NCBI GenBank assembly: GCA_016291665.1
Contig: JAEEYE010000005.1
Coordinates: 49,479 to 113,478 of the forward strand
Reading direction: 5' to 3'
Length of the DNA stretch: 64,000 bases
DNA from: Oxalobacter sp.
Lineage (GTDB): Bacteria; Pseudomonadota; Gammaproteobacteria; Burkholderiales; Burkholderiaceae_D
Shown here: in pieces, positions 1-64,000 of the stretch
How positions within the stretch are numbered: position 1 is the first letter of the stretch
Layout: each line of letters opens with the position of its first letter
The notes under the pieces: model-generated
Told to the model about the DNA's origin: nothing
The model's input: the letters and a program-made list of their open reading frames with translations, nothing else
Databases searched by the model: none
Made by a program: the position numbers and the translations under genes

Positions 1-11
1 CTGCTTGGGAG

Positions 12-1136
12 ATGATCCGTTTTTCCGTGAACATCATGCGAGGTTGCTTTGGGGGGTGTACTTTCTGCTCGATTACCGAGCATGAGGGACGGATTATCCA
101 GAGTCGTTCTGAAGATTCCATCATCCGTGAAATTGAAGAAATCCGAGATAAAGTCGACGGGTTTACTGGGTTTATTTCTGATCTGGGAGGACCAACAGCC
201 AATATGTACCGTTTGGGATGCAAGAATCCCAAAGTGCAGGCAGTCTGCCGCCGATTGTCATGCGTTTATCCTTCAATATGTAAGAATTTAAATACTGATC
301 ATGAACCACTGATTCATTTGTATCGTCGAGCGCGGGCGGTTCCTGGGGTGAAACGGATTTTCATTGGGTCAGGCGTACGGTATGACTTGGCGGTGTGTTC
401 GCCAGAATATGTCCGCGAGTTGGTGACCCATCATGTAGGAGGGTTGTTGAAGATTGCACCTGAGCATACCGAACCCAATGTACTCTCAAAGATGATGAAA
501 CCTGGCATTGGTACATACGATGCCTTTAAGCGCTTGTTTGACAAGTATTCTCGTGAGGCAGGCAAGGAACAGTACTTGGTACCGTATTTCATTGCAGCAC
601 ATCCTGGCGCGACCGATGAAGATATGCTGAATTTGGCACTGTGGCTTAAGCAGCATGATTTCAGACCAGACCAGGTGCAGACATTTATGCCGACCCCAAT
701 GGCTTTGGCATCTACGATGTACTACTCGGAACGCAATCCGCTGGAGCCTGTGTCTTACGATTCAGAAAGGGTCGAGACGGCTCGGAAAGGACAGGTGCGT
801 CGTTTGCATAAGGCTTTTTTACGCTACCACGATCCTGAGAATTGGCAATTATTGCGGACGTGGTTGCGCCAGCACGGTCATAGTAACCTGATTGGTACCG
901 GGCCGGATGCGTTGATACCACCTTGGAAGTCTGCGCCAGCTAAAGGACCTCGGTTTCCGGCTGGCAAGCCAGCTTTAGGAAAGAGCCAGATAAAAACGTC
1001 GTCAACTAAAACAGGTAAGTCCTTTGACCAGTCTCGTAAGTCTGGAAGGCGAGGGACTGGTCGTAGTGATGAACTGACGCAACGTGATCCTCGGGCTATT
1101 CGTAAAGGGAGTGTTTCACTGAAAGGGCGTCGATAA
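12..1136 (+). CDS. YgiQ family radical SAM protein, C-terminal part (gene is cut by the window edge)
   Basis: ORF contains [10 protein letters not shown] radical-SAM cysteine motif, and [40 protein letters not shown] typical of YgiQ/DUF3362; the N-terminus is presumably upstream of the window. Confidence 0.85.
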
Positions 1137-1253
1137 CGGAAGTTTGGCTATGTCCTTGCATTTCAGCCTGGAATTTTTGCGTTTTTGGGTTTATCTTGCA
1201 AAGGCTTTTCTTTAAGATTAGGGGCAGTGCTTAGCGGTCTGAGAAAGATCGTT

Positions 1254-4200
1254 ATGCAGGACGCCAAAAAGGAAGGACGGAAAGCGATGGAGAATCAGAA
1301 TCAAGTTCCAACGGAGGGTTCCCCAGAAGAACCGGAAAAAAAACCGGACTTTGTTAGTAGGGCCAAAGAGGCGCTTCGTCGGCGTTGGGTCAAATGGACA
1401 GCTATCGGAATCGGTGGCTTCATCGTTTTTTGGTGTGTGTTTGGTTTTTTGGCGTTGCCAGGCATCATCAAATCTAAGGCACAGGATTTTGTCGCAGAAA
1501 AGTTCCATCGGACAATCGACTTTAAGGATGTGTCCTTCAATCCGTTGACATTGACCCTCACGATGGAGGGATTGCATCTTTCAGAGCCCAATAGTAAGGA
1601 AGATTTTGTTTCTTTTGACAGGTTGATGGTCAATCTGTCTTCTGAATCCATTTTCCGCTTGGCACCCGTCATTGAAGAGCTTGAACTGGAAAAACCGGTT
1701 GTCCATTTAATCCGAACCGAAAAGAACCATTACAACTTCGATGACTTCATTGCGTTCGCCTTAAAACCAGAAAAGGATAAGAAACCAACTTATTTCTCAG
1801 TTAATAATATCCAGATTAAGAACGGTACGATTACTTTTGATGATCGGCCAAAAGGAAAGGATCATGTCATTGATACCTTGAACCTATCTATCCCATTTAT
1901 CTCAAATATTCCATCCAAGGTCGATATCTTTGTTGACCTTGCATTGAGTGCTAATGTGAACCACGAGAAGTTTGAATTAGGGGGTAAGGCGCGAGCGTTC
2001 TCAAAAGACAAGGATGGTAATGTTCATATCAAGCTTGAAGCTTTGAAACTCCTTTCTTACATGGAGTATGTGCCGTTTAAGACAAACTTCAACCTGAAAG
2101 ACGGTAGGCTTGATACTGACCTGAAAGTGAGCTTTATCAAACCAGAAACAGGCGACATGGGGCTGACGGTCAGTGGTGATTTTGTATTGAATTCCCTTCT
2201 TGTCACTGAATTAAACGGTAAACCGGCAGTTAATTTGCCTCGTTTTGCTGTCACTCTGGATAAGAGCGATGTGTTGGCAGGCAACATCAACATTACAGAG
2301 ATTGCATTAAAGCAGCCTCAAATCAATTTGGGACGAAATACGGCCGGCCAATGGAATCTGGAACAGATGGCACAGCTGACACCGATTGCTGATGCAAATA
2401 GTGGTTATGATCCGGTTATTCCGAAGGATCCTGATGCCCAGGTAACACCAGCAACGGAGGAGACGGCGTTGGCTTCGGAGGATTCTTCTTCCAGTGCGTT
2501 GGTTATTGGTTTGAAGAAATTGGCCATTGAAGAAGGTGTGATTAAAGTCGATGATGGTTTGAAGCAGGTACCATCTGATTTTGTGCTGAAGAATTTTGGG
2601 CTCCAGATTGACGATGTGACGGTCAATTTGAGTGAAAAGAATGCGACAGTTGGTAATGTTTTTTCAGAAGGTGCCCGCATCCAGTTTGCAATGAAATTGT
2701 TGCCTTCTGCAAAAAACGTCCAGCAGAAAGCTAAGACGGTTGTTCGTCAGGCGGCTGCTCAAGCAGCAGGGGGGAGCTTCGGATTTTTGGTTGATCGGAT
2801 TGAACTGAAGAATTGGGGCATTACCTTTCAGAACACGTTGGTGGGTAAGAAAGTCACAACCCAGGTGGATAACCTGAATGTTACCGTAGAGAAACTCTCC
2901 AGTGACTTCACAAAACCAGCGCCGGTGACAGTGAGCGCTAAGGTTAATAAGCGTGGTTCGTTGGACGTCAAGGGTACCGTGGCTCCATCGCCGCTTAAGG
3001 CTGATGTGAACCTGAACATCAAGGATGTGGATATCACTTTCATCCAGCCATTTATTGATGAAAAGGTCAATATGGCGTTAAGGCGTGCAGACCTGTCAGT
3101 GCAGGGGCGTGCACAGGTATCCAAGATGGGAGATAGCCTGAAAGGGACTTTTGCTGGTAATGCCGCAATCAACCGGCTGGTTACCATTGACCAGATGACG
3201 AAGGAACCGTTCGTCGATTGGAATGTCTTGAAGTTGCAAGGTATCAAGGCCAACTTGGAACCACTGAATGTCGTGGTCGATCATGTAATGCTGGATCAGT
3301 TCTTTGCTCGTGTCATTCTGCGTGAAAACGGGGTGCTGAACATCCATGACATCTTAAGGAGTAAAGCAGGCGGTCGTCGTAGTCTGACCAGAAGTGACGA
3401 AGGCTTGCCGTTTGATAAGGCAGAAGAGGGTGTCAAACCATCTGAAGGTACTCCGCAACCTGAAGCACAGAGTGCAGAAGTTGCTCAGGCTGATGCTGAA
3501 AAACCAGTTGCTGAGGATGCAACCAAGACGCCGCCGATTTCGGCCTTAGGCGCAAAAGAGCCGCATGATGTGGCGCCGGACGAAGTCGCACCAGAAGAGA
3601 CCACCACCTTTGCTCCAGCGCAGGATGAACCTCCTCCTAACTACTCACTAGCTGTACGGAAGTTCACGTTGACTAATGGTCGAGTACGCTTTACCGATAA
3701 CTTCATCCGTCCGCATTACACTGCAAATCTGATGAATTTAAACGGTAAGGTAGAACATATTTCCACGAGTCCGGATACACGCTCGCATATTGAAATCCAT
3801 GGTAAGGTCAATGGGGCACCACTGAAAATCACAGGTGCAGCCAACTTGTTAAGTCAGAAGCTTTCGCTGGATATCAAGGCGTCTGTCAAGGGGATGGAAC
3901 TTTCGCAATTCAGTTCTTACTCGGGTAAGTATATTGGATATGGCATTGCTAAAGGGAAGCTCTCCTTTGACGTGGCTTATAAGATTGAAGACCGTAAGCT
4001 TAAAGCAGAAAACCAGTTAATTTTGGATCAGCTGACTTTGGGTAAAGAAGTTGAAAGTCCTGATGCTCTCAAACTACCTGTGCGCTTAGCGTTGGCGTTG
4101 CTTAAAGACCGTAATGGCGTTATTGACCTGAACCTTCCGATTGGCGGATCACTGGATGACCCGCAATTCTCAATAGGCGGTATTGTCATCAAGGTGATTG

Positions 4201-4808
4201 TCAATGTTTTGACGAAGGCAGTGACAGCGCCATTTAACCTGTTGGCTTCACTCATTGGTGGTAGCGATGTCGAGCTCTCGTACTTGCCATTTGATCCAGG
4301 CGTTTCGTCCATTACCGATAAGGAGACGAAGGTACTGGAATCTTTGACGAAAGCCTTGAATGAACGGCCTGCTCTGCAACTTGAGATTACCGGTAAATAT
4401 GATCCTGAAGTCGATGCTATCGGATTAGGCAAACAGCGCATCCTCCGAAAGATGCGTGAAATGAAGCGCAAAGAAACGGGCTTACCTGAAACAGAGAAGG
4501 TCAGCATCAGCGATTCTGAATATGCCGATAAACTTAAGCAGATTTACAAGAGTGAGAAATTCGACAAACCGTCCAATTGGATAGGTATGGATAAATCTTT
4601 GCCAACCGCCGAGATGGAACAGTTGCTTTCCAAGCATTATGCGAAGTCGGTTACTGAAGATGACCTTTTGAAGCTGGCCAATCGCCGTGGGCTGGTTGTT
4701 AAGGAATGGTTGCTTGAAAAAGGCAAGATTCCTGATGGTCGGTTGTATGTCCTCCAGAGTGAAAAGGGCACAGGTGGCGCTAACAAGGTTGACTTCTCGT
4801 TGCGCTGA
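1254..4808 (+). CDS. Large DUF748/AsmA-like membrane-anchored protein
   Basis: About 1180 aa, N-terminal TM helix (WTAIGIGGFIVFWCVFGFLALPGII), AsmA-like repeats, acidic Pro/Glu-rich linker; start could be 1254 or 1287 (ORF track extends to 1185). Confidence 0.75.
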   Translation: MQDAKKEGRKAMENQNQVPTEGSPEEPEKKPDFVSRAKEALRRRWVKWTAIGIGGFIVFWCVFGFLALPGIIKSKAQDFVAEKFHRTIDFKDVSFNPLTLTLTMEGLHLSEPNSKEDFVSFDRLMVNLSSESIFRLAPVIEELELEKPVVHLIRTEKNHYNFDDFIAFALKPEKDKKPTYFSVNNIQIKNGTITFDDRPKGKDHVIDTLNLSIPFISNIPSKVDIFVDLALSANVNHEKFELGGKARAFSKDKDGNVHIKLEALKLLSYMEYVPFKTNFNLKDGRLDTDLKVSFIKPETGDMGLTVSGDFVLNSLLVTELNGKPAVNLPRFAVTLDKSDVLAGNINITEIALKQPQINLGRNTAGQWNLEQMAQLTPIADANSGYDPVIPKDPDAQVTPATEETALASEDSSSSALVIGLKKLAIEEGVIKVDDGLKQVPSDFVLKNFGLQIDDVTVNLSEKNATVGNVFSEGARIQFAMKLLPSAKNVQQKAKTVVRQAAAQAAGGSFGFLVDRIELKNWGITFQNTLVGKKVTTQVDNLNVTVEKLSSDFTKPAPVTVSAKVNKRGSLDVKGTVAPSPLKADVNLNIKDVDITFIQPFIDEKVNMALRRADLSVQGRAQVSKMGDSLKGTFAGNAAINRLVTIDQMTKEPFVDWNVLKLQGIKANLEPLNVVVDHVMLDQFFARVILRENGVLNIHDILRSKAGGRRSLTRSDEGLPFDKAEEGVKPSEGTPQPEAQSAEVAQADAEKPVAEDATKTPPISALGAKEPHDVAPDEVAPEETTTFAPAQDEPPPNYSLAVRKFTLTNGRVRFTDNFIRPHYTANLMNLNGKVEHISTSPDTRSHIEIHGKVNGAPLKITGAANLLSQKLSLDIKASVKGMELSQFSSYSGKYIGYGIAKGKLSFDVAYKIEDRKLKAENQLILDQLTLGKEVESPDALKLPVRLALALLKDRNGVIDLNLPIGGSLDDPQFSIGGIVIKVIVNVLTKAVTAPFNLLASLIGGSDVELSYLPFDPGVSSITDKETKVLESLTKALNERPALQLEITGKYDPEVDAIGLGKQRILRKMREMKRKETGLPETEKVSISDSEYADKLKQIYKSEKFDKPSNWIGMDKSLPTAEMEQLLSKHYAKSVTEDDLLKLANRRGLVVKEWLLEKGKIPDGRLYVLQSEKGTGGANKVDFSLR

Positions 4809-4875
4809 TTGAGAAGTTTTTTACCCAGAGAGACGCCATGGGTTACCTCAGGCGTTTCTTCTGGGGGGCAGGAGA

Positions 4876-5595
4876 TTACTTTTTCCGGAATACGAGATCC
4901 CAGACACCATGCCCTAGGCGCAGTCCCCGCTTTTCAAATTTGGTGACTGGGCGGTAGTCAGGACGTGGAGCGTAGCCGTTTGCTGTGTTTTCAAGCTGGG
5001 GTTCTGCGTTCAAGACGTCGAGCATCTGTTCGGCGTAGTTTTCCCAGTCGGTTGCACAATGTAGGTAAGCGCCGGGTTTGAGTTTTGTGCAGAGGAACTG
5101 TACGAATGGGGGTTGGATTAACCGGCGTTTCTGATGCCTTGCTTTGTGCCATGGGTCTGGAAAGAAAACATGAACACCAGCTAAGGAATTGTCTGGAATC
5201 ATGTTTTCCAAAACCTCGACGGCATCGTGCTGGATAATCCGGATGTTCTTGAGTCCTTTTTCGCCAATTAACTTTAAGAGTGCTCCAACCCCTGGAGTGT
5301 GTACTTCTACTCCTATGAAGTTGAGATGTGGGAGTGCTTCTGCAATAGTTGCGGTTGTTTCTCCCATACCAAAGCCGATTTCAAAGATGGTATCTGCCTG
5401 CCTGTCAAAGAGGGTGAGGTAGTCCAACTGTTTTTTTTCATATGGGACGCAAAAGCTGGGCCCCAATTCTTGGATGGCTCGTTCTTGTCCAGATGAAACG
5501 CGCCCCGTGCGGGTGACAAAACTGCGGATGCGGTGGACTTCTGGGTCATAGAACAAGGTTTTCCCGGCTTTGTTGGTCTGTAGCTGATCGGACAT
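4876..5595 (-). CDS. trmB: tRNA (guanine-N7-)-methyltransferase
   Basis: [38 protein letters not shown] and [21 protein letters not shown] motifs; the ORF-track extension to 5736 runs through a tRNA gene, so the start is placed at MSDQLQ (5595). Confidence 0.93.
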
Positions 5596-5618
5596 AGCTT
5601 TGGCAGGATGTAGATAAT

Positions 5619-5640
5619 AAAAAACCCGCCTGAAGCGGGT
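5619..5640 (-). terminator. Intrinsic terminator downstream of tRNA-Leu
   Basis: Minus strand ACCCGCTTCAGGCGGGTTTTTTA: GC stem-loop followed by U-tract. Confidence 0.8.
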
Positions 5641-5657
5641 CAATTCTGCGGATTTTT

Positions 5658-5742
5658 TGGTGCCCACGGAGGGATTTGAACCCCCACACCTCGCGGCACA
5701 TGGACCTGAACCATGCGCGTCTACCAATTCCGCCACGTGGGC
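5658..5742 (-). tRNA. tRNA-Leu (anticodon CAG), CCA encoded
   Basis: Minus strand GCCCACGTGGCGGAATTGGTAGACGCGCATGGTTCAGGTCCATG...GGTTCAAATCCCTCCGTGGGCACCA; 5-bp anticodon stem CATGG/CCATG with loop TTCAGGT. Confidence 0.95.
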
Positions 5743-5888
5743 TTTCCGATTTCAGTGCAAGCACCGAAAGAGACGCTCATTATAATGGTCTTTTAGAGTT
5801 TGTCAAATCTCTTGCAGAAACTGTGAAAAAAAAGCATCATGTTGCTGTTATTGGATAATCCTTTCCTTTTGCTGCTAGCGGAGCCCAT

Positions 5889-8189
5889 ATGATGAAACAG
5901 TATGCCTATCCCATTCCCAGCCGCGCCGAAATCCTTGAAACACTTTATGGGGCAACGCGGGGGTATGGTGTTAAAAGGCTTGCCAAAGAACTGCATGTTA
6001 AGACAACAGAGTTTACGGGCTTTTTAAAACGGTTGGATGCGATGGTGCGTGACGGGCAACTGACCCAGGATGCTAAGGGAGCCTATAAGGTCAATACGTC
6101 TGCTGAGTTTATCCCAGGGTACGTACAGGGGCATCCAGATGGCTATGGCTATTTAATCCGTGATGATGGTGAAGAGCCGGTTTACTTGAGTGAACGTGAA
6201 ATATTCAAGGTCATGCCGAATGACCGTGTGGATGTGCGTATTACGGGGTACGACAAGAAAGGGCGCCCAGAAGGTACCATTGTAATGGTCACGTCCCGAT
6301 CAACGACACATGTCGTTGGTCGGCTTTCTCGAGTTGGTGGAAGTTGGCAGGTCACGCCAGAAGATCAGCGTATTGCGCATGAAATTTTGTTGGAAGGCAA
6401 ACCAGGCAAAGCAAAGGAAGGGCAGTATGTCAATGTGGAGTTGACGGAACAGCCAACCCGTTATGGACCGCCCAAGGGAAAGATTGTTGAAGTTTTGGGC
6501 AATCGAGAAGATTCAGGTGTTGAAATCGAGATTGCTGTGCGTCGGTTCGGCTTGCCTTATCTCTTTTCGCCTGGTGCAACGCAGGAAGCAGATTCTTTGC
6601 CAGAAACGGTTTTACCGGAAGAGATTAAGGGGCGTATTGATCTGCGTGATATACCGTTGGTTACCATTGATGGGGAAGATGCGCGTGACTTTGATGATGC
6701 TGTTTTCTGTACACCGGTTACAGTCGATGGCTCTGAGGGATACCGTTTGATTGTTGCTATTGCCGATGTAAGCCATTACGTTAAACCAGGCTCATGTTTG
6801 GATGACGATGCACTTTCAAGGGCAACGTCTGCGTATTTTCCGCGGCGCGTCATACCGATGCTTCCTGAAAAACTCTCCAATGGTATCTGTTCATTGAATC
6901 CGGATGTTGACCGTCTCGTGATGGTTTGTGATGCCGTTGTCAATACAGAAGGTGATGTCACTGCTTACCAGTTTTATCCAGCGGTGATGCATTCGGCGGC
7001 TAGGTTGACCTATACCGAGGTCTATGCGATTTTGACCAACCCAGTTGGTGCGGAAGCTACCCAGCGCAAGGCTTTAGTGCCGCACCTAAATGACCTGTAT
7101 GCACTTTACAAGGTGTTGGAAAAGGGACGGAAGCGTCGCGGTGCGATTGACTTTGAAACGGTCGAAACGGAAATAATCTGCAATGAGGACGGTAAGATTG
7201 AAAAAATCTTGCCCAGGGAGCGCAATGATGCGCATAAACTCATTGAAGAGTGCATGCTTGTTGCTAATGTCTGTGCGGCACAGTTTGTCGAGCACCATCA
7301 ACGAATAGGGCTTTACCGTATCCATGCGAAACCCTCTTTAGAAAAACTTCAAAATGTCCGCGGTTATCTGGCTTTATCAGGCATTACGTTAGGCGGCGGC
7401 GAGTCGCCGATGCCGGCTGATTATGCAAAAGTCCTTGAGCAGGTCGCAGGACGGCCTGATGAAATGATTTTGCAGACGATGCTTTTGCGTTCTATGCAGC
7501 AAGCGGTGTATTCGCCGAGTAATATCGGGCATTTTGGCCTTGCATTTGACGCCTATATGCATTTTACCAGTCCCATTAGACGTTACCCAGATTTGTTAAC
7601 GCATCGGGTGATTAGGGCGATTCTGGCTGGAGAAAAATATGTGCCGAAGGGAATTGATCCTAAGAAACTCAACCTGGATGTTCCTGTAGCCATGCGCCAG
7701 CAGGTCTGGCAGCCTGCTGGGCTTGGGAAACGTTCCGGGAAACCAGACCGTGAACAGATGGTATGGGGAATGTTGGGGGTTCATTGTTCGGCTAATGAGC
7801 GCCGTGCGGATGAAGCGTCTCGTGATGTGGAACAGTGGCTGAAGTGCTGGTATATGCACGATAAGTTGGGTGAAGATTTTGATGGCATCATCTCAAGCGT
7901 GACAAGTTTTGGGATATTTGTCCAGTTGAAAGATTTTTATGTCGAAGGGCTGGTGCACGTCACTGACTTGGGGTCTGACTATTACCACTATAACGATGTC
8001 CGACGAGAATTGCGTGGAGAGGATAGTGATGTAACGTTTGGTTTAGGGGACAGCGTCAAGGTTCGGCTTGCTCGGGTTGATATGGATGCGCGCCAGATTG
8101 ACTTTGTTCTTATAGAAGCGCCGACGTCGCGTAAGCGTTCCAAAAGGGCGTCGAAAGGCAAGGGCGTATCTTCAGGGCAGTCTGAGTGA
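5889..8189 (+). CDS. rnr: Ribonuclease R
   Basis: RNB catalytic motif [57 protein letters not shown]-terminal S1 domain. Confidence 0.95.
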
Positions 8190-8197
8190 AGGAAATT

Positions 8198-8935
8198 ATG
8201 AAACATAAAGCAGTTTTTGGTTTTCATGCGGTCACTTCCCGGATCCGCCATGAGGCATCTTCGGTTGAGATGATTTATGTAGATGGTACACGTAATGACC
8301 GACGGATGCAGGATTTACTGGCGCTAGCAAAATCCTTTAGTGTACGCATCATTCAATCAGACAGTACGCGTCTGGATAAATTGTGTGGAACACGGCGTCA
8401 TCAAGGCGTTGTGGCGATGGCTGAACCTTTGTCTTTGGCTAGGAACCTAGATGAATTGCTCGATGCCATTTCAGGGACACCTTTATTGTTAGTGTTGGAT
8501 GGCATTACGGATCCCCATAATTTGGGGGCGTGTCTCCGTGTTGCCGACAGTGTGGGCGCACATGCAGTGATTGCGCCAAAAGACCGCTCAGTTGGTATCA
8601 ATGCAACAGTTGAGAAAGTGGCCAGTGGAGCTGCGCAGACTGTTCCTTATATTCCAGTGACGAACTTAGCTCGAGCGTTGCGTCAGTTGAAAGAACGTGG
8701 TATCTGGGTTGTTGGGACGTCGGATGCTGCGACTAAAAGTCTCTACGATGTTGACTATACGGTGCCGACTGCCTTTGTGATGGGGGCTGAAGGATCTGGC
8801 ATGCGGCGTTTGACCCAGGAAGTGTGCGATGAATTGGTGGTCATCCCGATGATGGGGAGTGTTGAGAGTCTTAATATCTCGGTTGCATCGGGTGTTTGCC
8901 TCTACGAGGCAAGGCGTCAGCGGTTAAAGGGCTAG
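8198..8935 (+). CDS. rlmB: 23S rRNA (guanosine-2'-O-)-methyltransferase, SpoU family
   Basis: [27 protein letters not shown] and [38 protein letters not shown] SpoU motifs; start chosen at ATG after GAAGGAAATT rather than upstream GTG 8186. Confidence 0.93.
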
Positions 8936-8941
8936 GTTCTA

Positions 8942-9784
8942 TTGTTGTCCGTGGAAAAGTGTTTTTTCGTGCAGGATTCTGCGGAAACGGTTATCATCAC
9001 GAACCATTATTTGATGCGCTTTTTCAAAATGGGCCGCTTCAGGGAAGAAATCAAAAGCATTATGGAACGCGATCCTGCTGCACGTAGCGGCTGGGAGATA
9101 GTGACGTGCTATCCAGGTTTCCAGGCATTGGCAGTCCATCGCTTGTCTCATTGGCTTTGGAACCATAAGTTAAAGTGGTTTTCCCGTTTTATTTCGCATT
9201 TAGCCCGTATTTTTACAGGTATTGAAATCCATCCGGCTGCTGTTATTGGCCGCCGGGTATTCATCGATCATGGTTGCGGTGTTGTGATTGGTGAGACGGC
9301 AGAAGTAGGAGATGACTGCACTATCTACCAAGGGGTCACGCTAGGTGGCACATCCCTGACTAAAGGGAAAAAGCGCCATCCGACTTTGGGTAATGGTGTT
9401 ATCTGTGGTGCTAATGCGCAGATTCTTGGCAGTTTTACGGTGGGTGATGGTGCAAAGGTTGGTTCTAATGCGGTTGTTGTCCGTGAGGTGCCTCCCGGTG
9501 CGACGGCAGTTGGCAACCCCGCCCGCATTATTCTAAAAGAAGACCCGAAAGATTCTGCTAAAGCGGATGCTGCAACTAGGCTCTTTAATTCTTATGGCAT
9601 TACGGCCAATGAGGATGATCCTCTGATTAAAGCATTGCATGGGTTGATCAACAACAATGCAGCGCAGGAGCGGCGTATCCAGCAATTGACCGATGCTTTG
9701 GAGAAGGCAGGTATTGCCGTTGAAGCGGCTGATGAAGAAGGTGGAACGCTCAGTACTGAGCAACTCAACCGCCTAATGGAGTGA
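8942..9784 (+). CDS. cysE: Serine O-acetyltransferase (start uncertain; may be around 9014-9029)
   Basis: Left-handed beta-helix hexapeptide region GIEIHPAAVIGRRVFIDHGCGVVIGETAEVGDDCTIYQGVTLGGTS. Confidence 0.92.
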   Translation: MLSVEKCFFVQDSAETVIITNHYLMRFFKMGRFREEIKSIMERDPAARSGWEIVTCYPGFQALAVHRLSHWLWNHKLKWFSRFISHLARIFTGIEIHPAAVIGRRVFIDHGCGVVIGETAEVGDDCTIYQGVTLGGTSLTKGKKRHPTLGNGVICGANAQILGSFTVGDGAKVGSNAVVVREVPPGATAVGNPARIILKEDPKDSAKADAATRLFNSYGITANEDDPLIKALHGLINNNAAQERRIQQLTDALEKAGIAVEAADEEGGTLSTEQLNRLME

Positions 9785-9786
9785 TG

Positions 9787-10548
9787 TCAGAGCGCGTGCC
9801 TTGTAATGGCACCGTCGGCAGCCACAGAAAGCCAGTCTCCTCGTGGCATTTTCGGGTCATCTAAATCCCAGTCAGACAGTACAATCCGGCGTTTGATGCC
9901 ATCGGGCATTTCAATGGGGTGTTCGCCAGGGCGGTGCGTATGACCGTGGATTAAGACATCAGCATTTGTTTTCCTGAAAAGGTCTTTGACTGCATCTAGG
10001 TTCACATCCATGATTTTGGCAGACTTGGTCATTTTGCTTTTTGCGCTGTCCTTTCTGGCATTGGTGGCAATAGACTTTCGCTTTGAGAGAGGAACCAAAA
10101 GGAAGAAAAAGCGCCAGATGGGGTTTCTGACCTTGGCGCGGAATTTCATGTAGGCTTCATCGTCTGTGCACAGGGCGTCGCCGTGTGAAAAGGCAATCCG
10201 GGTGTTACCAGCAGTGAAGAGGCCGGGTTCTTCCAAGGCTGTGGCGCCGGTTGCTTTTAAGAATTTTTTACCAGTGAGGAAATCGCGGTTTCCACAGAGC
10301 CAATAAACGGCAGTACCACTGTCAGCTACTGCTTTGATGGCGTTGACGATACGCAACAAGTAGGCATCACCAGCCATAGCATCGTCGCCAACCCAGTATT
10401 GGAAAAGGTCGCCTAAGATATAAAGCCGTTCAGTTTGCCGGGCTTCATTTTCCAAGAAAGAAAGGAAAGCCCGCGTCGTTTCAGGTAGTTCTTCAGACAA
10501 ATGCAGGTCTGATAGGAAAACTGCTTTGAAACGGGCAGGCGCATCCAT
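9787..10548 (-). CDS. lpxH: UDP-2,3-diacylglucosamine diphosphatase
   Basis: Calcineurin-like metallophosphoesterase: FLSDLHLSE, LGDLFQYWVGDD, LCGNRDFL, ADVLIHGHTHRPGEH. Confidence 0.92.
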   Translation of the reverse strand: MDAPARFKAVFLSDLHLSEELPETTRAFLSFLENEARQTERLYILGDLFQYWVGDDAMAGDAYLLRIVNAIKAVADSGTAVYWLCGNRDFLTGKKFLKATGATALEEPGLFTAGNTRIAFSHGDALCTDDEAYMKFRAKVRNPIWRFFFLLVPLSKRKSIATNARKDSAKSKMTKSAKIMDVNLDAVKDLFRKTNADVLIHGHTHRPGEHPIEMPDGIKRRIVLSDWDLDDPKMPRGDWLSVAADGAITRHAL

Positions 10549-10572
10549 AGCAAAAAGTTGTTTGGTATCTGG

Positions 10573-11064
10573 TCAGACTTCTTCTGCGGATTCAATAATG
10601 ACGCTTTCCAGAGGGACGTCTTGATGGCCGGTTGGGTGGAAGATTGTCCTGACACCTTTGATTTTGTCGACAACGTCCATGCCTTCCGTGACTTTGCCAA
10701 AGACACAATAACCCCAGCCGTCTTGGCCTGGATAGTCAAGGAAATCATTGTTGGCAACATTGATGTAGAACTGTGCTGTGGCGGAGTGTGGGTCGCTGGT
10801 GCGTGCCATTGCAATGGAATACCGCTTGTTGGAAAGCCCGTTCTTGGCTTCATTTTCAATCGGTGCATTGGTGCGTTTCTGGTTCATCGCTTGGTCGAAA
10901 CCGCCACCTTGGATCATGAAGTTGTCGATGACGCGGTGGAAGATGGTGCCGTTATAGAATCCGGAATTAACGTATTCCAAGAAGTTCTTGACGGTTTTAG
11001 GTGCTTTTTCTGCGTTGAGTTCGATCTTAATCTTGCCGAAATTGGTGTTTAAGATGACAGCCAT
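10573..11064 (-). CDS. ppiB: Peptidyl-prolyl cis-trans isomerase (cyclophilin)
   Basis: [16 protein letters not shown] and [18 protein letters not shown] cyclophilin motifs; start [10 protein letters not shown]. Confidence 0.93.
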
Positions 11065-11285
11065 GTTTTTCCTTGGTAAGTTGAGGGTCAAAGATAGAAG
11101 GGTACAGGCTTTAAGCTCCGTACCAAAAACGAATGCATTCTAGCAGACTCACGCACGCAATGATATTGCTAACAGGAACGGCCAGTTTCTTGATTGTGCG
11201 GTTATGTCGATAGCTCGCGTAAGGATATGAGGCAATCTGTTAAAATAGCTATTTGTACCTTAATTGAATCAGGTGACCAACCATT

Positions 11286-12668
11286 ATGAGCGAGCTTCAG
11301 ATATATAACAGCCTCACAAGGACTAAGCAGGTCTTTAAGCCGATTGTACCCGGGAAAGTCGGAATGTACGTTTGTGGGATGACAATCTATGATTACTGCC
11401 ATATGGGGCATGCTCGCATGATGATGTCGTTTGACGTTGTCTACCGTTGGCTCAAGGCGTTGGGTTATGATGTCACTTATGTCCGTAATATTACCGATAT
11501 TGACGACAAAATCATCCGGCGTGCTGGTGAAAACGGCGAAACCATGTTGAATCTGACGACGCGTTTTACGCGGTACATGCACGAAGATACAGAAGCTTTG
11601 GGGATTTTGCCGCCAGACTATGAACCTAAAGCTACGGAATATATTGATGAAATGCTTGCCATCATTGATAAGCTGGAGAAAAACGGCTTGGCCTATCAAT
11701 CGGAAGATGGTGATGTGAACTATTCTGTCAGGGATTTCAAGGGCTACGGCAAGCTTTCCGGTAAGTCGTTGGATGACTTACGCGCTGGCGAGCGTGTGGA
11801 TATCAATACTGGTAAGCGTGATCCCTTGGACTTTGTCCTCTGGAAGTCTGCCAAGGATTCAGAACCTGATGAAGCAAAGTGGGACTCCAAATGGGGGAAA
11901 GGTCGCCCGGGTTGGCACATTGAGTGCTCGGCTATGTCCAGTAAACTCTTGGGGGAACATTTCGATATCCATGGTGGTGGATTTGACTTACAGTTTCCGC
12001 ATCATGAAAACGAAATTGCCCAGTCTGAGGGGGCATCAGGCAAGACTTTTGTGAACTATTGGATGCACAATGGTTTTGTCCGTGTCGACAATGTGAAGAT
12101 GTCGAAGTCGTTGGGCAACTTTTTCACTATCCGTGATGTGCTGAAAGATTATGATGCAGAAGTGTTGCGCTTTTTTATCATCCGTACTCATTACCGTAGT
12201 CCACTTAATTATTCGGATGCGCACTTAAATGATGCGAAAGGAGCATTGACACGTTTGTATACGGCTTTAAACGGCGTGGATGCGAAAGTTGCTGATATTG
12301 ATTGGTCAAACCCCTATGCCGCGCGCTTTAAGGATGCAATGAATGATGACTTCAATACAGCAGAAGCCGTAGCTGTCCTCTTTGAGTTGGCGGGCGAAGT
12401 CAATCGGACGCATTCTGTTGAAACGGCATCCCTCTTAAAATCCCTAGGAGGTGTCTTAGGGCTTTTAGATCGTAATCCTGCTGAGTTCCTGCAGGCAGGT
12501 ACGGGCGATATTGATACCGGATGGATTGAAGAACAGATTAAAGCACGCCTTGCTGCGAAGAAGGGTAAGGATTATGCTGAAGCAGATCGCATTCGCCAGA
12601 CGCTCAAAGAAAAAGGCATTGAATTAGAGGATAAACCAGGTGGCATCACTGAATGGCGCCGGGCTTGA
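11286..12668 (+). CDS. cysS: Cysteinyl-tRNA synthetase
   Basis: [23 protein letters not shown] (HIGH region) and [11 protein letters not shown] (KMSKS). Confidence 0.97.
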
Positions 12669-12738
12669 TTGGTTGGTCGTTTGCAGTTTGTACAAGATAA
12701 TTTGAGGTTGCCCGGTTAGGGGGCCAAAAGGAGATAGT

Positions 12739-13713
12739 GTGGCTAAAACGATGTTTCTCAGTTTCGAGCAGCCGATTGCTGAACTGAATGCGAAAATCGA
12801 GGAACTGCGTCTGGTTCAGGGCGATTCTTCCGTTGATATTTCAGAGGAAATCCGTCAGCTGGAGGAAAAACACCGCCAGTTGATTGAAGATACCTATGCT
12901 GGGTTGACTCCTTGGCAGGTTTCCCAGATTGCCCGTCATCCTAATAGACCCTATACACTTGACTATATCCAAGAGATTTTTACGGATTTCCGTGAGTTGC
13001 ATGGTGACCGCGCGTTTGCAGACGATCCTGCCATTGTCGGCGGTTTGGCACGTCTGGATGGTATGCCCTGTGTGGTAATTGGTCACCAAAAGGGGCGTGA
13101 CATCAAGGAACGGAGTTTCCGTAATTTCGGGATGCCGCGGCCTGAAGGCTACCGCAAAGCATTGCGATTGATGCACACAGCAGAAAAGTTTGGATTGCCA
13201 GTCTTTACCTTTGTTGATACGCCTGGGGCATTCCCAGGGATTGATGCTGAAGAACGTGGACAGTCTGAAGCCATTGGTCGAAACCTCTATGAAATGGCAG
13301 AAATTAAAGTACCGCTAGTTGCTACTGTGATTGGTGAAGGTGGTTCCGGTGGTGCTTTGGCCATTGCGGTTGCAGACGTTGTGCAGATGCTTGAAAATTC
13401 CATTTATTCCGTGATTTCCCCAGAGGGGTGTGCGTCCATTCTCTGGAAGACGGCAGAACGCGCGAATGAAGCGGCGGAGGCCTTGGGGTTGACAGCGAAG
13501 CGGCTGAAAGAGATTGGATTGATTGACCGTATCATCCAAGAACCTGTTGGTGGGGCACATCGCAATATGACGGAGACAGCAGCACGTATCAAGGTGTCTT
13601 TAATTGAGGCTTATGAAAGGCTAAGGGATGTCCCTGCTGATGCTTTGCTTGCTGCCCGTCAGGAAAAGTGGCTGAATTTCGGTAAATTCAGCGATACAGT
13701 ATCCGTTGCCTAG
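12739..13713 (+). CDS. accA: Acetyl-CoA carboxylase carboxyltransferase subunit alpha
   Basis: [64 protein letters not shown]. Confidence 0.97.
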
Positions 13714-13722
13714 GAATTGGTC

Positions 13723-15081
13723 TTGCCTTCAGTCTGGGAATCCTTCCAATCTTCACTTGAGGCAATCCTTTCGCGCTTTCCGGCAAAGGTTCCCTTTGCT
13801 GTTGCTTATAGTGGTGGCGCCGATTCAACGGCGCTGCTTATCCTTGCACATCGCTATGCGAAGCAAGAGAATCGTTGCCTTTATGCTTTTCATATCCATC
13901 ATGGTATTAGCCCAGATGCGGATCAGTGGATGTCACATTGCCATAGTACTTGTGACGCGTTAGGCGTTGCGTTTGGTGCGCAGAAAGTGCATGTAAATGG
14001 TACGTCTGGCGGCATTGAAGCCGATGCCAGAACCAAGCGCTATCGAGCTTTGGGAGGGTTGGCTAGGGCGCATGGCGTTTCCTTAATCCTCACAGCTCAT
14101 CATTTGGATGATCAATGCGAGACTATCCTGTTGCAACTTTTTCGGGGAACCTTTCTTGCTGGTTTGACCGGGATGGATTCTTGTGTGGTGTTGCCTTATC
14201 AGGCAGGCAAAACAGATATTTATTTGGGGCGGCCTCTGCTATCGGTTACGAAGCGTGACCTTGAAGATTTCCTGTCTGCGTCTGGGATTCCTTTTGTTGA
14301 AGATGCATCGAACCGCGATACGTCATACCGACGGAATGCCTTGCGTCACTGCGTTATGCCGTTAATCGGCGCATCGTTTCCTGGGTTTGAAAAGCATCTG
14401 GCTGGGACAGGGCGCACGGTAGCTTCTGCACTTAAACTCTTAGATATGTTGGCTGCTGAAGACCTAGCGGGCTGCGTTGATGAGAACAAGGCTTTGGATA
14501 TGGTTGTGGTGAGATGTTTGAGTGATGAGCGTATTGAAAACCTGCTTAGATATTGGTTGAAGGTCAATCAAATCCGTATACGGTCGTCTGCCTGGTTTTT
14601 TGAACTTAAGAGACAGTTGATGTCAGTTAACCACGATGTTAAGACGGTGTTGGCAATGGATGGGAAAGTCATCCGGAAATATCGGGACAAGGTGAAGATG
14701 GAAAGACAAGAAAAACGTGAACCACCGCAGCAAGCGTTGGACTTTAACTGGAATGGTGAACCATCCATTGAGTTTCGTACATGGTACGGCATCCTGACAT
14801 TTGAATTGGGCGAGACTGGATTTGATGTGGACTGGTTTAGAGGGCGGATTTTCAGTCTGCGTCCATACCAAGGTAGTGCACGGCTGGTCTTGCAAGGACG
14901 GCCATCAAAGGATCTTAAAAGCTTGTATCAAGAAGCTGGTATTTCAGGCGAAGATCGGCGTTTCTTGCCGTCCATCTGGTGGGAAGATGAGCCCATTTTT
15001 GCTGCAGGTATTGGCCAGTCCGCTAAATGGGCAGGAAAATCGGGCAAATGCGTCCAATTGGTCTGGAAGAGGCTTCCATGA
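13723..15081 (+). CDS. tilS: tRNA(Ile)-lysidine synthetase (non-ATG start; exact start uncertain)
   Basis: PP-loop VAYSGGADSTALLIL, ILTAHHLDDQCETILLQLFRG, RNALRHCVMPLI. Confidence 0.93.
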   Translation: MPSVWESFQSSLEAILSRFPAKVPFAVAYSGGADSTALLILAHRYAKQENRCLYAFHIHHGISPDADQWMSHCHSTCDALGVAFGAQKVHVNGTSGGIEADARTKRYRALGGLARAHGVSLILTAHHLDDQCETILLQLFRGTFLAGLTGMDSCVVLPYQAGKTDIYLGRPLLSVTKRDLEDFLSASGIPFVEDASNRDTSYRRNALRHCVMPLIGASFPGFEKHLAGTGRTVASALKLLDMLAAEDLAGCVDENKALDMVVVRCLSDERIENLLRYWLKVNQIRIRSSAWFFELKRQLMSVNHDVKTVLAMDGKVIRKYRDKVKMERQEKREPPQQALDFNWNGEPSIEFRTWYGILTFELGETGFDVDWFRGRIFSLRPYQGSARLVLQGRPSKDLKSLYQEAGISGEDRRFLPSIWWEDEPIFAAGIGQSAKWAGKSGKCVQLVWKRLP

Positions 15082-15181
15082 TACCTATTCATGGCGGAAA
15101 AAAAGGATTTTTCCAGTGCAAAGGCAGTCATTTTAAGGTACAGTTGATATTTGAATTTTTACTTCCAGGTACTGAGATCTT

Positions 15182-16432
15182 ATGGCTTTAGTTGTTCATA
15201 AATATGGTGGTACATCGATGGGGTCGGTTGATCGCATCAAGAATGTGGCACGCCGCGTTGCGAAGTGGCATGACGCGGGTTATCAGGTCGTTGTTGTCCC
15301 TTCCGCAATGGCTGGTGAAACGAACCGATTGATTGGGCTTGCACGGGAGATTATGCCGGAACCCGACCAGCGCGAGTTGGATATGATTGCGTCAACAGGC
15401 GAACAGGTTTCCATTGGTTTGCTGTCGATGGCACTTAAACAGCTTGGGAAAGATGCGGTTTCCTTTACTGGGTGGCAAGTGCCGGTTGTTACCGACACAG
15501 CGCATACAAAGGCGCGTATCCAGTCTATTGACGACCGAAAGATCCGAGAAAACTTGGATAAGGGGAGTATTGTCATTGTCGCGGGTTTTCAGGGGGTCAA
15601 CGAATTCAATGAAATCACGACATTAGGGCGTGGTGGGTCTGATACCTCTGCGGTCGCGATTGCGGCAGCGCTTAAAGCAGATGAATGCTTGATTTATACC
15701 GATGTGGATGGGGTTTATACCACGGATCCACGAGTTGTTTCGGAAGCAAGGCGGTTGAAGAAAATCACCTTCGAAGAAATGCTTGAAATGGCATCTTTGG
15801 GTTCTAAAGTGCTCCAGACGCGTTCTGTTGAGCTCGCTGGTAGTTACCATGTCCCAACCCGCGTGCTTTCATCCTTAACCGATCCGGAAATGCCTCTGGA
15901 GGAAGAAGCAAAGTCTGGTACATTGATCACTTTTGAAGAAGAACACACTGATATGGAATCAACCGTAATCTCTGGCATCGCCTTTAGCCGCGATGAAGCC
16001 AAAATCACCGTTTTAGGCGTTCCTGATAGGCCAGGAATCGCATCCCAGATTTTGGGTGCGATTGCCAATGCCAATATTGAGGTGGACATGATTATCCAGA
16101 ATCAGTCCGTTGGCGGAAAGACAGACTTTACCTTTACGGTGCCACGCCCTGATTACAATAGGGCTATGGATATCCTGAACAACCAGGTAAAAGCGGAAAT
16201 CGGTGCATCGGATATCATTGGCGATGCGAAGGTGTCCAAGGTTTCTGCTATTGGTATTGGTATGCGTAGCCACGTGGGTGTTGCGTCCAAGATGTTTAGT
16301 ACGCTGTTTTCTGAAGGCATCAACATCCTGATGATTTCGACGTCAGAAATCAAGATTTCTGTCATTATTGACGAAAAATATATGGAATTGGCAGTCAGAG
16401 CCTTGCACAAGGCATTTGGCTTGGAACAATAA
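15182..16432 (+). CDS. lysC: Aspartate kinase
   Basis: VHKYGGTSMGSVDRI, FTGWQVPVVTD, GRGGSDTSAVAIAAAL, tandem C-terminal ACT domains. Confidence 0.96.
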   Translation: MALVVHKYGGTSMGSVDRIKNVARRVAKWHDAGYQVVVVPSAMAGETNRLIGLAREIMPEPDQRELDMIASTGEQVSIGLLSMALKQLGKDAVSFTGWQVPVVTDTAHTKARIQSIDDRKIRENLDKGSIVIVAGFQGVNEFNEITTLGRGGSDTSAVAIAAALKADECLIYTDVDGVYTTDPRVVSEARRLKKITFEEMLEMASLGSKVLQTRSVELAGSYHVPTRVLSSLTDPEMPLEEEAKSGTLITFEEEHTDMESTVISGIAFSRDEAKITVLGVPDRPGIASQILGAIANANIEVDMIIQNQSVGGKTDFTFTVPRPDYNRAMDILNNQVKAEIGASDIIGDAKVSKVSAIGIGMRSHVGVASKMFSTLFSEGINILMISTSEIKISVIIDEKYMELAVRALHKAFGLEQ

Positions 16433-16497
16433 AAATGGCTTAGGGGAATATACTTTGAAGTGACGTTCCCTCTTCCTAATCCCGATTGGAGGTCGCT

Positions 16498-17334
16498 ATG
16501 TCTTATAAAACCATCCTAGTTCATTTAGACAGAAAAGATATCATGAAGAATCGGGTGCGCATCGCTGCATCGCTGGCAAAGTCTGAGGCTGCGCATCTGC
16601 TGGGGGTTTCGACGATTGGTATTGCCTCAACCCAGAGTTCTTACTTTTATTCACCACAGGATCTAGCATTTGCAGAACATATGAAGTACCTGCGTTATAA
16701 AGCAGGCCAGTTTGTCGAAGAATTCAAAGAAGAAGTCAAGGGTATTGGTATCGAAGACATGGAAGGCCGCATTGTCGATGGAGATTCCAGTGCTGGTGTG
16801 TGCCAGTTGGGACGAGTGAGTGACCTGATTGTGATTGGCCGAACTAATTTGGATGATACAGGTGCATCGGTTACCCCTGATTTTCCAGAATTTGTGATGA
16901 TGAACTCTGGCCGCCCAATTCTGATTATTCCACCAGAATATCAGGGCGAAAGCGTTGGTAAGAAAGCCATGATTTGCTGGAATGGCAGCCGTGAATCCAT
17001 CCGTGCTGTTGCAGATGCATTGCCGTTGCTCAAGAAAGCGGATTTGGTTCAGATCGTGATGTTCAATGTTGAAAGTGAATCTGATATGGATTCCGATGCG
17101 GGAGGAGCTGATATTGAGGCTTACCTTAAGCGCCATGGTGTCAACGTTGAAGTCATGCCACCGCAAAAGAGCCGTGATATTGGTAAGTCCCTGTTGGATC
17201 TCGCTGCTGAACAGGGTACTGACTTGTTGGTGATGGGGGGGTATGGCCATACCCGTTTCCGCGAGTTCTTGTTGGGAGGGGTGACCCGTACCATCCTGGA
17301 ATCGACTGCCGTGCCTGTTCTGATGTCGCATTGA
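16498..17334 (+). CDS. Universal stress protein (UspA family, tandem-domain length)
   Basis: MSYKTILVHLD and C-terminal LLVMGGYGHTRFREFLLGGVTRTILESTAVPVLMSH; SD GGAGG before ATG 16498. Confidence 0.88.
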   Translation: MSYKTILVHLDRKDIMKNRVRIAASLAKSEAAHLLGVSTIGIASTQSSYFYSPQDLAFAEHMKYLRYKAGQFVEEFKEEVKGIGIEDMEGRIVDGDSSAGVCQLGRVSDLIVIGRTNLDDTGASVTPDFPEFVMMNSGRPILIIPPEYQGESVGKKAMICWNGSRESIRAVADALPLLKKADLVQIVMFNVESESDMDSDAGGADIEAYLKRHGVNVEVMPPQKSRDIGKSLLDLAAEQGTDLLVMGGYGHTRFREFLLGGVTRTILESTAVPVLMSH

Positions 17335-17360
17335 TTGCGGCTGATTGGCTGGTGAAAGAG

Positions 17361-17400
17361 ACCCTGTCAGACGAGAAGAGACTAGCTGATGGGGTTTTTC
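17361..17400 (+). terminator. Probable intrinsic terminator after the Usp gene
   Basis: ACCCTGTCAG...CTGATGGGGTTTTTC stem-loop and T-run, 27 nt after the stop codon. Confidence 0.55.
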
Positions 17401-17533
17401 CATGTAAAATTATATATAGTAAGGTAGTCTGTCCACTTGGGATGGATGCCATCTGTGCCTTGACAAAAGGTGCAGCCCTTTTCCCCCTAGGTACTTGGCC
17501 ATTGGGCAGTGCCACTTGAGTCTAGAGGTTTTG

Positions 17534-18802
17534 ATGAAATGTGTAGATGATTTCCGGCTGGTTTTAGGCGGTAAAGAATATGTCCCGATTGTTATCGGTG
17601 GCATGGGTGTTGATATTTCGACCGCAAAACTGGCATTGGAGGCTGCCCGTCTGGGTGGCATCGGGCATATTTCAGATGCCATGTACATGGATGTTTCAGA
17701 TCGGTATTTCAATACAGACTATACTGAAACAAAAGCCACTCAGTACAAGAAGTATATTCCTTTGCATGACAAGACAGATGTGCTTTTTGACCTAGCGATG
17801 GTTGCTGAAGCAACGAAGCGTCAGGTCGCTGATGTCATGGAAAGAAAGCGTGGTGATGGGCTGATTTTCATCAATTGCATGGAAAAGCTCACGATGAATG
17901 CTGCGCGAGACACGCTCCGCACGCGTTTAACGTCTGCTATGGATGCTGGCATTGATGGTATTACTTTAGCTGCTGGCTTGCATCAAAATACTTTAAGGCT
18001 TATCGAAGACCACTCTCGTTTCCGTGATGTTAAGATTGGCATCATTGTGTCTTCACATCGTGCATTGCAGATTTTTCTACGTCGCAATGCTAAACTCAAG
18101 CGATTACCTGACTACGTCGTTGTTGAAGGCCCTTTGGCAGGTGGGCACTTGGGCTTTGGATTGGATTGGGCGAATTACGATTTAAGGACGATTGTTAGAG
18201 AAGTCAATGCTTACCAAGAAAAGGAAGGCCTTTCGATACCAGTGATTGCTGGTGGTGGTATTTTTACAGGGGCTGACGCTGTTTCTTTCTTAGAAGATGG
18301 TGCAAGTGCTGTGCAGGTTGCTACGCGCTTTGCAGTGACCAGAGAATCCGGTTTGCCGGATCATGTCAAGCAGGAATACTTCAAGGCATCTGAAGACGAT
18401 ATAGAAGTCAATATGGCTTCGCCGACTGGCTATCCGATGCGTATGTTAAAGAACTCGCCAGCGCTCTCAGTCGGTTTGCGGCCGAATTGTGAAGCGTTTG
18501 GTTACATGCTTGATAAAGGGACATGTCCTTACTTGGAAGAGTATTACAAAGCTGTCGATGCAGGCGCAGATACGAGCTTTATGGTTAAGACACAAAAAAC
18601 CTGTCTGTGTACGCATATGCGTAACCACTATGTTTGGACGTGTGGCCATTATGCTTATCGTTTGAAAGATACGACGCATAAGCTTGCTGATGGTTCCTAC
18701 CTGTTACCATCTGCAGAACATGTCTTTAAGGATTACCAGTTCAGCAAGGATGGCAAAATTGCTTTGCCAGAATTGCCTGTTCCTCCCTATATCGTTAAGT
18801 AG
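17534..18802 (+). CDS. Nitronate monooxygenase / NAD(P)H-dependent flavin oxidoreductase
   Basis: PIVIGGMGVDISTAKLALEAARLGGIG, VVEGPLAGGHLGFG, IPVIAGGGIFTGADAVSFLEDGASAVQVATRF (2-nitropropane dioxygenase family). Confidence 0.85.
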   Translation: MKCVDDFRLVLGGKEYVPIVIGGMGVDISTAKLALEAARLGGIGHISDAMYMDVSDRYFNTDYTETKATQYKKYIPLHDKTDVLFDLAMVAEATKRQVADVMERKRGDGLIFINCMEKLTMNAARDTLRTRLTSAMDAGIDGITLAAGLHQNTLRLIEDHSRFRDVKIGIIVSSHRALQIFLRRNAKLKRLPDYVVVEGPLAGGHLGFGLDWANYDLRTIVREVNAYQEKEGLSIPVIAGGGIFTGADAVSFLEDGASAVQVATRFAVTRESGLPDHVKQEYFKASEDDIEVNMASPTGYPMRMLKNSPALSVGLRPNCEAFGYMLDKGTCPYLEEYYKAVDAGADTSFMVKTQKTCLCTHMRNHYVWTCGHYAYRLKDTTHKLADGSYLLPSAEHVFKDYQFSKDGKIALPELPVPPYIVK

Positions 18803-18829
18803 ACTCTGTCCCGAGTTGGCTTTACCTAC

Positions 18830-18863
18830 ACCAAAACAAAGAGCCGTTCACTGAACGGCTCTT
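18830..18863 (-). terminator. Intrinsic terminator of rho
   Basis: Perfect inverted repeat AAGAGCCGTTCACTGAACGGCTCTT; minus strand continues TGTTTTGGTG (T-rich). Confidence 0.75.
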
Positions 18864-18885
18864 ATCACAAGTGTTTCAATTGTCC

Positions 18886-20148
18886 TTAGGCGCCACGGCG
18901 CATCAGGTCAAAGAAGTCTGCATTCGTTTTTGTAGCGCGTAGCTTGTCCAGCAGGAATTCCATTGCTTCAATCTCATCCATGCCATAAAGGAGTTTGCGC
19001 AGGATCCAGATTTTCTGCAGGAGAGCCGGTTCAATCAAGAGTTCTTCGCGGCGTGTACCTGATTTGTTCAGATTGATGGCTGGGTAGACGCGTTTTTCGG
19101 CAAGACGGCGTTCTAGGTGAACCTCCATGTTGCCTGTACCCTTGAATTCTTCATAGATGACGTCGTCCATGCGGCTGCCGGTTTCAATCAATGCCGTAGC
19201 GATAATCGTCAGGGAACCGCCTTCTTCCACATTACGTGCAGCACCGAAGAAGCGTTTAGGGCGCTGTAATGCGTTGGAATCAACACCACCGGTTAACACT
19301 TTGCCAGAAGCTGGGATAACGGTGTTGTAAGCGCGGGCAAGGCGGGTAATGGAGTCCAGCAGGATAACGACATCCTTTTTCATTTCTACGAGGCGCTTTG
19401 CTTTTTCCAATACCATTTCAGCAACCTGGACATGGCGGGTTGCAGGTTCATCGAAGGTGGATGCAATGACCTCACCATTGACGGAGCGTTGCATTTCCGT
19501 CACTTCTTCTGGACGTTCGTCAATTAAGAGGACAAAGAGGGTAACGTCTGGATGGTTGGCCGTAATGGCATGTGCCATGTGCTGCAACATCACGGTTTTA
19601 CCGGATTTAGGTGATGCGACTAAGAGACCACGTTGTCCCTTACCAATAGGCGCAATCATATCAATGATGCGGCCGGTGATGTTTTCCTGTGCGCTGATGT
19701 TACGTTCAAGTTTCAGTGGCTTATCAGGATGCAATGGTGTGAGGTTTTCGAAAAGCATCCTGTGTTTGGATGCTTCAGGTGGGGCTCCATTGACCTTGTC
19801 GACTTTTACCAATGCAAAATAGCGCTCATTATCCTTTGGGGTTCTTACTTCGCCTTCAATGGAGTCACCAGTATGGAGGTTGAATCGTCTGATTTGGGAA
19901 GGAGAAATATAGATATCATCTGTCGATGCCATATAGCTAGCATCGGGCGAGCGCAAGAAACCAAAGCCATCTGGCAGGATTTCTAATACGCCATCACCAT
20001 AGACTTGCTCGCCGGATTTAGCACGTTTCTTCAGGATGGCGAACATCAGCTCCTGTTTACGCATACGTGGAGCATTGTCAATCTCAAGTTCTAATGCGAG
20101 ATCCAACAAAGCGGATACACGCAGGGATTTTAACTCTGATAAATGCAT
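18886..20148 (-). CDS. rho: Transcription termination factor Rho
   Basis: [101 protein letters not shown]. Confidence 0.98.
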
Positions 20149-20240
20149 GATAAAAAAGGGAGGTTACAGAAGACCGGAATGTATTCCTGACAAGGAATAC
20201 ATAATGATGGCGGTTGGGAAACCGCCATCAGATGGGATGG

Positions 20241-20567
20241 TTAGACATTTGCATCAATAAAGGCCTTAAGTTGTGTGCGGCTCATTGCCCCGACTTTTTG
20301 GGCAACGAGTTCACCGTTTTTAAACAACATTAAGGCAGGAATACCGCGGATACCGAATTTCTGAGGGGTCAGCGGATTTTCATCGACGTTCATTTTAGCG
20401 ACTACCAGTTTGTCCACATATTCTGTTGCAACTGCGTCAACAAGAGGGGACAACATCTTGCATGGGCCGCACCAGACAGCCCAGAAGTCAACCAAAACAG
20501 GTTTTTCAGATTTAAGGACGTCAGCTTCAAAGGAAGCGTCGGTTATGACTTTGGTATCGTTGCTCAT
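20241..20567 (-). CDS. trxA: Thioredoxin 1
   Basis: [38 protein letters not shown]. Confidence 0.97.
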
Positions 20568-20809
20568 AATTTACTGTCAGGAAAAGTTAAATATGAAAAA
20601 TGCCATATTGGCGGATGCCAAGTGCATCCAGGAAATGGCTACAGGATTCTTGCTCACAAGAACTGGAAACTGCATTTCGCGTATGGTGGGCAAGACATAG
20701 AATTCAAGTATGAATTCTAATCAAATTTTGCCTTTCTTGCGAGTGTTTCCTATCTATTACAGGCTATTTTTTTTATGTAGTTTGATTAGAAGGAGACATC
20801 AGTTGTTCT

Positions 20810-22222
20810 TTAGGGGTTCAACTTAACAGAATCAGGCATATGATACCCCCCGCCTAAAGCACGATAGAGTTCAACAGCATTGTTCATACGCATGAGCCTT
20901 GCATCGACCAGCAACTGCTCTGCTGCAAATTTCTGTCGCTGTGCATCCAAAACTTCAAGCGAACCGGCAATCCCGTTTAAGAACCTGGCTTTTGCTAAGC
21001 GGTGACGGTCTGTTTCGGAATCTAGCATGCCCTGTTGGGCTTTGACCAGCTCATCGAGCCATTTCCGTGCCGTTAAGGCATCAGCCACTTCCCTAAATGC
21101 GACTTGGATGGTCTTTTCATATTCGGCCACTGCGATGTTTTTCCGTGCTTCGGCGACATCCAGGTTTGCAATAGTCCTGCCGGTATCAAAGATTGGGACG
21201 CTCATCTGCGGAGTAAAAACCCAGGCACCTGAATGCGGATCAAAGAGGTTGGAAAAGCTGGTGCTCATTGTTCCTGCAAAGCCGGTCAAAGTGAATCTCG
21301 GGAAAAATGCGGCACGTGCTGCCCCGATGTTGGCATTAGCTGCTTTTAAAAGCTGTTCATGCTGGCGGATGTCAGGCCGCTTTTCCAAGAGTTCAGATGG
21401 CAACCCTTCAGGGATGTCCATCATTAGGTCGTCTTCAGAGAGTTTATGTGCTTCAGGCAGTCCAATAGGCATCTTGCCACCGACGAGGACAACGAGGGCG
21501 TTGAGGGTTTTTTCGTGTTCACGCTGGAGGTTGGCTAATGTCACTTGTGCGGCATGAACCAAGCTTTCACATTCCCTAAGTATGATGGCCGAAGAAATGC
21601 CTGCTTCATAGCGCTTTTTAGTCAGCGCCAATGTTTTCAGGTACGATTCGTAGGACTGACTGGCCAGTTTAATCTGCTCAGCTTGTGCGCGTTCTGTGAA
21701 GTAAGTTTTTGCGACTTCCGAGACGAGACTGATATAGGCAGAACGCTGGGCTTCTTCGGTTGCGAGGTATTTGGCAAGTGCTGCATCCGTTAGGCTTTTG
21801 ACGCGTCCAAAAAAGTCCAACTCAAATGCAGGCATACCAACACCGACTTGGTGGGTACCGCCTGTAACCATGCCTGATCCCGCGTTGGAGAGTGTGCGCG
21901 TCCGCGTTGAAGTACCTTCGACTTCAATGGTTGGGAGTCTGTCTGCCCATTGGATGTCGTACATCGCGCGGGCTTCTTCAATTCGGAGGGCTGCGATACG
22001 TAGGTCTCGGTTGTTTTCAATAGCAGCAGCAATCAATGCCTTTAGGCGTTGGTCGCGGAAGAATTCTTGCCAGCCAATTCGGTTGGCCGCAGAAGGTGTT
22101 TCACTGTTTCCTGTTGGATACTGGCTTTCAACTGGTGCATCAGGCCTTTCATAGGTTGGTGCCATGCTGCAGCCTGCCAGAATGCCCGCTGCCAACAGTG
22201 CCAATGGGATTCTTTTAAGCAT
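20810..22222 (-). CDS. RND efflux outer membrane lipoprotein (NodT/OprM family)
   Basis: Lipobox LAAGILAGCSMAP, NRDLRIAALRIEEARAMYDIQWADRLPTIEVEG, GAARAAFFPRFTLTG. Confidence 0.92.
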   Translation of the reverse strand: MLKRIPLALLAAGILAGCSMAPTYERPDAPVESQYPTGNSETPSAANRIGWQEFFRDQRLKALIAAAIENNRDLRIAALRIEEARAMYDIQWADRLPTIEVEGTSTRTRTLSNAGSGMVTGGTHQVGVGMPAFELDFFGRVKSLTDAALAKYLATEEAQRSAYISLVSEVAKTYFTERAQAEQIKLASQSYESYLKTLALTKKRYEAGISSAIILRECESLVHAAQVTLANLQREHEKTLNALVVLVGGKMPIGLPEAHKLSEDDLMMDIPEGLPSELLEKRPDIRQHEQLLKAANANIGAARAAFFPRFTLTGFAGTMSTSFSNLFDPHSGAWVFTPQMSVPIFDTGRTIANLDVAEARKNIAVAEYEKTIQVAFREVADALTARKWLDELVKAQQGMLDSETDRHRLAKARFLNGIAGSLEVLDAQRQKFAAEQLLVDARLMRMNNAVELYRALGGGYHMPDSVKLNP

Positions 22223-25200
22223 CGTTATCCTTCTTTCTGCGGCGTTTCAACGCATTCAATATTTCTTTCCATGATTTTTTGCCTTCTTCAGGAGATAGCT
22301 CAGTTTCTGCCTTTTCGGTATCTCCTTCTGTTTCAGGTGGTGTGGTTTCAGTCGTTTGCAGTTTCTTCTTGTTAAAGACGGTACGTACAACAACATAGAA
22401 AACAGGTACCATATAAACTGCTAAAACCGTCGCAGAAATCATCCCGAACATAACACCTGTACCGATAGCTTGCTGAGAAGCCGCTCCGGCACCATGGGCG
22501 ATAGCGAGTGGGACAACCCCTAAGATGAATGCAAATGAGGTCATCAGGATGGGGCGGAAACGTAGCCTTACGGCTTCCATCGTTGCTTCAAAGACCCCCA
22601 TGCCTTTCTCTTCTAGGTCTTTTGCGAATTCCACAATCAAAATGGCGTTTTTGGCAGAAAGTCCAATTGTCGCAATCAAACCCACTTTGAAGTAGATGTC
22701 GTTTGGCATTCCGCGTAGGTAAACACCAATTAAGGCACCAATGACGCCTAATGGCACGACAAGCAACACTGCGACAGGGATGGTTGTACTTTCATATAAG
22801 GCGGCCAGGCACAGGAAAACAGCCATGATGGAAAGGGCATACAGAAGTGGAGCCTGTGAACCTGATTTCTGTTCTTCTAGCGAAGTACCTGTCCATTCGT
22901 AGCCGAAGCCTTCTGGTAACTGTTTCATCAAGTTCACCATTTCATTCATGGCATCACCTGAGCTGTAACCGTCAGCTGGGGTACCGACAAGACGCATTGC
23001 TGGATAGCCATTGTAGCGGATCAACTGAATTGGACCTTTTTCCCATCTGGTCGTACAAAATGAGGAAAGAGGAACCATTGTACCTGATGCGCTCTTTACA
23101 AAAAGTCGACCAAAGTCTTCCTGGTCGACGCGCTTATCCGCGTCGAGCTGGACGATGACACGTTGTTGCCGTCCTTTGCTGTCAAAGTCGTTGACGTACG
23201 CAGAACCGAAAGCAGTTGATAGTGAAGCGTTAATGTCTGAGAAGGAAACCCCTAAGGCATTGGCCTTTTCACGGTCAATTTCAAGTTTTAGCTGTGGTGC
23301 ATTTTCCATCCCGTCAAAGCGGATGGTTTTGATGACAGGGCTTTCGTTGGCCAATTTCATCAACTGGTCACGTGCAGCAACTAGTTTTTCATTGCCTTGG
23401 CTAGAGCGGTCCTGGAGCCTAAAGTCGAAACCGGTTTCAGTACCCAGTTCGCGGATAGGCGGAGGGCTTAGCGGGAAGACTAAAGCGTCTCTGATTTGGG
23501 AGAAGCGTGCGAATGCGCGTCCAACGATAGCTGTTGCTGAGTCATCTGAACTCCGTTCACTAAAGTCTTTTAGGGTGACGAATGCCAAACCACCGTTTTG
23601 GCCAGAACCTGAAAAGCTGATCCCGAAGACCCCGACGGTATTCAATACGCCAGGTTCGTGCATGAACTGGTCTTCAACTTGTTTTAGGACTTCAATTGTC
23701 CGTTGCTGGGTTGCCCCAGCAGGTAATTGGACATTGGCGTAGAGGTAGCCTTGGTCTTCGTTTGGTAAGAAGGATGTTGGGAGGCGCCAGAACATGAAGC
23801 CCATGCAGATGACGATGGCGCCGTAAATGATGCAATAGCGTTTAATACGGCCTAAGACTTTACCAACTTGGGTGCTGTAGGCAGTGGTGACGATATTGAA
23901 TTTACGGTTGAACCAACCGAAGAAGCCTTTCTTTTCGCCATGAGCTTTCGGGTCGACTGGTTTTAGAATTGTGGCGCACAGTGCAGGCGTTAAGGACAGT
24001 GCCAAAAAGGCAGAGAACACCATTGAGGCAACCATCGTGACCGAGAACTGGCGGTAAATGTTACCTACAGAGCCGCTGAAGAAGGCCATTGGAATGAAAA
24101 CAGCAGTCAAAACAGTTGAGATGCCGACAATGGCGCCGGTAATCTGATCCATCGCTTTGCGGGTGGCTTCTTTAGGGGGTAAGCCCTCTTCGGCCATGAT
24201 GCGTTCGACGTTTTCAACCACAACAATCGCATCATCAATCAAAATCCCAATTGAGAGTACCATACCGAACATCGTGAGCATGTTGATGGAAAAGCCCAAG
24301 GCTTTCATCACGGCTAATGTCCCCATCAATGCAATAGGCACCACAATGGTTGGGATGATGGTGTAGCGGAAGTTTTGCAGGAAAAGGAACATAATCAGGA
24401 AGACTAAGATGACCCCTTCAAAGAGGGTCTTAATGACTTCATGAATAGATGCAGAAACGAATTGTGATGTGTCGTTGGCAATGACGTAGTCCACGCCCCT
24501 TGGGAAGTATTGTTTGAGTTCTTCCATCTTTTCACGGATCAACCGCATTGTTTCCATGGTGTTGGCGGTCGCCGAAGGTAGTACCCCAAAACCACTGACG
24601 GGTTTACCGTCAAGGCGGGCAAACTTATCATAGGCTTGGCTGCCCAGTTCTACGCGGCCTACATCCTTGATGCGGACAGTGGAGCCATCGGGATTTGCGC
24701 GAAGGATGATGTTTTCAAATTCTTCAGGAGTTTGTAATTGCCCGTGGACATTGACGTTGGCGGTGAAGGTTTCCTTCCCAGTGTTAGGTGGGTTGGCAAT
24801 GGCACCAGGTGTAACCACAATATTTTGGCTTCTGATGGCACTGGCTACATTGTCGGCTGTGATGCGGAAACCAGTCAGTTTGACAGGGTCAAGCCAGATA
24901 CGCATGGCTTTTTCAGAGCCGAAAACCATCGCGTCACCGACGCCGGGCAAACGCTTGATTTCATAGAGGACGTTTCGGTAGGTCAAGTCTCCTAAGTCTA
25001 CAGCGTCCATTGAACCATCGGTAGATGTCAGCTGGACAATGGCCATATAGTTCCTGCGGGACTTGTTGATGTTGATCCCTTGTTGGTTGACGGCGTTTGG
25101 CAGTCGTGATTCCACGCGTTTGAGGCGGTTCAACACGTCGACCGATGCCAATTCAACGTCGGTTTCTGGTGTGAAGGACAGGGTGATTTTTCCGGAGCCG

Positions 25201-25451
25201 CTTGCAGATTCAGACTCAAAGTAGTAGAGCCCTGTTGCGCCATTCATTTCCTGTTCAATAATCTGGATGACACTGTCTTCAACAGTCTGGGCGGTAGCAC
25301 CAGGATAGGTGACCGACAGGGTGACTTGCGGTGGCGCAACATTCGGGTATTGTGCCACAGGCAGGTTGAACATCGACAATACACCTGCCAGTGTGATGAA
25401 AATTGCAATGACCCATGCAAAAATCGGGCGGTCAATGAAAAATCTTGCCAT
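22215..25451 (-). CDS. RND multidrug efflux permease (HAE1/AcrB type)
   Basis: MARFFIDRPIFAWVIAIFITLAGVLS, VVENVERIMAEEGLPPKEATRKAM, IGLSAKNAILIVEFAKDLEEKGMGVFEATMEAVRLRFRPILMTS. Confidence 0.96.
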   Translation of the reverse strand: MARFFIDRPIFAWVIAIFITLAGVLSMFNLPVAQYPNVAPPQVTLSVTYPGATAQTVEDSVIQIIEQEMNGATGLYYFESESASGSGKITLSFTPETDVELASVDVLNRLKRVESRLPNAVNQQGININKSRRNYMAIVQLTSTDGSMDAVDLGDLTYRNVLYEIKRLPGVGDAMVFGSEKAMRIWLDPVKLTGFRITADNVASAIRSQNIVVTPGAIANPPNTGKETFTANVNVHGQLQTPEEFENIILRANPDGSTVRIKDVGRVELGSQAYDKFARLDGKPVSGFGVLPSATANTMETMRLIREKMEELKQYFPRGVDYVIANDTSQFVSASIHEVIKTLFEGVILVFLIMFLFLQNFRYTIIPTIVVPIALMGTLAVMKALGFSINMLTMFGMVLSIGILIDDAIVVVENVERIMAEEGLPPKEATRKAMDQITGAIVGISTVLTAVFIPMAFFSGSVGNIYRQFSVTMVASMVFSAFLALSLTPALCATILKPVDPKAHGEKKGFFGWFNRKFNIVTTAYSTQVGKVLGRIKRYCIIYGAIVICMGFMFWRLPTSFLPNEDQGYLYANVQLPAGATQQRTIEVLKQVEDQFMHEPGVLNTVGVFGISFSGSGQNGGLAFVTLKDFSERSSDDSATAIVGRAFARFSQIRDALVFPLSPPPIRELGTETGFDFRLQDRSSQGNEKLVAARDQLMKLANESPVIKTIRFDGMENAPQLKLEIDREKANALGVSFSDINASLSTAFGSAYVNDFDSKGRQQRVIVQLDADKRVDQEDFGRLFVKSASGTMVPLSSFCTTRWEKGPIQLIRYNGYPAMRLVGTPADGYSSGDAMNEMVNLMKQLPEGFGYEWTGTSLEEQKSGSQAPLLYALSIMAVFLCLAALYESTTIPVAVLLVVPLGVIGALIGVYLRGMPNDIYFKVGLIATIGLSAKNAILIVEFAKDLEEKGMGVFEATMEAVRLRFRPILMTSFAFILGVVPLAIAHGAGAASQQAIGTGVMFGMISATVLAVYMVPVFYVVVRTVFNKKKLQTTETTPPETEGDTEKAETELSPEEGKKSWKEILNALKRRRKKDNDA

Positions 25452-25480
25452 AGGAAGGGATTCCTTTTATCTATTTTTCA

Positions 25481-26707
25481 TCAGTTCTTTGCAGCGGCCT
25501 GCGGTTGTTTTTCTTCAGCCTTTTCCGTCTTTTCAACAGGCGCTACGCCTTGGATTTGCTCAGGCGTGTCTTTCTTTTCAGGATCTTCCCAAGGGACAGC
25601 TTTGACCTTGATGCCTGGTTTGACCTTCTGCAATCCTTCGACAATCACTTTGTCTCCAGGTTCGAGACCTTCCGTGACAATAAACCGAGTACCTTGGATG
25701 CCGCCTGTGACAATCTTGCGCGTTTCGACCACGTCTTCGCTATTAAGAACCATGACAGAGTCGCCCTCGTTTGTGTGTAAGACAGCCTGCTGTGGTACGA
25801 CGATAGCATTTTCTCGGATGGCTTGTTCAAATTTGGCTCTTACAAATGTGCCAGGTAGGAGCAAACCTTTCGGATTTGGGAAGAGTGCACGGACGGTGAC
25901 TTCACCTGAGGACGGATCAACGGTGATGTCAGAAAAGACTAATGAACCTTTTTCAGTGTATTCAGTACCGTCTTCCAACTTCATTGTGACCGGGATGCTG
26001 TTGCCTGGATTTTGGAGAGAGCCGTTAAGCAACTGCTGGTGCATTTTTATCAATTCGGTCGAGGACCGTGTCAAGTTCAAATACATCGGGTCAATCTGCT
26101 GGACGGTGGCTAAGAGGGTTGGCTCATTCTGGCCAACCAAGGCACCTTCCGTGACCAAAGCTCGACCGATTCGCCCTGTAATGGGTGAGATGACATTGGC
26201 GTATTCAAGGTTTAACTTTGCCTTTGCAAGAGCGGCACGTCCAGCTTGGACATCAGCTGCTGCTTGTTTGGAAGCGGCTATGGCATCGTCATATTCCTGT
26301 TTACTGATGGCATCAATCCCAACCAGAGGCTTGTAACGTTTCAGTTTTAAGTCGGCCTGAATCTTGTTGGCCTCTGCATGTGCTAACGTTGCTTGGGCAC
26401 TTTGTATTGATGCTTGGTAGTCACGTGGGTCAATGCGGAAGAGAATTTGTCCTTTCTTGACAATAGAGCCTTCCTCAAAGCATCGTTTTAGGACAACACC
26501 TGGTACACGGGCACGGATATCAGCTGTGCGGAATGACTCAAGGCGACCAGGGAGTTCGTTTTCAATCGTCAACCGTTCTGCGCCGATGACGATGTAGGAG
26601 ACTTCAGGAATCCGGGCTGGTGGCTGGGGTTTTTGACCGCATGCGGTTAGGACAGTGGCTGCGGTTAAGACAATGCCGACTCCCTTGAGGCAAGGATATA
26701 CGTTCAT
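25481..26707 (-). CDS. RND efflux periplasmic adaptor (AcrA/MexA type)
   Basis: Lipobox LTACGQKP, PGRLESFRTADIRARVPGVVLKRCFEEGSIVKKGQILFRIDPRDYQA. Confidence 0.94.
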   Translation of the reverse strand: MNVYPCLKGVGIVLTAATVLTACGQKPQPPARIPEVSYIVIGAERLTIENELPGRLESFRTADIRARVPGVVLKRCFEEGSIVKKGQILFRIDPRDYQASIQSAQATLAHAEANKIQADLKLKRYKPLVGIDAISKQEYDDAIAASKQAAADVQAGRAALAKAKLNLEYANVISPITGRIGRALVTEGALVGQNEPTLLATVQQIDPMYLNLTRSSTELIKMHQQLLNGSLQNPGNSIPVTMKLEDGTEYTEKGSLVFSDITVDPSSGEVTVRALFPNPKGLLLPGTFVRAKFEQAIRENAIVVPQQAVLHTNEGDSVMVLNSEDVVETRKIVTGGIQGTRFIVTEGLEPGDKVIVEGLQKVKPGIKVKAVPWEDPEKKDTPEQIQGVAPVEKTEKAEEKQPQAAAKN

Positions 26708-26794
26708 TGATGAATCTCAATTGGTTGCCTTTCCCATCTTTTTTGTGCAGGTCTAAGCCGTATACGTGATAGGGAAAGCCGTTTGCAAACTTAA

Positions 26795-26820
26795 AAACAT
26801 ACATACACGTATGTATGTTT
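26795..26820. promoter_or_regulatory. Candidate TetR/AcrR-type operator
   Basis: AAACATACATAC-AC-GTATGTATGTTT, perfect 12-bp arms around 2 nt, in the divergent region between the adaptor gene and the TetR gene. Confidence 0.8.
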
Positions 26821-26864
26821 CACATATATAATAGACTACCAATTATCGGACAAGACAGGTTTGT

Positions 26865-27557
26865 ATGCAACAGGAAACAGCGGCGAAAATTACTCGCGGC
26901 TCAGGGAAAAGCCGGGAGAACATCCAGAAGAAAAAAGCGGCGTACACACGGAACAGAATCCTTGACGCTGCGGAAGATGTTTTCAATGACAGGGGATATT
27001 CTCAAACGAGCTTAAATGAGATTGCACAGGTCGCCGGTATGACGCGTGGTGCCGTTTATTGGCACTTCAAAAATAAGGAAGACCTTTTCAACGCGATGTG
27101 CGAAAGGGTCAGGGAGCCTATGCGCGTCCTTCTGGAAGAAACTGTCCGCAAGAAAATGGCAGAAGATCCCATTGCCCAACTCGTTTCAGCACACGAATGT
27201 TTTATGCGGGAGATGGTTGGTAATGCCCATTACCGGAAGGTGACAGAAATCCTTTTGCTTAAATGCGAACATACGGTAGTTGCAACACACATTTTGGAAA
27301 ACAAGCGGCAGTGGCGTGACTATATCAGTGACCTGCTACAGGGCGCCTTGGAGAGTGCCAAGCGCCAAGGTGCCCTGCCTGAAGACTTGGATGTGCCGAT
27401 GGCCGTTGATGTGATGTTTTCATCATTTTGGGGGATGATTGGCGACTGGCTTGTGTCGCCAGGTCGATACCCGGATATCATGGCACACGCTAAACGGTTG
27501 CACAGTGCGATGTTTGATTTGTTTAGGACAAGTCCTAATTTGAAGAAAACGGGATAG
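26865..27557 (+). CDS. TetR family transcriptional regulator (AcrR/TtgR-like)
   Basis: HTH RILDAAEDVFNDRGYSQTSLNEIAQVAGMTRGAVYWHFKNKEDLFNAM; divergent from the RND operon. Confidence 0.93.
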   Translation: MQQETAAKITRGSGKSRENIQKKKAAYTRNRILDAAEDVFNDRGYSQTSLNEIAQVAGMTRGAVYWHFKNKEDLFNAMCERVREPMRVLLEETVRKKMAEDPIAQLVSAHECFMREMVGNAHYRKVTEILLLKCEHTVVATHILENKRQWRDYISDLLQGALESAKRQGALPEDLDVPMAVDVMFSSFWGMIGDWLVSPGRYPDIMAHAKRLHSAMFDLFRTSPNLKKTG

Positions 27558-27596
27558 GGCAGGCGCACCTGCCCATAAGATAAGAAAAGGTTTTTT

Positions 27597-28532
27597 TTAG
27601 CGCAAGGCTTCAATCATCTGTTCAAGTTTGACGGTGTCTGCGCAGAAAGAGCGGATGCCTTCAGCGAGTTTTTCCGTTGCCATAGCGTCGTTGTTGACGG
27701 CTAATCGGAAAGCAGACTCTGTATAAGAGACTTGTTCAATAGGAGCCTGCTGTGCCATTGAAGGACTCAGCTTTTGGGTGACTGTATCGCTAGATTCGGA
27801 CAGTACCTGTAGTAGTTGAGGACTGATGGTCAGTAAGTCGCAGCCAGCTAGCTCAATAATCTGGGAAGTGTTCCTAAAACTTGCGCCCATTACTTCGGTC
27901 GGATAACCAAATTTGCGGTAATAGTTATAGATACGCTTGACGGATTGAACGCCGGGATCAGCGTCGCCGGTATATTCTTGGCCAGTCTGCTTTTTGTACC
28001 AGTCATAGATGCGGCCGACAAAAGGCGAAATGAGTTTGACGCCAGCTTCGGCGCAGGCAACGGCCTGCGGAAGGCAGAACATCAAGGTCATATTGCAGTT
28101 GATGCCTTCTTTCTGAAGAATTTCAGCAGCACGGATGCCTTCCCATGTAGCTGCAATCTTGATTAAGACACGTTCAGCGGGGATGTTGGAAGCTTTGTAG
28201 AGTGCCATGAGCTCGCGCCCTTTTCGGATACTGCCTTCCGTATCGAAAGAGAGCCTTGCATCGGCCTCTGTTGAAACACGGCCTGGAACGACCTTTAATA
28301 TTTCACAGCCAAAGGCAACAAGTAGCCGGTCGATGATTTCTTCGGTGGAAAGAGCCTTGTTTTTGCGGACAGTTTCTTCCAAAAGGCTATGGTATTGTGC
28401 TTTTTGGACAGCTCTTAGGATGAGCGATGGGTTGGTCGTGGAATCCTGTGGTGAATACTGTTGAATAGATTGGAAGTCTCCGGTATCGGCAACTACGGTC
28501 GTATACTGCTTTAATGCATCGAGCTGTGTCAT
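27597..28532 (-). CDS. tal: Transaldolase
   Basis: [74 protein letters not shown]. Confidence 0.95.
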
Positions 28533-28750
28533 GTGTTTAACCTTTTTTCTGGCAATTCAATTGTCTGGCACGTCCGTTCCGCGAACTAAAGAACGGTGTA
28601 ACAGACAATTATAGAGGGTAAGGGGTGTTAGCCATCATCTTTTTGGTAGCCCTGACAGTAGAATGTCTGGGGTTAATTGCTTTTTGGGGGATGAAATTGT
28701 AAAAAAATGTTTGACATGCTTTCGTAGCCTGCTATAATCATCAAATTCTT

Positions 28751-28827
28751 AGGCGCGTAGCTCAGCTGGTTAGAGCACTACCTTGACATGGTAGGGGTCG
28801 TTGGTTCGAGTCCAATCGTGCCTACCA
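28751..28827 (+). tRNA. tRNA-Val (anticodon GAC), CCA encoded
   Basis: AGGCGCG...CGTGCCT acceptor stem; CTACC-TTGACAT-GGTAG anticodon arm; GGTTCGAGTCC T-arm. Confidence 0.95.
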
Positions 28828-28835
28828 AGATTCCT

Positions 28836-28866
28836 AAACACCGCATCGTACTGCGGTGTTTTTTTT
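28836..28866 (+). terminator. Intrinsic terminator after tRNA-Val
   Basis: AAACACCGCATCGTACTGCGGTGTTTTTTTT. Confidence 0.85.
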
Positions 28867-29124
28867 CGCCTGTACTGTTGTGTAGTTGGGACAAGAGAAT
28901 ACGTCTTTCATATGTACATCGTATAAATGGACAGTAATCGGCGGGGTAAAAGGGTTCAGTGCTAAAATAACCAGATTGTCAGAAGGTGCAATATGTGCTG
29001 CCTTCGTCCTGTGGATGATAAAGATGTCGAGGCGTCTCATCTACGGATACTCTTTTTTTAGATTTTAGGGGTTTGATATCCCGGTAGCCCAGGTTTTTAC
29101 CTGGGTCTTTATTTGGAGATGAAA

Positions 29125-31032
29125 ATGGTTTCAGTTCGGCTTCCTGATGGATCGAAACGAGAATTTGAAAATCCTGTTACCGTAGCACAGGTCGCTGCTT
29201 CTATTGGCAGTGGCTTGGCCAAGGCGGCAGTTGTCGGTCGTGTTGATGGTAAGTTGGTTGATACGTCTTACCTCATCGATAAGGATGTTGATCTGTCTAT
29301 TGTGACTGACCGTGATGCCGATGGTGTTGATGTTATCCGCCATTCTACCGCACACCTGCTGGCTTATGCGGTTAAGGAACTCTTTCCAGATGCACAGGTA
29401 ACGATTGGTCCTGTTATTGAAAATGGGTTCTACTACGTTGTTTCATATAAACGCCCTTTCACCCCAGAAGATTTGGTTGCTATTGAAAAGCGTATGACGG
29501 AGTTGGCTCGCAAGAATGAGCCCGTTTCGCGCCGTGTCGTTTCCCGTGATGAAGCTGTCAGCTATTTTAAGGGGCTTGGAGAGGACTATAAGGCAGAGTT
29601 GGTTGAAGCTATTCCTCAGGATCAGGAAGTTTCTCTGTATACCAGTGGTGGTTTTACTGACCTGTGTCGCGGTCCTCATGTGCCTAATAATGGCAAGTTG
29701 AAGGTCTTCAAACTGATGCGTGTTGCAGGTGCTTATTGGCGGGGTGACTCCAAGAATGAGATGCTCCAGCGTATCTATGGTACGGCCTGGGCGAAAAAAG
29801 AAGACCAGGATGCGTACCTGAAGATGCTTGAGGAAGCAGAAAAGCGTGACCACCGTCGTTTGGGGCGCCAGCTTGATCTCTTCCATTTCCAGGATGAAGC
29901 ACCGGGTCTTATTTTCTGGCACGCCAAAGGTTGGACTATCTGGCAGCAGGTCGAGCAGTACATGCGCAAGGTTTACCAGGACAATGGTTATAACGAGGTT
30001 AAAGCCCCGCAAATCTTGGATCGCTCCCTGTGGGAAAAATCTGGACATTGGGAAAACTATAAAGAAAACATGTTCACCACTGAATCGGAGAACCGCATTT
30101 ATGCCGTTAAGCCGATGAATTGCCCAGGACATGTTCAGATTTATCGTTCATCTTTACACTCATACCGTGAACTGCCCCTTCGTTACGGTGAATTTGGGCA
30201 GTGTCACCGCAATGAACCATCAGGCTCGCTCCATGGCATGATGCGTGTGCGTGGATTTACACAGGATGATGGCCACATTTTCTGTACCGAAGACCAGATT
30301 CTGGGGGAATGTGTTGCGTTTACAGAACTCTTGAAGAAAGTCTATGCAGACTTTGGCTTTACGGACATTATCTATAAGGTCGCAACACGTCCTGAAAAAC
30401 GTGTGGGTTCCGATGAAATTTGGGATAAGGCTGAAAAAGCGTTGATTGAATCGCTGGAACGCTCTGGCGCACCTTATGAAATCTCACCAGGAGATGGCGC
30501 ATTCTATGGACCTAAGATCGAGTACACACTGAAAGATGCAATTGGCCGTATGTGGCAGTGCGGCACAATCCAGGTTGACTTCTCGATGCCGAACCGTTTG
30601 GGCGCAGAATATGTGGCAGAAGACAATACCCGCAAAGTTCCTGTGATGATTCACCGTGCGATTTTGGGATCGCTAGAACGTTTTATCGGCATTTTGATTG
30701 AAAACCATGCTGGTGCAATGCCGATGTGGCTTGCACCTGTCCATGCTGTAGTTATGAATATTTCGGATGCTCAGGCCGACTATGCAACCAGTGTTGCTCA
30801 AATGCTGAAAAATGCTGGATTTAGGGTAGAAAGCGATTTGCGGAACGAAAAGATTAACTATAAAATACGCGAGCATTCCGTAAACAAGATTCCTTATATG
30901 CTGGTTGTCGGCGATAAGGAAAAGGGGGCTAATACGGTTGCAGTCCGGGCGCGGGGTAATCAGAACCTTGGCGTGATGGGTGTTGATGCACTCATTGCCC
31001 GTATGCAGGATGAGGTTAATAGTAGGAAGTAA
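29125..31032 (+). CDS. thrS: Threonyl-tRNA synthetase
   Basis: TGS domain N-terminus, [66 protein letters not shown] 6 nt before ATG 29125. Confidence 0.97.
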
Positions 31033-31074
31033 ACCGTCGTCGGACAGGCACAACAGAAGTAAGTGGGGAATAAG

Positions 31075-31596
31075 ATAGCTACCGAGAAAAACTACCGCGT
31101 AAACGGCGAAATCACGGCTCAGGAAGTCCGCTTAATTGGTGTTGACAATGAACAGATTGGCGTCGTGACCTTGCGGGAAGCATTCAAGCTGGCTGAAGAG
31201 GCAGATGTTGATATCGTTGAGATGTCTCCAACGGCACGTCCGCCTGTCTGCCGTCTCATGGACTACGGTAAATTCCGTTATGCACAGCAAAAGAAGGCCC
31301 ATGAAGCAAAGCTGAAGCAGAAGGTGGTTTCCGTTAAGGAAATCAAGTTCCGTCCAGGCACCGATGAAGGTGACTACAACATCAAACTTAGGAACGTCAT
31401 CAAGTTCTTGGGTGATGGTGATAAATGTAAGGTGACCCTGCGCTTCCGAGGACGTGAGATGGCGCATCAAGATATTGGGCATCGGATGCTGGAACGTTTG
31501 AAAGCGGATCTTGAGCCTTATGGGCAGGTCGAACAATTCCCGAAAATGGAAGGGCGCCAGATGGTTATGGTGATGGCGCCGAAAAAGAAGAAATAA
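31075..31596 (+). CDS. infC: Translation initiation factor IF-3 (probable ATA start; GTG at 31063 is the ORF-track alternative)
   Basis: [70 protein letters not shown] 5 nt before ATA. Confidence 0.95.
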
Positions 31597-31735
31597 AGAA
31601 TTGGCTGCCAGCGTGTAGACGGTGGTGGCAAATCAGTGGCAACACTGTAAAACAAGTGAGAGCAGGCATCAAAGTGTCACGGGGTGGCCACCTGCGATCA
31701 TGTTAAAGGAGCTGTCTGAGAAGACAGGATAAACT

Positions 31736-31933
31736 ATGCCAAAAATGAAAACAAAAAGTAGCGCGAAAAAACGTTTTCGCGTCCGTCCAGGTGGCACCAT
31801 TAAGTGTGCACAGGCCTTCAAACGTCATATCCTGACCAAGAAAACCACTAAAGCTAAACGCCAGCTGCGTGGCACGACCAATATCTGCGCAAGCGATGTT
31901 GCATCCGTCATTCGCATGATGACGAGCGCTTGA
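31736..31933 (+). CDS. rpmI: 50S ribosomal protein L35
   Basis: [46 protein letters not shown]. Confidence 0.97.
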
Positions 31934-31962
31934 TCCACTAACGCGAACAACAAGGAAAGAAC

Positions 31963-32322
31963 ATGTCCCGAGTAAAACGTGGGGTCACTGCACGCGCCCG
32001 TCATAAAAAAGTGCTGAACGAAGCTAAAGGTTACCGTGGTCGTCGTGGTAACGTTTACCGCGTAGCAAAAGAAGCTGTCATGAAGGCAGGCCAATATGCT
32101 TATCGCGATCGTCGAGTCAAAAAACGTGAATTCCGCGCATTGTGGATTGTGCGTATCAATGCTGCTGCCCGTGAACTGGGTATGTCTTACAGCGTCTTTA
32201 TGAATGGTCTGAAGAAAGCTGCTATTGAGCTTGACCGTAAGGTCTTGGCAGATATGGCGGTTTTTGACAAACCTGCTTTCGCTGCAATCGTCAATCAGGT
32301 AAAGGCAGCTGTTGCAGCCTGA
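31963..32322 (+). CDS. rplT: 50S ribosomal protein L20
   Basis: [58 protein letters not shown]. Confidence 0.98.
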
Positions 32323-32348
32323 TAGAACTGGCAGTATGAAAAAGTCGG

Positions 32349-32380
32349 GCGGGGCAAGGAGACGCTTGCTCCGCTTTTTT
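32349..32380 (+). terminator. Intrinsic terminator or attenuator between rplT and pheS
   Basis: GCGGGGCAAGGAGACGCTTGCTCCGCTTTTTT. Confidence 0.8.
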
Positions 32381-32406
32381 ATTTATCCGCTGACAATTGA
32401 GTTAGG

Positions 32407-33432
32407 ATGGATGGGATGGATTCGTTAGAACAATTGATTGATTCCGCCAAGCAAGATTTCCTTGCTGCGCCTGATGCAGTCGCACTGGAAAATGCGAAGG
32501 CAAAGTACCTCGGCAAAACCGGGCTGATTACTGCCCAGATGAAACAGCTTGGCAAAATGCCTCCAGAAGACCGTCGCACCCGTGGTGCTGTTATTAATGC
32601 TGCCAAGGGACAGATTGAGGCTGCGTTAAATGCAAGGCGCCAGGATATTGCCAATCAAAAACTTCAGGAAAAGCTCAATGCTGAAGCCATTGATGTGACT
32701 TTGCCAGGCCGTGGACGTGGGAAAGGTGGAATCCATCCTGTGATGCGTACGTGGGAACGTATTGAGCGGATTTTTGGATCGATTGGCTTTGATGTGGCAG
32801 ATGGTCCTGAAATAGAAAATGATTGGACCAATTTCACGGCGTTAAATAGCCCAGAAAATCATCCTGCCCGCTCAATGCAGGATACGTTCTACATTGATGG
32901 TAATGATGCCAATGGTAAGCCGCTTTTGCTACGTACCCATACGAGCCCGATGCAGGTACGTTATGCGCGATCGCACGATTTGCCAGTTAAGGTCATTGCC
33001 CCTGGGCGGACTTACCGCGTCGACAGTGATGCAACCCATTCACCGATGTTCCATCAGGTCGAAGGCCTTTGGATCGACACGGATATCAGCTTTGCTGATT
33101 TAAAAGGTGTTTACCTGAATTTTATCCAAGCCTTTTTTGAAACCGACAATGTTCAGATTCGGTTCCGTCCATCATATTTCCCGTTTACTGAACCATCCGC
33201 AGAAATTGATATTGCGTTTGGTTCAGGACCGCTAAAGGGGCGTTGGCTCGAAGTCTCCGGCTGTGGCCAAGTCCACCCGAAAGTATTGGCGAATATGGGT
33301 ATTGATGCTGAAAAATATATTGGTTTTGCTTTTGGGTCAGGACTGGAGCGCTTGACGATGCTGCGTTATGGCATCAACGATTTGCGCCTCTTTTATGAAG
33401 GGGACTTGCGTTTCCTTAAACAGTTCAATTAA
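32407..33432 (+). CDS. pheS: Phenylalanyl-tRNA synthetase alpha subunit (start 32407 or 32416)
   Basis: [76 protein letters not shown]. Confidence 0.97.
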
Positions 33433-33481
33433 TTGGTGTTTGGGTTTGTTGAAAAAAGAATATCGGAAGTGAAAGCGGATT

Positions 33482-35911
33482 ATGCAATTTTCTGAAAACT
33501 GGCTCAGGACCATCGTTAATCCTGATCTCAATACTGAAGAACTGGCACATTTGATGACCATGTCTGGCATGGAAGTCGAAGAAGTCGTCCCTGCGGCAAA
33601 GCCCTTTTCAAAGATTGTTGTCGCAAAAGTTCTTGAAGTGGCTGGTCATCCCAATGCGGACCGGTTGCATGTGTGTAAGGTGGATGCGGGTACCGGGGAA
33701 CCTTTGGAGATTGTCTGTGGTGCGCCAAATGTCCGACCAGGGATGTTGACTGGTTGTGCTTTGATTGGCGCTTCATTGCCACCTGGAGAAGATGGCAAGG
33801 CCTTTACGATTAAAAAGAGCAAACTACGTGGCATTGCTTCTTCAGGGATGCTGTGCTCTTTACGTGAACTGCAACTCTCAGAAGATCATAGCGGAATTAT
33901 GGATTTGCCTGAGGATGCACCAGTTGGACAGGATTTAAGGGATTACCTTCAGCTTGAAGATAATATTTTTGATATCAAGCTCACCCCAAACAAAGCCGAT
34001 TGTTTGTCTCTTTTAGGCGTTGCGCGAGAAGTTTCTGCATTGACTGGGGCGCCAATGCACTTCCCAGTGGTTGCGTCTGCATCCGTTACCTGTGACGATA
34101 AACAGGTCGTGAATATCCAGTCAAAAGACCTTTGTGGTCGCTTTACGTGCCGTGTTATTCGTAATATAAATGCAAAAGCGCCCACGCCGGATTGGATGAA
34201 ACAGCGCCTGGAAAGGAGTGGACAGCGTCCGATTTCTGCCTTGGTTGATATTTCCAACTATGTGATGCTTGAATATGGTCAGCCAAACCATTTCTATGAT
34301 TGGTCTAAGATCAATGGTGCATTGGATATCCGCTGGGGCAAAGCAGGTGAACAGGTCGAACTCTTAAATGATCAGACGGTAACTGTTGATGATTGGGTCG
34401 GTGTTATTGCTGACGCGAATGGTCCTGAGTCCTTGGCAGGTGTTATGGGAGGCAACCGTACCGCGATTTCCCTTGAAACCACGGATGTTTTGTTAGAATC
34501 GGCGTTTTGGTGGCCAGATGCTATCCGTGGCAGGACTCGCCGGTTTAATTTCACGACTGAAGCGGCACATCGATTTGAACGGGGCGTAGATTTTGGCAAT
34601 ACCGTCAATGCCTTGGAACGTATGACTCAGCTCGTTATGGATATCTGTGGTGTTGAAGGCAAGACACAGGTTGGTCCGATTAATGATCAGGTTGCCGCTT
34701 TGCCAGAAAGGAAACCAGTCGTTTTGCGCCGTCAGCGTGCAGAAAAGGTTATTGGTGTGCCGTTAACCAGTGACCAGATAGCGGATATCTTTACGCGCTT
34801 GAACCTGGGTTTTACGCGAGACGGTGATACGTTCACGGTAAAACCGCCATCTTACCGTTTCGATATTGAAATTGAAGTTGACCTGATTGAAGAAATTGCT
34901 CGGGTCTATGGCTTTGAGAACATCCCTGCGTTACCACCAATGGCACGTAATGTGATGCGTATTTCAGCAGAGTCCAGCCGTTCTTTGTTTTCAATCCGTC
35001 AGCAGATGGCTGATATGGAATATCAGGAAGTCGTCAATTACAGTTTTGTTGATGAGGCTTGGGAAAAAGATTTTGCCGGCAACGAAGATCCAGTCCGTTT
35101 GTTGAATCCTATTGCAAGCCAGATGGCAGTAATGCGTACGACTATGATGGGCAATCTGGTTGCTAACATTCAATTTAATATTAACCGTAAGGTTTCTCGT
35201 ATCCGGTTGTTTGAAATAGGTGCTGTCTTCTTAAAGGATGCAGCTGTTGAAGATGGTCCAGCTACAGTTAAAGGTTACTGTCAACCTAAACGTATTGCAG
35301 CGGCAGCATATGGGTTTGCCGAAGAAGAACAATGGGGACTTGAAGCCCGTGTTGTCGACTTTTTTGACATCAAAGCCGATTTAGAAGCTTTGGCTGCGCC
35401 AGCTCAGTTGCGTTTTGTGAAGGCAGAGTATCCTGCCTTACATCCAGGGCGTTGTGCTAAGGTTGTCCTTGACGGTCAGGAAATTGGTTTCATCGGTGAA
35501 CTGCACCCTTCTTTGCAGCAGAAGTATGGTCTGCCGCATGCGCCGGTACTGTTTGAAGTCGATGTTGCTCCACTCCAGGCAGTTAAGGTTCCTCAGTACC
35601 AAGGCATTTCCCGCTTCCAGCCAGTGACTCGTGATATTGCCTTAACAGTTGGGGTGGAAACACCAGTTCAGGATGTTATTGACATCTTTAACAGGGAAAA
35701 AGATAATAATCCTCAATGCGCAATCATGCAAAGTGTTGTTTTGTTTGATGATTATCGTGGAAAAGGGCTTGAGGATAGTGAAAAGAGCCTTGCTTTCCGT
35801 TTCACATTGCAAGACAGTAACGGTACATTGCAGGATGAGACTGTTGATTTAGCAGTCAATGCATTTGTTGCAGCGGCGTCCAGCCAGTTAGGCGCGAAGT
35901 TGCGTGCCTGA
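33482..35911 (+). CDS. pheT: Phenylalanyl-tRNA synthetase beta subunit
   Basis: MQFSENWLRTIVNPDLNTEELAHLMTMSGMEVEEV, tRNA-binding domain, B5 domain, C-terminal FDX-ACB domain. Confidence 0.97.
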   Translation: MQFSENWLRTIVNPDLNTEELAHLMTMSGMEVEEVVPAAKPFSKIVVAKVLEVAGHPNADRLHVCKVDAGTGEPLEIVCGAPNVRPGMLTGCALIGASLPPGEDGKAFTIKKSKLRGIASSGMLCSLRELQLSEDHSGIMDLPEDAPVGQDLRDYLQLEDNIFDIKLTPNKADCLSLLGVAREVSALTGAPMHFPVVASASVTCDDKQVVNIQSKDLCGRFTCRVIRNINAKAPTPDWMKQRLERSGQRPISALVDISNYVMLEYGQPNHFYDWSKINGALDIRWGKAGEQVELLNDQTVTVDDWVGVIADANGPESLAGVMGGNRTAISLETTDVLLESAFWWPDAIRGRTRRFNFTTEAAHRFERGVDFGNTVNALERMTQLVMDICGVEGKTQVGPINDQVAALPERKPVVLRRQRAEKVIGVPLTSDQIADIFTRLNLGFTRDGDTFTVKPPSYRFDIEIEVDLIEEIARVYGFENIPALPPMARNVMRISAESSRSLFSIRQQMADMEYQEVVNYSFVDEAWEKDFAGNEDPVRLLNPIASQMAVMRTTMMGNLVANIQFNINRKVSRIRLFEIGAVFLKDAAVEDGPATVKGYCQPKRIAAAAYGFAEEEQWGLEARVVDFFDIKADLEALAAPAQLRFVKAEYPALHPGRCAKVVLDGQEIGFIGELHPSLQQKYGLPHAPVLFEVDVAPLQAVKVPQYQGISRFQPVTRDIALTVGVETPVQDVIDIFNREKDNNPQCAIMQSVVLFDDYRGKGLEDSEKSLAFRFTLQDSNGTLQDETVDLAVNAFVAAASSQLGAKLRA

Positions 35912-36014
35912 TTGCAGAGGAGAAAGGGTCGCTTTTAACAGTATTTGCGGTAAAGGGCGGCCCGCTAGCACTGTGTAGCGATGACGGGATAATGGATACG
36001 GAAGGTAGGGTTTC

Positions 36015-36455
36015 ATGAACGAAAAAGTCTATAAAACAGAGACAGAGGCATTACCCTCCATTCCTGCAAAACGTTACTTCACTATTGGTGAAGTTAGCGA
36101 ATTGTGTGGTGTAAAACCGCATGTCTTAAGGTATTGGGAACACGAGTTCACGCAACTTAAACCCGTCAAGCGGCGTGGCAATCGTCGTTATTACCAGCAC
36201 CATGAAGTGTTGCTGATTCGGCGTATTCGTGAGCTGCTCTACGAACAGGGGTATACCATCGTTGGTGCTCGCAATAAGCTCAACGAACGCGGTGCTGTTG
36301 TACAGGAAAGAGATGTCTCTGCTACGCAGAATCAGATTTCAACTTTCTCAGAAGACATTATGCAGATTAAGGCTGACTTAAATGATGTTATGGGACAGCT
36401 TAAGACTGAACTTAACGAGGTTGTCACCATACTGACAGTGCAGGAGCGGCACTGA
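36015..36455 (+). CDS. MerR family transcriptional regulator
   Basis: RYFTIGEVSELCGVKPHVLRYWEHEFTQLKPVKRRGNRRYYQHHEVLLIRRIRELLYEQGYTIVGARNKL. Confidence 0.9.
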   Translation: MNEKVYKTETEALPSIPAKRYFTIGEVSELCGVKPHVLRYWEHEFTQLKPVKRRGNRRYYQHHEVLLIRRIRELLYEQGYTIVGARNKLNERGAVVQERDVSATQNQISTFSEDIMQIKADLNDVMGQLKTELNEVVTILTVQERH

Positions 36456-36484
36456 AACAGCCTTTTGGCACTTTTTGCTAAGGT

Positions 36485-37252
36485 ATGCGGATACTGGTTA
36501 CTAATGATGATGGTTGGGATTCGCCCGGTATCCTAGCGTTGGCAGATGTGCTCTCTTCGTTTGCAACAGTTGAAGTTGTTGCTCCCGACGAAAACCGTTC
36601 TGCTTCATCCAATTCTTTGACCGTTGGCTGTCCAATTGCTGTAACCCATGGTAGGCAGGGTTACCATGCTGTGCATGGGACACCATCTGACAGTGTGCAT
36701 GTTGCTGTGACTGCACTTTTGCCTTGGCGTCCCGATTTGGTTGTTTCAGGGATTAATGATGGGCAGAACTTAGGTGAAGACACAGTTTATTCAGGGACTG
36801 TTGGCGCGGCGTTGGAAAGCTTTCTTTACAATATCCCAGCGGTTGCCTTTTCTTTGGTGGATCGCGGTTGGCATCATTTGGACAGTGCAGCCAAAGTTGC
36901 TGCAGACATTGTCTTACAAGTCTACGGGAAAATGCCGTCTCCTTGGCTTTTGAATGTGAATATTCCAAATAGGCCTTATCATGAACTTTCTGGATATCAA
37001 GTAACGCGTTTAGGTAGGCGTAACCCATCACCAGGTGTACTTTTTGATGAGACGAATGACGGACACGAAGCCTACCGCATCGGTCCTTATGGCACCATCA
37101 TGGACGATGGAGAAGGGACGGACTTCTACGCAATCAATTGTGGCCTAGTTTCTGTGACGCCATTACAGGTGGATTGGACGTATTACGAGGGGATGAAAAA
37201 CCTTTCCAGTATTTTTGGTGATGGTATCAAACTTAGCAAAGATGCGCGGTGA
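36485..37252 (+). CDS. surE: 5'/3'-nucleotidase SurE
   Basis: MRILVTNDDGWDSPGILALADVL, APDENRSASSNSLT, GTPSDSVHVAVT, SGINDGQNLGEDTVYSGTVGAALES. Confidence 0.97.
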   Translation: MRILVTNDDGWDSPGILALADVLSSFATVEVVAPDENRSASSNSLTVGCPIAVTHGRQGYHAVHGTPSDSVHVAVTALLPWRPDLVVSGINDGQNLGEDTVYSGTVGAALESFLYNIPAVAFSLVDRGWHHLDSAAKVAADIVLQVYGKMPSPWLLNVNIPNRPYHELSGYQVTRLGRRNPSPGVLFDETNDGHEAYRIGPYGTIMDDGEGTDFYAINCGLVSVTPLQVDWTYYEGMKNLSSIFGDGIKLSKDAR

Positions 37253-37363
37253 AGCTCCTTGGAAATGGTAAGATATTGAAACATGCATGGAAAAGGTGAG
37301 TCGAAGCCTGTATCCTGTATCTTTCGTATTGGATGCCCGTTGGATAGCAATAGGTATTGGGGG

Positions 37364-38326
37364 ATGTCGATGAAAAAAACAGCCTATACTTTGACCGTTT
37401 TGGCCTGCGCATTGCTTTGTGCTTGTAGTACGACGGATCATACTGCGCCGATTTCTGATATTTCTGGGCAGACGACCCCGCGCCAGAAACAGGTCATTGA
37501 TGCTGATACGGTCAACTATACCGTTGAACCAGGTGACACGCTTTCCCAGATTGCGCGACGTTCGGGGCACAGTGTTGCTGAGCTCGTCGCTTGGAATGAA
37601 ATTACGACGCCCGATACTATTGAAGTCGGTCAGGTGTTACGTGTCCAGCCACCCGAAAACCAAGCGGTTGCAACACCGGTTGATACATCAACAGGGGCTT
37701 CAACACAGTCAACGCCTGTCACAAAGCCTGCTATTGGTCGTGATGTTACCTATTACACAGTAGAACCTGGGGATACCCTCTCAGCGATTGCAAGGCGTTC
37801 AAATCATAGTGTTTCCGAACTGGTTTCATGGAACAGTCTTGATTCTGCCGATGCTATCGAAGTTGGTCAGAAATTAAGGGTGCAGCCAACATCGGGTTCA
37901 ACCGTACAAAAGCCTGCAGCATCCTCAACTGCCCAGAAATCAAGCGCAACAGGCGGCATTGCCGAAGTCCGGAATATCAATTGGGCATGGCCGGCGCACG
38001 GTAAAATTGTTTCCTCTTATACGGCGGCGAGACGTGGGATTGATATCGCTGGAAGTAAGGGACAGAAAGTAACGGCTGCTGCTGATGGTACAGTCCTATA
38101 CAAAGGGACGATGACTGGCTATGGCAACGTAATCATCGTTAAGCACAGTGGTAATGTACTCTCTGTTTATGCACACAATAGCAAAATGCTGGTAAGTGAG
38201 AAACAGCATGTCAGCCGAGGACAGGCAATTGCCGAGATGGGGAACACTGACAGCAATCGGGTTCAGCTCCACTTTGAAATCCGTTTCCAGAACAAACCGG
38301 TTGACCCAACCAAATACCTGCCTTAA
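37364..38326 (+). CDS. nlpD: NlpD-like lipoprotein: two LysM domains plus degenerate M23/LytM domain
   Basis: Lipobox ALLCACSTT; two LysM repeats NYTVEPGDTLSQIARRSGHSVAEL and YYTVEPGDTLSAIARRSNHSVSEL; LytM region RRGIDIAGSKGQKVTAAADGTVLYKG. Confidence 0.9.
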   Translation: MSMKKTAYTLTVLACALLCACSTTDHTAPISDISGQTTPRQKQVIDADTVNYTVEPGDTLSQIARRSGHSVAELVAWNEITTPDTIEVGQVLRVQPPENQAVATPVDTSTGASTQSTPVTKPAIGRDVTYYTVEPGDTLSAIARRSNHSVSELVSWNSLDSADAIEVGQKLRVQPTSGSTVQKPAASSTAQKSSATGGIAEVRNINWAWPAHGKIVSSYTAARRGIDIAGSKGQKVTAAADGTVLYKGTMTGYGNVIIVKHSGNVLSVYAHNSKMLVSEKQHVSRGQAIAEMGNTDSNRVQLHFEIRFQNKPVDPTKYLP

Positions 38327-38387
38327 TAGGGCGAACGTAGGCTTTGCCTGTTGGCGTCAGGCGGCTTTTTGTTAAAAAGGAGGCTTC

Positions 38388-39752
38388 ATGGCGGCAAGGA
38401 CGATGCATACGGTTACTATTCATTCTTTGGATGCTGAAGGTCGAGGCGTTGGCTATTTTCCTGACGAAACAGGAGACGCTCGTGGGAAGGTGGTTTTTGT
38501 TGAAGGTGCTTTGCCGGGAGAAACAGTTGTAGCGGAGTCTTTGCGCAGGAAGCCCCGTTGGGAGTTGGCTGTAGCTGTTACCATATTAAAGCAATCATCC
38601 CTAAGAGTTCAGCCTAAGTGTCCGTATTTTGGCAAGTGTGGCGGGTGTTCCATGCAGCATTTGGAGCCGACCGCACAGGTTGCCGTCAAGCAACGGGTTT
38701 TGGAAGACAATCTCCAACATATTGGTAAGGTAAGGCCTGAGAGCATCCTGCCGCCTATCCATGGCCCTTACTGGGGTTACCGTTTCCGTGCGCGTCTATC
38801 CGTCAATTATGTACCCAAAAAGGGAGGCATTCTGGTGGGCTTTCGCGAGAAGCAGTCACGTTTCATCACTGATATGGTGCAATGTCCTGTCTTACCCTCG
38901 CATATGTCGGCGTTGCTTGTTCCTTTACGTGAGCTAATTGCATCGCTTAGTACCTTTAGCCAGGTTCCACAGATTGAAGTGGCCATTGGCCATGATGGCA
39001 CGAAGCCTGTAACAGCATTGCTTTTGCGTATCATGGCGTCTTTAACCGCAGATGACGAAGCTAAGCTTAAACATTTTTCAGATACTTATGACATCCAGTG
39101 GTGGTTGCAGAGCAAAGGACCCGACACAATTCGGCTGTTTTATCCAGAAAGAAATAACCTACAGTATGTGTTGCCCGAGTTTGGTGTGATGATGCCGTTT
39201 AAGCCAGGTGATTTCACACAGGTCAACTACCACATCAACCAAGTCTTGGTCTCACGCGCCCTACGGCTTTTGCAGGTGGAACCGAATGATCGCGTGGCAG
39301 ATCTTTTCTGTGGACTCGGTAACTTTTCGTTGCCGATTGCCCGTAAGGCACGTGAAGTCGTAGGCATTGAAGGAAGCGCCATTCTTACCCGACGGGCACA
39401 GGAAAATGCTACCCTTAACGGACTTCAGGAAAAGACAGTTTTCCGGGAACGAAATCTCTTTGAGATGACAGTTACAGAGTGGAGAACACTTGAACCATTT
39501 GACCGCATTCTGATTGATCCTCCGCGTGATGGTGCAATGGCGCTTTGCCAGACATTGGCTGATATTTCTGATGAAGATGCAAAATACCGGCCTAAGCGGA
39601 TTGTTTATGTTTCCTGCAACCCGGCTACCCTTGCACGTGATGCAGGCATCTTGGTTCATTCCGGTAAATACCGGCTACTGAAGGCGGGTGTCATCAACAT
39701 GTTTCCCCATACATCGCATGTGGAGTCGATGGCCGTCTTTACGCAGGTCTAA
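38388..39752 (+). CDS. rlmD: 23S rRNA (uracil-1939-C5)-methyltransferase
   Basis: Fe-S cysteines CPYFGKCGGCSMQHL, VADLFCGLGNFSLPIARKAREVVGIE, ILIDPPRDGA, RIVYVSCNPATLARDAGIL. Confidence 0.95.
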   Translation: MAARTMHTVTIHSLDAEGRGVGYFPDETGDARGKVVFVEGALPGETVVAESLRRKPRWELAVAVTILKQSSLRVQPKCPYFGKCGGCSMQHLEPTAQVAVKQRVLEDNLQHIGKVRPESILPPIHGPYWGYRFRARLSVNYVPKKGGILVGFREKQSRFITDMVQCPVLPSHMSALLVPLRELIASLSTFSQVPQIEVAIGHDGTKPVTALLLRIMASLTADDEAKLKHFSDTYDIQWWLQSKGPDTIRLFYPERNNLQYVLPEFGVMMPFKPGDFTQVNYHINQVLVSRALRLLQVEPNDRVADLFCGLGNFSLPIARKAREVVGIEGSAILTRRAQENATLNGLQEKTVFRERNLFEMTVTEWRTLEPFDRILIDPPRDGAMALCQTLADISDEDAKYRPKRIVYVSCNPATLARDAGILVHSGKYRLLKAGVINMFPHTSHVESMAVFTQV

Positions 39753-40201
39753 ACGCTGGAAGACACATTGGGTGTTTAAGGTAGCAAGGGGTTGGATACA
39801 GCAAAGAGGTGAATTGGGGGAGATAACAATCCTTTTAAAGATTACATCAATGAGTCAGAATCGGACAAACGCAAAAAGGATATGCATGGTATCAGCCATT
39901 GGTCTGCAGGAGGTTGTCGGGCTTAAGACATCAGAATGCCTGCTACGTACGGTTGTCCGAAACTGTATTCTTGAATTGGTTGACAACCTCAATCTGGCGT
40001 ACTGAGTCAGTTGGCAATCTATTTGGATGGGGCGGATACGGTTGGATATAGGTATGGTCTTGGACAACGGTGCTGTTGCGTCTGGAGCAGCCAAGATTAC
40101 CAAAGAAGGTTGGAATGCGTATGATGCGGCTGACTAACCAAGCGAAACCGTGCATAATCCACGCTACCGCTGAAACTGCTACTGTATTTAGAATATAGAA
40201 G

Positions 40202-40828
40202 ATGAAATTTCTGTTTGATCTGTTTCCCATAATCCTGTTCTTTGTCTCCTTCTCTTGGGCAGAAAAGAATATCTCATCAGCACAGGCGCTTGCTGACCGT
40301 TACTTGTCGGTCTTCACTTCGGGGCAGGGCGTTCCAGAAGCCTCCGTGCCCATCCTGATTGCGACATCATTGGCTGTGGTTGCCAGCGTGTTGCAGATAT
40401 TCTGGCTGTTGATCCGACGCCAGAAGGTGGAAGCGACACTGTGGATTTCGGTGATTGTCGTGGTGGTCTTTGGTGGGGCAACGATTTATTTTGGCAGTGA
40501 AGAATTCATCAAGTGGAAGCCGACAGTCCTCTATTGGCTCTTTGCGGTCATTTTGTTTGGTGCCAACCTGCTTTTCAGGAAAAACCTGATCCGCGCGATG
40601 ATGGAAAAGAAAGTCCAGTTGCCGGATGATGTTTGGGGCAAATTAAATATGGCTTGGGTCGCATTCTTTGTGTTTATGGGGATCCTTAACCTGTACGTTG
40701 CTTTTTGGGGTGGTTTTGCGACGTCGACTTGGGTTAGCTTCAAACTCTTTGGTGGTATGGGGTTGATGCTTGCGTTTGTCATTGGGCAGAGTGTTTACCT
40801 GTCCCGCTACATGAGGGACAGGCAGTAG
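40202..40828 (+). CDS. Inner membrane septation protein A (YciB/IspZ family)
   Basis: MKFLFDLFPIILFFVSF, multiple TM helices, KWKPTVLYWLFAVILFGANLLFRKNLIRAMMEKKVQLPDDVWGKLNMAWVAFFVFMGILNLYVAF. Confidence 0.93.
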   Translation: MKFLFDLFPIILFFVSFSWAEKNISSAQALADRYLSVFTSGQGVPEASVPILIATSLAVVASVLQIFWLLIRRQKVEATLWISVIVVVVFGGATIYFGSEEFIKWKPTVLYWLFAVILFGANLLFRKNLIRAMMEKKVQLPDDVWGKLNMAWVAFFVFMGILNLYVAFWGGFATSTWVSFKLFGGMGLMLAFVIGQSVYLSRYMRDRQ

Positions 40829-40859
40829 CCGCCAGCATTACTTCGGATGAGTTGTCTTG

Positions 40860-41687
40860 CTATTTTCTGGCGAAAACCGGTTTTCGCTTTTCTTTGAATG
40901 CCTTACAGCCTTCCCTGTAGTCTTCGGTATCGTAGCACGCAAAACACTGTGCTTTATCGGCTTCTGAAATGGGAGTTTGGCTGGCGATCTTCCTAACGAA
41001 TTGTTTGTGCCAGCATGCGGCCAAAGGTGCGCCAGTAGCAATCTCTTCGACCGTTTCTTGGACAGTGGTACTCAGTTCATCATCATTGACGACCCGGGTA
41101 ACCAACCTGTTGGCAAGGGCTTCTTTGGCATTGTAGATCTGTCCCGTCAGGAGCATGTCGAGTACAACGTCTTTCGGGGCGATTTCCAGTAGTGGTTTTA
41201 GTTCGGGGTAAGCCATGACCAATCCCAGGTTCTTGATGGGTGCGCCAAAGAGCGCTGTATGCCCACTGATGCGCAAGTCGCAGACCGAGGCGATTTCGAG
41301 CCCGGCACCGACACACAGCCCTCTGATTTCTGCGACCAACGGGATGGGACAGTCTTGGAAAGCGGTCAAAGTGTCGTGCATCATCCTGCCATAGGCTTTC
41401 CCTTGGGCGTTTCCTGTGCGCAGGGTCTCAAATTCCAGGATGTCGCAACCGGGTGAAAAAGCCTTCATGCAGGTACTCTTGACGGTAATGCAACGTAGTT
41501 GCACATCTTCAGACAACAGCGTGATGACGCTGTGCAGCCGCTGCCACATATTGGCTGTGATGGCGTTTATGCGCTCAGGTCGGTTGAGGACAATCTCTGC
41601 AACGACGCCTAGGCGAGTGTAGAAGACTGGTGCGCTTCTGTCATCCAATGCCAAGGTTTCCATCGTGGATTGCCCTCTTTTTCTCAT
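40860..41687 (-). CDS. Enoyl-CoA hydratase/isomerase family protein
   Basis: IVLNRPERINAITANMWQRL, AEIRGLCVGAGLEIASVCDLRISGHTALFGAPIKNLGLV. Confidence 0.88.
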   Translation of the reverse strand: MRKRGQSTMETLALDDRSAPVFYTRLGVVAEIVLNRPERINAITANMWQRLHSVITLLSEDVQLRCITVKSTCMKAFSPGCDILEFETLRTGNAQGKAYGRMMHDTLTAFQDCPIPLVAEIRGLCVGAGLEIASVCDLRISGHTALFGAPIKNLGLVMAYPELKPLLEIAPKDVVLDMLLTGQIYNAKEALANRLVTRVVNDDELSTTVQETVEEIATGAPLAACWHKQFVRKIASQTPISEADKAQCFACYDTEDYREGCKAFKEKRKPVFARK

Positions 41688-41690
41688 GCA

Positions 41691-44546
41691 TTAACCGGTA
41701 TTGCGCATGCCGGCGGAAATACCGTTGATGGTCAGGTGGATACCCCGTGTTGCTCTAGCATCCATGTTTTCAGGATTGCCGCCGGGGTTACGGTGGCGCT
41801 TGATTAGCTCAACCTGGAGATAGTTCAGCGGGTCGATGTAGGCCAACCGATCTTTCAATGCGCGGGCTAGGTTCGGGTTATTGACCAAGCGGTCTTTTTC
41901 CTGCGTGATGATTTCAAAGCTGTTCAATGTCCGCTTGTGTTCCTCGCAGATGGCAGAGAACACGGTTTCACGCAGGTTGGCATCCTTGACAAGTTCCGAA
42001 TAGCTGTAGGCGATTGTCAGGTCGGTCTTGGCCAGGACCATGTCCATGTTCGATAGGGTAGATTCAAAGAATGGCCACTTCTGGTACATTTCACGCAGCA
42101 GGGCAATCTTGCGACCGTGTTTTTCCAAGTCTTTTTCGTTGAGCCACTCGGTAATCGCAGAGCCGAAGCCATACCAGCCCGGCAGCAGCACGCGGCATTG
42201 TGCCCAGGAAAAGCTCCAAGGAATGGCTCTTAAGTCTTCAATCCGGCGTGTTTTCTTGCGTGATGATGGGCGGGATCCGATATTTAATGCAGCAATCTCA
42301 GTAATTGGCGTTGATTCAAAGAAATAGTCCGAGAATCCTGGTGTTTCATAAACAAGTTTGCAGTAGGCTTTGTAGGCTAGTTCGGAGATTTCCTCAAAGG
42401 CATCTTCAAAGGCCTGGCGTTTGGCCAGGTGCTCTGGCGATGGATCTTCAGGCACCAAACTGGCTTCCAGAGTGGATGCCACCAGGAGTTCGAGGTTGCG
42501 GTTGCCGATCTCAGGGTCAGAGAATTTGGATGCAATCATTTCTCCTTGTTCGGTCAACCGGATTTGTCCGTTGACGGTACCTCGTGGTTGCGCAAGGATT
42601 GCTTCGTAGGTTGGTCCACCGCCGCGGCCGACAGTACCGCCCCTGCCGTGGAAAAGCCGCAGGGTAATCTTCAGTTCCCTGAAGAGCTTGACCAGTTGGC
42701 GTTCGGCTTTATAAAGCTCCCAGTTGGATGTCGTGTAGCCTCCGTCCTTGTTCGAGTCGGAGTACCCTAACATGATTTCCTGAAGGTCACTCTGGCCTTC
42801 AATAAGTTTCCTGACGAACGGGATTTCCAAAACAGTACGCATGATGGTGTCGCATTGGCGCAAGTCAGGAATAGTTTCGAATAGGGGGATTGGGTGTAGG
42901 TCGAGTTCTGGTGTGTCCCAATCGTGGATTGCATCATGCGTGCCAGACTTTTTAGGATGCAAAAGGCCGACTTCGCGTTGGAGCACGATGAGTTCTAAGA
43001 TGTCTGAAACGGTTTCAGTATGTGAAATGATGTAGTTCGTGATGGCGCGTTCACCGTATTTTTCACGGATTTCACGTGCTGTCCTCAGGATTTTGAGTTC
43101 GTTGGCGGTTTCTTCTGAATAGGCTGCATAAGGGGTGTAGAGAAGCCTTGGTTTGCCAAGTTCTTCAATCAAGAGGGCGATTTTTTCATCCTCAGAGAGG
43201 GATGCATAATCAGGTGTTACACGTGCGGTCGCTAAAATTTCGGTTAAGATGCGCTCGTGAACGTCCGAGCTCTGTCGCATGTCGAGAGAGGCTAGGTGGA
43301 AACCGAAGATGTCAGCGGCTGCCTTAATGGCGCCCAAGCGGATGCGGACAATCAATGCCCCAGCGTTCTTGGTCAATGAGTCGACCAGGATTTGTAGGTG
43401 TGCGGCAAACTCGTCGGACGAGGTATACGGCTCATCTTCGCCGACTTCTTCGCGGGGTAAGGCAGTCATCCCAAATTTTCGTGCGGTTGCTGCCAAGCGG
43501 TTGTAGATATAAATCAGTGCGCGGCGGTAAGGCTCGTCAACCCGGTGTTCGGATTCGTCAGAAGACATCTCTGCAAGTGTCAAGACAGCGGGGTCGACGT
43601 GGTTTAGCAGTGCTGAAACAGCCAGTTCACGACCTAATTCATGGACTTCATGCAGGTAAAAATCCATGATGACATGGGATTGGCGTTCCAAGGCTTGGAG
43701 CATCGTCTGTGCATTGACGTTCGGGTTACCGTCTCGGTCACCACCAATCCAACTGCCCATCTGCAGGTAACGTGCTTCAGAACCTGGGGATGTGACACCG
43801 TCTTCTTTTTCTGGGTAGCGTTCTTCCAGTTCTTCTTGGATAGCCTGGTAAAGGGCAGGCAGTTCCCGTAAGAAGGTCAACTGGTAGTAGGAGAGGGCGT
43901 TATCAATTTCGTCCACGACGGACAGCCGCGAGTTGCGTAGCATACGGGTCTGCCAGAGCGACGAGATGTGTGCCTTGATCATTTCCGTATTATGTTTGTA
44001 CTCGCGAGGCGTCAGGTTTGAATCACGCTGTGTCAGTAAACGCGATATTTCGCGTTCTTTGTCTAAAGTGCTCTTACGTTGGATTTCCGTTGGGTGTGCG
44101 GTTAATACAGGGCAGATGAATGTGCGTTTTTCGAGCATCCGTTTAATGTCAGCTCCAGGAACGCCCGCCTTGTCTAGGAGGTTCAGTACATAAGTCATGC
44201 TGCCTTTAGGCGGTTCATCACCTGCAATGCGTCCATTGCGGTAAGCAAGATTGTCGTGTTTGTCGACAGCTAGGTTTGCTAGGTGTGAGAAATACGAAAA
44301 AGCGCGAACGACAGAAATTGCGTGGTTGCGCCCTAAATATTTGAGCAGGTTCCTTAAGCTGTCTGATGCAACTGGATTCGGAGAACGTTTAAGGTTCACC
44401 GCCATGCGCCTGACTTGTTCGACGAGGTTGAAAACATCGTCACCTTCTTGTTCGCGGATGACCTCACCTAAAAGGCGTCCAAGCATCCGGATGTCTTCCC
44501 TTTCCGGTGATTCCTGTAGTGAGGAGTGGTGTTCGTTAGTATCCAT
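41691..44546 (-). CDS. ppc: Phosphoenolpyruvate carboxylase
   Basis: VLTAHPTEIQRKSTLDKEREI, WIGGDRDGNPNV, LGYSDSNKDGGYTTSNWELYKAE, LFHGRGGTVGRGGGPTYEAI, C-terminal GISAGMRNTG. Confidence 0.97.
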   Translation of the reverse strand: MDTNEHHSSLQESPEREDIRMLGRLLGEVIREQEGDDVFNLVEQVRRMAVNLKRSPNPVASDSLRNLLKYLGRNHAISVVRAFSYFSHLANLAVDKHDNLAYRNGRIAGDEPPKGSMTYVLNLLDKAGVPGADIKRMLEKRTFICPVLTAHPTEIQRKSTLDKEREISRLLTQRDSNLTPREYKHNTEMIKAHISSLWQTRMLRNSRLSVVDEIDNALSYYQLTFLRELPALYQAIQEELEERYPEKEDGVTSPGSEARYLQMGSWIGGDRDGNPNVNAQTMLQALERQSHVIMDFYLHEVHELGRELAVSALLNHVDPAVLTLAEMSSDESEHRVDEPYRRALIYIYNRLAATARKFGMTALPREEVGEDEPYTSSDEFAAHLQILVDSLTKNAGALIVRIRLGAIKAAADIFGFHLASLDMRQSSDVHERILTEILATARVTPDYASLSEDEKIALLIEELGKPRLLYTPYAAYSEETANELKILRTAREIREKYGERAITNYIISHTETVSDILELIVLQREVGLLHPKKSGTHDAIHDWDTPELDLHPIPLFETIPDLRQCDTIMRTVLEIPFVRKLIEGQSDLQEIMLGYSDSNKDGGYTTSNWELYKAERQLVKLFRELKITLRLFHGRGGTVGRGGGPTYEAILAQPRGTVNGQIRLTEQGEMIASKFSDPEIGNRNLELLVASTLEASLVPEDPSPEHLAKRQAFEDAFEEISELAYKAYCKLVYETPGFSDYFFESTPITEIAALNIGSRPSSRKKTRRIEDLRAIPWSFSWAQCRVLLPGWYGFGSAITEWLNEKDLEKHGRKIALLREMYQKWPFFESTLSNMDMVLAKTDLTIAYSYSELVKDANLRETVFSAICEEHKRTLNSFEIITQEKDRLVNNPNLARALKDRLAYIDPLNYLQVELIKRHRNPGGNPENMDARATRGIHLTINGISAGMRNTG

Positions 44547-44756
44547 TTTTTTCTGATTGTCCAGCAACAATTATGCTGGTGCGTAGTGCCAGTTTTTGTA
44601 TTTTAGTCAAGCAGTCCCATGGATTTTAAAGCTTTTGCTTTTCCAATGGAGTTAGGGTGATTGCCTGTTTTGGAGGGGACTGCCATCATGGCAGGTGGAG
44701 CCTGCGGGACAGATATTCTAGCAGAGATACGGCCACCTGCGTTTTCTTGCAATTCA

Positions 44757-45626
44757 TTACTTGGTGCCAAGCGCCTTCAGGCGTTTTTTTGCGTCGGGAT
44801 TGCCTTGAGCAGCGGATTTCCTGAACCACTCAATAGCTGTCTTTTTATTGGCTTCTACTCCGATGCCTTTCTCATACATCATGCCGAGGTTGTATTGTGC
44901 CTTGTCATAGCCCTTGGCGGCAGCGCGGGCAAACCACTGGAAGGCTTTAGTATCGTCACGTGGGATTAAGTTGCCTTTTGCGTAAAGGGAACCTATCTTG
45001 TTTTCAGCGCGTCCATAGCCGTGTTTTCCTGCTTTGCCGTACCAATAGAGTGCCTGTTTTTCATTGGGCTCTACCCCTAGGCCTAGTTCATAAACGAGTC
45101 CCAAAGCGAATTCGGCATCCGGTACTTTGTGCATGGCTGCTTTCCTAAGCCAAGAAATGGCGGTTGGGTAATTTTGTTCAACCCCATCGCCATAGGCATA
45201 TAAGACACTCAGGTTGTATTCTGCATCAGGGTCTTCCTGGTGTGCGGCTTTTTCATACCAGTGGAAAGCTGCCTTGAAGTCTTGTTGGACTAAACGGCCT
45301 TCATAGTAAAGGGAGCCTAGGTAATTCTGAGCTCTGGCATTGTTGTATTGTCCGGCAGATTCTGTGATAAGCCTGAGACCCAGTTCCTGATCTGTTCTGA
45401 CAGAAATGCCATTTAGGTATAGAAGTCCTAAGACATAAGTTGCACGGGCATCGTGCTGGTTCGTCAGATCCTGTAGCATCTTGATGGCTTCTGGTTGTCG
45501 GCCGTTTTGAAACAGGTCGATGGCTTCATCGAAATTGTCTGCTATGGCAGGGGAAGCCGCAAGGGCTGTACCAAGCAGTCCAGCTGCCAAGAGGCGTTTG
45601 AATTGTCGTAATACAGGGATAGCCAC
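44757..45626 (-). CDS. Sel1-repeat (TPR-like) periplasmic protein
   Basis: Signal-like N-terminus and successive Sel1 repeats (e.g. DDTKAFQWFARAAAKGYDKAQYNLGMMYEKGIGVEANKKTAIEWFRKSAAQGNPDAK). Confidence 0.9.
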   Translation of the reverse strand: MAIPVLRQFKRLLAAGLLGTALAASPAIADNFDEAIDLFQNGRQPEAIKMLQDLTNQHDARATYVLGLLYLNGISVRTDQELGLRLITESAGQYNNARAQNYLGSLYYEGRLVQQDFKAAFHWYEKAAHQEDPDAEYNLSVLYAYGDGVEQNYPTAISWLRKAAMHKVPDAEFALGLVYELGLGVEPNEKQALYWYGKAGKHGYGRAENKIGSLYAKGNLIPRDDTKAFQWFARAAAKGYDKAQYNLGMMYEKGIGVEANKKTAIEWFRKSAAQGNPDAKKRLKALGTK

Positions 45627-45758
45627 AGTTTTATCCTTGATATAAGCGTAATTAAAGTACTTTATTACGATTCTAGGGGGAGGACAACCTTGTGGGTATT
45701 GTCGTTGCCCCCAAGATTGTGCCTCCCCTTGAGCCTAACGTTGGCGTAATAGTCTGTA

Positions 45759-48467
45759 TCAGTCGGCCAGGAGCTGCCTTAAGACATATGGCAGGATACC
45801 GCCGTGGCGGAAGTAGTCGACTTCAATCGGTGTGTCAATGCGTAGCAGGAGTTCGACTGTATCTTCCGAACCGTCTGGACGGTGGATGACAAGCTGTGCT
45901 TTTTGCTGCGGTACAATATTATCGAGTCCCTTCAGATCGAAGGTCTCTTTACCGGTCAGTTTTAAGGATTCAGCGCTGTCGTTGCCCGTAAACTGCAATG
46001 GCAACACTGCCATACCAATCAGGTTGGAACGGTGGATGCGTTCGAAAGAACGGGCAATTACGGCCTTAACACCTAAGAGCTGCGTTCCTTTAGCTGCCCA
46101 GTCGCGCGATGACCCTGTGCCGTATTCTTCTCCACCAAAGACGACCATTGGTGTGCCCGTTGATTGATATTTCATTGCGGCATCAAAGATGGCCATTTCA
46201 GTCCCTTCTGGCTGGTACAGCGTGTAACCCCCTTCGCGGCGGTTACCATTTTCCAAAAGTGGCAGCATCAGATTCTTGATACGGACATTGCCAAAGGTGC
46301 CTCGCATCATCACTTCGTGGTTGCCGCGGCGGGAACCGAAGGAGTTGAAGTCGGCTTTCTTAATCCCATGTTCAATGAGCCAACGGCCTGCCGGGCTCTT
46401 TTCTTGGATGGAACCAGCAGGTGAAATATGGTCGGTTGTTACAGAGTCACCAAAAATGGCTAATGGGCGTGCACCACTTAAGTTGCCGGATGCTTCTCCT
46501 GCTACCAAGGTAAAGCCATCAAAGTAAGGTGGTTCTGCAATATAGGTGGATTCAGGCCAGTCGTAGACATCACCTGTTGCAAAGCCGGAAATAGCCTGCC
46601 ACAGTTCACCTGGCGCGTTTTTGATGTTGCTGTAGTTGTCTTTAAAAGACTGTGCATCCAGTGCTACGGCAACGAGGTCAGCGACTTCGTGGGAGGTTGG
46701 CCAGATGTCTTTGAGGTAAATATCCTTGCCATCTTTTCCTTTGCCCAGTGGTTCGGTCATCAGGTTGCGCGTTACATTACCGGCAATTGCGTAGGCAACA
46801 ACTAACGGAGGGGACGCCAAGAAGTTTGCACGGATGTTTGGATGGATGCGTGCTTCAAAGTTTCGGTTGCCAGAAAGGACAGCTGCTACGACGACATCAT
46901 TGTTTATGATGGCTTCGTTCGTTGCTGGGGCTAAGTCGCCCGCATTACCGATACAGGTAGTGCAGCCGTATGCCGCGACATTAAAGCCCAGTTTTTCTAG
47001 GTAAGGTAAAAGACCTGTTTTCTTGAGGTAGCCAGTAACGATGCGCGATCCAGGGGCTAAGGAGGTCTTGATGGTCTGCGGTACTTCTAGGCCTGCTTCA
47101 ACAGCCTTTTTGGCTAAGAGACCGGCTGCCAGCAAGACAGCGGGGTTGCTGGTGTTGGTGCAGGAGGTAATCGCAGCGATGACGATGTCACCGTTTTTCA
47201 GGTCATTGCCATCGGCAGTTTTGTAGGTTGCTGCCAGATCTTCTGGCTTTTTGTTAAAGCCACCTTCTGCAACAGACTTGCTGAAGAGTTCCGTAAAGCG
47301 AGACTTCAAGTTGCCTAGTTCAATGCGGTCTTGAGGACGGCGAGGTCCGGCAACGGAAGTCGTGACGGTCGAGAGGTCAAGGTTGACGACACGCGTATAG
47401 TCAATTTGTCCTGCCTTCGGAATGCCATAAAGACCCTGTGCCTTGAAGTAGGCAGCCAGTGCGTTGATTTCGTCATCAGACCTGCCAGTATTCTTTAAGA
47501 AGGAAATGGTTGCATCATCAACGGTGAAGAAACCGATGGTTGCACCGTATTCTGGTGCCATATTCGAGATGGTGGCACGGTCAGTTGCAGATAACGATGC
47601 TGCTCCTTCGCCAAAGAATTCAACGAACTTGCCGACGACGCGTTCACGGCGAAGGATTTCGGTGATGGTCAGTACCAGGTCGGTTGCAGTGCAACCTTCA
47701 GGGAGTTTACCTGTTAAGTTCATGCCGATGACGTCTGGCGTTAAGAAGTAGACAGGCTGCCCCAGCATACCGGCTTCTGCTTCAATACCGCCAACACCCC
47801 AGCCGACGACACCGATGCCGTTGATCATTGTGGTATGTGAGTCGGTACCGACTAAGGTGTCCGGATAATAAACATCCCCTTTCTTATGGACGCCACGGGC
47901 CAAGTATTCCATGTTGACTTGGTGAACGATACCAAAGCCAGGAGGAACAACACCGAACGTATCGAAGGCCTGCATCCCCCATTTCATGAACTGGTAGCGT
48001 TCTTTGTTGCGGGAGAATTCCAGTTTCATGTTGAGATCGACTGCGTCAGGACGACGGAAATGATCAATCTGGACAGAGTGATCAACAACTAAGTCAACGG
48101 GGACGAGCGGTTCGATTTTCTTTGGATCCTTGTTGAGCCTGGATGCCACATTGCGCATGGCAGCTAGGTCAACCAAGAGCGGGACGCCAGTGAAGTCTTG
48201 CAGGACAACACGGGAGACCACAAAAGGGATTTCGTTAGTGCGCTCTTCATTGGGTTTCCAGTTTGCCAACTGGCGGACATGTTCTTCTGAGATTTTGTTG
48301 CCATCACAGTTACGTAGGACAGATTCCAATACAATCCGGATGGAAATCGGGAGTCTGGAAACGTCAATGCCCAGTTTTTTGCCCAGTTCAGGAATGGAAT
48401 AGTAATTGCCTTGCTTCCCTTCGGAAACGGATAGTGGCTTGAAGGTGTCTTTTACGAAATCAGTCAT
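45759..48467 (-). CDS. acnA: Aconitate hydratase (AcnA type)
   Basis: [124 protein letters not shown]. Confidence 0.97.
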
Positions 48468-48535
48468 ACTGTCTCCTTATGTGGGGTACTAATGCCAGGG
48501 TATCCCACCGTTCTCAAAATAAGCTGTGTTTTCCG

Positions 48536-49087
48536 TTAGAATGGCCACCAGCTTTTTTTCTTCTTTTTCGGTGCTTCAGCTTGTTCTTGTTGTTGCTGGA
48601 CTTTTGCGTATTTTTCGCCAGCTTTTTTCATGTCAAGTTCGTGCTGGACACGGTTCTGTTCTTCGTTACGGCATTCGCTAAGAATGGGCTTACTCTGTTT
48701 GAAGTCAATCAGTTGCGTTAGGTTGCTGACGCCAATGTAAGTTAGCTTAGCATTGGTTTCATAGCGTTCAGCCCCAGTTCTTGTTTGGACACGGTGCATT
48801 TGCTGTCTGGTTCCTGCCCAATCTAAGATGACAGTGCTACTGTCATGTGGGTAGCGGTAGAGGGTAAAGGTCTTACCCATTTCGCAGTGGTAACGGTCTG
48901 GCGTCATACCTTCTACGCTAAGTAGAGCAGGAGCATGAGATTTGTTACGTACGCGGGATTTAGTGGTTATACGTTTGGTGGCCTTTTTCTTTGCAGTTGC
49001 CTTGGCTGGAGCTGCTTCAGCTGGGCTGTAGGCCAATGGGAGGATGATACCTGCGGCGATAAAGATGGTTGCCAGTTTTTTAAACAT
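48536..49087 (-). CDS. Secreted hypothetical protein with MliC-like (lysozyme inhibitor) core and Lys-rich tails
   Basis: Signal peptide MFKKLATIFIAAGIILPLAYSPAEAAPA; core YHCEMGKTFTLYRY...VQTRTGAERYETNAKLTYIGVSNLTQLIDFKQSKPILSEC. Confidence 0.6.
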   Translation of the reverse strand: MFKKLATIFIAAGIILPLAYSPAEAAPAKATAKKKATKRITTKSRVRNKSHAPALLSVEGMTPDRYHCEMGKTFTLYRYPHDSSTVILDWAGTRQQMHRVQTRTGAERYETNAKLTYIGVSNLTQLIDFKQSKPILSECRNEEQNRVQHELDMKKAGEKYAKVQQQQEQAEAPKKKKKSWWPF

Positions 49088-49196
49088 AATAATAAGCCTT
49101 GAAAAAAATGGATATCAGAACATGATAATAGTGGGACATCCTCCCTGCAAGCATTATCGATGCAGGAAGGGGAAGTCACTCTTTTTTCTAAGGCAT

Positions 49197-50174
49197 TTAA
49201 TAGAGACCGGCTTGCCTGCCGCGTTCCTGGACAAGTGCCAAGAGTACATCAACGGTTGGTGTTTTAATCCCTGTCATTTGGCCAAGTTCATGGACAACGG
49301 AAACGAGTGCGTCGATTTCTCCCATGGAGCGGCCACGTTCCAAGTCCTGCAACATGGACATTTTGTGACCAACGGCTTTCCCGGCAACGGTCAACCTACG
49401 TTGGATCATTTCTTCAGGAATTGAAACGCCCAAGGCTTCTGTGACGGCCTTTGTTTCATACATGGCGGTTCGGCAGACCTCGCCTAAAGCGCCGGATGTG
49501 ATTTTGTCCAAAGGAGCATGGGTGAGTGCGCTGATTGGGTTGTAGCAGACATTGCCCCAGAGTTTTAGCCAGACATTCCAGCGGATGGCATTACGGATGG
49601 GCGCGTCGAATCCTGCATTTGTCAGGATTTTCTGGAGTGTCTTAACTCGTTCCGATTCAGTGCCATCAGGTTCACCAATAATGAACCGGTTGAATTTTTC
49701 GTGGCGGATGACACCAGGGGCAATGACTTCGCAGGCAGGATCAACGACGCAGCCGATAGCACGTTCTGGGCCAATGGCGTTCCATTGCCTTGCGCCAGCA
49801 TCAATGGATTCTAAGTGCTGGCCATCAAATTTACTGCCTTCTTTATAAAAGTACCACCATGGAATACCGTTCATTGCGGTGACCATGGCGGTGTCTGGTC
49901 CTAATAATGGTGCAAATTTCTCAGCACACTCCAGCGACTGGTGCGCTTTTAATGTACAGATGACGTAGTCTTGTGAACCGAAGTCAGCAGGGTTGTTACT
50001 TGCTGGAAGTTTGATATTTTTAACTTGGCCGTTGGTGTGTAGGGTCAAGCCGTTTTTTTTGATGGCTTCAAGGTGAGCCCCTCGCGCAATGACGCAGACA
50101 TCATAGCCTGCTAACGCAATTTCAACGGCCATGTACCCACCGATGGCGCCAGCGCCAAAGATGCAGATTTTCAT
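49197..50174 (-). CDS. 2-dehydropantoate 2-reductase family protein
   Basis: MKICIFGAGAIGGYMAVEIALAGYDVCVIARGAHLEAIKKNGLTL; GNVCYNPISALTHAPLDKI; ApbA/PanE fold motifs. Confidence 0.9.
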   Translation of the reverse strand: MKICIFGAGAIGGYMAVEIALAGYDVCVIARGAHLEAIKKNGLTLHTNGQVKNIKLPASNNPADFGSQDYVICTLKAHQSLECAEKFAPLLGPDTAMVTAMNGIPWWYFYKEGSKFDGQHLESIDAGARQWNAIGPERAIGCVVDPACEVIAPGVIRHEKFNRFIIGEPDGTESERVKTLQKILTNAGFDAPIRNAIRWNVWLKLWGNVCYNPISALTHAPLDKITSGALGEVCRTAMYETKAVTEALGVSIPEEMIQRRLTVAGKAVGHKMSMLQDLERGRSMGEIDALVSVVHELGQMTGIKTPTVDVLLALVQERGRQAGLY

Positions 50175-50289
50175 TTGTTCCTCCTTGACAATGGATTGCC
50201 TTGATAAAGTATTGCAGACTCTTGATTTATATTAAAATACTTTTTATATTTAAGATAAATACTTTTCAGGTATATATTGGGGGGAGGCT

Positions 50290-51183
50290 ATGGATATCCG
50301 TCAGCTACGCTACTTTTGTGCCATTGCTGAAGAAGGGCAGATTAGTCGTGCGGCGAGGCGGCTTCATATTGCGCAACCCCCGTTAAGCCGCCAGTTGAGG
50401 CTTCTGGAAGAAGAACTGGGAGTTGCTTTGATTGAGCGAAGTACCCGGCATATGTCGTTGACGCAGGCAGGTCGCCTTTTCTATTCGCACGCCGTCAAGA
50501 TTTTGGGGATGATGCACACGGCGGTTGATGATGTACGCGATAAGGGTGAAGATATTGGCGGGACCTTGGCGATTGGCAGTCCGCCAGCCGTGGGCGGGCT
50601 TTATATGCCAAACAGGATTGAACGTTTCCATGAGCAATATCCGCAAGTTCGTTTCTGTTGGCGTGAGGGCAACACGTATCGCGTTCTGGAGTTATTGGAA
50701 CGTGATTTGGTTGAGGTGGCAATGGTGCGTATGCCGATCTTAATGGGCGATTATGACGGGAAGCTGATCTTGTCAGAACCTTGGGTTGTTGTTGCATCCA
50801 GCCAGGATGCCCATTGGCGGAGCCGTCAAAGTGTTGTGCTGTCGGAATTGGCCGATGTCCCTTTGATTCTGATGCATCGCCAGGAGGGGATTTACTGCCA
50901 TGATATGGCAGTCAACGAAATGCAGTTACGCCAGATTCCGATTAATGTCATCTGTGAGAGCGACAATATCTCGGCCATCCTTTCGTTGGTTGACAGGGGG
51001 CTTGGCCTGGCTGTGCTTCCTGAGTCGACTCTATCGGTGCGACCGGCAAGGGACTTCCACCGAATAACAGTATCGGATTGCTCGCTCACATCGAATGTCG
51101 CGCTGATTTGGAAGAAAGCAAGGCGCCTATCGCGGGCTGCGGGACTTTTCATCAGCATGTTCGACGGCGAGCCATTAAAATAA
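50290..51183 (+). CDS. LysR family transcriptional regulator
   Basis: MDIRQLRYFCAIAEEGQISRAARRLHIAQPPLSRQLRLLEEELGVALIERSTRHMSLTQAGR. Confidence 0.95.
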   Translation: MDIRQLRYFCAIAEEGQISRAARRLHIAQPPLSRQLRLLEEELGVALIERSTRHMSLTQAGRLFYSHAVKILGMMHTAVDDVRDKGEDIGGTLAIGSPPAVGGLYMPNRIERFHEQYPQVRFCWREGNTYRVLELLERDLVEVAMVRMPILMGDYDGKLILSEPWVVVASSQDAHWRSRQSVVLSELADVPLILMHRQEGIYCHDMAVNEMQLRQIPINVICESDNISAILSLVDRGLGLAVLPESTLSVRPARDFHRITVSDCSLTSNVALIWKKARRLSRAAGLFISMFDGEPLK

Positions 51184-51207
51184 AAGAACAGAGAAAGGAG
51201 CCGATTC

Positions 51208-52086
51208 ATGTTCAGTTACCGTCACGCCTTCCATGCAGGCAACCATGCAGATGTCTTCAAGCACATTGTCCTGCAGCAGGTACTGCTTTACATGGAGCAG
51301 AAAGAAACGCCTTTCTATTATATTGATACCCATGCTGGCGCCGGTGCTTACCCGCTGACAGGCACTATGTCTGAAAAAAGTGGTGAAGCAAAGTTGGGTG
51401 TCCTACGGCTTTCATCTGCACAGCATCCGCCTATGGCAGTCGCACAGTACCTTGAGCTCCTGCGGGCGGTGAACCCTGGTAGCAGGCTCACTGTTTATCC
51501 TGGTTCGCCCTATATCGCGCAATTGCTCCTGCGTCCCCAGGATCGTATCCGCCTTTTTGAAATGCATCCGTCTGATTATCAGGCATTGCAGGGCAATGTC
51601 CAGCAGTGGTCGAAATTTAAGGGGGCGCCAAGGCCGGAACGCGGTAAACGTATCATGGTTGCGCGCAGTGATGGTTTTGCCTCACTGAAGTCTCTTCTTC
51701 CTCCACCATCGCGTCGGGCATTGGTGTTGATTGACCCGCCGTATGAGGTCAAACGCGATTATCGGATGGCAGTTGATGCGCTCTCGGATGCCCTGCGACG
51801 CTTCCCGACGGGCGTCTATGCCATCTGGTATCCCGTCCTGCAACGTCTGGAGTCCCGGCGTTTTGCGGGTTGGTTAAAGGAAGCGGCCGATAAGGAATGG
51901 CTGCATCTGACGTTTAGGGTTGCCTCGCCGGTGCCGGATGGTACGGGGTTTACGGCCAGCGGAATGTTTATTGTCAACCCACCGTGGAAACTTGCAGACA
52001 CGTTGCGTGATACGTTGCCTTACCTCGTCAAGGTGCTTGGCAGGGACGAAGGTGCTGATTTTACGGTTGAGTCTGGCGTAGGTTGA
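51208..52086 (+). CDS. rlmJ: 23S rRNA (adenine-2030-N6)-methyltransferase
   Basis: MFSYRHAFHAGNHADVFKHIVLQQVL, YIDTHAGAGAYPL, ALVLIDPPYEVKRDY. Confidence 0.94.
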   Translation: MFSYRHAFHAGNHADVFKHIVLQQVLLYMEQKETPFYYIDTHAGAGAYPLTGTMSEKSGEAKLGVLRLSSAQHPPMAVAQYLELLRAVNPGSRLTVYPGSPYIAQLLLRPQDRIRLFEMHPSDYQALQGNVQQWSKFKGAPRPERGKRIMVARSDGFASLKSLLPPPSRRALVLIDPPYEVKRDYRMAVDALSDALRRFPTGVYAIWYPVLQRLESRRFAGWLKEAADKEWLHLTFRVASPVPDGTGFTASGMFIVNPPWKLADTLRDTLPYLVKVLGRDEGADFTVESGVG

Positions 52087-52217
52087 TGCCCTATGGTTTT
52101 CGTAGCTTGGGCAAAATGAGTTGTTAGACTTTCTAGTCATTAGAGAACCGACATTTTGCGCTATTTTCAGGCAATGGCGGTCTTAGCATTTCGCTAGAAT
52201 CTGATGTATCTCAGTCA

Positions 52218-52964
52218 TTAGGCAAGGAACAGAAAAACGGTTGGCCGCCGGTTAAAGTCTGGTAGTTTCCCTTCCTTCAAACGTTTGCGCCATTGTGAGA
52301 CGGGTAGCGTCTCAATGGATTCCTCAGCGAGTGAGACATCTGTTGCGATGCAGAGCCATGTACTCGGGGCCAGTGCTTGGCATAGCGATTTGAAAAGCAT
52401 TTCGTTGCGGTAAGGTGTCTCGATGAAAAGCTGTGTCTGATGGTCTATGGCTGATCGGGCTTCCAAGGCTTTGATGCGCTTTTGACGCGTATCGGCGTCA
52501 ACAGGTAAGTAGCCGTTGAAGGCAAAGCTCTGCCCATTTAAGCCGCTTGCCATCAGGGAAAGTAAGAGGGACGAAGGACCAACGAGGGGTTTTACTGTGA
52601 TGCCTTTTTCATGGGCAAGTCGCACCAAGTCTGCGCCCGGGTCGGCAACGGCGGGAACGCCGGCTTCAGAAATCAGCCCCGCGTTTTTTCCAGCAAGGAT
52701 AGGCGTCAGTAAGGCAGGCAATGTGCTCTTATCCGTCTTGACATTGAGCTGTGCCATCTCAATCTGTTGCAAAGGGGTTTTCAATGGGAGGAGGTGGGCA
52801 ACACGGTTTAGGTGTGCCCTTGCAGTCTTTGCGTTTTCAACAATGAAATAATCAAGCGAGGAGGTAACCTGAAGGACATTGTCAGGGATGATGGCAGGGA
52901 GGTCTTCACCGGTTTGGCTGGAACCTAAGGTATTGGGAATCAGGTACAGGATGCCGGTTGTCAT
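52218..52964 (-). CDS. SAM-dependent methyltransferase (tetrapyrrole methylase/RsmI-like family)
   Basis: GILYLIPNTLG, ISEAGVPAVADPGADLVRLAHEKGITVKPLVGPSSLLLSLMASGLNGQSFAFNGYLP, QLFIETPYRN. Confidence 0.88.
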   Translation of the reverse strand: MTTGILYLIPNTLGSSQTGEDLPAIIPDNVLQVTSSLDYFIVENAKTARAHLNRVAHLLPLKTPLQQIEMAQLNVKTDKSTLPALLTPILAGKNAGLISEAGVPAVADPGADLVRLAHEKGITVKPLVGPSSLLLSLMASGLNGQSFAFNGYLPVDADTRQKRIKALEARSAIDHQTQLFIETPYRNEMLFKSLCQALAPSTWLCIATDVSLAEESIETLPVSQWRKRLKEGKLPDFNRRPTVFLFLA

Positions 52965-53572
52965 GAATTGCCTCTTGCAAAAAAAGTGATTCCACAGTTG
53001 CGTAGCATGGATGTCAAGGCAATGAGCGGTAATCCAGTGAGTGCAGTCGGGTCATTACTCTCAATCTTTTCGAGTAGCGTGATGCCCAACCCTTCGTTTT
53101 TGGCACTACCCGCACAGTCAAAGGGTTTTTCAATCATCAGGTAACTGGCCAATTCTTCATCGGGCAGGTTCCTGAAGGCAACAGCGGTGGTAATGACTGT
53201 TTCTTGCAAGGAGTCCTCATTTTTTCCGTCTAAAACACACAATGCCGTGTGGAATAAAACTTCTTTGCCGCGCATGAACCGTAATTGATCCATTGCGCGT
53301 TCAAACGAAAGTGGTTTGCCAATTGGGGTGCCATTGCATTCGGCTACCTGGTCTGACCCGATGATAATGGTGTTTGGATGGTTTTTTCCGACGGCTTTGG
53401 CTTTTTCGCGCGCAAGGCGGATTGAGGTTTCCTTGGGCGATTCATCGGCGCGCGGTGATTCGTCGATGGAAGGGCTTTCTGTTTCAAAAGGGATGTTTAG
53501 GCGGCTGAGTAATTCCCTCCTGTAGCGCGAGGAAGAGGCTAATATAACGGTAGCTGGCATGTCGGGTTGCAT
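52961..53572 (-). CDS. Maf/YceF family nucleoside triphosphate pyrophosphatase
   Basis: VILASSSRYRRELLSRLNIPFE, ESPKETSIRLAREKAKAV, IIGSDQVAECNG. Confidence 0.93.
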   Translation of the reverse strand: MQPDMPATVILASSSRYRRELLSRLNIPFETESPSIDESPRADESPKETSIRLAREKAKAVGKNHPNTIIIGSDQVAECNGTPIGKPLSFERAMDQLRFMRGKEVLFHTALCVLDGKNEDSLQETVITTAVAFRNLPDEELASYLMIEKPFDCAGSAKNEGLGITLLEKIESNDPTALTGLPLIALTSMLRNCGITFFARGNS

Positions 53573-53680
53573 AATTGATACTTATGGGCGGCTAAATCAA
53601 AGCTAGTGTACTAAAGCTTTGACGGAATTAAAACATTATTGCTAAAATTCTTAATTTTTACGCCCCTATCCAAGACAGAT

Positions 53681-54196
53681 ATGAGTGATTATCTGATTGT
53701 TCCGACTGATTTCTGCAAGGCAGGGAACGTCCTAGAAGGAAAGGGTTCTCTTGCAATGTTTGAGCGTGTTGCTTCTGCATGTGCAGATACTTCAGGAGGT
53801 TTGGCTTGGCGTGTTGCTGGCTCAATAGATGCCCATGGAAGGCCGCGTCTTGTGCTGTCAGTGAAGGGAAGTATCCATTTGATCTGTCAGCGGTGTCTTG
53901 AAGGTATGGATCATCAGGTTGATACGGAGACGGCCGTTGTTGTCACGTTTTCAGAACCTGAAGCTGATGAGGTGGAGATGACCTTAGCCGATGATGATCC
54001 AACGGAAGTCATTGTGATAGACGGAAAGGTCGACCTCATAGATTTGATTGAGGATGAGGCGCTTTTGTCATTGCCGCTTTCACCACGACATGAAGTGTGT
54101 CCTGATAAGGATGCTGGACGGTGGAAAGAAGAAAAGGTTTCGCCATTTGCTGTCCTTAAGGGGATGAAGGGCGCCGCAGGTGGCAAGAAAAAGTGA
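53681..54196 (+). CDS. DUF177/YceD family protein
   Basis: LICQRCLEGMDHQV, DLIDLIEDEALLSLPLSPRHEVCPD; immediately upstream of rpmF. Confidence 0.9.
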   Translation: MSDYLIVPTDFCKAGNVLEGKGSLAMFERVASACADTSGGLAWRVAGSIDAHGRPRLVLSVKGSIHLICQRCLEGMDHQVDTETAVVVTFSEPEADEVEMTLADDDPTEVIVIDGKVDLIDLIEDEALLSLPLSPRHEVCPDKDAGRWKEEKVSPFAVLKGMKGAAGGKKK

Positions 54197-54270
54197 ATGG
54201 TTTTCCATTTAGTTCCGTTAGGAATGGATGGTTGTGTTAGAATTTTCGAAATTTTGTTTCTGGAGTAATT

Positions 54271-54453
54271 ATGGCAGTCCCACAAAATAAAACATCACCT
54301 TCTAAACGGGGTATGCGTCGTTCGCACGATTCCTTGAAGGCTGTTAACTTGTCTGTTGAACCAACCACTGGTGAAAAACACCGTCGGCATCATATCAGCC
54401 CAAGCGGTTATTATCGTGGTAAGAAAGTACTAAGCACCAAGAGTGAAGAGTAA
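54271..54453 (+). CDS. rpmF: 50S ribosomal protein L32 (cysteine-free form)
   Basis: [54 protein letters not shown]. Confidence 0.97.
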
Positions 54454-54566
54454 TCATTTGCTTCTTATTTGGTGAATGACTCAATGGCGCCCCGGACTTT
54501 CATGCCCTGCGCGCCTTTTTTATATTGCTTGTGTTTGGGATTGATTAGGTAACGTGAGGAGGCGGA

Positions 54567-55679
54567 TTGGTATCCGGTTTGAACGTGCTTGGGAAAGAAT
54601 CAGACATAGTAAGAATCTCAATTGACTGCATGGGCGGTGATCATGGTGTGGGTGTCACTGTCCCTGCCTCATTAGCCTTCCTGAAACAGGTTAACGATGT
54701 TCATCTGACGTTGGTCGGTCGCAAGGAAGACGTCGAAGCCGAACTCGCTAAAAATGGTGCGCTCGGTAATCCGCATATCACTGTCAAGGATGCCAGCGAT
54801 GTCGTCGCAATGGATACTCCTTTGATGGCGGCGCTCCGTAAGCGCCGCTCTTCGATGCATATATCCATCCTGGAAGTGAAGTCTGGCCAAGCAGATGCTT
54901 GTGTTTCTGCTGGTAACACTGGCGCTTTGATGGCTGTTTCTCATTATCTTCTTGATATGATTCCTGGGGTTGAACGTCCTGCTATCTGCGCCATCATGCC
55001 TAACAAAAAGGAAATGCCGACCTATGTCCTAGACCTTGGTGCGAATGTGGACTGCGAGGCTGAACACCTTAGGCAGTTTGCTTTGATGGGGACTGCACTT
55101 TATACGAATGTCGAGAATAGAACGCCTAAGGTTGGGCTTCTTAACGTCGGTACGGAAGAGATTAAGGGGAATGATGTCGTAAAAAAAGCAGGCAAATTAC
55201 TCCGTAACGAACATCTCAATGGTACACTCAATTTTTTGGGCAACGTTGAAGGTAACGATATTTTTGAGGGGACGTGTGACATTGTCGTATGTGATGGTTT
55301 TACGGGCAATGTCATGTTAAAGGCTGTTGAAGGTCTTGGGCGTTTCTTTAGGGATGTCTTGGTGTCTCAATTAAAGAGCAGCGCCATGAATATGTTGGGT
55401 GCATTGCTTTCGAGGAAAGCATTAAATGCTGTGCGCCAAAGGTTGAATCCCTCGCGTTACAATGGAGCCTGCATGTTGGGGCTGAAGGGGCTTGTCTTCA
55501 AAAGTCATGGCGGTGCAGATGCTTATGCTTACGAGTTTGCAATTAGGCGGGCTTATGATGCGGTGAAGGGCGATGTGCTCAACAAGATTTATTCAGCGGT
55601 GTCTCAGCTGATTAAAAATTCAAAGGGAACAGATCCCTCAGGAAAGATGGAAAACGGTAAACAGGAAGTAACACAATGA
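54567..55679 (+). CDS. plsX: Phosphate acyltransferase (start uncertain, non-ATG)
   Basis: [57 protein letters not shown]. Confidence 0.95.
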
Positions 55680-56662
55680 CCATATACGGCAAAATAATCG
55701 GTACTGGTAGCTATCTTCCACCGAAGCGCTTAACAAATGATGATATGGCGCAGATGCTGGCAGGCTTGGGGGTTGAAACCTCTGATGATTGGATTAAAAC
55801 CCGCAGTGGGATTGAAGCGCGCCATTATGCAGATGATGGGGTGTACTCTAGCGATTTAGGTGCAAAGGCGGCAGAGAAGGCGATTGAGGCAGCTGGTATC
55901 GGAGCTAATGACATTGACATGATTATCTGTGCAACCACCACGCCAGATAATTTTGGTGGGTTTCCGAGTACAGCATGTGTGATTCAGCATAAGTTGGGTA
56001 TAAAGTCTAACTGTGCGGCCATGGATGTGTCGGCTGTGTGCTGTGGTTTCCTCTATGCAATGTCGACGGCTGATAGCTTTATCCGCTCGGGTATGTGCAA
56101 GCGCATTTTGATTGTAGGGGCTGAAACGTATTCCCGTATCATCGATTACAAAGACAGGACGACATGTGTACTTTTTGGTGATGGTGCGGGGGCTGTTGTC
56201 TTGGCGGCCTCTGAAGAACCGGGGATTTTAGCAACTGTACTCCATGCAGATGGAGGAATGGGTGATATCTTGAATTTGCCTGGCCGTCCGAATAAAGGGG
56301 CTATTGAAGGTAGTCCTTATGTCCATATGGATGGTAAAGCAGTCTTTAAACAGGCTGTTTCTTGGATGGATCGTGTTGCGTTGGAGGCTCTTGAAAAGAT
56401 TGGGATGACCACTTCGGAAGTAGATTGGCTGGTTCCGCACCAGGCAAATTTGCGGATTATGCGCAGTTCAGCCAAAAAGCTGGGTATTCCTGATGAACGT
56501 GTCATTGTTACTGTGAATGAACATGGCAATACCTCTGGTGCGTCAATTCCGCTGGCTATTGATACGGGTATCCGTGACGGTCGAATTAAGCCAGGGCAGA
56601 ATATTTTGATGGTTGCCATCGGTGGCGGCCTGACGTGGGGTGCCGTACTGGTAAAGATCTAA
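55676..56662 (+). CDS. fabH: 3-oxoacyl-[ACP] synthase III
   Basis: [75 protein letters not shown] overlap with plsX. Confidence 0.97.
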
Positions 56663-56690
56663 CTTAAATAGAGGAGGATGAGGATAGACC

Positions 56691-57623
56691 ATGGCTAAAT
56701 TTGCTTTTGTATTCCCAGGACAGGGATCCCAGGCAGTTGGGATGCTAAATGGCTTTGCAGGTAATGCGGCTGTCGCTGAAACCGTTGCTGAGGCTTCAGA
56801 AGCACTTGGTTTTGATATTGGTAAGATGATTGCCGAAGGGCCTAAGGAAACCCTTGACCTGACCGTTAATACTCAGCCAGTTTTGTTGACGACCTCTATT
56901 GCTTTTTATCGCGCATGGTTGGCTGCAGGAGGCGCTACCCCTGAAGTTGTTGCTGGTCATAGCTTGGGTGAATTTTCTGCTTTAGTTGCAGCGGGTGTTG
57001 TTCCGTTAGCTGATGCTGTTAGGTTGGTACGCTTCCGCGCAACCGCAATGCAGGAAGCTGTGCCAGTCGGTGTTGGTGGTATGGCAGCTATTATTGGTTT
57101 GGATGCGGATAGCTTAAAAGCTGTCTGCGCCGAAGCAGCAGAAAGCGATGTGGTTGAACCAGCTAACTTTAATTCATTGACTCAGATTGTTATTGCTGGT
57201 CATAAGGCAGCGTTAGACAGGGCATGTAAACTGGCAAAGGCCAAAGGTGCAAAACGGGCATTACCGTTGCCTGTCTCAGCGCCATTTCATTCTTCACTGT
57301 TGAAGCCTGCTTCTACGCGTTTGGCTGATTACATGAAAGACCTAACTTTCTCCGAACCGAAAATTCCGGTTATTAACAATGTCGATGTTGCTATCGAAAC
57401 TGATCCCGCCAAGATTAAAGACGCTTTGGTTCGCCAGGTAGCAAGTTCTGTCAGGTGGGTTGAAACCGTCCAGAAGATGGGTACGATGGGCATTACTCAT
57501 ATTGTGGATTGTGGGCCAGGCAAAGTGCTGGCAGGTATGGTTAAGCGTATTGATAGTTCGATTAGTAGTTTGGCTATTGTCGATCAAGCGTCCCTTGACG
57601 CAACATTGGAGGCACTGAAATGA
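56691..57623 (+). CDS. fabD: Malonyl-CoA:ACP transacylase
   Basis: FAFVFPGQGSQAVGML, VVAGHSLGEFSALVAAGV. Confidence 0.97.
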   Translation: MAKFAFVFPGQGSQAVGMLNGFAGNAAVAETVAEASEALGFDIGKMIAEGPKETLDLTVNTQPVLLTTSIAFYRAWLAAGGATPEVVAGHSLGEFSALVAAGVVPLADAVRLVRFRATAMQEAVPVGVGGMAAIIGLDADSLKAVCAEAAESDVVEPANFNSLTQIVIAGHKAALDRACKLAKAKGAKRALPLPVSAPFHSSLLKPASTRLADYMKDLTFSEPKIPVINNVDVAIETDPAKIKDALVRQVASSVRWVETVQKMGTMGITHIVDCGPGKVLAGMVKRIDSSISSLAIVDQASLDATLEALK

Positions 57624-58375
57624 AAGAACAGAATCTTGCAGGCAAAGTTGCCTTTGTGACGGGGGCGTCCCGTGGCATTGGTTGGGCTATCGCAATGGAA
57701 TTGGCGTCCCGTGGTGCGACAGTCGTCGGAACGGCGTTAGATGAAGCGAGTGCTGCTGAAATTACGAAAGCGTTAAATGAAGTACGGGAAGGCGCAGGTA
57801 AAGGCATCGTGCTGGATGTCAGGGATTCTGAAGGATGCCGTGCTGCAATTGACGCTGTCCAGAAGGAATACGGTGCTTTGCATATTCTGGTTAACAATGC
57901 TGGGATTACGCAGGATCAGTTGGCAATGCGCATGAAAGATGAGGATTGGGCTAATGTCCTGTCGATTAACCTGACTGCTGTTGCTGCGCTGTCTCGAATG
58001 GTTTTGCGTGGTATGGTGCGCGCAAAAGAAGGACGTATTATTAGCATTTCTTCTGTTGTGGGATCTATCGGTAATCCTGGGCAAACAAACTATGCAGCTG
58101 CCAAGGCAGGTGTTGAAGGGATGAGCCGTGCTTTGGCTCGCGAAGTCGGTAGCCGTAACATTACTGTTAATTGTGTTGCACCAGGGTTCATCGATACGAA
58201 CATGACTCGTGTGTTACCTGATGAAGTCAAGGAAAACTTGGTTCGCCAGATTCCATTGGCGCGTTTAGGTAGCCCTGAAGATATTGCTGCGGCTGTAGCC
58301 TTCTTGGCATCGCCGCAAGCTGCTTACATTACAGGTAGTGTGTTGCATGTCAATGGTGGCATGTTCATGAATTGA
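57620..58375 (+). CDS. fabG: 3-oxoacyl-[ACP] reductase
   Basis: AFVTGASRGIGWAIAMELASRGATVVG, ILVNNAGITQDQLAMRMKDEDW, NYAAAKAGVEGMSRALAREVGSRNITVNCVAPGFIDT; ATGA overlap with fabD. Confidence 0.97.
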   Translation: MKEQNLAGKVAFVTGASRGIGWAIAMELASRGATVVGTALDEASAAEITKALNEVREGAGKGIVLDVRDSEGCRAAIDAVQKEYGALHILVNNAGITQDQLAMRMKDEDWANVLSINLTAVAALSRMVLRGMVRAKEGRIISISSVVGSIGNPGQTNYAAAKAGVEGMSRALAREVGSRNITVNCVAPGFIDTNMTRVLPDEVKENLVRQIPLARLGSPEDIAAAVAFLASPQAAYITGSVLHVNGGMFMN

Positions 58376-58521
58376 TAGTGTTAAAAGCGTCACACTGGCA
58401 AGAATTTTGAAGAAATCAGTTCGCTGATGGGATTAATTGACCCATATAGTGGAAAAATCCGGCGCAAACCTGATAAAATGCGCCAATTATTTTTGTTTTA
58501 TTTACTAACTGGAGCCAAGAA

Positions 58522-58767
58522 ATGTCGGAAGACATCGTAAATCGCGTTAAGAAAGTTGTTGCTGATAAGCTGGGTAAACCAGAAGCGGAAATCAAACTGG
58601 AATCTTCCTTTGTGCAAGATCTCGGTGCTGATTCCCTTGATCAGGTTGAACTCGTTATGGGACTTGAAGAAGAATTCGATATTGAAATCCCTGACGAACA
58701 GTCTGAAAAAATCACCACTGTTCAGCAGGCAGTTGATTTTGCAAAAGCACAGCTAGACAACAAATAA
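58522..58767 (+). CDS. acpP: Acyl carrier protein
   Basis: [41 protein letters not shown]. Confidence 0.98.
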
Positions 58768-58800
58768 TCCTTTTTGGGATTCCGAAACAGGGAGAGTACC

Positions 58801-60048
58801 TTGAGCCGAAATGGACAACGCCGGGTCGTCGTTACCGGGCTGGGCTGTATTTCGCCAGTGGGTAATACTGTTGCAGAAATGTGGGATGCTGTCATCAATG
58901 GGAAGTCAGGCATTGCTCTGATTACCAAATTTGATGCATCTGCTTTCAGCACCAAGTTTGCAGGAGAAGTTAAAGGCTTCGAGCTGGAAAAATATATCCC
59001 AGGCAAAGAATCACGCCATATGGATACCTTCATCCACTATGGGATGGCAGCAGGTATCCAGGCAATTGAAGACAGTGGCCTTGTTGTCACTGAAGAAAAT
59101 GCCGACCGTATCGGTGTCAACATCGGTTCGGGTATCGGTGGCTTGCCGATGATTGAAAAGACCCATGCAGATATGGAAAAACGTGGTCCACGCCGCATTA
59201 GCCCATTCTTTGTACCGTCTTCAATCATCAACATGACGTCAGGTTTTCTGTCTATCCGCTATGGATTGCGTGGGCCTAACTTGTCATGTGTGACCGCTTG
59301 TTCGACAGGTCTGCATTCTATCGGTTATGCAGCACGTACCATTGTGTACGGTGATGCAGATGTTATGATTGCAGGCGGCGCAGAATCGACAGTCTCCCCA
59401 TTGGGTATTGGAGGTTTTGCAGCTGCAAGAGCCCTTTCTTCCCGTAATGATGATCCTGCAACGGCTTCCCGCCCTTGGGATAGGGATCGTGATGGGTTTG
59501 TCATGGGTGAAGGTGCAGGTGTTCTTGTGCTGGAAGAGTATGAACATGCAAAAGCACGGGGTGCCAAGATTTATGCAGAACTCTGCGGTTTTGGTATGAG
59601 TGCAGATGCACATCATATGACGGCTCCGTTGCAAGACGGTAGTGGTGCAAGTAAGTGTATGACCAATGCAATCAATGATGCTGGCATTAATCCTGATCAG
59701 GTCAACTACATCAATGCACACGGGACTTCCACGCCATTGGGTGACAAGGCAGAAACGATTGCTGTCAAGCGTTCTTTGGGAGCGGCTGCTTCAAAAGTTA
59801 TCATGAGTTCTTCCAAGTCCATGGTTGGTCACCTTCTTGGTGGTGCTGGTGGTCTGGAATCTGTGATTACTGTTCTGGCTGTTAAGAACCAGATTGCCCC
59901 TCCGACCATTAACATCTTCAATCAGGATCCTGACTGTGATCTGGATTACTGCGCGAATGCTGCTAGGGATGTACGCATTGATTATGCGTTGAAGAATTCC
60001 TTCGGTTTCGGCGGTACTAACAGCTCGCTTGTTTTCGGCAAGATTTAA
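58801..60048 (+). CDS. fabF: 3-oxoacyl-[ACP] synthase II (TTG start inferred)
   Basis: [47 protein letters not shown]-type active site ([19 protein letters not shown]), [24 protein letters not shown] before TTG 58801. Confidence 0.96.
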
Positions 60049-60063
60049 GAGTTGTTCCGAATG

Positions 60064-60103
60064 TAGGGCCGCATCCATGTTATGGAAGTGGCCCTATTTT
60101 TTT
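60064..60103 (+). terminator. Intrinsic terminator after fabF
   Basis: TAGGGCCGCATCCATGTTATGGAAGTGGCCCTATTTTTTTT. Confidence 0.85.
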
Positions 60104-60254
60104 TGCGTTCTTCCTTATTTTGCGAAGAATCCGCTACGCAAAATTGTAAGAATCTGTATTATCCCTTTGAACGCTTATCTGAAGCGTGTATTCTGATACA
60201 CGTTTTGAATGCCTGCGTCAGGCAGGCTTTTCTGTTTCTAAAAGGTGATAAATC

Positions 60255-61700
60255 ATGCATAAACCGAATGTACATCCTGTCAAGAAGCTTTGCTTGGCTG
60301 TTTGTTTAGCATTGTCGGTTGCCGGTATGGCGGCGCCGACACAGGTGCTTGCTGCACCACCTGTTGCAGTCAGTGGATTACCTGATCTAACAGGGCTTGT
60401 CGAGCAGGTTGCTCCTGCTGTTGTCAATATCAGGACGGTTGAGAAAATTCAGATTCATCGAGGGCTAAGTGATTTTGATGACTATTTCTTCCGTTTTTTC
60501 GGAATGCCTGTGCCTGGTATGCATCAACGCCACCGCCCTGAAACTGAAGAGCAGGTTCGTCAGGGTATGGGTTCTGGCTTTATTATTTCAGAGGATGGTT
60601 ACATCTTAACGAATCACCATGTGATTAATGGTGCAGACGAAGTATTTGTCCGTTTGATTGACAAGCGTGAGTTCAAAGCCAAAGTGATTGGATCTGATAA
60701 GCGTACTGATGTAGCGCTTTTAAAGGTTAAGGGGACGAATTTGCCGGTTTTGAAGACGGGACGTTCTGCTGACATCAAGGCTGGTCAGTGGGTATTGGCA
60801 ATTGGTTCTCCCTTTAAGCTCGATAACACCGTAACAGCCGGTATTATTTCTGCTACGGCGCGTGATACTGGCGACTACCTGCCGCTGATACAGACAGATG
60901 TGGCGGTTAATCCAGGGAATTCTGGCGGACCGCTTATCAATATGAATGGTGAAGCTATTGGTATCAATTCCCAGATTTTCTCGCGTTCTGGTGGTTATAT
61001 GGGTATTTCCTTTGCTGTGCCGATTGATGAGGCTTTGCAGGTTGCAGATCAGCTTAAAAAGACGGGTAAAGTCAAACGCGGGCAGATTGGTGTGCATGTG
61101 AGCGAAATCAACGAAGAAACCGCGAAAGCGATGAACCTCCCAAACAGTCGTGGGATTTTAGTTGCACATGTGGAAGAAGGTTCTCCAGCAGAGAAGGCTG
61201 GGCTCGAAGCGGGTGATGTTATTCTGAAGTACAACGGTCACGAAGTTGAATCGGCTTCTGAATTGTCGCGTCTCGTTGGTGAAACGCCTGTCGGAACTGA
61301 TGCATCTGTTACAGTTTGGCGAAAAGGTACAAATCATACCCTTTCTGTGCGTCCTAAGGTTATGGAAGGGGTAAAAGGGGATAGTAAGGCTGCTGTGAAA
61401 GCGGTTGCTAATAACAAGTCAGAAAAAGTCCTTGGCGTGACTGTTGATGAACTCGGCGATGAACAGAAGAAGTCTTTGGGTGTTAAGCATGGAGTTGTGA
61501 TTACATCAGCTAAAAAACAGGCTCTTTCAGTTGGTTTGCGGCGTGGTGATGTTATTGTCCGCATGAATAATGCAGATGTGACAGATGTTGCGTCGTTCCA
61601 GCAGGCTGTTTCGTCTCTTGAGCGGAATAAGATGGTGATTTTGATGGTCGTCCGCTCTGGTATGGTCACATATGTTGCCTTCCAACCTTCTGTTGATTGA
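60255..61700 (+). CDS. Do-type serine protease (DegP/MucD/DegQ-like), trypsin domain plus two PDZ domains
   Basis: [60 protein letters not shown], two PDZ repeats. Confidence 0.94.
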
Positions 61701-61745
61701 TATGGTTTGGGGCGGTTGCAATGGCCGTCCCAAACCATGTTTTCC
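61701..61745 (+). terminator. Probable intrinsic terminator after the Do protease gene
   Basis: ATGGTTTGGGGCGG...CCGTCCCAAACCATGTTTT. Confidence 0.75.
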
Positions 61746-61837
61746 CACACTTTAGGGCGTCAATCGCCATATCTTCCATGTTAAAATGTAAGGTCAAACT
61801 TTTTGATTTTTTACTTTTTTTCTTTGGAGTTTATCAA

Positions 61838-62263
61838 ATGGCAATTGAACGTACCCTGTCCATCGTCAAACCTGATGCAGTCGCTAAAAACGTCATCGGT
61901 AAAATCTATAGCCGCTTTGAAGATGCAGGTTTAAAGATTGTTGCTGCTCGTATGGTTCAGCTTTCCCGTGCTGAAGCTGAAGGTTTCTATGCAGTTCATA
62001 AAGACCGTCCTTTCTTCAAGGATCTCGTCGAATTCATGATTTCTGGCCCTGTTATGGTTCAGGTTCTGGAAGGAGAAGGTGCCATTGCTAAAAACCGTGA
62101 ACTGATGGGTGCGACCGATCCAAAGAAGGCTGATAAGGGTACCATCCGTGCTGACTTCGCAGACTCTATTGATGCGAATGCTGTTCACGGTTCCGATGCG
62201 CCAGAAACAGCTGCTGTTGAAATTGCATTCTTCTTCCCATCCATGCAGATTATTTCCCGTTAA
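61838..62263 (+). CDS. ndk: Nucleoside diphosphate kinase
   Basis: [59 protein letters not shown]. Confidence 0.98.
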
Positions 62264-62317
62264 TTGGTTACACCTGCTAGGGCTATTGCATACCGCAACG
62301 AGGGCACGGGAAAGGTT

Positions 62318-63484
62318 ATGGGAGAAGAGCGCGTCAATATTCTCGGTATGTCGCCAGAGCAACTGGTTGACTACTGTGGCACGCTTGGCGAGAAACCTTT
62401 CCGTGCCCGTCAGTTGCTACGTTGGATTCATCAGTGTGGTGTAGGAGATTTTGATGCAATGACTGATTTGGCTAAGTCATTTAGGGCGAAGTTAAATCGT
62501 ATTGCTGAAATCAGGGCGCCATCTGTATTGGCTGACCATGTTTCGCAGGATGGTACACGCAAGTGGCTTCTAGATGTGGGACAGGGTAATGCCATTGAGT
62601 CAGTCTTTATTCCAGAAGACGATCGCGGTACGTTGTGTGTTTCAACACAGGCAGGATGTGCGGTAAATTGCCTCTTTTGCTCGACTGGTAAACAGGGGTT
62701 TAACCGGAATTTGACAGCGGATGAAATTATCGGGCAGCTTTGGATGGCCGAAGCGGCTGTTCGTAAGTCAAGGGGGGTGCCGCCTGGCAAGGACGGGCGG
62801 CAGATTTCAAATGTCGTGATGATGGGCATGGGAGAGCCGCTACATAACTTTGATGCAACAGTGGCTGCTTTAAAGTTAATGTTGGATGACAACGCTTATG
62901 GGTTGTCTAGGCGTCGCGTAACAGTGTCGACCTGTGGTGTGGTGCCGATGATGGACAAGCTTGCCAAGGAATGCCCTGTGGCGTTGGCGGTATCCCTGCA
63001 TGCACCTAACGACAAGTTACGTGATGTTTTGGTGCCATTAAATAGGCGTTATCCGTTGGCTGAGTTGATGGCTGCGTGCAGGCGTTACTTTGAACATGCG
63101 CCTCGCGATTTTGTGATGTTTGAATACTGTATGCTTAACGGTGTTAATGATTCAGACGTCCATGCCAAAGAACTCGTTCAGTTGGTCAGAAGGGGACCGA
63201 CTGCTGTGCCATGTAAAGTTAATCTGATCCCGTTCAATTCAATTCCGATGCCCGGGTTGTCTCGTTCAACTGATGAGCGAATTGAGGCATTTGCAAAGAT
63301 TTTAAGGGATGCGGGTATTATTACTACAATTCGCAAAACGCGAGGGGACGACATTGAAGCAGCATGTGGTCTCTTGGCTGGTGAGATTATGGATAAGACG
63401 CGCGTCCAAGAACGCATGGCGGAAAAGGGTATTGGGACTGAAGGTTACATCAAGACGTATACGTTTAAGAACGTTTGCAGTTGA
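62318..63484 (+). CDS. rlmN: 23S rRNA (adenine-2503-C2)/tRNA methyltransferase, radical SAM
   Basis: [81 protein letters not shown]. Confidence 0.97.
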
Positions 63485-63526
63485 TTCCTGTTTCTTGGAG
63501 TCAGTTTTTTCAATCGGGGAATAGAA

Positions 63527-64000
63527 ATGGAAAAAGAAAGCCGTGAGGGAACCAACCAAGGCGCACCTGAAAAAGGACAATCTGCTACGGAGGCAGATCA
63601 GGCGGTCGACTTTGTCAAATCGCCTTGCAAGGCTTTAGCTGCTAAGCGTAAGGAGTTGGGGTTAAGTGAAGAAGATGTTGCTTCCAAGCTTAAGGTCACG
63701 GTTCGCCAGATTCAGGCGATGGAAGCTGGCGATTATGGGGCATTCCATGGTGTAGCGATTGCAAGGGGTTTTGTCCGCTCTTATGCCAAGATGATCGGGC
63801 TAGATCCTGAGCCGTTGGTGGCATTTTTCGCTAAGGGTGATGGTGCAGCCCCGTCACATAAGAACGTTAAGAGCGTAGCGGTAACGCCAGGGAGTACGCA
63901 GTCCTTTGATGATAACCAGATGATTTTTAGGCGGCAGTCTGGTGGTGGTAAAAAAGTCCTGTGGTTTATTGTTTTACTCATTATTGTCTTGTTGGGTGTA
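63527..64000 (+). CDS. rodZ: RodZ-like helix-turn-helix membrane protein (truncated by window end)
   Basis: KRKELGLSEEDVASKLKVTVRQIQAMEAGDYGAFHGVAIARGFVRSYAKMIGLDPEPLVAFF then TM segment VLWFIVLLIIVLLGV; frame open to window end. Confidence 0.88.
   Translation, partial: MEKESREGTNQGAPEKGQSATEADQAVDFVKSPCKALAAKRKELGLSEEDVASKLKVTVRQIQAMEAGDYGAFHGVAIARGFVRSYAKMIGLDPEPLVAFFAKGDGAAPSHKNVKSVAVTPGSTQSFDDNQMIFRRQSGGGKKVLWFIVLLIIVLLGV

Follow-up and report, generated by a model that had tools for sequence, protein, structure and literature searches.

The question raised by this locus is what became of the sigma-E module that would be expected between fabF and the gene of the Do periplasmic protease. 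Many proteobacteria rely on sigma-E as their main envelope-stress regulator, and E. coli requires it for viability. The RpoE-RseA-RseB module belongs to the ECF02 group and is represented by rpoE-rseABC in E. coli and by the sigE locus in Burkholderia and Bordetella. The window (the whole stretch of DNA analyzed, 64,000 nucleotides) comes from an Oxalobacter assembly (G000) of 1.97 Mb in 44 contigs, which is 91.5% complete. A sequence-only reading of the window had proposed that the sigma-E/anti-sigma module is gone from its place after fabF, that the protease gene has stayed, and that, with rpoS and ihfA, three global regulators were shed in one coherent regulatory streamlining. The junction has the following features.

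58801-60048, + strand: fabF (beta-ketoacyl-ACP synthase II; TIGR03150, E 1.7e-197), the left edge of the site
60049-60254, + strand: interval of 206 bp between fabF and the Do gene, from which rpoE, rseA and a cptA-like gene were lost, by comparison with relatives
60063-60104, + strand: retained hairpin resembling an intrinsic terminator, 3' of fabF (fold -23.4 kcal/mol, T8 tail)
60138-60254, + strand: leader of the Do protease gene, homologous to the leaders in G004 and G010 (alignment score above all 2000 shuffles for both sisters)
60167-60194, + strand: weak sigma-70-like promoter candidate, TTGAAC-N16-TATTCT (8/12), below the threshold of the consensus scan
60211-60237, + strand: short GC hairpin followed by a U tract, just 5' of the Do ribosome-binding site
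60255-61700, + strand: Do/HtrA periplasmic serine protease with trypsin-like domain and PDZ domains (TIGR02037, PF13365, PF13180)

On the + strand of the window the genes are ordered fabG, acpP, fabF, Do protease, ndk and rlmN, and the order fabG-acpP-fabF is also kept in relatives. The coordinates given earlier for the gap are exact: fabF ends at 60048, the Do gene starts at 60255, and none of rpoE, rseA or rseB lies in the 206 bp between them. The RpoE, RseA and RseB proteins of relatives, used as tblastn queries against the 206 bp and the whole window, gave no significant remnant. Retention of the protease was likewise confirmed, with a score of 485.6 bits against TIGR02037 (curated cut-off 416.2). 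Compared with known Do/HtrA proteases (MucD/DegP/DegQ), it is a member of the Do subfamily that keeps its place beside ndk and rlmN but no longer follows rpoE, and it is the sole HtrA match found in a search of the G000 genome. Its N-terminus is hydrophobic and resembles a signal peptide by hydropathy, and the protein is predicted to be periplasmic. The closest named matches, at 83-84% identity, are from two Oxalobacter MAGs.

The genus sample consisted of 13 Oxalobacter genomes (G000 and 12 congeners), and a family census covered 146 genomes selected at a completeness of at least 90%. The two nearest relatives of G000 are G010 (99% complete) and G004 (87%); all three genomes of this clade are draft assemblies. 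An RpoE protein query gave no match at E<=1 in any of the three, and the RpoE family TIGR02939 was not found in G000 or G010. The RseA_N domain was absent from G000, G004 and G010, and RseB (PF03888) from all 13 Oxalobacter genomes; RseP is present (TIGR00054 over cut-off in G000, on contig C31, and in G004 and G010). In a Sigma70_r2 census at E<=10, each genome of the three gave only two proteins. The first is a long ORF of 836-986 aa, taken as RpoD by size alone, and the second is RpoH, as judged from the family scan and linkage to ftsY (405 bits against TIGR02392 in G010); the ftsY-linked rpoH of G000 is cut by a contig end. The sigma-E/anti-sigma module is thus gone from the genome as assembled, and not from the fabF-Do site alone, and no rpoE-rseAB cluster was found elsewhere in it. 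This bears out the earlier statement in so far as rpoE and rseA are concerned. RseB was lost earlier, throughout the genus, and RseA too had been truncated to a membrane-free form before the deletion (see below).

That the module sits in an unassembled part of the genome is highly improbable. G000 is fragmented and incomplete, and its rpoH is truncated at a contig end; against an artefact, fabF and Do are contiguous without rpoE between them in three separate assemblies, and rpoE, rseA and the DegS-like gene described below are missing from the nearly complete G010 as well. Relocation of the module, or a takeover by an ECF sigma factor that had diverged or been acquired horizontally, is scarcely credible too. 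An additional FecI-like sigma factor (about 190-230 aa) does occur in some other Oxalobacter, and ihfA did move in G000, but the Sigma70_r2 census at E<=10 gave nothing beyond RpoH and the RpoD-sized protein in any of the three genomes. Loss of the module therefore stands as the preferred reading. RpoE was found in 140 of the 146 family genomes, so its absence is unusual within the family; the six genomes without it include G000 and G010. The other four are G034, G061, G031 and G055, two of which are near complete and small (2.2-2.3 Mb).

In a tree of FabF, FabG, RlmN and RseP, G000, G004 and G010 were grouped with a support of 100, and G003/G009/G011, which keep rpoE, were placed next to them. 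RseP of G000 is absent from the tree, and the placement of G000 rests on FabF, FabG and RlmN. Eight other Oxalobacter have RpoE orthologues (78-100% identity to the RpoE query) just downstream of fabF, and these are true RpoE proteins (TIGR02939, 303 bits). G002 and G008 (76% and 87% complete), possible cases of a second, independent loss, have fabF matches that are cut at or near contig ends. Since the other resolved Oxalobacter keep rpoE at the site, its loss is derived, not ancestral, and belongs to one clade of three genomes (G000, G004 and G010). In G002 the place directly before Do that rpoE-rseA would be expected to occupy holds a VapBC-like toxin-antitoxin pair, and the contig ends just beyond.

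The canonical order, in which full-length RseA and RseB are encoded between fabF and Do, was found in the outgroups of the same family (G013, G014 and G016), where the locus reads fabF, a cptA/ygfX-like gene, rpoE, full rseA with membrane helix, rseB and Do. The order assumed by the sequence-only reading holds for these outgroups and not for Oxalobacter. Most rpoE-bearing Oxalobacter have fabF, a cptA-like gene, rpoE, a short rseA and Do, without rseB, and their fabF-Do interval measures 1.45-2.9 kb. In G004 and G010 a cptA-like ORF lies between fabF and Do in an interval of 690-695 bp, compared with 206 bp in the window. In relatives this CptA/YgfX-like ORF (PF07254, an assignment tested in two Oxalobacter copies) thus follows fabF and precedes either rpoE or Do; the window species has lost it by deletion. 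In Oxalobacter the short RseA measures about 96-112 aa. RseA_N scored over its cut-off in G001, G003, G005, G006, G007 and G012 and below it in G011, and no transmembrane segment was detected by hydropathy in the proteins of G001, G003, G005, G006, G007 and G011. G009 has also lost rseA, beside an intact rpoE. In G001/G012 rpoE and short rseA are kept, Do is gone from the locus and ndk comes next, the reverse of the loss seen in the window. G003 has two Do-like genes in tandem, with an unrelated ORF of 318 aa between short rseA and the first of them.

A second, membrane-anchored HtrA is present in the other ten Oxalobacter and absent from exactly G000, G004 and G010. By its resemblance it would be a DegS-type site-1 protease, and it is called DegS-like here; a transmembrane segment was recognized in the G011 copy, and the G012 copy is cut by a contig end. 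Its absence fits the loss of a whole signaling branch. Because the three genomes share one branch of the tree, the DegS-like gene and rpoE-rseA count as lost together only once in evolution, and one such case cannot show a functional link.

The flanks of the 206-bp interval were aligned separately to those of the sisters, with a score-based shuffle control (n=2000). The last 125 nt before Do aligned to both sisters better than 2000 of 2000 shuffles. The first 75 nt of the interval did so with G010, and the alignment to G004 was not significant. The Do leader of the window gave no match to the body of cptA. As both flanks align to one or both sisters and the cptA body is absent from G000, the deletion in G000 appears to have taken the cptA-like gene from between two retained flanks. 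The candidate -10 element is conserved in the sisters as TATTCT/TATCCT, and an analogous hairpin is found at the matching place before their Do ribosome-binding site. A perfect palindrome, CGTGTAT-TCTG-ATACACG, is possible in the Do leader of the window, followed by the GC hairpin with its U tract (60185-60237). The folding energy of the 93-nt end of the leader lies 3.5 SD below that of shuffles in the window species; no such deviation was seen in the sisters. Ahead of the candidate promoter, at 60146-60159, is a direct repeat, GTAAGAATCTGTAT, to which GTAAAAAACTGTTT in G004/G010 and GTAACATCCTGTAA in G005-G007 are similar. It is possibly a site of the OmpR/CpxR type, on weak evidence.

It had been supposed that some other promoter took over from a sigma-E promoter of the protease gene, and this was not borne out. 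Upstream of rpoE, most Oxalobacter that carry this gene have a conserved sigma-E-like autopromoter, GAACTTATTGCA...ACTCNAA (resembling GAACTT-N16-CTCNAA), and no sigma-E-like site was found before Do in the rpoE-bearing genomes. The sigma-E motif was not found at the site in the window, and its one match with 1 mismatch elsewhere in the window (at 43695; 1.37 expected) is no more than chance. A sigma-E-like string, GAAC-N19-TCTGA, does overlap the hexamers of the sigma-70 candidate (60167-60194). The Do promoter might accordingly have been rebuilt, a sigma-E promoter being converted to an overlapping sigma-70 promoter (TTGAAC/TATTCT over GAAC/TCTGA). The overlap is exact in G000, and no other strict match to the sigma-E-like string occurs on the + strand of the 64 kb, but the GAAC element is absent from G004 and G010, and in the relatives it is rpoE, not Do, that the sigma-E-like site precedes. 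A rebuilt promoter is very improbable, and conversion was rejected because the GAAC element is not conserved. Conservation of the leader with the sisters also argues against a newly recruited promoter; by our inference the leader of Do is older than the loss, and no sigma-E promoter would have had to be replaced by a new one. The consensus scan accepted no promoter on the + strand; transcription of Do probably starts within the leader of the gene and uses the housekeeping (or RpoH) holoenzyme.

The two companion absences have other histories. The ihfA gene is indeed missing between pheT and merR in the window (35908/36015), where the sister G004 has it, but it was wrongly counted among the missing regulators. 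An IhfA that is 64% identical to the sister's is encoded at C9:9403-9687 of G000, with a kinase-like ORF on one side and an EamA-like transporter on the other. It scores 116.5 against himA, slightly below the cut-off of 120.25 and well clear of the next matches, at 75; the gene has moved and is not lost. For rpoS the absence itself stands: no RpoS-like match was found among the Oxalobacter genomes examined, and the near complete G003 and G011 each have four members of the sigma-70 family, named RpoD, RpoH, RpoE and FecI-like from length and similarity. Being absent genus-wide, rpoS was lost in a separate event older than that in the window clade. The absences of rpoE, rpoS and ihfA thus have three different histories and do not represent one step.

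Adaptive streamlining, in which a stable gut niche would have favored a reduced set of regulators and rpoE, rpoS and ihfA would have been shed together, is therefore unlikely. The small genome of about 2 Mb, the few sigma factors and the fact that this clade has also lost the DegS-like protease would agree with it. On the other side, ihfA is retained elsewhere in G000, the genus-wide lack of rpoS and rseB places the losses on different branches, and G006 and G007, of equal size (1.9-2.0 Mb), keep rpoE. Neutral decay after truncation of RseA would account for the same data. The idea of three global regulators shed together in G000 is corrected by these results.

The loss of RseB extends beyond the genus. 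RseB (PF03888) is present in 91 of the 146 family genomes and missing from 55, among them every Oxalobacter sampled and several genera with RpoE retained. Many RpoE-keeping genomes of genera g4, g6, g21, g28 and g49 are without RseB and have an RseA that is short or membrane-free. Loci outside Oxalobacter were read in G015, G017 and 20 more genomes, picked mostly for missing RseB, and within this selection most loci with a readable RseA have a short or membrane-free RseA before Do, G015 and G017 among them. Exceptions include G043, which has a membrane helix, and the borderline G118; a simple scan showed no clear RseA at several loci. In G112, a family genome of 1.7 Mb, RseB is broken by a stop codon beside an intact rpoE (C9:29949-30273), a case of parallel decay. 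The truncation of membrane-anchored anti-sigma factors to soluble ones is a known route (review PMC8103513; survey PMC7406223). As in those cases, the short RseA of Oxalobacter and many other family members retains the sigma-binding domain and lacks the helix; here, however, it is RseA itself that is truncated, together with the loss of RseB, and the window clade is without even the stub. Sigma-E in these genera seems to be uncoupled from membrane proteolysis. If RseB is gone and RseA is soluble, cleavage by DegS/RseP could not free sigma-E, and a cytosolic signal would be needed. It may be suggested, tentatively and with less than even confidence, that in Oxalobacter and several genera of the Oxalobacteraceae sigma-E acts as an intracellular switch on a cytosolic signal, and that the window clade is an end point, at which the switch was no longer needed and was deleted. 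No description of sigma-E loss in Oxalobacter or of a short RseA in Oxalobacteraceae was found in the open-access literature searched.

Very probably the ancestor of the window clade (G000, G004 and G010) deleted the sigma-E module, and we infer a stepwise course. The ancestral locus of the family would have been fabF, a cptA/ygfX-like gene, rpoE, rseA with membrane helix, rseB and Do. Before or at the base of Oxalobacter, rseB would have been lost and rseA cut, in one or more truncations, to the N-terminal sigma-binding domain (about 100 aa, no helix), after which sigma-E should be uncoupled from periplasmic proteolysis of RseA. Deletion of rpoE, together with its autoregulatory promoter and whatever was left of rseA, and loss of the DegS-like HtrA would then have followed in the window-clade ancestor. 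Finally, in the window species only, deletion of the cptA-like gene would have joined the fabF terminator to the Do leader, with Do, RseP and RpoH remaining after the loss.

Measured against the known RpoE-RseA-RseB module, the window clade is without sigma factor, anti-sigma factor and RseB, whereas the rest of Oxalobacter is without RseB and has RseA as a membrane-free stub. The case is an ordinary lineage-specific loss of a known module in one clade of a genus of gut bacteria, well resolved and with graded intermediates, and a few other members of the family are also without RpoE. One genus and its outgroups together provide a natural series that consists of the canonical locus, an intermediate with a membrane-free anti-sigma factor, and full loss. 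With such a series one can ask by what steps a regulator ceases to be needed and what controls the periplasmic proteases afterwards.
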